From the IMG/VR virus record IMGVR_UViG_3300025769_000270, positions 1 to 41,210 of that record: 41,210 nt of DNA. One strand, written 5' to 3'. A model generated the notes under the pieces. It worked only from the letters and a program-made list of their open reading frames with translations, searched no databases and was not told where the DNA came from. Position numbers and translations under genes: made by a program. The stretch is from a virus. This document shows positions 1 through 41,210 of the stretch, piece by piece (within the stretch, counting starts at the first letter, position 1; each line of letters starts with the position of its first letter).

Positions 1-274
1 GGTCGCGTCGTTTTCGTGTGAGGTCACGCCTTGGTCAGCCGTGATGGACTTCACGACCGCCTTGACCTCGCTCTTCTTTGGGATGAACTTGCGGTTCCAC
101 TCCTTGTTGACCGCTCGACACACCGCCTTCTTCAAGGACAGGGGGGACGCGTGTCTAAACGGGATGTTCCTGGCGTGGGACCAAGCGACAATGATCGACG
201 AGACTGCCCACAAGAATGCGGTGGTCTTGATCTGCCCCATGATAAACGGCGGCGTCTCGCTCGCAACCGCCTCG
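1..274. repeat. left copy of imperfect terminal repeat
   Basis: This stretch is repeated without gaps at 40937-41210. The two copies differ at 7 of 274 positions (79, 172, 190, 193, 205, 213, 259 in this copy). All are transitions, and each is synonymous in the minus-strand ruvC frame. The repeat means that the sequence closes into a circle of about 40,936 bp. The differences suggest that the contig ends come from two related genomes rather than from one molecule. Confidence 0.95.
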
Positions 275-465
275 ATGGGGCCGTACTCCTTGTCCAGTTC
301 TTCTAGCTTGGGCCAGAGGAACTTGGTGAACGCCATGGGTGCGGTCGCCTTGCCCACCGACATGTTCACTGAGTGAATGACCTTAGCCGCCTTGCCGTCT
401 TCCGAGATGCGGACGATGGACAGGCCAAGGTTGCGGTAACCAGGATCTACGCCGAGGACAATCAT
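1..465 (-). CDS. ruvC: RuvC-like Holliday junction resolvase (N-terminal part, runs off the left edge)
   Basis: Starts at ATG 465 (first residues MIVLGVDPGYRN). The VDPG motif with D7 matches RuvC motif I, and E70 in ASETPPF matches the second catalytic acidic residue. The frame continues through the terminal repeat into 40936-40892, giving a complete protein of 169 aa, normal for RuvC. It would cut four-way junctions in replicating or concatemeric DNA before packaging. The start codon overlaps the stop of the upstream LAGLIDADG gene (ATGA), so translation is probably coupled. The gene is split only because the contig was opened here. Family assignment is from motifs; the role is inferred from phage RuvC homologues. 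Confidence 0.85.
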   Translation of the reverse strand, partial: MIVLGVDPGYRNLGLSIVRISEDGKAAKVIHSVNMSVGKATAPMAFTKFLWPKLEELDKEYGPIEAVASETPPFIMGQIKTTAFLWAVSSIIVAWSHARNIPFRHASPLSLKKAVCRAVNKEWNRKFIPKKSEVKAVVKSITADQGVTSHENDAT

Positions 466-914
466 TGGGGACCTCGTTTGTTTAGCTCGATCATCTGATG
501 GTAGATGCGCTCACGCATCGCACGCCACGAGTCGGGCAGCCGTTTCTGGCCAGGGACAATGGTGCTGGCAAACTCAAGCGCAAGGATCGCTTGGCGCCGT
601 TTAATCACTAGGTAGGGCAGCGCGAGGCTAATGACCTCGGCTGCTCGGAGGCTGGCTACATTCCAGCGATACTCGTCTCGCCACTTGTCGCTGCCCTTTG
701 AGTAGGTCCGGCAGGATCCACCAAAGTGCTCGACGAAGAAGTCGGGCAAGCCTTTGCGCGTGTTGGACACGGCAGTCCGCAGCGTGAAGTGGGGGTGCGG
801 TTTGCGATTCTCGCGGCTAATCCAGATAGCCCCGTCGCAGTCGATGACCCCCGCTACATAGCCACGGTAGCCGGGCTCAAGCTGCGGGAGTTTTCTTTCT
901 TCGGGCTCCGGCAA
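462..914 (-). CDS. LAGLIDADG-type homing endonuclease-like protein
   Basis: A 150-aa reading frame with one LAGLIDADG-like helix near residues 19-30 (YVAGVIDCDGAIWI) and a later LPYLVIKRRQAILAL segment, the K-x-x-Q helix typical of this family. One motif implies a homodimer; two-motif enzymes are usually about twice this length. The last acidic residue of the motif is kept (D in CDG). The longest frame begins with TTG and overlaps the upstream lipoprotein gene by 38 nt; no ATG alternative exists, so the start is uncertain. It ends in an ATGA overlap with ruvC. It is free-standing, not inside an intron or intein that I can see. Function could be homing or a domesticated DNA-binding role. Confidence 0.7.
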   Translation of the reverse strand: MPEPEERKLPQLEPGYRGYVAGVIDCDGAIWISRENRKPHPHFTLRTAVSNTRKGLPDFFVEHFGGSCRTYSKGSDKWRDEYRWNVASLRAAEVISLALPYLVIKRRQAILALEFASTIVPGQKRLPDSWRAMRERIYHQMIELNKRGPQ

Positions 915-1152
915 GGAGCGTCCCCATTGCGCCCGCAGCCATCAGGCCAAGGACAGGGTTGATGGCAGAGAGCGCGCCGCCGACAGTGGTGGCAACAGGC
1001 TCGGCGTTGTCGGCGATGGCATCGCCTAGAGGCACTGATACAACCTCGTCAGTAGCTGGATCTACCACCTGAACAGGGGTGTCAAGCAGCGGGTCGAGGG
1101 CAGCGCAACCTGCACACACCGCAACCAGCAGGATCGGGAGAGCCTTACGCAC
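877..1152 (-). CDS. small lipoprotein with C-terminal membrane segment, candidate unimolecular spanin
   Basis: 91 aa. The N-terminus is a lipoprotein signal: basic start, hydrophobic run, and C16 in AVCAGC as the lipidation site. A hydrophobic stretch of about 28 residues (roughly 53-82) ends in ARRKK. Outer-membrane lipidation plus a C-terminal inner-membrane anchor is the plan of u-spanins such as T1 gp11, which disrupt the outer membrane at lysis. Here the periplasmic part between the anchors is short (about 35 residues), so a different lysis-accessory role is possible. It lies in a cluster of three small membrane proteins after the ejection proteins, a common position for lysis genes. It overlaps the next upstream gene by 8 nt. 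Confidence 0.5.
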   Translation of the reverse strand: MRKALPILLVAVCAGCAALDPLLDTPVQVVDPATDEVVSVPLGDAIADNAEPVATTVGGALSAINPVLGLMAAGAMGTLLAGARRKKTPAA

Positions 1153-1360
1153 GGAGCTTCACCAGGGCACGGGAGATGTTGTAGGCAGCGAGTCCAATGC
1201 CGAGAGCGGCGATGGCCACCATCTTCAGGGTCTCGCTGTAGCCCTCCGTCGTGACGACGGTGGCGACAAGGCCGGTCAGCGTGGTGCTGAGCAGACCCTC
1301 GGAGGTGTTAAACAGAGAGCCGGGATCAACCAGACTCCGCTCTTTAGTGGGCGTGTCCAT
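1145..1360 (-). CDS. holin-like small membrane protein
   Basis: 71 aa with a hydrophobic stretch at about 23-37 and a clear membrane segment at about 45-62 (MVAIAALGIGLAAY), followed by a short basic tail. Size, membrane content and position beside a coiled-coil membrane protein and a spanin-like lipoprotein fit a holin, which would form inner-membrane lesions at lysis. There is no family signature I can name with certainty. ATG start at 1360 is directly next to the end of the upstream gene (shared base), consistent with coupled translation. Confidence 0.5.
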   Translation of the reverse strand: MDTPTKERSLVDPGSLFNTSEGLLSTTLTGLVATVVTTEGYSETLKMVAIAALGIGLAAYNISRALVKLRA

Positions 1361-1566
1361 CAGATGAGTTTAACGAGGTAAGAGGTAGCAGCGCCAACAA
1401 CAGTTGCGGCGCCTAGCATCCAAGCTTTAGATCCTTCGAGGACACGCACCCGCTGGTCAAGCAGGTCAACGTCCTCTTGGGTACGCACTTGTTGCGCGAT
1501 CAAAGAATCGACCTTGCCTTCGAGGCGGCCAAGGGCGAGGAGGATTTCGCTAGGGGTGTCGCTCAC
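1360..1566 (-). CDS. XhlA-like coiled-coil protein with C-terminal membrane anchor
   Basis: 68 aa: residues about 8-45 form a heptad-like coiled coil (LLALGRLEGKVDSLI, then EDVDLLDQRVRVLE), and residues about 49-66 are a membrane helix ending in VKLI. This is the architecture of the XhlA/hemolysin-type small phage proteins found next to holins. It probably acts at the inner membrane in lysis together with the holin-like protein downstream. Its ATG overlaps the stop of the 1897-aa gene (4 nt). Assignment is by architecture only. Confidence 0.5.
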   Translation of the reverse strand: MSDTPSEILLALGRLEGKVDSLIAQQVRTQEDVDLLDQRVRVLEGSKAWMLGAATVVGAATSYLVKLI

Positions 1567-4500
1567 TGGAAGTCCTTCTGGTCAGTTTCAGAAGCAATCT
1601 GGCGTAGACCGCCAGCCATTTCGCGTGCGTGGTTCATCAAACGAGCCTGCTTTACCGGGTCTTCCGTTGCCGCTGCCCGCATCTGGAGCCGTTTAAGCAT
1701 CCGGCGGTAGGCAATGTTTGCTCGGGTAAGCTCGTGCTTCTCACGCACCTTGCGCGCGCCAGGACCGTAGACAGTGTTAGTCAGCCAGTCCTCGAACGGC
1801 GTGTACTGAACGTAAGGCGACGTCTCTTCTTTGGTGGGCGTCTTGCCCATCAACTGCGAAACCATCTTCAGCGGCCAGACCAAGCTGGTCGCCTCCTCAA
1901 ACATTCCCTTGCCCGGCATATCGCGGTCAGGGTCAGGGATCAGGTTGTTGCCAAGGAACACGCTGGCCACGCCGCCGACGTTGGTGATACCCGCATCGCT
2001 GTAGCGGCTGCGAAGCTTGCGCGTGTCGTAGGGGTCGATGCCCGGAACCATGGCCTCGGCTGCGGGCATGACCACGCGGTCGGCAAGTGCGGCAATCATA
2101 CCTGCCGCTTCCATGTTGGCATTCAAGCGGCCAAGGTCGATGCGGTAGTCGCCGAGCACAAGGTTGGGCTTGCCCTCCTGGGTGCTGATGACGTTCTGGT
2201 CGCGCAGATAGTGGCTGATGTTTGCCAGCTTGCTGGGGTCCTCGGCGAAGCGCGACCAAGCCCAAGGCATGTAGTGACGCGGGAAGGTGTAGTACACCGA
2301 GAACCGCTTCATTGCGTTCCGCTCGAAAGGCGTGAGCTTCTCGTAGGGAACGTGCGCTTCCTTAGCGATCTGGATCGCGCGGCGCATGGGGTGCCCCTCT
2401 CGCACTAGAGCAAGGGCGGTGGCCGTTCGGTTGATGACCTCCGAACTCTCAGCCACGTTGGCCATGCGTTCCATCAGAGCCTTGGGTGCGCCCGCAATGC
2501 GACCACCCATGCTGGGCTCTAGCGCGTTCATCTTGATGCGGACAAGGTTGTCCGCGACGGTGCGCGAGCCTCGCGTCAGGCTGCTGGCGAAGGTGCCGTA
2601 GAGCTGCATTTCGCCCGCCATCTGCACGAACTCCATCATGTTGAGTTCGGTGCCGTCGCTGAGCGGGATCACGAGGTCCTCGAACTCGGCAAACTTTGCT
2701 GCCATCTCCGGGTCAGCTTTAGCCAAGAACTCAGCGAACTCCCCACCGCCGTGCATTCGAGCAGCTTGCTGAATGAGGGCCTTGTCGCCTTTGAGCAAGT
2801 TGACGATGCCCAAGGAAGACGCGCCCGAGCTAACGTCCATGAGGTCAGTGACCATAGAGACGCGGTTCGCAAACTCTTGGTCACCGAACAGGAACCGCAT
2901 CGTGTCCATGTAGGACGCGGCAAGGTTCTTCGGAGTAGCGCCAGCGAGGTGTGCCTGGAAGACACCGCTCGACAGGTTGGCAATGTGGAAGGGCAAGCGG
3001 AAGATCGTCTGGAACGACTTGATCCCGTAGTTGATCGAGTCGAACGTCCGCAGTGCCGGGGCCGTGACCTTGTGGACCTGAGCCGCAGACTTCACCAAGC
3101 CGACAATGTTGTTGCGGCTGCCGAAGACGACGTTCTTGTCCATCAGTTCCATCGCCTGGAAGCTGCTCATGGGCGCCTGGATCATGCTGTTGTGCAGGTC
3201 CGAGCGCATGCTGGCGCGGGCAAAGGAGTTGCCGACCGTGGCTTTAAAGCCTTGCTCGGCCTCGGTGCCCGCCTTCCCCAAGCTAAGGATGCCGAAGCCT
3301 GTCTCCTCCAGCATGTTGTTCTCGAAAACGTGGACGGTGCCGTCGTCTAGCTCGATCATCAGAGACTTGGGCACGAACTCAGTCGTGACCGTCTCTTCCG
3401 TAAGCGCAACAGCTTCTTGGTCGCCCACCTTGGCAACGCTGCGCTTCTTGAAGGCGCCGCGTTTGATCTCGATGACGTTGCCCGTGTCGTCCACGATGCC
3501 CACAACTTTGCCGCCGAGCATGAGCGACTCTCCGTTGTCGCCCTTGGCCGCAGACAGCATGTTGTTGAAGTACGCCTCAAGGTTCTTGTCCTGCTGCGAA
3601 ACACCAAACCGCTGGAGCAGGGCAAGGAACGGGTCGCTCTCGACGCGCTCGTTCTTGAGCCAGGGCAGGGCTTTCTTCAGCCCGGCTACGCCGATGCCCG
3701 CCTCGGACATCATCTCGTCGAGTTGGTCGTGGTACTCGCGGAGCTTGGGGCTTGCGCCCTTCTGCGTCATCGCCTCGCGTAGCTCGAAGTAGACTTCGTT
3801 TAGATCGTCAATAGACATCTCGTCCCACTGACGCTTGAAGTACTGCGCTTGGCTGATGCCCAAGCGAGTGAGGATGCCACCGTCCTCCTGCTCGATGTCG
3901 CCCATCAAAGCAGCAATGCGCGCGCGAGATGCTTTGTTGAAGAAGCGCGGCAGGTAGCCCACGGGCGAGCCGGGCATCCAGACACCCGAACGCTTGGCTG
4001 CCTCGAAGGAGTGGCTGCTGATCTTCCGCGAAAGGTCCATCATCTTGGTGAACTCTTCCGGCAGGTGCGACTCCATGATGTCGCGGATCACGCTGCCCGT
4101 GGCAGCAACGTGACCTTCGATGTCGGCCAGGATCGTCTCGTCGATCTGGACAGGGGTCTTGGTCCGGTGCGCCCGCTTGAGCGCGTTGGTGACCTCGCGG
4201 ATCAGCAGGTTGCCTCGCGTGTAGTTGACAGCCCAGTTGCTCAGGCTGTTCTCGCCGAGCACCATGCCGCCCGCTTCTTCGAGGAAGACCTCAAACTCAT
4301 CCGACCCGCGCGGAGGATCGACTCGCGTTGTGACCGTGCGTCGAAGCGGTTCAATGACCGGCGAGTGCAGGTCGTGATCCTTCGGCAGCTTGCGGCGTTC
4401 TTGCAGGCCCCGCAGACGTTTAAAGTCTGAATGCGCTTCGGCGGGCAGGGCGGTCTCGTCGAACTTAGTGCCCTTACCTTTGAGGATGGCAAGATCCTCT

Positions 4501-7256
4501 GCGCCGAGCAGTTCCTTGACGTCCTCAATGTCCTTAGTCGCAATGCGAATAGGCTGCTTGACCTTGCGGAAGCCCGGCCCGTACTTCGCCATGTAGTCCG
4601 GGTTGCGCTTGAGGGCCGAGCGCAAGGCGGCCATGGCCTCGCCGTAAGTGCGGAAGCCTCCAGCAGGCGGGATGGGGGTTCCCGGCAAGATGCCCCGCTG
4701 CTGGAACATCGTCATCTCCGAGACGTTTAGATGGTGCGGCTCAAAGCGGAAGGTGCCCGAGCGCGTCTTGCCCGCCGCATCCACGAACTCGTTCTGCACG
4801 ATGTCGAAGCCCCACTGCTGGGCTTGCGCTTGCGCTTGCTGGCCCGTCCAGCTAGTGCGCTGCGCGTCCCAGAGCGGGATCTCTTCGGTGACCTCGCGGG
4901 GGATCAGGCGCGTCTCTGTCCGGCCAGACTTAGACATGGCCGTCAGTAGCTCAGGGATAGTGATCTCAGGCAAACCGGCGTCAACACGACGCTGAAGGAG
5001 TTGCCGGATAGCAGGCATCTCCTCGGCTGCTGCAATCACCTCGTCCTGAGTCAGCGCGCGTTGGCCCGCATCGTCTAGCTCAAGGAGTGCTCTCGCGACT
5101 TCTTCGTTTGACAGCGAGCCCGCATAGCGCCCTTGGTAGTCGCCAAGCAAAACACGAGGCGTTGCTTGTTTACCTTTTGCAGCGGCAGCTTCCTGTCGCG
5201 CAGTGAGCGGAAGCTCCGCGCCGCGCATGACGTACCCCTCGTTAGCACGACGCAGGATCCTGCCTTGAGCCGGGGTAAACTCCTCGACGATCTTGCTGTC
5301 GTTTTTGATGAGGCGCTCAAACACGCCCACCAGTTGCTGGCCAGGGAGGTTGCCCTCACCCTTGCGCTCCATAAAAGGGAAGACCTCGTCGTTAAACGCA
5401 TCGAGGAGCTTCTGCCTAGTGGCCTCGTCAGCAAAGCCACCCTTCTTGAGCAGCTTCTCGATGGTCGTGAGCGACTGCCGCTGCCGCTTCATGAAGTTGT
5501 CCATCGAGAGAAGGACCCGGTTCAACTGACTCGGGTTCATCTCGGCAACGCGGAACGACGCAGCGATCTCGCCGGGCAAAGCGTCGAGTTCGATGAGTTT
5601 GCTGACCAGTGTGGTGACGTCGCGCTGAGACAGCTTGGCGTCCGGGCCGCTAGTCAGAGACTGGAGTTTCTTGTAGAGACCCTGGGCCAGCAGTTCGAGT
5701 TGGTCGTTGTCGCGGGCGACGTTGGCAAGGAACTCGCCGTAGGCTTGCTCACCTAGCGCGCTGGCCTCGCCCGTGCGGAAGACGCGGTTGACCGCCGCCT
5801 TCATCGACTGGCCAGTTTTAAACATGCCCTCCGAGATGGCGGCAAAACCTTTGAGCAGGTCTTCGCTACGCTCAGTCTCGTACATCTCGGCGATAGCCCT
5901 GTTCTCGGTGGTCACCGGAACAAGGGAAGCCCGACCTTGCTGGTGCAGCTTGCTCGCCTTGCCGTGCTGCGTGATTAGCTTGTCGAGAATGGGTTCAAAG
6001 GCTGCCTTGCCTTTAGACGCACCAGTACCCCACTTAGGAAAGAACTCGCTGTCTGCTGTGCGACCGGTCAGTCGCCCGTACAGCATCGCGCCCGTCTCCT
6101 TGCGGGAGCCGATGCCGACAGAGTTCATGGCTTTCTTGAAGGCTTCCTCGTGAGTGAGGTTGCGCTTGATGATGCCCTCTTCGTAAGCCGCCTTGAGGTG
6201 CTCAAGGACTTCTTCGCGCCCACCGAACTTGTCGGCAGCTTTGTGTGCGTCGAGTGCAACGGGCGCAGCACCATCAGGGCTTAGCCACTTTGCAAAGCTC
6301 TGCGCTTCCTCAGGCGTCAGCGAGTCGCCTCGGGCCAGTGCAACCTGAGCCTCACGCCCCACCTGCCAACCACCACGCAGGTGGCGGACAGGGGAAGTCA
6401 GGTTCTTGAGCGTGGTGCCGACGCCGGGGAGATCCACCAGCTTGTTCAGCATCATGCTCTTGGCGAGCAGGGTGCCGCCCTTGTTGACGCCGTCCTTGTG
6501 CAGTTGCCACCAGCTAGAGTAGCCGTCGAAGACGTCGTACTTAGCGCCCCAGCGATGGAAGACCGGAAGGCCAACGCTGATCTGGCGGTCGCGGGTCTTC
6601 TTAACCGCCTCGTCAATCGTGAGCTTAAACGGCTTGGGCGGGCCGATCATGCCGCTGCGGTGGTGGCGGCGACGGTGCAAGGAGCTTGCTTCGGCAGCAG
6701 ACGACTGCATCATGCTCCGCATCTTTTCGAGATGGCGGTGCTGTCGTCCCGCTTGCTTGCCCCCCTGCTTTGAGACGTCGTCGATTGCAGTGTCGATGTA
6801 CCCCAGATAGTCGTCTGGCGTCATCGTCCGCATCATGTCGTCTAGCGATTTGCCGCTCTTCTCTGCCGCTTCGCGCAGCGCCTTGGTCATAGCGGGCGCA
6901 CGCTTGGCCATGGTTGCGGCCTTGCCTACCTTGCCGACAGCGGACAGGCCGCCAGTCATGTAGGTCAGCGGGTCAGAGAGAATGGCCGCACCAAGCTGAG
7001 ATACGAAGCCACTCTCCCCTTCGCTCGCCATGCCCATTTGCTCGGCCATGTAGTCCGGCATGACATCTTCTTTGTGATCGTCAAAGACGCCAAGGCCAGG
7101 GATCAGTGCTGCATCCAAGAGTCCCTTCTCGGAGAAGAGATCGACCTCGTCGTCTTCAATGGCACGCCAAATCCGCCAGATAACCTGCTGCGGAAGGCTG
7201 ATCGTGGAGTTGAAGACCCGATCGAGGAAGCCGGGCTGTAGCCTGTCGTATCCCAT
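1563..7256 (-). CDS. giant internal virion / DNA ejection protein (1897 aa)
   Basis: At 1897 residues this is the largest gene in the window, about 14% of the genome. It sits last in a run of three long virion-type genes downstream of the tail genes, the position of T7 gp16-like ejection proteins. It is rich in Ala, Glu, Lys and Arg, largely helical in character, with a Gly/Ala-rich hydrophobic stretch near residues 85-120 that could insert in a membrane. I could not find a lytic transglycosylase catalytic motif by eye, although such domains are common in this class. ATG start at 7256 follows directly on the previous gene's stop. The role (ejection conduit, DNA translocation) is inferred from size and order. 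Confidence 0.6.
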   Translation of the reverse strand: MGYDRLQPGFLDRVFNSTISLPQQVIWRIWRAIEDDEVDLFSEKGLLDAALIPGLGVFDDHKEDVMPDYMAEQMGMASEGESGFVSQLGAAILSDPLTYMTGGLSAVGKVGKAATMAKRAPAMTKALREAAEKSGKSLDDMMRTMTPDDYLGYIDTAIDDVSKQGGKQAGRQHRHLEKMRSMMQSSAAEASSLHRRRHHRSGMIGPPKPFKLTIDEAVKKTRDRQISVGLPVFHRWGAKYDVFDGYSSWWQLHKDGVNKGGTLLAKSMMLNKLVDLPGVGTTLKNLTSPVRHLRGGWQVGREAQVALARGDSLTPEEAQSFAKWLSPDGAAPVALDAHKAADKFGGREEVLEHLKAAYEEGIIKRNLTHEEAFKKAMNSVGIGSRKETGAMLYGRLTGRTADSEFFPKWGTGASKGKAAFEPILDKLITQHGKASKLHQQGRASLVPVTTENRAIAEMYETERSEDLLKGFAAISEGMFKTGQSMKAAVNRVFRTGEASALGEQAYGEFLANVARDNDQLELLAQGLYKKLQSLTSGPDAKLSQRDVTTLVSKLIELDALPGEIAASFRVAEMNPSQLNRVLLSMDNFMKRQRQSLTTIEKLLKKGGFADEATRQKLLDAFNDEVFPFMERKGEGNLPGQQLVGVFERLIKNDSKIVEEFTPAQGRILRRANEGYVMRGAELPLTARQEAAAAKGKQATPRVLLGDYQGRYAGSLSNEEVARALLELDDAGQRALTQDEVIAAAEEMPAIRQLLQRRVDAGLPEITIPELLTAMSKSGRTETRLIPREVTEEIPLWDAQRTSWTGQQAQAQAQQWGFDIVQNEFVDAAGKTRSGTFRFEPHHLNVSEMTMFQQRGILPGTPIPPAGGFRTYGEAMAALRSALKRNPDYMAKYGPGFRKVKQPIRIATKDIEDVKELLGAEDLAILKGKGTKFDETALPAEAHSDFKRLRGLQERRKLPKDHDLHSPVIEPLRRTVTTRVDPPRGSDEFEVFLEEAGGMVLGENSLSNWAVNYTRGNLLIREVTNALKRAHRTKTPVQIDETILADIEGHVAATGSVIRDIMESHLPEEFTKMMDLSRKISSHSFEAAKRSGVWMPGSPVGYLPRFFNKASRARIAALMGDIEQEDGGILTRLGISQAQYFKRQWDEMSIDDLNEVYFELREAMTQKGASPKLREYHDQLDEMMSEAGIGVAGLKKALPWLKNERVESDPFLALLQRFGVSQQDKNLEAYFNNMLSAAKGDNGESLMLGGKVVGIVDDTGNVIEIKRGAFKKRSVAKVGDQEAVALTEETVTTEFVPKSLMIELDDGTVHVFENNMLEETGFGILSLGKAGTEAEQGFKATVGNSFARASMRSDLHNSMIQAPMSSFQAMELMDKNVVFGSRNNIVGLVKSAAQVHKVTAPALRTFDSINYGIKSFQTIFRLPFHIANLSSGVFQAHLAGATPKNLAASYMDTMRFLFGDQEFANRVSMVTDLMDVSSGASSLGIVNLLKGDKALIQQAARMHGGGEFAEFLAKADPEMAAKFAEFEDLVIPLSDGTELNMMEFVQMAGEMQLYGTFASSLTRGSRTVADNLVRIKMNALEPSMGGRIAGAPKALMERMANVAESSEVINRTATALALVREGHPMRRAIQIAKEAHVPYEKLTPFERNAMKRFSVYYTFPRHYMPWAWSRFAEDPSKLANISHYLRDQNVISTQEGKPNLVLGDYRIDLGRLNANMEAAGMIAALADRVVMPAAEAMVPGIDPYDTRKLRSRYSDAGITNVGGVASVFLGNNLIPDPDRDMPGKGMFEEATSLVWPLKMVSQLMGKTPTKEETSPYVQYTPFEDWLTNTVYGPGARKVREKHELTRANIAYRRMLKRLQMRAAATEDPVKQARLMNHAREMAGGLRQIASETDQKDFQ

Positions 7257-10200
7257 TAGCGGTCAAGTACGGCTTGATGCGCCGCCCAAATGTGTAGCGC
7301 AAGCATGGCGTTGGCGTCGGGGTCGCCCGCGTTCTTAGCAAGCGCGTTAAACGCCTCAGTGTTAACGCGAGCCTGAAGACCGGGGGGCAGGTCTCCTGCG
7401 GTGTACTGGCCTTTGGCTTTTGCGCGAATGCCTATTTCGCGTGCAATGGCGTTAAGCTGCACGCGAATCTCGCCGTAGTCCCTTTGCGCCTCTTGCAAGG
7501 TAGCGTTGCGGAACTCTTGCGGAGTCATCGTCGAAAGCGAGACCGCTTGACGCTGAGCGTGAATAGTCGTCGTCTCAGCAAAGACGTCGATCATGGCGTT
7601 AACCGCCTCCGACGTTGTCTCCGCTTCAGCAACTTCCACCAGAAGCGGATCAACCGGGCTTTCTTCAAGAGCAAGGGCGTCTTTCTTCTCACCTGTGATG
7701 CGCGGCAGGTTATCGGTAAGGAGCGCAGCCAACTCCTTGCCGTTGGTAAACGACTTACCAGCAAGAGCCTTACCGATGCGGGGCCGAATGCTCAGCGTCG
7801 TTGACGACTGTTGGGCAAACTCAAGGGCAAGGACCTTGTCCTTGGTCCTGCCCAACTCCTGCTTCTCTTGCTCAATAGCTAGCGCGGTGAGCACTTCGCC
7901 CTGAACACGCGAATCGCGCGGGTCGAGGTCGTAGAACGTCGTAGCGTCTGGAGCCATGGCAAGGTTGTCCAGCTTACGCAGCGCGCGGTCGATTGCGCGG
8001 TTTTCAACGTCAGTGTTGATGACCCTAGAGCGCAGGTCTACGGGCTCGCGTGCTTCGGCTGCCTCTGCCAGAGCTTCAGGAGACGCCATGGTCATACCTA
8101 GCTCTTTAAACGAGAAGCCTGTCGGAGCCCCGCCCGTGGTTTGGTCACCTCGCACAGCCAGCATCGCAGCGCCGTAAGGTACCTGACGCAGGTGTCTTTG
8201 GATGCCCACCAGCATCGCTTGCTCTTGCGGCGTTACATTAACGAGGGTAGAGGTGTCCATGCCTCGCATGTAATCCAGACGGTCAAGCTGGTTGACGAGG
8301 TTCTGGTCGATCTCTTCTGCGGGAGTTGACGCTTCGTACTCTCTGCGGAAGCTCTTCTCGCCGCGCATGTAAGAAGCAGCCTCGCCCTGCGCCCAAGGCT
8401 TGTACTCGCGCCACTCAGGTTGGTAGACACTGGGACCACCGCGCACAGCGTTGTACCCCGCGTTGTGCTGCTTATACGCGAAGTCGCTGATGCGTCCCGC
8501 TTCGTCTTGAAGATCGGCGTAGCGAGGATCGAAATCACTCCAAAGGGCGTGCAGGTCGAAGAGAGACGCCGCTTCTAGTTCACCTGCGACTTCTCGGTTA
8601 AAGCGAAGACGCTTGTCGTCACCTCTAAACCGAGAGTCGTCCCACTTCCAAGCAGACGGCTGGGTATAGGCAGGTCGATCCCCTCGAAACCGACCCAGCC
8701 ACACGTTCAACGTGTCCGCCATCTCGTCCGGGTCGAGCGAAACGCCAAAGACTTCCTCGGTGTAGTCTGCGCGCCAGCGGAACTTATCCTCTTCAGGCAG
8801 CATGTGGTAATAGCTGCGCGTGCCGCCGTTAGTGACCCGATCAACGGCGGTGTAGTTGTAGTCGTGGACTTGGGCAATGGCCCCGCCCTGCGCTTCGATG
8901 AGCGCGTGCTTGTCCGAGCCTGTCAACTCGCGCAGCTTGCCGTATAGCTTGCTGCGAACCTCTGGGCGATCTTCAAGCTGAAGTGACTTGAGGATCTGCT
9001 CGCCTTTAACCTGAGTCTGGTCAAGGGCAAAGCCGATCGAGACGCCCTCTTCGCTTCCCTGTAGGCTGGAAAACAGCTTGGTGGCGAGTTTGCCCAGCCC
9101 GTCGTCAGAACTGACAACCCGTTGGAGGAAAGCAAGCTGCTCGGCTTCGGTGCCCGGTGCCCGTTTCTGGTCGGGGTGGGTCTCATCGGGAATACCGTAA
9201 GCGTCAACTGCTTGACGCGCGTCTTCCAGTGAATCGAACAGCGGGTAGCCCAGGCTCGACTTGTGTCGAAACTGCTCGCTGATGGCCATCACTTCGTTTG
9301 TCGCCCTTGTACGCGCGCGGCCACGAGCAATGGTTGTCTCTTTGCCCGCCTTGTCAAAGTTCTGGACGCGACGCACCATGTCCGAAAGCTGCGTAACCTT
9401 GCCGTCATCCTTAGCAGCTTGCGCCGTTCGCAGGTCAGACATGATCCTTTCAAGATCAAGGCTGCCGTCGTCCGTGACGTACTCTTGGACGTTGGCGATT
9501 AGTTCGCGATCGGCGTCGTTGAGATACGCCTGATCGGCAACAGCCAAGTCTTTGATGAACGAAGCCTGGTTGTTCCAGACTGTGCGATGCGCTTGAAAAG
9601 ACTTCGAGCGCATGCCCTTTTTGAAGTCGTCGTACTCGCCCGGAGCACCACCGTACCCTTCCATAAGGAGGGGCAATTCCAGCGGGTCGGCAGGGCTCCA
9701 AGAGCCGATGCTATCGACGGCAAGGTTGCTCTGCGCGGTAGCCAAGCTTTCGCCGACTGACCCCATGCTTGTAGTGTAAGCATCAAACTCAGCTTTAAGC
9801 GCAGTACCGGGCGCAAGGAAGTGCCGATACTGATCCCGCTCCATGATCGCTTTGTAGGCATTCTCTTGCGTCTGTAGCCTGTTAGCAATCATCAACGCTT
9901 TCTCAAACGAGCCGACCAAGCTACGCCCTTGGTCTTCGGCCAATGCTCGAATGTCTTGGCCGATGGCGTTGGCTGTACTTCTTAGCTCATTCAGCTTGCC
10001 AGTAAGCGTGGCGTAGTTGCTCTGATCCCTTCTGTAGGCTTCTTCGGTCGTGAACTGGACCACACCGTTGGTGTTGCTGCGATACCAGTCCTCGGCGATA
10101 CTGCGCTCTCCGCTGATCTCACGCGCTTGCCCCACCGTGAACCCGGTCCTAGCCGCGTCCGCGATAAGGTCCGTCATCACCGCTTGGTTGTCCCACTCAA

Positions 10201-10576
10201 ACGGCGCGTCTACCTGATTAAGCGCAGGCATCACCTTTCGGAGGTAATCCGAGACGGCTGCCTTGTTGGTATCACTCGCCATCGCGTAGTGATAGATCGC
10301 GCCCGCTTGGCCGACGTAGCTTTCCTCCTTCTCGGCCTTCTCGGCAGCAAGCTTCTCAGCCTGCATCTGCCTCTCGTGCTCGCGCTGAAGGCGATCACGG
10401 TGCAGGGTGAACATCTGCTGGCGAGACTCTGACTCGCGAGCAAAGTCTTGCTGCGAAGTCTGAGCTTGCTGCTGGGCAAGGGTCGCCATGAAGTTCTGGA
10501 GACCTTGCGAACCGCCCGCGCCTTGGGCGCTGAGTGCGCCGCCGATCTGGGCAATGAACTTTGCGAAGTCACTCAT
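7256..10576 (-). CDS. large internal virion protein (1106 aa)
   Basis: 1106 residues. The first 110 residues hold a Gln/Ala-rich segment followed by a long charged helix (REHERQMQAEKLAAEKAEKEE), a probable coiled coil. The rest is mainly helical without a catalytic motif I recognise. Placed between the 257-aa and 1897-aa proteins, it matches the middle member of a three-protein ejection set (compare T7 gp14, gp15, gp16). It begins 3 nt after the end of the 257-aa gene and shares a base with the next, so the three are one translational block. No signal peptide. Function is inferred from context. Confidence 0.55.
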   Translation of the reverse strand: MSDFAKFIAQIGGALSAQGAGGSQGLQNFMATLAQQQAQTSQQDFARESESRQQMFTLHRDRLQREHERQMQAEKLAAEKAEKEESYVGQAGAIYHYAMASDTNKAAVSDYLRKVMPALNQVDAPFEWDNQAVMTDLIADAARTGFTVGQAREISGERSIAEDWYRSNTNGVVQFTTEEAYRRDQSNYATLTGKLNELRSTANAIGQDIRALAEDQGRSLVGSFEKALMIANRLQTQENAYKAIMERDQYRHFLAPGTALKAEFDAYTTSMGSVGESLATAQSNLAVDSIGSWSPADPLELPLLMEGYGGAPGEYDDFKKGMRSKSFQAHRTVWNNQASFIKDLAVADQAYLNDADRELIANVQEYVTDDGSLDLERIMSDLRTAQAAKDDGKVTQLSDMVRRVQNFDKAGKETTIARGRARTRATNEVMAISEQFRHKSSLGYPLFDSLEDARQAVDAYGIPDETHPDQKRAPGTEAEQLAFLQRVVSSDDGLGKLATKLFSSLQGSEEGVSIGFALDQTQVKGEQILKSLQLEDRPEVRSKLYGKLRELTGSDKHALIEAQGGAIAQVHDYNYTAVDRVTNGGTRSYYHMLPEEDKFRWRADYTEEVFGVSLDPDEMADTLNVWLGRFRGDRPAYTQPSAWKWDDSRFRGDDKRLRFNREVAGELEAASLFDLHALWSDFDPRYADLQDEAGRISDFAYKQHNAGYNAVRGGPSVYQPEWREYKPWAQGEAASYMRGEKSFRREYEASTPAEEIDQNLVNQLDRLDYMRGMDTSTLVNVTPQEQAMLVGIQRHLRQVPYGAAMLAVRGDQTTGGAPTGFSFKELGMTMASPEALAEAAEAREPVDLRSRVINTDVENRAIDRALRKLDNLAMAPDATTFYDLDPRDSRVQGEVLTALAIEQEKQELGRTKDKVLALEFAQQSSTTLSIRPRIGKALAGKSFTNGKELAALLTDNLPRITGEKKDALALEESPVDPLLVEVAEAETTSEAVNAMIDVFAETTTIHAQRQAVSLSTMTPQEFRNATLQEAQRDYGEIRVQLNAIAREIGIRAKAKGQYTAGDLPPGLQARVNTEAFNALAKNAGDPDANAMLALHIWAAHQAVLDR

Positions 10577-10579
10577 TGG

Positions 10580-11353
10580 TCACTCTCCGCTGAACCAGCC
10601 GGACCAGAAGGGGTCAATCCCAGCAGGCTGAGACTTCATCATGGTGTCGTAGAAGGTGTCGAAGGAGCCTTGGTTAAACTTCCCGCCCGCATCGAGGAAC
10701 TGCTTACCAAAGCCTTCCGGCTGCGATACCGCCAGCTTTTGCCAGTCCGCCTTGGTCTTACCAGCCGCTTCAGCTTTGGACAGCTTGGCTGACGCGAACT
10801 GCGAAGCCGCTTGGCCGACCGCGCCGAGGATGTTGCCAGCGGGGTCGCCCGCCGCAGCCTCGGTCTGGATAGCTTGCATCTGACCGCCAAGCTCGATGCT
10901 GGCCGCTTGCTGCTCCATGCTCAGCGCGTACTGCTGCTGGCGCTCCGTGGCTTGGAGGATCTGCTGCGTGAGCCCGGCGTACTGACCAAGGCGCTGCATC
11001 TCGCGCCCGACGTACTGCTGGAACTCGCCGCCGAAGATCGCGCTGCGAACGTCGGGGGCAAGGCGGCCCATCATGCGCTGGCGCTGCATGCGCTCGGCGC
11101 CCTTGCGGGCTTGGAGCATGGCGGTCTCGCTGGCCTGTCTAAACGCGGGCAGGTCGAGAGCGCGCATTGTCCGCATCGTCTCGATCTCACGTTTAGACGC
11201 AAGCGATTCCTCTGCGGCGCGAGCGCGTAGCTTGTTCGCTTGTTCGCGCGCAAGGGCGGCTTGGCGCCTCGCTGCTTTCTTTGCAGAGCGACTGCCAAGG
11301 ATACTGCTGCCGATGCCCGCGCCTAGCGAGATGGCTGATGCTGCCCAACTCAT
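10580..11353 (-). CDS. small internal virion protein, gp14-like ejection protein
   Basis: 257 aa. The N-terminus is a small-residue hydrophobic segment (ASAISLGAGIGSSILG, about residues 4-19) followed by a basic, Ala/Arg/Gln-rich helical region. This resembles phage internal proteins that are ejected first and insert in the outer membrane. The C-terminus is aromatic (DPFWSGWFSGE). It overlaps the upstream cupin gene by 4 nt and is followed at once by the two giant virion proteins. Two GTTTAGAC-type octamers lie within the gene (11137 and 11191). The family is inferred from composition and gene order. Confidence 0.55.
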   Translation of the reverse strand: MSWAASAISLGAGIGSSILGSRSAKKAARRQAALAREQANKLRARAAEESLASKREIETMRTMRALDLPAFRQASETAMLQARKGAERMQRQRMMGRLAPDVRSAIFGGEFQQYVGREMQRLGQYAGLTQQILQATERQQQYALSMEQQAASIELGGQMQAIQTEAAAGDPAGNILGAVGQAASQFASAKLSKAEAAGKTKADWQKLAVSQPEGFGKQFLDAGGKFNQGSFDTFYDTMMKSQPAGIDPFWSGWFSGE

Positions 11354-11814
11354 TTGGTGTCCTCCAAGAAGACCTGCTTGATCGCTGCCCCAAGGTCCAG
11401 TTCGATGACCGGATCAGCAGCGATGATCTCGCTTTCGATAGCGTCTAGCTCGGTTTGCTCGGTGACATGCACGGTGACCCACTGGGTCTCCTCGTGCGTC
11501 CAGAGCAGACGCTTCGTGCCCGGCGGGGTAATGCCGTAATGGGGGGCAGTGACCGTCTCGACGCCGTCCTCGGTCAGGACCGAGACCTTGCCCTTCAGGA
11601 CAAAGAACGGGTGGGCGATCTTGTGGACCTTGGAGACGGTCAGCACTCCTGCCGGGCTGTTCCACTCGCGGATGTAGCAGCCGTCGCCAAACGAGTGACG
11701 CACCGGGCACACCTGCTCCGTGTCCTTTCCTGCCAGAGCGCCTGCTTCTAGCATCTTTGCCTCGGCGTCGAACGCCTTGGCCAGGAACGTGAGTTGGTGG
11801 AGGCGGTCAATCAT
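11350..11814 (-). CDS. cupin-fold phage protein
   Basis: 154 aa. Residues about 55-115 read as a small beta-barrel of the cupin type: GVLTVSKVHKIAHPFFVLKG, then a GKVSVLTEDG hairpin, then APHYGITPPGTKRLLWTHEE. The His in HKIAHPFF and the later G-x-x-P-x-G pattern fit cupin motif 1 and motif 2 spacing, although the full metal-ligand set is not clear. Cupin proteins of this size are often found beside tail genes of podophages, with unknown role. It overlaps the tail gene upstream by 8 nt and the ejection protein downstream by 4 nt. Whether it is a virion part or an enzyme cannot be told from sequence. Confidence 0.6.
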   Translation of the reverse strand: MIDRLHQLTFLAKAFDAEAKMLEAGALAGKDTEQVCPVRHSFGDGCYIREWNSPAGVLTVSKVHKIAHPFFVLKGKVSVLTEDGVETVTAPHYGITPPGTKRLLWTHEETQWVTVHVTEQTELDAIESEIIAADPVIELDLGAAIKQVFLEDTK

Positions 11815-14800
11815 TGACGGTGAAGTTCAGTTCCAGTTCGGAAAGTCCCACGGCTCGCTGTTCAAGCGACCAGATAAGGAATCGTTGGATTCGCTGTCGC
11901 TCAGTGAGTCCATATCGGGAGGACACTCCAGATCCTCCTCCGTCAGACACAGGAGTCGGACTAGATTCAGGAGCATCAAATGCGCTTCGGTCGGAGGGGT
12001 CCCCGGCAAAGTCTGCACCCGCAGACATTGCGTTCCATCTATCTCCGTCTGTAACTCCAATGTCCACATGCTTGATGACTCCCGAGTTCATGAACTGTCC
12101 GGTATCGAGCATCATGCCCCAGTAGCCGACGCCCGGATGGACAGTATAAGTGAGCGAGACAGTTTCGCCGTCCAGCGTGTTGCTGCTGTCCGACGCCAGG
12201 GCAAGGTCTCCCTTGACGTAGATGTTCGTGGGGGTGACGTAGTCCACCTCGTGCGTCTCGCGGATGCGAGCGTCTTGGTTGGCTGCAACCGTGACGCGCA
12301 TACCTGAGAAGATTCCCGTCGTGGACGGGACTTTTAGATAGCCCGCGTTGTTGTCCCAACTGGTGACGTCCAAGGTCTGCGGCGTGTTGCTGGCAATGTC
12401 GTCGCCGTAGACCTGGGTGCCACCCTTAGAGGTGTAGCCCGAAACGTGGACCCAGTTGTCCGTGCCGTCAATGTCGGTCGTGCCCAGGGCATAGCGGTCC
12501 TCGACGAACCACTCGCGGCGTGCGAAGTGCCAGCGCAGCGTCAGACCTGACACCTCGTCGATGACGAAGAGCGAGGACAGCGACGACGAGACAGAGAGGC
12601 GTGTGTTGTTGGGGTCGGGCAGGAGGTCAAGGACGGGGAGGCCGATGTCCTCGCACGCGCCGTCTCCGGTGATTGCCCAGAGCGTGCCGTTGTAGGCGTA
12701 GGCGATGCCCTTCTCGACGACGAGGCAGCGAGAAGAAGCTGCGCCGACGCCGCCGCCCAGCGTGTTGACGCGGGGCTGCATGGGCGAGCCGTCGAGGAAG
12801 AGGCCCCAACTCTTGCCCAGGACAAGGACGCGAGAGTTACGCGCATCGCGGGAGGCAAGCTCGGTGGCTGCCTGGATGGTGCCCGACTCCTTGAGCGGAA
12901 GTTCGAGGACCATGTCGCTGGGGAAGCTCTCCCACGAATCGGGCGAGGCAGCGAAGTGGATGCGCGGCGCGTCGGTGACCCAGATGGCGAGGAAGTTGTC
13001 CCACTCGAAGACGCCGCCAGGGTTGCCGGGGATCAGGCCCTCGGTCAAGTTGAGTTCGGCGCCGAGGAGCGCGTCGGTGGCGGTGTCGAAGTAAGCCTGG
13101 GTGCCGTCCGGGATCTCGCTCAGGTAGTAGAGCGGGGCAGCGCGGCACGCTTTAAACGCGTCCGTCTGGGCGTTGGGGTTCGGCTCGCCGTTGGGGTAGT
13201 TCTCCTCGACCGGCACGACCTGCGTGCGGAAGAGTTGAATGCCCCGGATGGAAGATTGAGGCGGCGTGGGGAAGGGAATGAAGTAGTCGGCGCCACCGCT
13301 GCCGCTGACATCGCCACCCTCTTTGACTTGCGCGCCTTGGTAGATGACGACCGCGTCCGTCGAAACCTGTGTGTTGCCGCCCTCCTCGGAGTAACCACCC
13401 ACGTTGTCCATCGTGGCTTGGTTGTCCATGTCGTTGACATCGAGCGGAGCAAAGCGGAGGTAGTGCCAAAGCTTGTCCCAGTCGTTCGGCGGGATGCGCG
13501 TCGAGAGGTAGGGGCCAAAGGTTTCGTTACCCTCGCCGCCACCTTGCGCGGTGTAGCGTTCGCCGTCCCAGAGACGCGCTTCAGCGATCTCGATTTCGTA
13601 GTCGCTCTCGATACCGGGGACGCCACCTACGGTGAACAGCGTGTACTGGCCCGCTCCCGCTGCGGTGTTTTGCGCCTTGTAGACGCCAATGCCCGCATTG
13701 AAGAGTTCGCCCCACGGTCCTGTGTTGCCGTCGATGAAGACTCGCTCTAGCCATACTTGGTACTCACCTGCCGAACCGCCAAGGCCCGCCTGTTGCGAGA
13801 TGTACAGCGTGATCCAAGTCCACTGCTTGAGGTCAATGGTGTTGGCAAACTCGTCGAAGGTCTGGACGTCCGACCCATCGTGCCACTTCTTCTTGGCGAT
13901 GGAGACGGCGGGGTCCTTACCTGTGCCGATGATAAGCGAACCCTCGTCCCGGCTTGAGTAGGCGCACCAGAGCGGGATGTCATCCGTCGAGGTGACTGCG
14001 TGAGTGTCGGGCGAACCTGCGGTAATTGTGTTGTCGAAGCCGTAGCCCAAGAACACGCCCTTCTCTCCAACGTCAGTCAGCGTGACGTTGGCGTTGATGA
14101 AACCGGCGGGCCACGCGAAGTACCTAGTGCGAATGTCGCTTGGGTAATCGTAGCCACCGTTAATCACTCTCTTGGAAGAGTCGGGGCAGAACGCGACGTC
14201 AACTTCTAGGTTGTTGGCCAGGGGGCCGCTGCGCGCGCCATAGCGGTCGAGAGCTTTGTTGGCCAAGAGCGTGAGCGGGAAGTCTTGCCGCCACATGCGC
14301 CCGTGGTACATGACCTGACCAATGGGGTCTGTTTGGCTGAGCGTAGTGCCGTTGGCAAAAGCACTTAGATAGGTGAAGTCGAACGACGAAGAGCCCGCCG
14401 TAGGACGGACGCGCGTCTTGCCTGAAATCCACCCGCTTTCCCAGCGGCAGCCGCCCCACAGAACTTGGTCGCGCGCCGAACCCGAGTAGCTTGAGCCCCA
14501 GAAGTTGATCCCGGCAATCTGCACAGTGCCCGCAGGTTCGCCGGGGAAGTTTTCCCACTCGTCGTCGGTGTGATCGTAGAGAGCGAGCGTAACGTCGGCG
14601 CCTGGAGCGTTGCCGTAGAGCGTTCCGGCACGACTAACAAAGATGGTGTAGTCGTGATTGTCGAGCAGCGTGACGTCTTTCGACCATTGGGTCAGGTCGT
14701 TGTCTCGGTGGTTGCTGCCGGAGGGCGCGTCACGCGTAACGACGATTGACTTGCGTGTAAAGTCGCCAATGGTCCTGGGCGGTTGGATCGAGACGACAAG

Positions 14801-17125
14801 GTGGTGCAAGCGCCAGTGCGTACTGCTGCTGATCGAACCAGTTTTGTACTTCTGGTTCTCGGCCCCAACCATAAACAGCGTTTGGTGCGACTTGCCCGTG
14901 CGGGAGTCTCGCCTGTAGCGGAAGGTGAACTGAAAGCAGCACTCCTGCGCGTTACTCCCGATCCACGGGAAGTTCTTGGGCGCGTTACGCGACACCCACT
15001 CACTCGGGCCGGGGGGGCAATAAACGCCTTGCGAAACGACAGACTCTTTGACTGACTGACCGACGTCTGGGATGCGGAAGGCAGTTTCGAGCGTTAGGCC
15101 AGGGAAGCTCTTCTCCGTGTGGAGTAGCTGGTTGTTACCCGAGTCGTAGTCGCGTGCGATGAAGCACTCGACCGCGTCGTCAGCTACGAGCTTGTCCTTT
15201 TCGGTCTCGCCGTAAGAGAGGCCGAAGGCGGGGTCGCTCGGCGTGCTAAACGTCTCGGCGCCAATGTATACGTTGACGCCGCCCGTCGCATCGCAGGGGT
15301 CAAGCTCGAAGACGGGGCCGACCGTGCCGTCGATGGAGACGTAGCGGTAGGCGTAGCGGACAAAGCCGTCGATGGCGCCAACGCCTTGCGGGGTGCAAGA
15401 GACCTTGGTGCTGGGGCGCGGGATGCCGAGGGGGCGGATCGACTTCGTCTTGTCGTCAACGATGTAGTTGACGCCGTTGGACGTAAGGAAGGCGCGGCGA
15501 CCCCGGCGCTGGACAACGGCGTCTTTGGTGAGCGGCTTGCGAAGCTCGCCCGTGTAGCCAATGTCGGGCTTGGAGTTCGAGATCAGGTAGCCGCCCGAGG
15601 CTGCAACGTAGGCGCCGCCGGGGAAGCCACCTTCTGCGTAGTAGGGCGGCTGCGTGTCGGAGCGGACGCCAAGGTAGCCGTTGAGCGAGCGGTTGCCCCG
15701 GTCGAGCATCTCGTCGCCTTGGACCGAATTGACGTCGTAGTAGAGCACGGCGTCTTCGCGTTCTTGGAAGCTGCGGCTCTCGTCGTTGTGCAGGACAAAG
15801 CGAGAGAGTTGGCCGCCGAAGGGGGCGCTGTTCTCGAAGTCCACCTTGTCGCCGATGACGAAGCCGAGCGTCTTGTCGTAGGCGTAGACGATCGGGTTGG
15901 GCGCAGCGGCAGAAACCTCGACCGTGTCCACTTTGAGGTAGACGCTGTTGGCGTCACGCGCAACAAAGACGTCGTAGGACTCGCCACCCGTCAAGGTGGT
16001 CGAGTGCAGGATCTCGGCCCCGGTGTCGCTCCAGAACGCTTTAAACTTCCAGCCGCCGTCTTGGACAACTTCGAGGCGGACAAGGTCTTGTAGCTCGAAG
16101 ACCGTGGAGGCGCGGAGGATCTTTGGCAGCGTCAGCTTTAGCTGGAAGCACCAGTTCTCGCGGGCGGCGGCGTTGGTCGTCGTCCAGAAGTACTCGTCGA
16201 AGTCGAGGTAGAACGGGACCTCGATGACGCCAAGGCCGCCGAAGCGGATAGTGTCAGGCTCGTCGCCGTAAAGCTGGGGCGCAGTGGGGATCACATACGA
16301 GTTGATCTCCGGGCTGCCGTAGGAGAGGACGTTACCTCCTTCGGACAGAAGGTCTTGCCAGACCAAGCCAGCATCGCTCGCGTCAGTGCTGCGGGCAAGC
16401 GCGTTGTAGTCGCCCGTCGTGTAGTCGTCGTTGCCGAAGATGCGGACGTTGTTGACGACGACAGGCGCGAAGCGGGGCAGCAGCGCCGACTCGTTCTCGC
16501 CGAACAGTTCGAGCGTAGGCGAGGGGATCAGTGCGTGCAGTGCGTCTACGTCCGGCGCAAGGGTTGGCGTTTCCGAGACGTACCACAGGTTGAGCCTGAT
16601 CTTGTTCTGCCGGAAAGTGTTGAGATCGTGGCAGAAGAAGAAGTGGAAAGCGTTGCCGTTGGCCGTGTCGATGGTGCGCCGGGCCGTCTGGACAATGAAG
16701 TTACCGAGACGGTCGTAGGCGGAGATGCGGACTTGGGGCGCCCCAGCGTTTACGCTGCGCTCAACGTAGAGCGAGACGTTGCCGAAAGTAATGACGCGGC
16801 AGTAGCGGGTCGTCTCGTCGGTGTCGCTAGGGACGTTGAACGTGCCGAAGATCGTCCAACCAGTCGAGCCCACCGCAGTGCCCTGGAAGTTCTTGTCGGC
16901 GACGATGCGACCCTTGGTGCTGTCGTAGGTCGCGCCGAGCCGGTTGGGCACGGCAACGTCGTTGCGCTCGGTGCCCTTGCGCCGTTTAACGTGCGGCGCT
17001 TCAGGATCGACTTCGCGGCGCTCGTAGAGGGCGCCCATCTGAGGACCACCAGAGATACCGCGAGCTTCGCCAGCGATGCGGCGATCCATCGGTAGCTCGT
17101 CGATGCGATGTCTCTGGAGGTTCAT
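11807..17125 (-). CDS. giant nozzle-like tail protein with inserted LamG-like domains (1772 aa)
   Basis: Two kinds of sequence alternate. About 550-620 (FVRYAYRYVSIDGTVGPV) and 1380-1600 (DNFLAIWVTDAPRIHFAA; SRVLVLGKSWGLFLDGS; GIAYAYNGTLWAITGDG) look like beta-propeller blades of podophage nozzle proteins (T7 gp12 / P22 gp10 class). Residues about 80-200, 320-440, 650-850 and 1040-1200 look like concanavalin/LamG-type jelly-rolls (WTIFGTFNVPSD, WCFQLKLTL, QCCFQFTFRY). T7 gp12 is about 800 aa, so this protein is more than twice that size, with glycan-binding-like modules apparently inserted into the nozzle core. It would close the tail tip and may bind host surface sugars. It follows the Cys-rich tail protein (shared base) and overlaps the cupin gene. 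No separate tail fibre gene is visible. Domain borders are rough. Confidence 0.6.
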   Translation of the reverse strand: MNLQRHRIDELPMDRRIAGEARGISGGPQMGALYERREVDPEAPHVKRRKGTERNDVAVPNRLGATYDSTKGRIVADKNFQGTAVGSTGWTIFGTFNVPSDTDETTRYCRVITFGNVSLYVERSVNAGAPQVRISAYDRLGNFIVQTARRTIDTANGNAFHFFFCHDLNTFRQNKIRLNLWYVSETPTLAPDVDALHALIPSPTLELFGENESALLPRFAPVVVNNVRIFGNDDYTTGDYNALARSTDASDAGLVWQDLLSEGGNVLSYGSPEINSYVIPTAPQLYGDEPDTIRFGGLGVIEVPFYLDFDEYFWTTTNAAARENWCFQLKLTLPKILRASTVFELQDLVRLEVVQDGGWKFKAFWSDTGAEILHSTTLTGGESYDVFVARDANSVYLKVDTVEVSAAAPNPIVYAYDKTLGFVIGDKVDFENSAPFGGQLSRFVLHNDESRSFQEREDAVLYYDVNSVQGDEMLDRGNRSLNGYLGVRSDTQPPYYAEGGFPGGAYVAASGGYLISNSKPDIGYTGELRKPLTKDAVVQRRGRRAFLTSNGVNYIVDDKTKSIRPLGIPRPSTKVSCTPQGVGAIDGFVRYAYRYVSIDGTVGPVFELDPCDATGGVNVYIGAETFSTPSDPAFGLSYGETEKDKLVADDAVECFIARDYDSGNNQLLHTEKSFPGLTLETAFRIPDVGQSVKESVVSQGVYCPPGPSEWVSRNAPKNFPWIGSNAQECCFQFTFRYRRDSRTGKSHQTLFMVGAENQKYKTGSISSSTHWRLHHLVVSIQPPRTIGDFTRKSIVVTRDAPSGSNHRDNDLTQWSKDVTLLDNHDYTIFVSRAGTLYGNAPGADVTLALYDHTDDEWENFPGEPAGTVQIAGINFWGSSYSGSARDQVLWGGCRWESGWISGKTRVRPTAGSSSFDFTYLSAFANGTTLSQTDPIGQVMYHGRMWRQDFPLTLLANKALDRYGARSGPLANNLEVDVAFCPDSSKRVINGGYDYPSDIRTRYFAWPAGFINANVTLTDVGEKGVFLGYGFDNTITAGSPDTHAVTSTDDIPLWCAYSSRDEGSLIIGTGKDPAVSIAKKKWHDGSDVQTFDEFANTIDLKQWTWITLYISQQAGLGGSAGEYQVWLERVFIDGNTGPWGELFNAGIGVYKAQNTAAGAGQYTLFTVGGVPGIESDYEIEIAEARLWDGERYTAQGGGEGNETFGPYLSTRIPPNDWDKLWHYLRFAPLDVNDMDNQATMDNVGGYSEEGGNTQVSTDAVVIYQGAQVKEGGDVSGSGGADYFIPFPTPPQSSIRGIQLFRTQVVPVEENYPNGEPNPNAQTDAFKACRAAPLYYLSEIPDGTQAYFDTATDALLGAELNLTEGLIPGNPGGVFEWDNFLAIWVTDAPRIHFAASPDSWESFPSDMVLELPLKESGTIQAATELASRDARNSRVLVLGKSWGLFLDGSPMQPRVNTLGGGVGAASSRCLVVEKGIAYAYNGTLWAITGDGACEDIGLPVLDLLPDPNNTRLSVSSSLSSLFVIDEVSGLTLRWHFARREWFVEDRYALGTTDIDGTDNWVHVSGYTSKGGTQVYGDDIASNTPQTLDVTSWDNNAGYLKVPSTTGIFSGMRVTVAANQDARIRETHEVDYVTPTNIYVKGDLALASDSSNTLDGETVSLTYTVHPGVGYWGMMLDTGQFMNSGVIKHVDIGVTDGDRWNAMSAGADFAGDPSDRSAFDAPESSPTPVSDGGGSGVSSRYGLTERQRIQRFLIWSLEQRAVGLSELELNFTVND

Positions 17126-17925
17126 CAGTTAGGGTAGGACAGGAACGTGTCCCAGGTGTCGTAAGTCTCGTTGCTACTGGCCTCGGAGCTAAAGGAGCGG
17201 CCAGTGCTCGTCTGCTCAGAGACAGGCGGAGACGATTCGCCAGACCCAAGGTCAAGGGAAGTGCCGCCGTAGAAGCCTTCGAGGAACTCGCCGTCGCGGC
17301 TGCACTGCCAGTAGTGCTGCATGACTTCGAGCGGGTCGTGGTAGGCGGGCGAGAACTGGAGGCGCGGGACGTAGCGGACAACGACGCGGACGCCGTACTG
17401 CACCGAGGGGGCGATCATCTCGATGAAGAGACCGCCGTCAGCAAAGAAGCCAAAGAGGTCTTCTTGTGACTTCCAGAACGGGTTCTGCGAGGTCACGGCG
17501 CAGGTCGTGACGTAGCGGCGGTTCTGCTCCGAGGTGTCGTCGGGGTTGAACCCGCCCTTGTTTAGATCGCCCGGCGCGTAACCCGGAATGGTGTACAGCG
17601 AGACAGTGACGGGCACGCGGCCACGCAGGTTGCCCTCTGCTCCGGTCAGCGGTTCGATGACCTGCTTGGCCGAGTTGAGTTCGGCGGTGTCGCGCCTGAT
17701 AGCGACCAAGGCGACGTCGATGCCAACGATATGCACCGGCTCAGGGAGGAGCGTTTCGGCGCGGTGCGTTCGCGTGATAGTTCCCTCCTCTTCGAGGACA
17801 AGGTCTATCGCAACGCTTTCGATGGAGTCGGGGTGGATACCCCCTTTGATGTTGGTGACGGGAGCGCAGCAGCAGCTACAACCAAACTTACCGCTCTCGC
17901 AGCCACAGCCTTCGCCGCAACTCAT
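17125..17925 (-). CDS. tail/head-completion protein with Cys-rich N-terminus
   Basis: 266 aa. The first 20 residues carry seven cysteines (C3, C7, C9, C16, C18, C19, C20) among Gly and Ser, like a small metal-binding or metallothionein-type tag. Residues about 25-200 are beta-rich (AIDLVLEEEGTITRTHRAET; VPVTVSLYTIPGYAPG). The C-terminus is Ser/Thr-rich and acidic. Gene order, between an adaptor-like protein and the nozzle-like protein, points to a tail tube or tail-completion part. Its ATG overlaps the stop of the adaptor gene by 4 nt. I do not recognise the family; the tag is unusual for a virion protein. Confidence 0.5.
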   Translation of the reverse strand: MSCGEGCGCESGKFGCSCCCAPVTNIKGGIHPDSIESVAIDLVLEEEGTITRTHRAETLLPEPVHIVGIDVALVAIRRDTAELNSAKQVIEPLTGAEGNLRGRVPVTVSLYTIPGYAPGDLNKGGFNPDDTSEQNRRYVTTCAVTSQNPFWKSQEDLFGFFADGGLFIEMIAPSVQYGVRVVVRYVPRLQFSPAYHDPLEVMQHYWQCSRDGEFLEGFYGGTSLDLGSGESSPPVSEQTSTGRSFSSEASSNETYDTWDTFLSYPN

Positions 17926-18767
17926 GTCTTGTAGAACACCTGTTTGGGGTTGCTGGAGTTCTTGAGCGCATCGCTGGTGTCGCGCAGGGCTCGGTAACTC
18001 GCAGTGATGTCGTTCTGGTTAGCCGCGCCAGTCCAAGTCATGTAGCAGTCGCGGGCACGTTCAAGGACGGCGTCGAGTACCTCCTCGGGGTACTCCAGAC
18101 TGTCGGAGTCGGACGCCATGCGCGGCTTGTATTGCGTTTGCGTGACTGTCCACTGGAGCGTGGTGTCGGTCGGCGCGGGCCAGAGCGAGACGGACGATGT
18201 GTCGTGCAGGTCCGAGAAGTTCTGCTCGTAGAACCGAGGCGTGCCTTCTTTGAACGGATCGCGCAGAGCAAGGCCCGGTTCGCGAGCAAGGCCGTCAGCA
18301 GTCTTGGCCTCTACCGGGAGGATCGAAACGATCTGACCCGTCGAGGGCAACTCCAGCGTGCGCCGGATGATGTAGCTATCGTTTGTTCCGGCGATGCTGC
18401 GGTTGGCTTTGATGCCCAGCAGAATGTTCTGGGAGCCGCTCGCGTCCTCAATGAGGAACTTGGTCTTGGTGCCGTCGTCCTCGATTACAACGAGGATGTC
18501 ACGCGGATGCACATGGTCGTTCTGAACATGTACGCCTCCCACATTAACCGTGGCGCTGTGCTGCGTGACGGTGACGCTTGACAGGTCAAGGCGACCGAGG
18601 ACGCTGCCCGTCATTTCCCAGCGGTTGAGGCCGGGGATGTTGTCTGTTTCGGCTCGTGAGAGTCCGCTGTTGATTGCCTCGTTGAGGCGTTCCGTTTCAA
18701 CCGCAGACAACACGCCCAGACCAAGGCGCCGTTTGAGTCGGGTTCTTAGTTCTGCGCGTGTTGCCAT
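17922..18767 (-). CDS. head-tail adaptor (tail tubular A-like)
   Basis: 281 aa. It starts MATRAELRTRLKRRLG, then ETERLNEAINSGLSRAETD, the N-terminal helical pattern common to phage adaptor proteins. A beta-rich middle (SVTVTQHSATVNVG) and a helical C-terminus with aromatic residues (ECF-free RARDCYMTWTGAANQNDI) follow. Position directly after the major capsid gene and before the tail genes supports a portal-attached ring, as T7 gp11 or P22 gp4. ATG at 18767 is 86 nt beyond the capsid stop, in a GC hairpin region. Assignment is from pattern and context. Confidence 0.6.
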   Translation of the reverse strand: MATRAELRTRLKRRLGLGVLSAVETERLNEAINSGLSRAETDNIPGLNRWEMTGSVLGRLDLSSVTVTQHSATVNVGGVHVQNDHVHPRDILVVIEDDGTKTKFLIEDASGSQNILLGIKANRSIAGTNDSYIIRRTLELPSTGQIVSILPVEAKTADGLAREPGLALRDPFKEGTPRFYEQNFSDLHDTSSVSLWPAPTDTTLQWTVTQTQYKPRMASDSDSLEYPEEVLDAVLERARDCYMTWTGAANQNDITASYRALRDTSDALKNSSNPKQVFYKT

Positions 18768-18799
18768 ACGATTGAAGCGGGTTGGGGTAAGGCAGCGGC

Positions 18800-18856
18800 T
18801 TACTTGCCGCCGCCCGATTTACCACCGGAAGGGGGAGGGGCTCCCCCGGTCAACTA
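18800..18856 (-). other. possible stop-codon read-through extension (or 17-codon peptide) after the capsid gene
   Basis: The capsid gene ends in TAG (18856-18854). The same frame stays open for 17 further codons to TAA at 18800-18802, encoding LTGGAPPPSGGKSGGGK, a Gly/Pro/Ser/Lys linker-like tail. Read-through would give a minor capsid form. The first codon after TAG is TTG, so a separate tiny ORF is also possible. The DNA also folds as a GGGGGAG/CTCCCCC hairpin, which by itself could produce the Gly/Pro bias. Evidence is weak. Confidence 0.25.
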
Positions 18857-20011
18857 AACGCTGACGTTGCCGTAGATCGTGAAGAACGAGCGGCGCCCGT
18901 TATCGACCGACCACTGGCGCTTCCACTCGATCCGCTTGAAGACGTTGGACCGCAGCGGGTGGGGCTGCAACTCACCGATCTGGCGGATGAACCCGATGCT
19001 GCCGTCACCGATGCCGCCAGCGCGGACAGTGTTCAGGCGGAGCGAGTTCCAGTTGATGCCGATCATCGGGTAGGACGCGGTCGTGTTCTCCGGGTCCGTC
19101 AGATCGTAGATCGCGTTCTTTGCGAGGTAGCGCGACCAGTCGATCGTGACACCACCGAAGGGGATGGTCCCCTCCTTGCCCATGTCGGCGCGAACCGGGT
19201 CGGGCAGGGCGCCTTGGGTGCGGAGCAGGTCGAGGAACTTCTCGAACTGGTCCAGCGTGACGTAGACATGCGTCGGGCGCTCAACCTCGGAGTAGGTCGC
19301 GTTCAGGATCGCCTTCTGGAGATCGCCAAACATTCCAGAGCTGTCGGTGCCGGTAGCCGCAACGTGGTACGGCTGCCAACGCGCAACCTCGTCCGTCTTG
19401 ATGGCGGCGAAGGCTTCGTCCGTAGTCGTGCCGTCAGCGTCGCCAGAGTCCGAAGTAGGCGAAGACGAGTTGAACAGTAGACCCGGGAGAGAGATCGGGT
19501 AGCCCGCGAGGTAGTTGCCGTCACCAGGGTACGCGCCGTGCGCGAGGTGCGGGCCAGCCGGGATGTTGCGGTTGGGGCGTCCGGTAACAAACAGGATCTC
19601 CTCTTCGTTGAGGATCTCCATCATGTTCGCCTTGACGACGTTCGAGACGTAGTCGATGACGTTGCCCGGGGGCTGCGACTGCGGGAAGTTGATGTTCCGC
19701 GTGCCCGCCTGAAGCTCGAAGCGGCAGTGCGTCAGCACTTCGTATGCCTCGTCCGACAGGTTGTTGCTAGTCGGCTGGCCCGACAGCAGATCGGGGACGT
19801 ACAGCGAAGAGTTCTCACCGCCATCGTACATGATGGGGTGACGGACAGCTTCGGAGTCGTTGACGACGAAGACGCGGCCTTGGGAGGCAGCGGTCTTCAG
19901 GAACTTTTCACCGGAGTCGGTGAGCGCGTTGATCGGATCGCGCGAGTAGGTGTCGATGGCCGTCGAGACCATCGTGTCTAGCTGACGGCTAGACAGTGAG
20001 GGGATTGTCAC
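18854..20011 (-). CDS. major capsid protein
   Basis: 385 aa, following the scaffold gene by 23 nt. The N-terminal half holds YVPDLLSGQPTSNNLSDEAYEV and FELQAGTRNINFPQSQPPG; the middle contains a loop-rich region (residues about 180-215, Ser/Asp/Gly/Thr). The C-terminal part is beta-rich (ERPTHVYVTLDQFEKFLDLL; PFGGVTIDWSRYLAKNAIYD; WKRQWSVDNGRRSFFTIYG), the feel of an HK97-fold coat protein with a P-domain and a final beta strand. Gene order (terminase, portal, scaffold, this gene) makes the call firm. An 8-bp perfect hairpin lies in the mRNA at codons 6-12. It stops at TAG with an open in-frame extension. Confidence 0.8.
   Translation of the reverse strand: MTIPSLSSRQLDTMVSTAIDTYSRDPINALTDSGEKFLKTAASQGRVFVVNDSEAVRHPIMYDGGENSSLYVPDLLSGQPTSNNLSDEAYEVLTHCRFELQAGTRNINFPQSQPPGNVIDYVSNVVKANMMEILNEEEILFVTGRPNRNIPAGPHLAHGAYPGDGNYLAGYPISLPGLLFNSSSPTSDSGDADGTTTDEAFAAIKTDEVARWQPYHVAATGTDSSGMFGDLQKAILNATYSEVERPTHVYVTLDQFEKFLDLLRTQGALPDPVRADMGKEGTIPFGGVTIDWSRYLAKNAIYDLTDPENTTASYPMIGINWNSLRLNTVRAGGIGDGSIGFIRQIGELQPHPLRSNVFKRIEWKRQWSVDNGRRSFFTIYGNVSV
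19975..19995 (-). other. 8-bp hairpin inside the start of the capsid mRNA
   Basis: TGTCTAGC and GCTAGACA pair perfectly around a 5-nt loop, 16-36 nt past the capsid ATG on the minus strand. The arms use the rarer codons TCT, AGC and CTA. A stem there could affect translation or mRNA decay of the most abundant virion protein. The structure is seen in sequence; any role is inferred. Confidence 0.4.
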
Positions 20012-20034
20012 GGTTGGGTCCTAGCGGAGTGCTT

Positions 20035-20715
20035 TCAGGAAGTGGGTCGAACAGATGCCTCGACCGCACGACGCATGCGATCTTCCAGGGTCGAGTCGTC
20101 AGCACGTTTAGCGTTTAGCTGGACCGTGCCGTCAGCGTAGAGCATGGAGCCCTCGGGGGCCGACTTGGCGAGACCCGCTTGCGGAGCACCTGCTTGAGGG
20201 GTGCCGCTCGCGCCGGACATGGCGACGAGGGTGCGGATGCCCGCCTCAGTGAGCAGGATCTCGGGCGTGAGCTTGCCAGACCGGACGGCTTCAGCGTAGG
20301 TCGCTTGGACCTTGTTGTAGCCTTCCGAACCGGGATGCAGCCCCTCGCTGCCAAGGACGTTCAGGAACGATTCCTTGGCTGCTTCGCGGCGCTGGTACTC
20401 GGCGTCTTTAGCAACTAGAAGCTCTTCGATCTGGCTACGGTTCATGTAGCCGTCGTCTTTGAGCTTCTTGCTCTGCCGCTCGTCGTGCTTACTGACGGCG
20501 TCGTTGATTGCCTTGCTGACGTAAGACTCGATCTTGGAACGAACAGCGCCGTCCAAATCGAGATCATCCAAAGAGCGAACTTTTTGCTCCGTGGGTGCGA
20601 CTTGCGCCGCTGCTCTTCCCGCTTCCTCAGCTAGGTCTACCTGATGGACAGGCTCCACGCTGGGACTTACAGGCTGCGTTTCCTCGGTGGCGGAGGGTTG
20701 GGTAGGTTCAGACAC
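20035..20715 (-). CDS. scaffolding protein
   Basis: 226 aa, acidic and Pro/Ser/Thr-rich N-terminus (SEPTQPSATEETQPVSPS). A charged helical middle (residues about 45-110, LDDLDLDGAVRSKIESYV; AKDAEYQRREAAKES) and a basic helical C-terminus (ADDSTLEDRMRRAVEASV) follow. This is the usual layout of podophage scaffolds, whose C-terminal basic helix binds coat subunits. It lies directly upstream of the major capsid gene in the same operon. No homologue can be named from reading alone. Confidence 0.65.
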   Translation of the reverse strand: MSEPTQPSATEETQPVSPSVEPVHQVDLAEEAGRAAAQVAPTEQKVRSLDDLDLDGAVRSKIESYVSKAINDAVSKHDERQSKKLKDDGYMNRSQIEELLVAKDAEYQRREAAKESFLNVLGSEGLHPGSEGYNKVQATYAEAVRSGKLTPEILLTEAGIRTLVAMSGASGTPQAGAPQAGLAKSAPEGSMLYADGTVQLNAKRADDSTLEDRMRRAVEASVRPTS

Positions 20716-20736
20716 GGTTACCTCTCGGCTCGGTTT

Positions 20737-20759
20737 GAAGAAAACTACCCGGGGGGTAG
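20737..20759 (-). terminator. short terminator/attenuator before the scaffold gene
   Basis: On the minus strand CTACCC and GGGTAG pair around a 3-nt loop, followed by TTTTCTTC. The stem is only 6 bp, so it would be partial. It separates the packaging genes (terminase, portal, zinc ribbon) from scaffold and capsid and may lower read-through between them. Confidence 0.4.
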
Positions 20760-20775
20760 CTTAGATGTTTAAAGC

Positions 20776-21150
20776 TCAATCGTCAACTCCCCCAACGACG
20801 CCCGGGTTCTTTCCGGTACGCAGTTTGTGCGGGAGAGTTGCCGCGATTTGGGCCTCCTTCGACTCGAACTTTCCGGTGTCGATGGAGATCCCGTGCTTCT
20901 TGTAAACCTGCTCCATCTGGCGCTTGGAAGTCACCATCCGGTCAGGGTGCTTGGGGTGAAGCTGGTGGACTAGCTTGCCGCTGCACCAGTCGCCTTCGGT
21001 AGAGACGTAGCCGCCGACGCGCTTGGCCGTGATGTCCTGCTCCTCCTGCTCGACGCCGCATGCAGGGCAGGGCTCGGGGCGGTCGGAGTCCGCCATGGAC
21101 TTCTCGACCTCGAAGGGGCCGTGCTCGGGGCAGCGGTAGGGGTAGATCAT
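20776..21150 (-). CDS. small zinc-ribbon protein (FmdB-like) between portal and scaffold
   Basis: 124 aa from ATG 21150, which overlaps the portal stop (ATGA). The N-terminus is a zinc ribbon: C7-x-x-H10 (YRCPEHG) and C28-x-x-C31 (EPCPACG), like the FmdB regulatory-protein family ribbon. The C-terminal half is basic and helical (MVTSKRQMEQVYKKHGIS; LPHKLRTGKNPG). Such proteins recur between portal and scaffold in podophages, with unknown role. I rejected the longer frame to 21639, whose first 163 residues are an Arg/His/Pro-rich shadow of the portal gene. It could bind DNA or the packaging complex. Confidence 0.65.
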   Translation of the reverse strand: MIYPYRCPEHGPFEVEKSMADSDRPEPCPACGVEQEEQDITAKRVGGYVSTEGDWCSGKLVHQLHPKHPDRMVTSKRQMEQVYKKHGISIDTGKFESKEAQIAATLPHKLRTGKNPGVVGGVDD

Positions 21151-23153
21151 CAGTAGGTCGTCTCTCCGATGCCGCCCTGGGGCATGGCTTGGGGCGTTTG
21201 GCCCGTAGCCAGGGCAGCGAGCATGTTGTTGTCCACCTCGCCGGGGCCAGCGCCCACGCCGGGGATGATGCCGCCCATGGAGGCGGGGTTGATGACCTCT
21301 TGGCGGCGCGCTGCGTACATGCGGTGCATGTCGAGGGCTTGGCGCAGGGCCATAAGCTCGAACTCGTCGGCGTTCCGGGCCACTGCCGCCTCCTGCATCT
21401 TGGCGTAGTAGGCGACGTACATGTCGTGCTGGTCGTCCTCGAAGACCATGATCGGCTCCTGCGTTTGCAGGAAGCGGATGTACCGCTCTTCGGGGCCGAG
21501 TTCGATGGTGGGAGCGTCGAGGAAGATGTCGGCGTCCTCGATGCCCATGGCGTTGCCGAGGCGGCGCAGAGCTTCGCGCGTCATGCGGGGGATGCCGCCT
21601 TGGAATGCCTGTTGTGCGTTGGTCGTGACGGTCAGCCACTGCATCAGAGCCTGGATATCGCCCGCATTGGACAGGTGGCCAAGCTCAACGGGGTCTACGT
21701 CGAAGCTGAAGCACGCAACCATGGGGTCGGGGACCCGGATGGTGCGGATGACGCCGTTGTCGAGGGGGATATCGACCGTCTTGCCGAAGATCTGGCGCTG
21801 ATACTTGAAGCCGATCTGCGCGATCTTGGTCCACATGGCCGCCATGATCTCCAGGCGGTCGGCGTTGCGCTTGGATGCCGCGTCGGTGATCGCTGCGGCC
21901 TCGGTTGCGCTCTTGCGAGGGTTGCTCGGGATGCCCCGATCGCTCGGCGAGACGCCCGTGACGTCGTCGAAGAGCCGCATGTAGGTCTGGAGCGCGCCGA
22001 GGTACTCGTTGAGCACGGTGCTTTGCTCAACCGGGCGCATCGTGGCGTTGACGCCGCGCGTGTTGTCGTCGGCATCGACGCCGATGAACACGGTTCCGCC
22101 GGGAACGACGCTGCGGACGGCCTGGATGGCGTCGTCTTGGATCGCGTTCTTGTCGTAGAGGATCGTGTTGTTGCTGGTGCGGACCTCGCGGTCGATTTGC
22201 ACGAGCGTTTGCACGATCATCCGCATGAGCGGGATCCACGAGAGCACCTCGGCGGCGGGAACGTCCTCGCTCGGGGCGGGATCGAGGAAGTTGCCGATGA
22301 CCAGCGGGCACTCGGGGAGCGTCTCCGTGCAAACGTAGGTGCCGACCGGGTTCTCAACGTCCTCGGTCAGGTTGATCTCGGTGAGCGAGGGGTCCTTGTG
22401 GCGGTTGCGGGCCACGAAGATCGACATGGGGCAGCCCTTGCCCTTGGTGCCGTGGGCAAAGCCTTCGTGGTAGCACTCGGTGACGCGGACGATCTCCCAG
22501 GGGTGGGGCGCTTCCTGGCCGGAGACGTCGGGTTTCCAGTGCTCGGGCAGGTCGCCCCACTGCATGTCGTAGCCGTGCCAGTAGAAGCGGCGGTGGAACG
22601 GCTCGTAGCCGCAGTCGCGTGCCTCGACGGCGCAATACTTGACGCGGTTGTAGGCGACCTTCTCGCTCTTGTCGTAGGTGACCTTGACGCCGAAGTAGGG
22701 CGAGACGAGGCCAATGAACGCGGCGCGGCGCATGGCGGCCCGGAGGTCGCCGTGGTCGGTCATGATCCGCGTCAGGCGGTTCTGGTCGTCCGCGAGGTGG
22801 GCAGCGCCGGGGACCCGGGCCTTGGCGCGGAAGGACGGCACGCCCGGCGTCAGGTTGGCGACGATCTGGCGGATGCGCGAAAGGAACAGGTTGGCCGTGG
22901 TCTCGGGCGGGCGCCACGAGTACGTGGCCAGCGCGTCAGGGATAACGTGAGCCGGGATGCCCTGTTCGCCGATGATGAGGCTGGCTGCTCCGCCGAGGGG
23001 GTCGCGGCCCGTGTAGATGTCCGCGATGAGGCGCTCGTTGCCTGTGAGCGGCTCGTGCAAGGCGTCGGCGGACTCTTGCAGGAGGGCGGCGAGCGCCATG
23101 GAGGCGTGCTCGTCGAGCTTGTAGGGCTTACCAGTTTGGCCTGTTGTTTCCAT
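21150..23153 (-). CDS. portal protein
   Basis: 667 aa, close to podophage portals such as P22 gp1 (725 aa). Recognisable features are the N-terminal helices (ASMALAALLQESADALHEPL), the mixed wing/stem region with VLSWIPLMRMIVQTLVQIDREV, then GIPSNPRKSATEAAAITDAASKR. A long C-terminal helical crown follows, with a Gly/Pro/Gln-rich tail (MGGIIPGVGAGPGEV). It lies between TerL (26-nt overlap) and the zinc-ribbon gene, the standard packaging order. It forms the dodecameric DNA entry ring and binds the adaptor. Assignment rests on order plus general composition. Confidence 0.75.
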   Translation of the reverse strand: METTGQTGKPYKLDEHASMALAALLQESADALHEPLTGNERLIADIYTGRDPLGGAASLIIGEQGIPAHVIPDALATYSWRPPETTANLFLSRIRQIVANLTPGVPSFRAKARVPGAAHLADDQNRLTRIMTDHGDLRAAMRRAAFIGLVSPYFGVKVTYDKSEKVAYNRVKYCAVEARDCGYEPFHRRFYWHGYDMQWGDLPEHWKPDVSGQEAPHPWEIVRVTECYHEGFAHGTKGKGCPMSIFVARNRHKDPSLTEINLTEDVENPVGTYVCTETLPECPLVIGNFLDPAPSEDVPAAEVLSWIPLMRMIVQTLVQIDREVRTSNNTILYDKNAIQDDAIQAVRSVVPGGTVFIGVDADDNTRGVNATMRPVEQSTVLNEYLGALQTYMRLFDDVTGVSPSDRGIPSNPRKSATEAAAITDAASKRNADRLEIMAAMWTKIAQIGFKYQRQIFGKTVDIPLDNGVIRTIRVPDPMVACFSFDVDPVELGHLSNAGDIQALMQWLTVTTNAQQAFQGGIPRMTREALRRLGNAMGIEDADIFLDAPTIELGPEERYIRFLQTQEPIMVFEDDQHDMYVAYYAKMQEAAVARNADEFELMALRQALDMHRMYAARRQEVINPASMGGIIPGVGAGPGEVDNNMLAALATGQTPQAMPQGGIGETTY

Positions 23154-24768
23154 GTGCGCTGGTGGTCCAGACCTTCAGGGAGTCACGGTTCGGGTTGGGT
23201 CCTCGTTCAACGCCGGGGAGGTCACCGCGCCGCTCGACCATCGTGGAGAGGAGGGCAAGGGCGGAGATGAGGTCGTCGGAGTTGGAGAGCGGGTACTCGA
23301 TGAGGCGCTGAACGAGGATTTCCCTACCGGGGAAGTCGTTAGGGAAAATCAGGTAGCCCTTACGCATTGCGGTCTGCAATGACATAAGGCGGAAGGCCAA
23401 GGAGGCGGAGCCGATTTTCTGTCCACGGATCTTGACGCCTTTGATTTTACCACGTTCTTCCAGCCAAGGCGCGAACAGAGATTGGGACGCGACCTTCTCG
23501 ATCCAGATGGACTTGAGATGCTTCTTGTGGGCGGGGACGCCGACGTCTTCGATCCAGCACGCGGCTGCGTCGGCGCCGCCTGGGATCTCCAGGGCGCGGA
23601 CAGGGATGAAGATGTTCCGGTCGGGGGCGAAGCCCTTGAGGCCAAGCTTGTGGGCGGGCAGGACGCGCACGACGACGATGCCGTTGAGGTCTCCGGTGGT
23701 GCCGTCGATGCGGGCGACGGGGTCGTACAGGAGGATCTCAGGGCCGTCTGGGAGGCGCTTGAGCGTGAGGTCAGGGTCGGTGGCGGCCTCGACCAGTTCG
23801 GGCTCGAAGATGGCCTCCTCGGCGGGCACAGGCTCGCAGAGGTACTGGGCGGAGAAGAAGGTGCGGCTCAGGGCGTCCTGCTTCTCGATGATCTCGTCGG
23901 CGGTCAGGAAGGAAGGGCAAAGCGCGTAGGCGCCGTTGGGGCCGGGGCCTTTCTTGTCGGCGCGCTTGTTGACCGGGTTGACGCCGTCCCAGACGCCGAA
24001 GCGGAACTGTGCCCAATCTTCGCGGCGGGACAGGAAGCTGGTGACGTCTTGGAAAGCCCAAGGGGTGCCGATGTGGTTGATCGGCGAATCGGGCGAGTAC
24101 ATCAGAGGTTCAAGGGCTTCGATGAAGTCGATGACCTTCTGGCGGCGTGTAAACGTCCGAGAGTTCTGCTCGTTGGCCGGGTCGTCGATGACGGCGCGGG
24201 TGGGGTGGTTACCGGCGAGGTTCGACTCGACTGAGGCGGCGAATACGGAAGGCTCACGGCCTTTGCCGGCGCGTCCGTTGATGTTGAACTGGTCAGCGGG
24301 GCCGGACTTGCGGACGTCGCCCTGGAGGGCAAGCCAGGGGAACGCCTCGCGGACGGGCATGTAGAGGCCGGGCAGGATCTCCAGGTCGCCGTTGAGGCGG
24401 TCACGGATCTCCCCCACCAGCTTGCGGGCAAGGTCCAGGGTGGCGCAGGCGATGAGGTTGCGGGACTCGGGGTGGCGCAGCAGGTGGTGGCAGGTGTCGA
24501 TGACCGTAATCATCGTGGACTTGGCGTGGCCACGGGGGACGATCGTCGAGGTCTTGGGCTGGCTGTGAACGTGCTCCAGCATCCGGCGATGGAAGGAGCC
24601 GAACTGCTTCCGGTTCGAGTTCGGCTCGCCCTTGTAGCCGAGTGCAACACCGAAGGCGATGGGGTCGCTCCAGATGTTGTAGATCGCGTCCCGGATTTGC
24701 TCCGGGGTGTAGTCTGTGGCTAAAACCAACGTGCCGTTTAGTATCGGGCAAGGCCCGGGCGAGTGCAA
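23128..24768 (-). CDS. terL: terminase large subunit (packaging ATPase-nuclease)
   Basis: 546 aa in the longest frame. The ATPase has Walker A-type PRGHAKST at residues 78-85 (the RGHAKS variant seen in phage terminases) and Walker B VIDD at 193-196, with a coupling NEQNSRT stretch just after. The nuclease domain shows LLYDPVARIDG then TGDLNGIVVVRV (first acidic site) and SNSDDLISALALL near the C-terminus (last acidic site). A GTPWAFQD motif follows the ATPase core. It cuts and pumps DNA into proheads through the portal. The longest frame opens with TTG 24768; no ATG is present before residue 63 and no clean ribosome site is visible, so a TTG at about residue 14 is equally possible. Confidence 0.85.
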   Translation of the reverse strand: MHSPGPCPILNGTLVLATDYTPEQIRDAIYNIWSDPIAFGVALGYKGEPNSNRKQFGSFHRRMLEHVHSQPKTSTIVPRGHAKSTMITVIDTCHHLLRHPESRNLIACATLDLARKLVGEIRDRLNGDLEILPGLYMPVREAFPWLALQGDVRKSGPADQFNINGRAGKGREPSVFAASVESNLAGNHPTRAVIDDPANEQNSRTFTRRQKVIDFIEALEPLMYSPDSPINHIGTPWAFQDVTSFLSRREDWAQFRFGVWDGVNPVNKRADKKGPGPNGAYALCPSFLTADEIIEKQDALSRTFFSAQYLCEPVPAEEAIFEPELVEAATDPDLTLKRLPDGPEILLYDPVARIDGTTGDLNGIVVVRVLPAHKLGLKGFAPDRNIFIPVRALEIPGGADAAACWIEDVGVPAHKKHLKSIWIEKVASQSLFAPWLEERGKIKGVKIRGQKIGSASLAFRLMSLQTAMRKGYLIFPNDFPGREILVQRLIEYPLSNSDDLISALALLSTMVERRGDLPGVERGPNPNRDSLKVWTTSAHGNNRPNW

Positions 24769-24865
24769 GGGGTGGGGGGCGGTCGGGCGACGGTGGCCTT
24801 GGGGCGGGGGGAAGCCCGCGCGGGGGGAGGCCGCCGGGGCCCCCGCCCGCGCGTGGCGGCGCGGC
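24769..24865. other. 97-bp extremely G-rich spacer before terL
   Basis: No gene. The plus strand carries six runs of three to six G within about 75 nt (GGGG, GGGGGG, GGG, GGGG, GGGGGG, GGGGGG), so it could form G-quadruplex on the strand that templates terL. The minus strand can pair GCCGCC with GGCGGC. Position between the first late gene and terL is where cos or pac sites often lie. No promoter-like element was found here. Confidence 0.4.
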
Positions 24866-25474
24866 TCACTTGCGCCAGTAGGCCGGGACGACGCTGCCGG
24901 TCTTCTCGGCGTAGACGTCGGCGAACGCCTCGCGGGCGCGCTCGCATCGCTTCCACCATGCCGCGCCGGTGATCCCTTCCGGCGCGCCGAGTCCGGCGAG
25001 CAGGCGGCTCACCGTGTCACGGAGCAGTTCCGGGAGAGCTGCCACCGTGACTGCCACCGCCTCGCGAACGTCCGCGTCTTCCATCGGAGAGTAGGTCGGC
25101 TCGACGTCTTCCGGGGCGACGTCGCGGGCGGTGTGCTTCTCGCCGCTCCGCCTCCCCGTGACGGCGAGCATGCTGCTGCTCTCCGCCTGCTTCTGCCGGT
25201 GCGTCGCGGCAGTGATGATGCGCCGCCGCGTCTCTGCGGTGGGCGCATGCCGGAACGCCACCGGGGGCAGTTCCAGGCACTTGTCGCCGATCCCATCGAG
25301 CGCGGTGGACTCATCCACCCACGCGGGCAGGGGGAGCGCGGTGGCTCCATCCCTGCGGGCTTCGCCGCGCGCCTTCCCGGTGGCCCGGTGGGCGGCAGCG
25401 TTGCCGGTGGCCACCTCGATGAGGTGCGGCCAAGACTCGATGGGGGCGAACGTGTTGCTGTTGCTGTTGGACAT
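24866..25474 (-). CDS. first gene of the late operon: sigma-region-4-like or small-terminase candidate
   Basis: 202 aa from ATG 25474. I chose this start over the longer frame to 25588 because the leader and first codons (MSNSNSN) are copied in inverted form at the divergent PC4-like gene. Residues about 130-186 (SPMEDADVREAV, then ALPELLRDTVSRLLAG, then AAWWKRCERAREAF) resemble the end of a sigma-70-family protein: an acidic linker, an LP-x-x-x-R helix and a final RARE-x-F helix. However, sigma region 2 is not evident. The position directly before terL also suits a small terminase subunit. It has basic/Ala-rich low-complexity N-terminal sequence. Either role would involve DNA binding. I hold the two possibilities as about equal. 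Confidence 0.4.
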   Translation of the reverse strand: MSNSNSNTFAPIESWPHLIEVATGNAAAHRATGKARGEARRDGATALPLPAWVDESTALDGIGDKCLELPPVAFRHAPTAETRRRIITAATHRQKQAESSSMLAVTGRRSGEKHTARDVAPEDVEPTYSPMEDADVREAVAVTVAALPELLRDTVSRLLAGLGAPEGITGAAWWKRCERAREAFADVYAEKTGSVVPAYWRK

Positions 25475-25490
25475 GTTGTCTCTGCTGTTG
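25459..25490 (-). repeat. left copy of 32-nt inverted start-region duplication
   Basis: 32 nt, exactly repeated in reverse orientation at 25802-25833. Each copy holds 16 nt of leader (CAACAGCAGAGACAAC) and 16 nt of coding sequence beginning ATGTCCAACAG, so the two divergent genes share ribosome-binding region and first five codons (MSNSN). Confidence 0.95.
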
Positions 25491-25586
25491 CTGTTGCTGA
25501 TGCGGGCCGGAGCACTTCGCCCCGGAACCCCCGTATCAGACACGTTCGGCATCCGGGCGTCAACACTGAAGTTCGATCCCGGATCC

Positions 25587-25643
25587 ACCTACCTTCCGCC
25601 GGGGCGGCACCGGCCTGACACCGCAGTCCGAGATTCCGGGGCC
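25587..25643 (-). repeat. left arm of 57-nt imperfect inverted repeat
   Basis: Reverse complement of 25685-25741 at 47 of 57 positions. The mismatches are clustered in two short blocks. Three blocks are perfectly kept: GGCCCCGGAATCTC, CGGTGTCAGGCCG and CCCGGCGGAAGGTAGGT. Conserved blocks with free spacers of equal length look like protein-contact elements rather than a recent copy. Confidence 0.9.
25590..25620 (-). promoter_or_regulatory. candidate phage promoter element, copy 1 (late operon)
   Basis: Read on the minus strand: TGTCAGG (25620-25614), 10 nt, CCCGGCGGAA (25603-25594), one base, GTA (25592-25590). The same element with the same spacing occurs at 25708 and 27608 on the plus strand. 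It points to the late operon whose first ATG is 115 nt downstream. No ordinary -35/-10 sigma-70 pair is visible. Confidence 0.55.
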
Positions 25644-25684
25644 GATGGCCGCAAGTGCCGCCGGGGCAAGGGTTTGAGTCCGGC

Positions 25685-25741
25685 GGCCCCGGAATCTCGC
25701 CGGACGGTGTCAGGCCGCCCCGGTCCCGGCGGAAGGTAGGT
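25685..25741 (+). repeat. right arm of 57-nt imperfect inverted repeat
   Basis: Partner of 25587-25643 (47 of 57 identical after reverse complement). It faces the PC4-like gene. Conserved blocks and the spaced promoter-like element are as in the left arm. Confidence 0.9.
25708..25738 (+). promoter_or_regulatory. candidate phage promoter element, copy 2 (early arm)
   Basis: TGTCAGG (25708-25714), 10 nt, CCCGGCGGAA (25725-25734), one base, GTA (25736-25738), located 79 nt before the ATG of the PC4-like gene. Followed by CGGTCC-GC-GG-G-type sequence that is also found after copy 3. Confidence 0.6.
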
Positions 25742-25801
25742 GTTCCCGGTCCGCCGGGGACGACGCTCCGGCAGTCCGCCGGGGCGGGCAACAGCCACCC
25801 A

Positions 25802-25833
25802 CAACAGCAGAGACAACATGTCCAACAGCAACA
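25802..25833 (+). repeat. right copy of 32-nt inverted start-region duplication
   Basis: Exact inverted partner of 25459-25490, covering the leader and first codons of the PC4-like gene. The purine stretch in GCAGAGAC is the likely ribosome-binding site and fixes the start at 25818. Confidence 0.95.
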
Positions 25834-26123
25834 CGGGCGGCACTGCCGCCGGACTCCAGTCCTTCTCGAAGGCCGAACTGATCGCCATGATGGAGGCCAA
25901 GCTGGTCGAGGACGCCGAGCGCGAGCGATTGGCCGGAGTCACCATCGAGCGTGAAGCCGGTGTATCGAAGGCCGGTAAACCGTTCGACGTTCTCCAGATC
26001 AAGGGAGGCGAGTTCGGATGGCGCGGAATGAACCTCAAGCCCGCTATGTGGCGACGCTTGAAGTCCCTCATTCCCGACATCGACGCGGCAATGTCGAAGC
26101 ACTACCCTAGCGAAACCCTGTAG
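25818..26123 (+). CDS. PC4-like single-stranded-DNA-binding protein
   Basis: 101 aa. Residues about 54-96 match the PC4/p15 coactivator core: a beta segment KPFDVLQIKGGEF, then WRGMNLKPAMWRRLKSLIPDI ending DIDAAMSK. The KG-x-x-L-x-P-x-x-W-x-x-L-K pattern and the final DID-A helix are the PC4 signature. The N-terminal 50 residues are charged and helical (KAELIAMMEAKLVEDAERE). PC4 folds bind ssDNA or open promoter complexes as dimers; here it could act in early transcription or replication. It is the first gene of the rightward arm, has its own promoter-like element and is closed by a strong terminator. The duplicated MSNSN start fixes ATG 25818 over the longer frame from 25740. Confidence 0.75.
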   Translation: MSNSNTGGTAAGLQSFSKAELIAMMEAKLVEDAERERLAGVTIEREAGVSKAGKPFDVLQIKGGEFGWRGMNLKPAMWRRLKSLIPDIDAAMSKHYPSETL

Positions 26124-26126
26124 TGC

Positions 26127-26168
26127 AAAGCCCCCAGTAGCCCTCACGGGTTGCTGGGGGCTTTTTTT
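26127..26168 (+). terminator. strong rho-independent terminator after the PC4-like gene
   Basis: AAAGCCCCCAG (26127-26137) pairs with CTGGGGGCTTT (26154-26164); an inner GCCC/GGG pair extends it. A run of seven T follows (26162-26168). It would uncouple the PC4-like gene from the genes downstream. Confidence 0.9.
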
Positions 26169-26229
26169 GTGGTTACTCAGCGTGAAGCGTTTCACGCGAA
26201 GCCGTGAATCAGCTCTCAACGGAGATGAA
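26169..26229 (+). promoter_or_regulatory. leader cassette copy 1 (hairpin plus 16-mer)
   Basis: After the terminator come GTGGTTACTC, a hairpin CGTGAA/TTCACG (26181-26196), then GAAGCCGTGAATCAGC (26198-26213) and CTCAACGGAGATGAA before ATG. The 16-mer is identical in copy 2 at 26508-26523, while the hairpin arms differ in a compensating way. It may be a structured leader, operator or restart promoter. Confidence 0.6.
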
Positions 26230-26436
26230 ATGAGTGAACAAATGCGCCGTGCAATGTGTGCGGACATCAACAACCAACTCGACTACATGGAAGTCACCCT
26301 GGATGGGTGCGATTGGTGTTGTGGAGGTGGAGACGAGCTTCGCGCTAGCCTACTGAGCAAGCTCAGGCAGCTAGGTGGAGAGCGCAAGCGGTGGCACCTA
26401 CTGTTCACTGCTGACCCCAGTGACACCAACTGGTGA
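26230..26436 (+). CDS. small unknown protein
   Basis: 68 aa from ATG 26230 with GGAG 9 nt upstream. Acidic/neutral helical start (MSEQMRRAMCADINNQLDYM), a Cys-Cys pair in CDWCCGGGDEL, and a basic middle (LRQLGGERKRWH). Four cysteines in total (C10, C28, C31, C32 by count) could bind metal, but the spacing does not match a family I know. It is a one-gene unit enclosed by two terminators. Longer frame from 26167 was rejected because it reads through the leader hairpin. Confidence 0.6.
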   Translation: MSEQMRRAMCADINNQLDYMEVTLDGCDWCCGGGDELRASLLSKLRQLGGERKRWHLLFTADPSDTNW

Positions 26437-26441
26437 GCAAT

Positions 26442-26477
26442 AGCCCTGCGGTTCAAACGAGCCGCAGGGCTTTTTTT
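26442..26477 (+). terminator. second strong rho-independent terminator
   Basis: AGCCCTGCGG (26442-26451) pairs perfectly with CCGCAGGGCT (26462-26471) around a 10-nt loop and is followed by seven T. Confidence 0.9.
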
Positions 26478-26539
26478 GTAGCTACTGTGAGAAACAGCTT
26501 CTCACGGGAAGCCGTGAATCAGCATCAACAGGAGACCAC
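26478..26539 (+). promoter_or_regulatory. leader cassette copy 2 (hairpin plus 16-mer)
   Basis: GTAGCTACT, then hairpin GTGAGAA/TTCTCAC (26487-26505), then the same GAAGCCGTGAATCAGC (26508-26523), then ATCAACAGGAGACCAC before ATG. CAACAGGAGAC-YACATG is also the ribosome site of the gene at 27680. Confidence 0.6.
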
Positions 26540-26689
26540 ATGCTAGTGAACATTCTTCTTGGCATCGGTGCAGTGTGCATGGCTGTTGTCGGCGCCTGGG
26601 TCATCGTGCAAGCGATTACACCCATCGACGGCGTCAACGAGCCTGGACTGTACCGCAAGCTCAAAGACAAGGAGGGCAAGCGTAAGTGA
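26540..26689 (+). CDS. 49-aa small membrane protein
   Basis: ATG 26540, with AGGAGA 7 nt upstream. One membrane helix at residues about 3-27 (VNILLGIGAVCMAVVGAWVI), followed by a short soluble tail that is strongly basic at the end (KDKEGKRK). N-terminus outside or buried, C-terminus in the cytoplasm by the positive-inside rule. It overlaps the next gene by 4 nt (GTGA). Function unknown; small single-helix proteins in early phage operons often modify host membrane functions. Confidence 0.65.
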   Translation: MLVNILLGIGAVCMAVVGAWVIVQAITPIDGVNEPGLYRKLKDKEGKRK

Positions 26690-26913
26690 GCGAGCCCATT
26701 ACTGAAGGCGAGGCGCTACGGCGCGCACTCGTACCGTTCCCCGATGCATACATTGGGGAGGACAGCGAGGGGCAACTGGTGATTTACACCGGGCTGTACC
26801 CCACAGGCACAGTGGTCATCACTGAGCGTGTCTATGGTCCTGAGCCCAAGATCATCGAGCTTGCTCCTGACTGGCGCTTTAGCAATGGGGCCAAGGGCGA
26901 CGAGGAGTGCTGA
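26686..26913 (+). CDS. small acidic unknown protein
   Basis: 75 aa from GTG 26686, which overlaps the preceding stop, with GGAGGGCAAG as ribosome site. Beta-rich and acidic (DAYIGEDSEGQLVIYTG; GTVVITERVYGPEPKIIEL). Ends CNGAKGDEEC-like with a terminal Cys. No family recognised. Coupled both to the membrane protein before it and to the 31-aa zinc-ribbon peptide after it. Confidence 0.6.
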   Translation: MSEPITEGEALRRALVPFPDAYIGEDSEGQLVIYTGLYPTGTVVITERVYGPEPKIIELAPDWRFSNGAKGDEEC

Positions 26914-27008
26914 TGAGTATTAGGTGCAAACACTGCGACAGCCGCGTTCCCTACTGGGACAGCGTGCAAGGGTCCTGCTACTCGTGTCACGAGGAGTACG
27001 AAGCATGA
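26913..27008 (+). CDS. 31-aa zinc-ribbon microprotein
   Basis: ATG 26913 overlaps the stop of the preceding gene (TGATG), and its own stop overlaps the next ATG. The peptide has two CxxC pairs, C5-K-H-C8 and C22-Y-S-C25, enough for a complete zinc ribbon in 31 residues. The start and stop overlaps on both sides and the two paired motifs support that it is translated. Function unknown. Confidence 0.6.
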   Translation: MSIRCKHCDSRVPYWDSVQGSCYSCHEEYEA

Positions 27009-27277
27009 GGTACATCAACGTGTACCTAGTGGAGCAAGCCTACGGTGGTCCCGAGGAGGGCGGATGGTGGTACGACTACGGCGTGCCGCATGCGTCCATC
27101 CCAGAGACATGCCCCAATGGCCTAGAGCACACGCTTGAGCAATGGCAAGCGTGGTGCAAGATCGAAAACGGTGCGCGCCCCGACTACTGCTCGGTTCACA
27201 GTCAAGGCGAGTACTGTGTCTCCGTTGAAAATGAGCCCGCAAGGGCTTGGCCGTCTGAGCGTCCCTTTTACGAGTGA
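27005..27277 (+). CDS. small unknown protein
   Basis: 90 aa from ATG 27005, overlapping the microprotein stop (ATGA). The reading frame to 26924 is longer, but that part is a shadow of the upstream two genes. Aromatic and acidic (YLVEQAYGGPEEGGWWYDYG), with four Cys/His-rich places (CPNGLEH, WCKIE, DYCSVHSQGEYC). A metal site is possible but no family is recognised. Last gene before the structured gap at 27278. Confidence 0.6.
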   Translation: MRYINVYLVEQAYGGPEEGGWWYDYGVPHASIPETCPNGLEHTLEQWQAWCKIENGARPDYCSVHSQGEYCVSVENEPARAWPSERPFYE

Positions 27278-27607
27278 CGACCTGTTAGGGCAGGTGCGGC
27301 AAAGATCTTAGGCCCTAAGCGTCCTGTCCGGTGGAGCAGCACCGGGCAGGGGTGATGCGTTAGCTCTTGCGGAGTCCAAGGGAGGAATACCTTGGGCGTT
27401 TGCCGGGCGGTGCGATAGTTCCCTCCGATGCGATCATCGCTGCTTGAAGGCCATGGACTTCATCCCAGCTTTCCCTCCATCGTGCAACAACTCCCTCCAC
27501 CTGTCCCATCATGTGCAAGGGCAAGCGAAGTGCTGTCGTCCGTCCCCACCGGGTTAGCTGCTCGGATTCCTGGGGGCGGACGGCGGTGCGCTTTTTCCGC
27601 CGGTCGA
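27278..27607 (+). other. structured non-coding stretch on the plus strand
   Basis: Three hairpins follow in 71 nt: ACCTG/CAGGT (27280-27295), a perfect CTTAGG-C-CCTAAG palindrome (27307-27319) and an 11-bp stem CCTGTCCGGTG/CACCGGGCAGG with one G-T pair (27323-27350). No T-run follows, so this is not a simple terminator. Further on, CGTCCGTCCCC (about 27538) can pair imperfectly with GGGGGCGGACG (about 27574), followed by CTTTTT. The minus strand holds a possible ORF (27360-27668). Confidence 0.5.
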
Positions 27608-27668
27608 TGTCAGGATCGCCCGCTCCCGGCGGAACGTACACGGTCCAGCGGAGTGCTGGATCGAACAA
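27360..27668 (-). CDS. possible antisense ribbon-helix-helix-like protein
   Basis: 102-codon frame opposite the leader of the replication arm. Residues about 43-82 look like an RHH fold: strand RTTALRLP, helix QVEGVVARW, turn RES, helix WDEVHGLQAAMIASEG. The plus strand here encodes nothing sensible. Against it: the start would be TTG 27668 or GTG 27641, without a clear ribosome site, and the promoter-like element at 27608 lies inside its 5' part. If real, it would be the only leftward gene in the rightward arm and a natural repressor candidate. Confidence 0.35.
   Translation of the reverse strand: MFDPALRWTVYVPPGAGDPDIDRRKKRTAVRPQESEQLTRWGRTTALRLPLHMMGQVEGVVARWRESWDEVHGLQAAMIASEGTIAPPGKRPRYSSLGLRKS
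27608..27638 (+). promoter_or_regulatory. candidate phage promoter element, copy 3 (replication genes)
   Basis: TGTCAGG (27608-27614), 10 nt, CCCGGCGGAA (27625-27634), one base, GTA (27636-27638). Spacing is identical to the two hub copies, and the flanking CGGTCC-x-GCGG also matches copy 2. The ATG of the first gene is 41 nt downstream. It also forms a hairpin with TTCCGCCGG at 27595. Confidence 0.6.
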
Positions 27669-27679
27669 CAGGAGACTAC

Positions 27680-28033
27680 ATGAGACAAATCACTCGGGAC
27701 GCGGCCATCGCGTTCACCTGGGACCGCAACTTCAAGCGGGCAAACACCGAGGTCAGGGTTAGTCCTGGTGGTACGCAACTGCTGTTGCACGGCAACATCA
27801 TTGCGGCTCGGTTCAAGGGTGGCACCCAGCGTGTTATGTACACCATGGCTGGCTGGGGTACGCCTACGACGCGACAGCGTCTAAACGGACTGCTTCAGTA
27901 CCTGGGACACACCAATACTTGTGTGTATCAGGACAGGCATGAGCAGTTCGTCTGGCATGAGGGCAAGGACTATCCCATTGCTCCCGATGCCGACTGGTAC
28001 ATCAACAGCAACAACGAACTGGAGGTCCTGTGA
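27680..28033 (+). CDS. unknown protein, first gene after promoter copy 3
   Basis: 117 aa from ATG 27680 with AGGAGA 7 nt upstream; the longer frame from 27428 crosses the promoter region and is discarded. Alternating strands and charged turns (AFTWDRNFKRANTEVRVSPG; LLLHGNIIAARFKGG), then QRLNGLLQYLGHTNTCVYQD and an acidic end. One GTTTAGAC-type octamer (27879) encodes R-L-N. Related small proteins occur in early phage regions, but I cannot name a family. Stop overlaps the GTG of the next gene. Confidence 0.6.
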   Translation: MRQITRDAAIAFTWDRNFKRANTEVRVSPGGTQLLLHGNIIAARFKGGTQRVMYTMAGWGTPTTRQRLNGLLQYLGHTNTCVYQDRHEQFVWHEGKDYPIAPDADWYINSNNELEVL

Positions 28034-28611
28034 CCAAGACCAGAGAGGAGTGGCTCAACGAGGCCGCTCAACTTATGAAACCTTGGCTCCTCGATACCGA
28101 GGCGGGCAAGGAGTACGAGGACCCGTACATCAGTGTCGGGTTCCCGAAGGGTAGCCGTGGGCGCAACGTGTCCAACGCTATCGGCCAATGCTGGGACAAG
28201 TCTTCGTCGCATGACAAGCAGCGTGCCCACATCTTCATCATCCCCACGATGACCGACGAGATCGACATTCTCGCGGTGCTGCTCCACGAGTTGGTGCATG
28301 CCTGCGTGGGCAACGAGTGTGGTCACCGTGGTCCGTTTAAGTCGTGCGCCACCGAGCTTGGGCTTGAGGGCAAGATGACTGCGACCGTTCCCGGCGACAC
28401 ACTCAAGATCCGGCTGGAGCTACTGCGGCGTGAGCTTGGCGAGTACCCGCACTCGGGGCTCAAGGTGCCCAAGCGTGGCAGCGTTGGCTCGCGGCTGCTC
28501 AAGGTGGCGTGCCCGGGGTGCGGTTGCATCCTGCGTATGACGCAGAAGTGGATCAGTGAGGTAGGACCGCCCACCTGCGGGTGTGGCACAGACATGGAGC
28601 TTTCGCAATGA
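28030..28611 (+). CDS. SprT-like zinc metalloprotease
   Basis: 193 aa from GTG 28030 (GTGA overlap, GGAGG upstream). The catalytic motif HELVH is at residues 86-90 (VLLHELVHACVG), with a further His at 99 in GHRGPF and the helix around it, as in SprT/Spartan-type proteases. The C-terminus has a zinc ribbon: C161-x-x-C164-x-C166 and C183-x-C185. Spartan-type enzymes degrade DNA-protein crosslinks. In a phage it could clear proteins from DNA or remodel a host factor. A second HExxH protein is encoded at 32285. No signal peptide, so a cytoplasmic role is likely. Confidence 0.75.
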   Translation: MTKTREEWLNEAAQLMKPWLLDTEAGKEYEDPYISVGFPKGSRGRNVSNAIGQCWDKSSSHDKQRAHIFIIPTMTDEIDILAVLLHELVHACVGNECGHRGPFKSCATELGLEGKMTATVPGDTLKIRLELLRRELGEYPHSGLKVPKRGSVGSRLLKVACPGCGCILRMTQKWISEVGPPTCGCGTDMELSQ

Positions 28612-28892
28612 GATTGACCGACGACGGCACTGCGTTCACTGTGTGGATCAGTGCAAGCGAGACGTATAGCTGGGCGCATAGGTCCGGCAGTGCGTGGCCG
28701 TGCTCCCAGCTTTCTGGGCACAGGGTGCGTGCCACGTTCGACACCAATGGGCTGCTCGACTACGCAGTCGATGGTCGTGACTGCTATGACCTCGATTGCA
28801 GCGAGTTCAATGCGCTCATTGCTGACCACGTTGGCGAGCGACTCACGCCCGACCACCCTTGTTACTTCGTCACAGTGGGGCAGTTCCGATGA
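28608..28892 (+). CDS. small unknown protein
   Basis: 94 aa from ATG 28608, overlapping the SprT-like gene stop (ATGA). Beta-rich, Trp- and His-containing start (TVWISASETYSWAHRSGSAW), then VRATFDTNGLLDYAVDGRD and ALIADHVGERLTPDHPCYFV. The spacing of polar and hydrophobic residues suggests a compact globular domain. No family recognised. Coupled with genes on both sides. Confidence 0.6.
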   Translation: MRLTDDGTAFTVWISASETYSWAHRSGSAWPCSQLSGHRVRATFDTNGLLDYAVDGRDCYDLDCSEFNALIADHVGERLTPDHPCYFVTVGQFR

Positions 28893-29176
28893 GCAGGTTT
28901 GCCGAGCAGTACTGCGAGTGCAGTGTGTGCAGCGCCGAGGTCCTCGCCGAGGGCAACTGGCATGGCGATGGCTGGAATGAGCCGCGCGAGTTTGAGCCGT
29001 TCGATGACCCTCTCCTTTGCGACAGGTGCAAGGACGGCGATGTTTACACCCTCAAGTTCACGGTGGTTGGTTACGAGGACTTCAGCAAGATGAAGTGGCC
29101 TCGTCACTGGCACGACTGGTTTGAGGGATTCGATTCCGTTTACGTTCAGACCGTGGAGGTCAAAAAGCATGAGTGA
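28889..29176 (+). CDS. small zinc-finger-like protein
   Basis: 95 aa from ATG 28889 (overlaps preceding stop). Two CxxC knuckles, CSVC near residues 11-14 and CDRC near 44-47, would hold one zinc. Between them the sequence is acidic and Trp-rich (GNWHGDGWNEPREFEP). The C-terminal half is aromatic and basic (KMKWPRHWHDWFEGF). Function unknown; nucleic-acid or protein binding is plausible. Confidence 0.6.
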   Translation: MSRFAEQYCECSVCSAEVLAEGNWHGDGWNEPREFEPFDDPLLCDRCKDGDVYTLKFTVVGYEDFSKMKWPRHWHDWFEGFDSVYVQTVEVKKHE

Positions 29177-29459
29177 TAGCAAGCGCAAGGGTTGGTACAT
29201 CACCCCGGATGGGGAGCGTATCGACATGCCGGAACCGGAGAACGAGGACGGCACGTTCAGCCTCAAGCAACTGCAAGAGGCGGTCGGCGGCTACATCGAG
29301 GTGGTGCAATCCTCGCTCGACATGGCCAAGGGTCGTGTGATCCTGGCCGACGAGGAGGGGCTGATTAAACAGCTACCTATCAACATCGCTGGCACTGTTA
29401 TGTGCGGGCGTCCCGTCGTGGGCAACATCGTCGTCATCGACGAGGAGTGCTGGTCGTGA
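29169..29459 (+). CDS. DUF3846-like small protein
   Basis: 96 aa from ATG 29169, which overlaps the preceding stop by 8 nt, with GGAGG upstream. Residues about 30-92 follow the DUF3846 pattern: LKQLQEAVGGYIEVVQ, then ILADEEGLIKQLPINIAGT, then GNIVVIDEE. Domain function is unknown; it is frequent in phages and plasmids. The longer frame from 29121 is a shadow. Coupled to the next gene by GTGA. Confidence 0.65.
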   Translation: MSDSKRKGWYITPDGERIDMPEPENEDGTFSLKQLQEAVGGYIEVVQSSLDMAKGRVILADEEGLIKQLPINIAGTVMCGRPVVGNIVVIDEECWS

Positions 29460-29683
29460 GTGAGTGGGAGACCAAGACAGAGCGCACCGATAGCCACACT
29501 GGCGAAGGTGTGCAGCACCCCGACCTCAACTGGGCGAGGGAGTGCGTGCGTGCGAACAAGGGCGATCGAGTTACCGAGGAGGAGCTTGAGACCCTGTGGT
29601 GGCATGGCCTGATGGGCTGCTACCTGATGCAGTGGCGAGGGATGACCCTCGGCATCGAGAAAGACGGACACATTCACAGCTAG
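29456..29683 (+). CDS. small unknown protein
   Basis: 75 aa from GTG 29456 (GTGA overlap with the preceding gene; GAGGAG upstream). Charged N-terminal half (ETKTERTDSHTGEGVQH), then helical ARECVRANKGDRVTEEELETL and a hydrophobic WWHGLMGCYLMQWRGMTLG. That last segment is not long enough for a clear membrane helix. No family recognised. Confidence 0.55.
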   Translation: MSEWETKTERTDSHTGEGVQHPDLNWARECVRANKGDRVTEEELETLWWHGLMGCYLMQWRGMTLGIEKDGHIHS

Positions 29684-29694
29684 GAGGCTGACCA

Positions 29695-30285
29695 ATGACC
29701 GAGACTCAAACGACGCGTGTAAACGTGACGATGTACCGCGAGGTGCAGATCCAAGTGGACGAGCGTGGGCGGTTCTACGCCATGCCGCCCGGTGCTCGTA
29801 AGGAACGCAGTGCGTCGGGCATGTACGAGATGCACCGCGTGCTCGACAAGTACTTCGATGCAGCAGAGCAGAAGAAGCGCAAGGGTTGCGATGTGCCCTT
29901 TAAGTACTGGGACGAGGACGACGGCCGCGTTTACTTGGCCCGCTATCTCGGGACCAGGGGGCGTGCGACCACTAACCATGAGCAAGGGCATGCGATGCAG
30001 CGCGTGGACGATGGCTCGTACTTCACCATCGACAGGTTTACTCGCAGGATGCGTGTGCTCAAGGGCGGGGATGTCGAGGAGGGTCGCAAGCTGCTTGAGC
30101 TACGGCACGATGCAGTCAAGACCGCAAAGCGTCTGCTCGCCGAGGCTCTCGTGCAGTACACGGAGGAGTTGGAGTGCGCGTACCTTCCCTACGCTGCCGA
30201 TGTAAACGAGTTGAACACCGCGCAGACTCTCATGACCGCACGGATCCAGAACGCCATAAAGCCCAAGGAGGAGGCTACTGAGTGA
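29695..30285 (+). CDS. unknown protein (196 aa)
   Basis: ATG 29695 with AGGAGGCTGACC upstream. N-terminal beta strands (VNVTMYREVQIQVDERGRF) are followed by a basic helical region (ALDKYFDAAEQKKRKGCDV), a middle YLARYLGTRGRATTNHEQGH and a long C-terminal helix (KLLELRHDAVKTAKRLLAEA). Stop overlaps the start of the next gene. No family recognised; it is cytoplasmic by composition. Confidence 0.6.
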   Translation: MTETQTTRVNVTMYREVQIQVDERGRFYAMPPGARKERSASGMYEMHRVLDKYFDAAEQKKRKGCDVPFKYWDEDDGRVYLARYLGTRGRATTNHEQGHAMQRVDDGSYFTIDRFTRRMRVLKGGDVEEGRKLLELRHDAVKTAKRLLAEALVQYTEELECAYLPYAADVNELNTAQTLMTARIQNAIKPKEEATE

Positions 30286-30761
30286 ACATATTCTTTCTCG
30301 ATCGCGACCCAGCAACGTGTGCTGAGTACCACTGCGACAAGCATGTGAGCAAGATGATCGTCGAGTACGCACAGCTAATGTCTACGGCGCACCACGAACA
30401 CGGCTCGACGCTTGCACCGCAGTGCTACCAGCGCACTCATGTAAACCACCCCAGTGCAGTGTGGGCGCGCGACTCAGCAGACCACTACTCGTGGTTGTTC
30501 GAGTTGTTTGTACACCTCAATGGTGTTTACACCCAGCGGTATCGCCGCATCCATCTGACGTTCGACAAGCTCGTCGGCGTCATCAAGAACGCACCTATCC
30601 TCATCCCCGATGCAGGTTGGTGCGACCCGCCGCAGTGTATGCCTGACGAGTTCAAGGGTACCGACACTGTGACTGCTTACCGCAACTACTACTGCGGTGG
30701 CAAATCGTTTGCGCGGTGGCAACACAGCCCCGCTCCCGACTGGTTCAAACTGGAGGTTTAG
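30282..30761 (+). CDS. conserved phage protein of the NIFFLDxDPxxCAxxHCDKHV type
   Basis: 159 aa from GTG 30282. Begins NIFFLDRDPATCAEYHCDKH, then VSKMIVEYAQLMSTAHHEHG. I remember this N-terminus as recurring in many tailed phages of aquatic bacteria. Conserved His, Cys and Asp residues (C13, H17, C18, D19, H21) suggest a metal or catalytic site. The C-terminus contains PPQCMPDEFKGTDTVTAYRNY and a WxxxPxPxW pattern. Some relatives are annotated as pyrimidine-dimer glycosylase-like, but I see no basis to claim that. Function unknown. Confidence 0.6.
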   Translation: MNIFFLDRDPATCAEYHCDKHVSKMIVEYAQLMSTAHHEHGSTLAPQCYQRTHVNHPSAVWARDSADHYSWLFELFVHLNGVYTQRYRRIHLTFDKLVGVIKNAPILIPDAGWCDPPQCMPDEFKGTDTVTAYRNYYCGGKSFARWQHSPAPDWFKLEV

Positions 30762-30763
30762 AC

Positions 30764-31126
30764 ATGGCGCAATACTTCATTGCGATCAACAACACTAAGC
30801 GCGAATGGATGCACCCGCACCGCTTCGGTGACGGGCTGAAGTGGCCTGAGTTGTGTGGCTCGTCGCACGGCATGCTGTCCGGGCTGGCTCACACGCTCAA
30901 GGCACCTAGCGGTAGGTGGGTTGGCGACGACGTTGCTATCGTGGGTGACTACGACAGCAGCGAGGTCTACGACATGGCCATGGACTGCTACAAGGACATC
31001 TCATTCATCGTCATGCGTGAGATGGCCGAGGATCCCTACGCTCGGGCTACCATGTTGAACAAGGTGGCGTGGGTTCGGGATGAACCGACCGACGCGGCAA
31101 TCTACAAGGAGATCTTTGGTGAGTGA
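30764..31126 (+). CDS. unknown protein (120 aa)
   Basis: ATG 30764 with TGGAGG upstream. N-terminus AQYFIAINNTKREWMHPHRF suggests a beta-strand followed by His/Trp-rich loop, then GDGLKWPELCGSSHGMLSGL and a central acidic strand VAIVGDYDSSEVYDMAMD. The C-terminal helix carries EMAEDPYARATMLNKV. Stop overlaps the next gene. The longer frame from 30716 is a shadow. No family recognised. Confidence 0.6.
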   Translation: MAQYFIAINNTKREWMHPHRFGDGLKWPELCGSSHGMLSGLAHTLKAPSGRWVGDDVAIVGDYDSSEVYDMAMDCYKDISFIVMREMAEDPYARATMLNKVAWVRDEPTDAAIYKEIFGE

Positions 31127-31463
31127 GAAGCTCAATCTGAACGAGATACTGGGCGACGAGTTCGATGTCAGTGCATGGGCTGCTGACTCATCGACCGTTT
31201 GGTTCTCGATGTCGGGAGTGTGGGGGGCAGAGCCCGCTGCGATGCTCGACAACCAGCGTCTAAACCCTATGAATGGGGTGGCGCGTAGGTACTTTCACCC
31301 GGATGCAGTCATCAAGCTGGGTCCGGCGTTGCTGAATCCTGAAGAGGAGGTGTTCCGCCTCTTCCTCACAGAACACGGGGAGTGGCAAGGCCCGTTTACT
31401 TCTTTTGCCAAGGCTGCGGCAGCCTATGCCGCGTTCCAACAGGAGACTTCAGATGAAGATTGA
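31119..31463 (+). CDS. unknown protein (114 aa)
   Basis: Starts at GTG 31119 (MSEKLNLNEILGDEF) with overlap to the previous stop. Acidic, with a Trp-rich middle (WAADSSTVWFSMSGVWGAEP), then RRYFHPDAVIKLGPALL and FRLFLTEHGEWQGPFTSFAK. Contains one GTTTAGAC-type octamer at 31258 encoding R-L-N. Overlaps the next gene by 11 nt. No family recognised. Confidence 0.55.
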   Translation: MSEKLNLNEILGDEFDVSAWAADSSTVWFSMSGVWGAEPAAMLDNQRLNPMNGVARRYFHPDAVIKLGPALLNPEEEVFRLFLTEHGEWQGPFTSFAKAAAAYAAFQQETSDED

Positions 31464-31713
31464 GACGAACCCCGGTTACGGGAACTACAACTGCGAGTTC
31501 ATCGCGCACATCCAGCAGGGCACCTCTTCCCCTGTCACCGTCACCGCTACTCGTAGCCGTAGCAGGGACGACGACGTTGAGATCGTGCTCAAGGTGGGGC
31601 AGGTGGAGATCGCCAAGTTCAGGGCGAGTCGCTCGGAGGACATGCCTGCTCTGGCGGAGCTGTTTAACCGTGCGAACTACTACCAGTTCGTGCCGGAGAA
31701 GACGGACGACTGA
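31453..31713 (+). CDS. small unknown protein
   Basis: 86 aa from ATG 31453 with AGGAGAC upstream. Beta-rich, with Arg/Ser/Asp in the centre (TRSRSRDDDVEIVLKVGQVE) and helix EDMPALAELFNRANYYQF. Could be a small beta-sheet nucleic-acid binder. No family signature. Its stop overlaps the ATG of the 39-aa membrane peptide (TGATG). Confidence 0.55.
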   Translation: MKIETNPGYGNYNCEFIAHIQQGTSSPVTVTATRSRSRDDDVEIVLKVGQVEIAKFRASRSEDMPALAELFNRANYYQFVPEKTDD

Positions 31714-31832
31714 TGTACCACCATCCCTACGACAGGCAGGGTGACGACAACCGAGGACACGAGATGCTGGCTTACGTCATCATCTTCGTTGTCTTCGTTG
31801 TCGGGTTCATCGCTGGCGCTCTGCTGGTGTGA
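31713..31832 (+). CDS. 39-aa small membrane protein
   Basis: ATG 31713 (overlaps the preceding stop). The first 18 residues are polar with His and Arg (MYHHPYDRQGDDNRGHEM), then one membrane helix of about 20 residues (AYVIIFVVFVVGFIAGALLV) running to the C-terminus. No ORF longer than this is possible in the frame. Last gene before the 286-bp gap. Confidence 0.6.
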   Translation: MYHHPYDRQGDDNRGHEMLAYVIIFVVFVVGFIAGALLV

Positions 31833-39624: not shown

Positions 39625-40081
39625 CGTTTAACGTCAGCCAGTGACGCTCGACGAAGCGGTCAACGGCATCGACCGTTGGGCGCCAGTGCTTCGGGCAGTA
39701 GTCATGCCCAGCGAAGATCCCACCAGGGCACACCTTGGGCCACCACTGGTCCAGCGTGTGCCCTCCTTCTTGTCCCGTGTGCGCGTAGCCATCGACGTAA
39801 ACGAAGTCGAAGCTCGCGTCCTCGAAGAGGTCAGCCGCAGCTTTAAACGTCTCGCGCAGCACTCGGGCTTGCGGCATGGTCCGCACGACGTAGTGGTACT
39901 CCAGCAGATCGTGGTGGTCCGCCCACCTGTCCACGAGCCATAGCTCGTCGAACTTCTCGCTGTTGAGTAGCTGCCGTGCGTAGTGACCCTTGGCCACCCC
40001 TAGTTCAACGCCTCGTGAGCCCCGCTGTAGCAGCGTGGGAAGCTCTTCGCGCACGCGCGGAGCGTCAGTCCCTTTGCTCAC
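39575..40081 (-). CDS. class I SAM-dependent methyltransferase
   Basis: 168 aa from GTG 40081 with GGGAG 7 nt upstream (a TTG two codons earlier is possible). SAM-binding motif I GVELGVAKGHYARQLL at residues about 25-40, motif II acidic LWLVDRW, and motif IV FDFVYVDGYAHTG; then GHDYCPKHW. Pattern is the Methyltransf_24 type, often acting on sugars, small molecules or proteins rather than DNA. No DNA-methylase NPPY/DPPY motif. Last gene of the leftward operon; its 3' end overlaps DUF3310 in the opposite direction. Confidence 0.75.
   Translation of the reverse strand: MSKGTDAPRVREELPTLLQRGSRGVELGVAKGHYARQLLNSEKFDELWLVDRWADHHDLLEYHYVVRTMPQARVLRETFKAAADLFEDASFDFVYVDGYAHTGQEGGHTLDQWWPKVCPGGIFAGHDYCPKHWRPTVDAVDRFVERHWLTLNVTSEARYPSWWVRKPW
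39622..39636. repeat. 15-bp palindrome at the meeting point of the two arms
   Basis: TGACGTT-T-AACGTCA is a perfect 7-bp palindrome with a one-base centre. It covers the DUF3310 stop (39622-39624) and lies within the methyltransferase coding strand, where it forces the rare leucine codon TTA. It could bind a protein or fold in both mRNAs. Confidence 0.6.
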
Positions 40082-40499
40082 GCGCAAGCTCCCGTAGCTC
40101 TTTCAGGTACGCCGACGCTCGGCTGTGCAAGCGGTCCACCTCGCGGTAGACGTCACGGTACGCGCCCGTGCGGGTGACGTTGAAGAGCACCTGCCCGTAG
40201 CTCGCGCCGTCAGGGTTGGTCGTGACCCGTTCAAACAGGTCGCACTCGATCTCGCGCAGGAGGGTGAACTCCTTGTGGCGTGCGAACGCCAGCGCCGTCG
40301 AGTTGAGCATGACCTCGGGGTCACTCGGGTCTAGCTCGTACCGCTCGGAGTAGAACTTGGCCAGTTCGAGCGTGGTCTTCTTCACGATGGCCAGCCCCTC
40401 GACGCTACCGAAGCGCGCGACGGCCATGTCCTCGATCGAGTCGAGCTTGTTTAGATCCGCCTTACTCTGCGGATCCGGCTGTGTCTGCTCTGGTTGCAC
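40065..40499 (-). CDS. unknown helical protein between ParB-like and methyltransferase genes
   Basis: 144 aa from ATG 40499, overlapping the ParB-like gene by 38 nt and the methyltransferase by 17 nt. Pro/Gln-rich start (QPEQTQPDPQSKADLNK), then helices (VEGLAIVKKTTLELAKFYS; NSTALAFARHKEFTLLREI), a loop TTNPDGASYGQVL and a basic helical end (ELRELAREQRD). Size and helical build would suit a small terminase or a DNA-binding adaptor, but no motif proves it. Confidence 0.55.
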   Translation of the reverse strand: MQPEQTQPDPQSKADLNKLDSIEDMAVARFGSVEGLAIVKKTTLELAKFYSERYELDPSDPEVMLNSTALAFARHKEFTLLREIECDLFERVTTNPDGASYGQVLFNVTRTGAYRDVYREVDRLHSRASAYLKELRELAREQRD

Positions 40500-40899
40500 T
40501 GTAGCTGTTCCTCTGCTGCTCCTGTAGCCGCATAGCTAGTTCAAACGTGGGCAAGAGCACGCAGTCGATGTGCGTGTAGTCTAGCAGTTCTGCTGCGGAG
40601 ACGCGGTTCCTGCCCCCGCATACGATGTTGACCACGGGCTTGTCCGGTAGCCTACTGGCTACAGCGCCGATGCGCTCTAGCTCAAGGCGGAGATCCTCGT
40701 GGGGGCCACGCACAACGATGACTGGGTTAGCCAGCCCAGTGTCGTCGATGGAGCGAGCAAGCTCCTCGGCGAACACAGGGACGTCACGCACGAAGAAGTC
40801 TAGGTCCGCAATGGGCATGCACCTCACCTCGAAGGTGTGGACGCCGATGCCTTTAAAGCGCATGCGGCCAGCCAAGTTGCGTAGACGAAGTTTAGACAT
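40462..40899 (-). CDS. ParB/Srx-like nuclease-fold protein
   Basis: 145 aa from ATG 40899, overlapping the ruvC stop by 8 nt. Residues about 25-120 follow the ParB N-terminal pattern: an initial strand EVRCMPIADLDFFVRD, helix FAEELARSIDDTGLANPVIV, and the signature GGRNRVSAAELLDYTHIDCVLL. Such stand-alone ParB-like proteins in phages are thought to bind or nick DNA, sometimes with the terminase. No helix-turn-helix centromere-binding domain is visible, so it is probably not a partition protein. Confidence 0.65.
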   Translation of the reverse strand: MSKLRLRNLAGRMRFKGIGVHTFEVRCMPIADLDFFVRDVPVFAEELARSIDDTGLANPVIVVRGPHEDLRLELERIGAVASRLPDKPVVNIVCGGRNRVSAAELLDYTHIDCVLLPTFELAMRLQEQQRNSYSATRADTAGSAE

Positions 40900-41210
40900 C
40901 TGGGATTGTCTTACTGAACATAAGAAGAGCGGCCAGGGTCGCGTCGTTTTCGTGTGAGGTCACGCCTTGGTCAGCCGTGATGGACTTCACGACCGCCTTG
41001 ACCTCGCTCTTCTTCGGGATGAACTTGCGGTTCCACTCCTTGTTGACCGCTCGACACACCGCCTTCTTCAAGGACAGGGGGGACGCGTGTCTAAACGGGA
41101 TGTTCCTAGCGTGGGACCAAGCGACGATAATCGACGAGACCGCCCACAGGAATGCGGTGGTCTTGATCTGCCCCATGATAAACGGCGGCGTCTCACTCGC
41201 AACCGCCTCG
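40892..41210 (-). CDS. ruvC: RuvC-like resolvase (C-terminal part, runs off the right edge)
   Basis: Same frame as the gene at 1-465, completed across the contig junction. Includes HENDATLAALLMF, the C-terminal H-x-x-D part of the RuvC active site, and ends TIPDV with TAA at 40892. A basic middle (LSLKKAVCRAVNKEWNRKF) would bind DNA. The stop overlaps the ParB-like start by 8 nt. Full length after joining is 169 aa. This is the same gene as the left-edge entry, not a second copy. Confidence 0.85.
   Translation of the reverse strand, partial: EAVASETPPFIMGQIKTTAFLWAVSSIIVAWSHARNIPFRHASPLSLKKAVCRAVNKEWNRKFIPKKSEVKAVVKSITADQGVTSHENDATLAALLMFSKTIPDV
40937..41210. repeat. right copy of imperfect terminal repeat
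   Basis: Ungapped match to 1-274 at 267 of 274 positions; see the left copy. The differing bases are at 41015, 41108, 41126, 41129, 41141, 41149 and 41195. Confidence 0.95.

Follow-up and report, generated by a model that had tools for sequence, protein, structure and literature searches.

Three copies of a short bipartite element in this viral genome most likely form a real, non-random set of putative promoters, and their reader is most likely a hidden, phage-encoded sigma factor of the ECF type. The window, by which we mean the whole stretch of 41,210 nucleotides analysed here, is a complete virus genome with terminal redundancy (positions 1-274 and 40937-41210 are 97.4% identical), and the element count is therefore genome-wide. 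The three copies, which we call a, b and c, are in our judgement quite probably promoters of the host core RNA polymerase joined to an ECF-type sigma factor predicted from the gene at 24866-25474 on the minus strand.

Three promoter-like sites and their genes

The pattern TGTCAGG-N10-CCCGGCGGAA-N-GTA occurs at exactly three sites in the 41,210-bp genome, and the number is still three when up to three mismatches are allowed. Base composition predicts 2e-7 matches, and 100 dinucleotide shuffles searched at the same tolerance gave none. The next best genomic site, which lies inside a gene, agrees at 15 of the 21 columns that the three copies share. An earlier note had described these three exact copies and their differing 10-nt spacers; we recovered all three, and their spacers do differ from each other. 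The features of the region are as follows.

23128-24768, minus strand: large terminase gene (phrog_38); downstream of the sigma-like gene it is the first conserved one, and it served as anchor for finding relatives
24866-25474, minus strand: gene of a 202-aa sigma-like protein, faced by copy a; divergent ECF-type sigma candidate and proposed reader of a, b and c
25579-25749, no strand: imperfect inverted repeat (76-nt arms 25579-25654 and 25674-25749, 78%) that holds a and b back to back; present in most relatives
25590-25620, minus strand: element a, TGTCAGG (putative -35), 16 nt, GGAAGGTA (putative -10), directed toward the sigma-like gene and the terminase and structural operon
25649-25678, no strand: central dyad CCGCAAGTGCCGCCGGGGCAAGGGTTTGAG, whose core CCGNAAGTCC..GGCAAGGGNTTACG is kept between phages with differing outer elements
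25708-25738, plus strand: element b, the same promoter-like element, divergent from a and directed toward the early operon and its first gene, that of the 101-aa PC4-like protein
25818-26123, plus strand: gene of a 101-aa PC4/Sub1-like protein, first after b; weak but concordant matches
26127-26164, plus strand: intrinsic terminator after the PC4-like gene, which would close the first transcription unit from b
27608-27638, plus strand: element c, the third copy, 41 nt upstream of the ATG at 27680
27680-28033, plus strand: gene faced by c (phrog_554 / Kyanoviridae Gp96-like)

Because copies a and b form the two arms of one inverted repeat, they are not fully independent of each other, while copy c, about 1.9 kb from the pair, is independent of them. 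The terminase operon lies on one side of their junction and the early operon on the other. To its left, on the minus strand, lie the 202-aa gene, the large terminase, a portal of the SU10 type (PF23899, 33.1 bits against a cut-off of 30) and structural genes; to its right, on the plus strand, lie the 101-aa gene, small early genes, an SprT-like gene, and genes for a primase-polymerase, a helicase and a DNA polymerase. A ribbon-helix-helix protein is encoded at 32119-32343. Each copy faces a gene start, as the earlier note had reported, with 115 nt from the end of a to the start codon of the 202-aa gene, 79 nt from b to that of the 101-aa gene and 41 nt from c to the gene at 27680. The latter is the first in the run leading to the primase-polymerase, helicase and DNA polymerase, and so the third copy does precede the replication genes. 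The 101-aa protein is possibly a single-stranded DNA-binding transcription cofactor: its profile matches human PC4 (E 0.003) and its model gives VIA Z values of 3.6-4.2 to PC4/Sub1, while Foldseek gave no significant match for the model.

The layout is that of sigma-dependent promoters, with two boxes about 15-18 nt apart, before genes and in the direction of transcription. Read by eye, the boxes are 16 nt apart in the window, 15 in the relative L151, 17 in L007 and 16 in both L098 and L100, and every copy in each phage checked points at a gene start in the direction of that gene. The previous observation that the element does not resemble a sigma-70 promoter extends to its surroundings, since sites of the TTGACA/TATAAT type number zero in 25300-27800. 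The gap upstream of c showed no Rfam match and folded no better than shuffled sequences when searched for structured RNA. The absence of a phage RNA polymerase is likewise borne out, as the T7-type enzyme (PF00940) is found neither in the complete window nor in near-complete relatives, and the large virion proteins show no RNA polymerase motif and no solved relative. A promoter for a T7-like or N4-like RNA polymerase was rejected, since no such polymerase was found by profile, motif or solved relative. G004, a more distant SprT relative, does have a T7-type RNA polymerase.

Concerted replacement of all three sites in a close relative

An indication of what reads these sites comes from L151, a 4.6-kb phage fragment within a scaffolded Gemmatimonadota MAG (CP070815.1), where it is flanked by 100-N gaps. 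From terL to the SprT gene, its DNA is 82-90% identical to the window, and TerL is 94% identical over the residues compared. At the same three places as in the window, all three L151 sites carry GTGACCATC-N9-CGCGGAGATA; their element, GTGACC-N15-GGAGATA, differs from that of the window, yet the three are consistent with each other. Only two proteins of the fragment are much changed, the 202-aa protein (46% over the profile) and the 101-aa protein (about 30%), whereas the others are 68-94% identical to those of the window. Of the genes beside the element, the 202-aa gene and the adjacent PC4-like gene are thus the two that change fastest. Kept flanks and three dispersed sites that have changed together are as expected if one trans-acting reader has altered its specificity. 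Judged from these sequences, the three sites must share one sequence-specific reader, which differs from phage to phage. The earlier note had left the choice between a host sigma factor and a phage factor; concerted change of the element at three sites between relatives this close speaks for the phage factor, for which the product of 24866-25474 (minus strand) is the candidate.

The divergent pair in other relatives

The exact element is found elsewhere in IMG/VR only in one 99.9% identical fragment of the same virus, and searching the IMG/VR terminase relatives (TerL mostly 55-94% identical) with mismatches allowed gave no matches, because the letters change. A de novo search for inverted repeats in each relative succeeded where the letter search did not. 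A divergent pair lies at the same junction in 11 of the 13 phages with the sigma-like gene. Ten of the 13 exceed all shuffles in a strict test for inverted pairs, and L096, with abutting arms, was added by BLAST; L103 and L123 have the sigma-like gene and no clear divergent pair. The junction elements are spelled in other letters, for example GATGTCACAATCG-N6-TGCCGGGTCATA in L007, CTCACAATCCGGG..GCCCAGCAAAG in L098 and GATGTCACAAAACG..TCCGGTTGT in L100. Searches of whole records gave two to five copies per phage (five in L104, two in the near-complete G001). Recurrence inside genes, which would have spoken against promoters, was not found: apart from weak, chance-level matches in G002, the elements recur only before genes. 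A third copy ahead of a downstream gene is also present in L009, L096 and L151. Element scores average 23 within a phage and 8.5 between phages, and in the window, L151 and L096 copy c is closer to element b of its own phage than to the elements of other phages.

A candidate sigma factor beside the terminase gene

The 202-aa product of 24866-25474 (minus strand) is, on sequence and model evidence, a strong candidate for a divergent ECF-type sigma factor that reads the three sites. It gave no useful match to Pfam or PHROGs, and since the window copy has no Pfam match to sigma region 4, the gene was missed at first. For comparison, we aligned as a profile 11 ECF sigma factors of one bacterial genome, the MAG that holds L151. 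With hhalign, the 202-aa family matches this profile at Prob 95% (E 2.3e-8, 132 columns spanning regions 2-4), whereas two unrelated pairs used as controls gave 0.2%. The homology thus runs across regions 2 and 4 in order, as in group IV (ECF) sigma factors. A profile search of the PDB with the 202-aa protein returned sigmaE, sigmaH and SigW, ranked behind translin. Among 16 family members, three match Pfam Sigma70_r4_2 (best E 0.0015), the window protein not being one of them, and the C-terminal pattern of the homologs resembles sigma region 4 (LNPALREVAVMLRRGDDQPTIAKALELDGPTVRKRVERVRGKL in L009). The gene next to terL has a strong sigma profile match in L125 and a partial one in L179; in L106, L110 and L111 it looks sigma-like by eye, with no profile match.

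The predicted structure points the same way. The AF2 model (pLDDT 77) has helices at 15-106 and 130-192 and disorder at 110-129, which corresponds to a region 2 at about residues 15-106, a flexible linker at 110-129 and a region 4 at 130-192. An ECF factor has this architecture: a pair of helical domains, a flexible linker between them, and neither region 1.1 nor region 3. In each of the 50 rows that VIA-align listed, the match is a sigma factor, alone or within a complex (best Z 8.2, residues 13-195), and the first three PDB rows from Foldseek are sigma chains with weak E values (0.25-0.6). Both scores lie in a range where helical models may match by chance, and therefore the profile match outweighs the structural one. 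The whole-molecule rmsd is large because the orientation of the domains is not fixed.

Other readings of the sites

The best-surviving alternative, which we nevertheless regard as improbable, is that the elements are operators or activator sites of another phage DNA-binding protein, placed beside promoters of the host holoenzyme. That protein could be the 101-aa PC4-like protein, whose gene lies directly behind copy b and which is about 30% identical between the window and L151, or the ribbon-helix-helix protein, or an unseen one; some copies also have a partly palindromic half (CGATGTCACATCG in L009). Against this reading, no promoter of the sigma-70 type lies nearby, and the element lacks symmetry and consists of two parts at a sigma-like spacing of 15-17 nt. 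In addition, the PC4-like proteins of L007 and L087 are 95% identical, yet their proximal blocks differ (GGGTCATA and GGGCCCTATG). The sigma proteins of these two phages are 84% identical and their elements differ in the -10 block, a difference consistent with co-evolution of sigma factor and promoter, which it fits but does not prove. Similarity of the elements follows that of the sigma proteins across ten phages (r 0.78, matrix correlation, significant; 0.60 given TerL). PC4 similarity adds nothing once sigma is given (partial r 0.01) and sigma retains 0.53 given PC4, a value driven by one clade. The whole correlation rests on that clade, for with L007, L009 and L087 collapsed to one it falls to -0.1 (n=8), because the elements outside the clade are too different to compare. 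We have therefore set it aside as support.

Slightly less probable still is that the gene next to terL encodes a small terminase with a sigma-like HTH, the elements being pac-type sites and the central dyad the cut site. The junction, with a conserved core between two arms, resembles the pac regions of headful phages; the gene lies directly upstream of terL and diverges fast, and no other small terminase was identified. This identity was the one first assumed for the 202-aa gene, and it was dropped once a pattern like region 4 was recognised. The match of the protein extends across both sigma regions, in the right order, instead of being confined to an HTH, copy c is 1.9 kb away, lacks the core and stands 41 nt before a start codon, and the number of copies ranges from two in G001 to five in L104. 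Moreover, a pac site need not face genes.

We consider it very unlikely that the elements are promoters of a host alternative sigma factor and that the differences between phages mirror different hosts. An ECF-like architecture would presumably suit a host ECF factor as well. However, the window and L151 differ at all three sites while TerL is 94% and the neighbouring proteins 68-93% identical, and L117, a relative without the phage sigma gene, carries TATAAT boxes instead, at both outward positions, one of them ending 11 nt before terL. Finally, replication-initiator sites (origin iterons) would account for the dyad symmetry and conserved core at the divergence point and for a copy upstream of the replication genes, but are hardly credible given two to five dispersed copies without an iteron array, each pointing at a gene at short distance in every phage checked.

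Proposed mechanism

From the 16-nt spacing in the window (15-17 in most phages), together with the mapped promoters of phage 7-11 described below, we propose an autogenous phage sigma circuit. In this circuit, sigma region 4 would recognise TGTCAGG as the -35 box and region 2 would recognise GGAANGTA, 16 nt beyond it, as the -10 box; transcription would begin a few bases past the -10 box, near GGTG in a and b. Copy a would drive the sigma gene itself and the terminase, packaging and structural operon, copy b the operon presumed to be early, with the PC4-like gene first, and copy c would boost the replication genes. The first burst of sigma would have to come from a source other than its own circuit. 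We could speculate that the 101-aa PC4-like protein helps promoter melting. Among relatives, the sigma factor seems to have drifted to new specificities together with all the promoters that it would read.

Comparison with known systems

Phage-linked sigma factors of this kind are already known from 7-11, phiEco32 and the PBSX factor Xpf; the novelty appears to lie in the lineage, in the location at the terminase junction, and in the rapid switching of an entire promoter set among close relatives. The nearest parallel is that of 7-11 and phiEco32. Phage 7-11 has mapped promoters, GTAAtg-(16)-aCTA, read by its own sigma factor SaPh711_gp47, whereas its relative phiEco32 uses a single-element promoter, tAATGTAtA (PMC8948821). 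Like the window, 7-11 combines a phage-encoded sigma factor with a few bipartite promoters that have 16 nt between the boxes, and its sigma specificity differs from that of its relative; its promoters precede late genes. In contrast, its genome is about twice the size, the promoter letters and the sequence are unrelated, its promoters have been tested experimentally, and its description does not place the sigma gene beside the terminase or under the control of a divergent, autogenous pair.

In the kuraviruses phiEco32 and SU10, the sigma factor gp36 drives middle and late genes (PMC9965538, PMC8948821). SU10 shares the portal family PF23899 with the window, but the phiEco32/SU10 promoter is a single element and the sigma factor lacks region 4. 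Moreover, sigma factors of Kuravirus-like phages are about 95% conserved within the group (PMC9965538), whereas that of the window type is 46% identical between phages with 94% identical TerL. The window also departs from this group, whose genomes are about 75-90 kb with a mid-module sigma gene, in being 41.2 kb long with its sigma candidate beside terL; by tblastn, neither that candidate nor the portal matched any phage record.

Xpf, from the prophage-like element PBSX, is a group IV sigma factor (PMC10141391). By description it resembles our candidate as a prophage-linked positive control factor of the ECF type with sigma2 and sigma4, but it belongs to a Bacillus prophage and has no known diversified promoter set. 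RinA and Ltr are late regulators of staphylococcal phages described as activators, Ltr working by way of repeats that it binds ahead of a putative sigma-A promoter (PMC13123087). Like that of the candidate, their genes are neighbours of the terminase genes, and they turn on the operon for packaging and structure; unlike the candidate, they are not sigma factors.

Implications

A sigma-like gene missed by standard libraries and three promoters that seem to switch specificity together between near neighbours suggest a simple rule for finding hidden sigma factors, which is to look for a self-similar divergent element beside the terminase. For the uncultured podovirus-like lineage to which the window belongs, we give even chances to the broader claim, drawn from the sequence comparisons, that the sigma factor and all its promoters have been exchanged together so frequently that phages whose TerL proteins are 94% identical no longer share a promoter language. 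If true, this concerted replacement would be a natural series of mutually insulated sigma and promoter pairs, driven perhaps by conflict with co-infecting phages or by host anti-sigma defences. Such pairs would map the residues of region 2 and region 4 onto their DNA boxes, and could supply small insulated sets of sigma factors and promoters for synthetic biology.

Organisation of the divergent junction

Two symmetrical features occur at the junction that carries the divergent promoter-like elements a and b:

25649-25678, central dyad CCGNAAGTCC..GGCAAGGGNTTACG, lying between the two promoters
25459-25490 and 25802-25833, perfect inverted repeat of 32 nt

When phages are compared, the central dyad is kept even where the promoter letters differ, and it is possible that it serves as an origin, a pac core or a cofactor site. 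For each of the two divergent genes, the outer repeat takes in the ribosome-binding site together with the opening codons, which suggests that the arms were either duplicated in inverted form not long ago or homogenised. The first gene after element b (25818-26123) encodes a 101-aa PC4/Sub1-like product, a possible cofactor that may be paired with the putative phage sigma factor.

Gene leaders and a non-coding gap further downstream

Between this gene and element c lie the following:

26186-26232 and 26496-26542, leaders of two small genes, with a common GAAGCCGTGAATCA and a short hairpin
27278-27600, non-coding gap with a strong GGUGGAGCAGCACC-type stem

Each leader is immediately preceded by an intrinsic terminator, and the same leader is present in the related phages L007 (about 7181) and L009 (about 1352) and in the close relative L151. 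The shared leader is possibly a processing or antitermination signal. The gap is about 82% identical to its L151 counterpart; no Rfam match was found for it, and its overall folding is no better than that of shuffles. The L151 sequence (L151:6362-10980) is a phage fragment flanked on either side by N gaps and scaffolded into a Gemmatimonadota MAG chromosome (CP070815.1), a placement that either hints at the host or reflects an error in scaffolding.

Variation among relatives

Related phage L104 carries its own element in at least five copies (L104:3803-5514), and its sigma homolog, detected by HMM (E 4e-6), lies on the opposite strand to terL, unlike in other relatives. In the AT-rich relative L179 (3143-3859), arms of the form ATTATAGACAAATTG-N8-CTATTGATA (29/34) accompany a gene in which one stretch resembles sigma region 2: the same design, with the letters different again. 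A more distant phage, with SprT in common, encodes a T7-type RNA polymerase (L013 record, G004:8420-9538; E 2e-67), and transcription strategy therefore varies across this neighbourhood.
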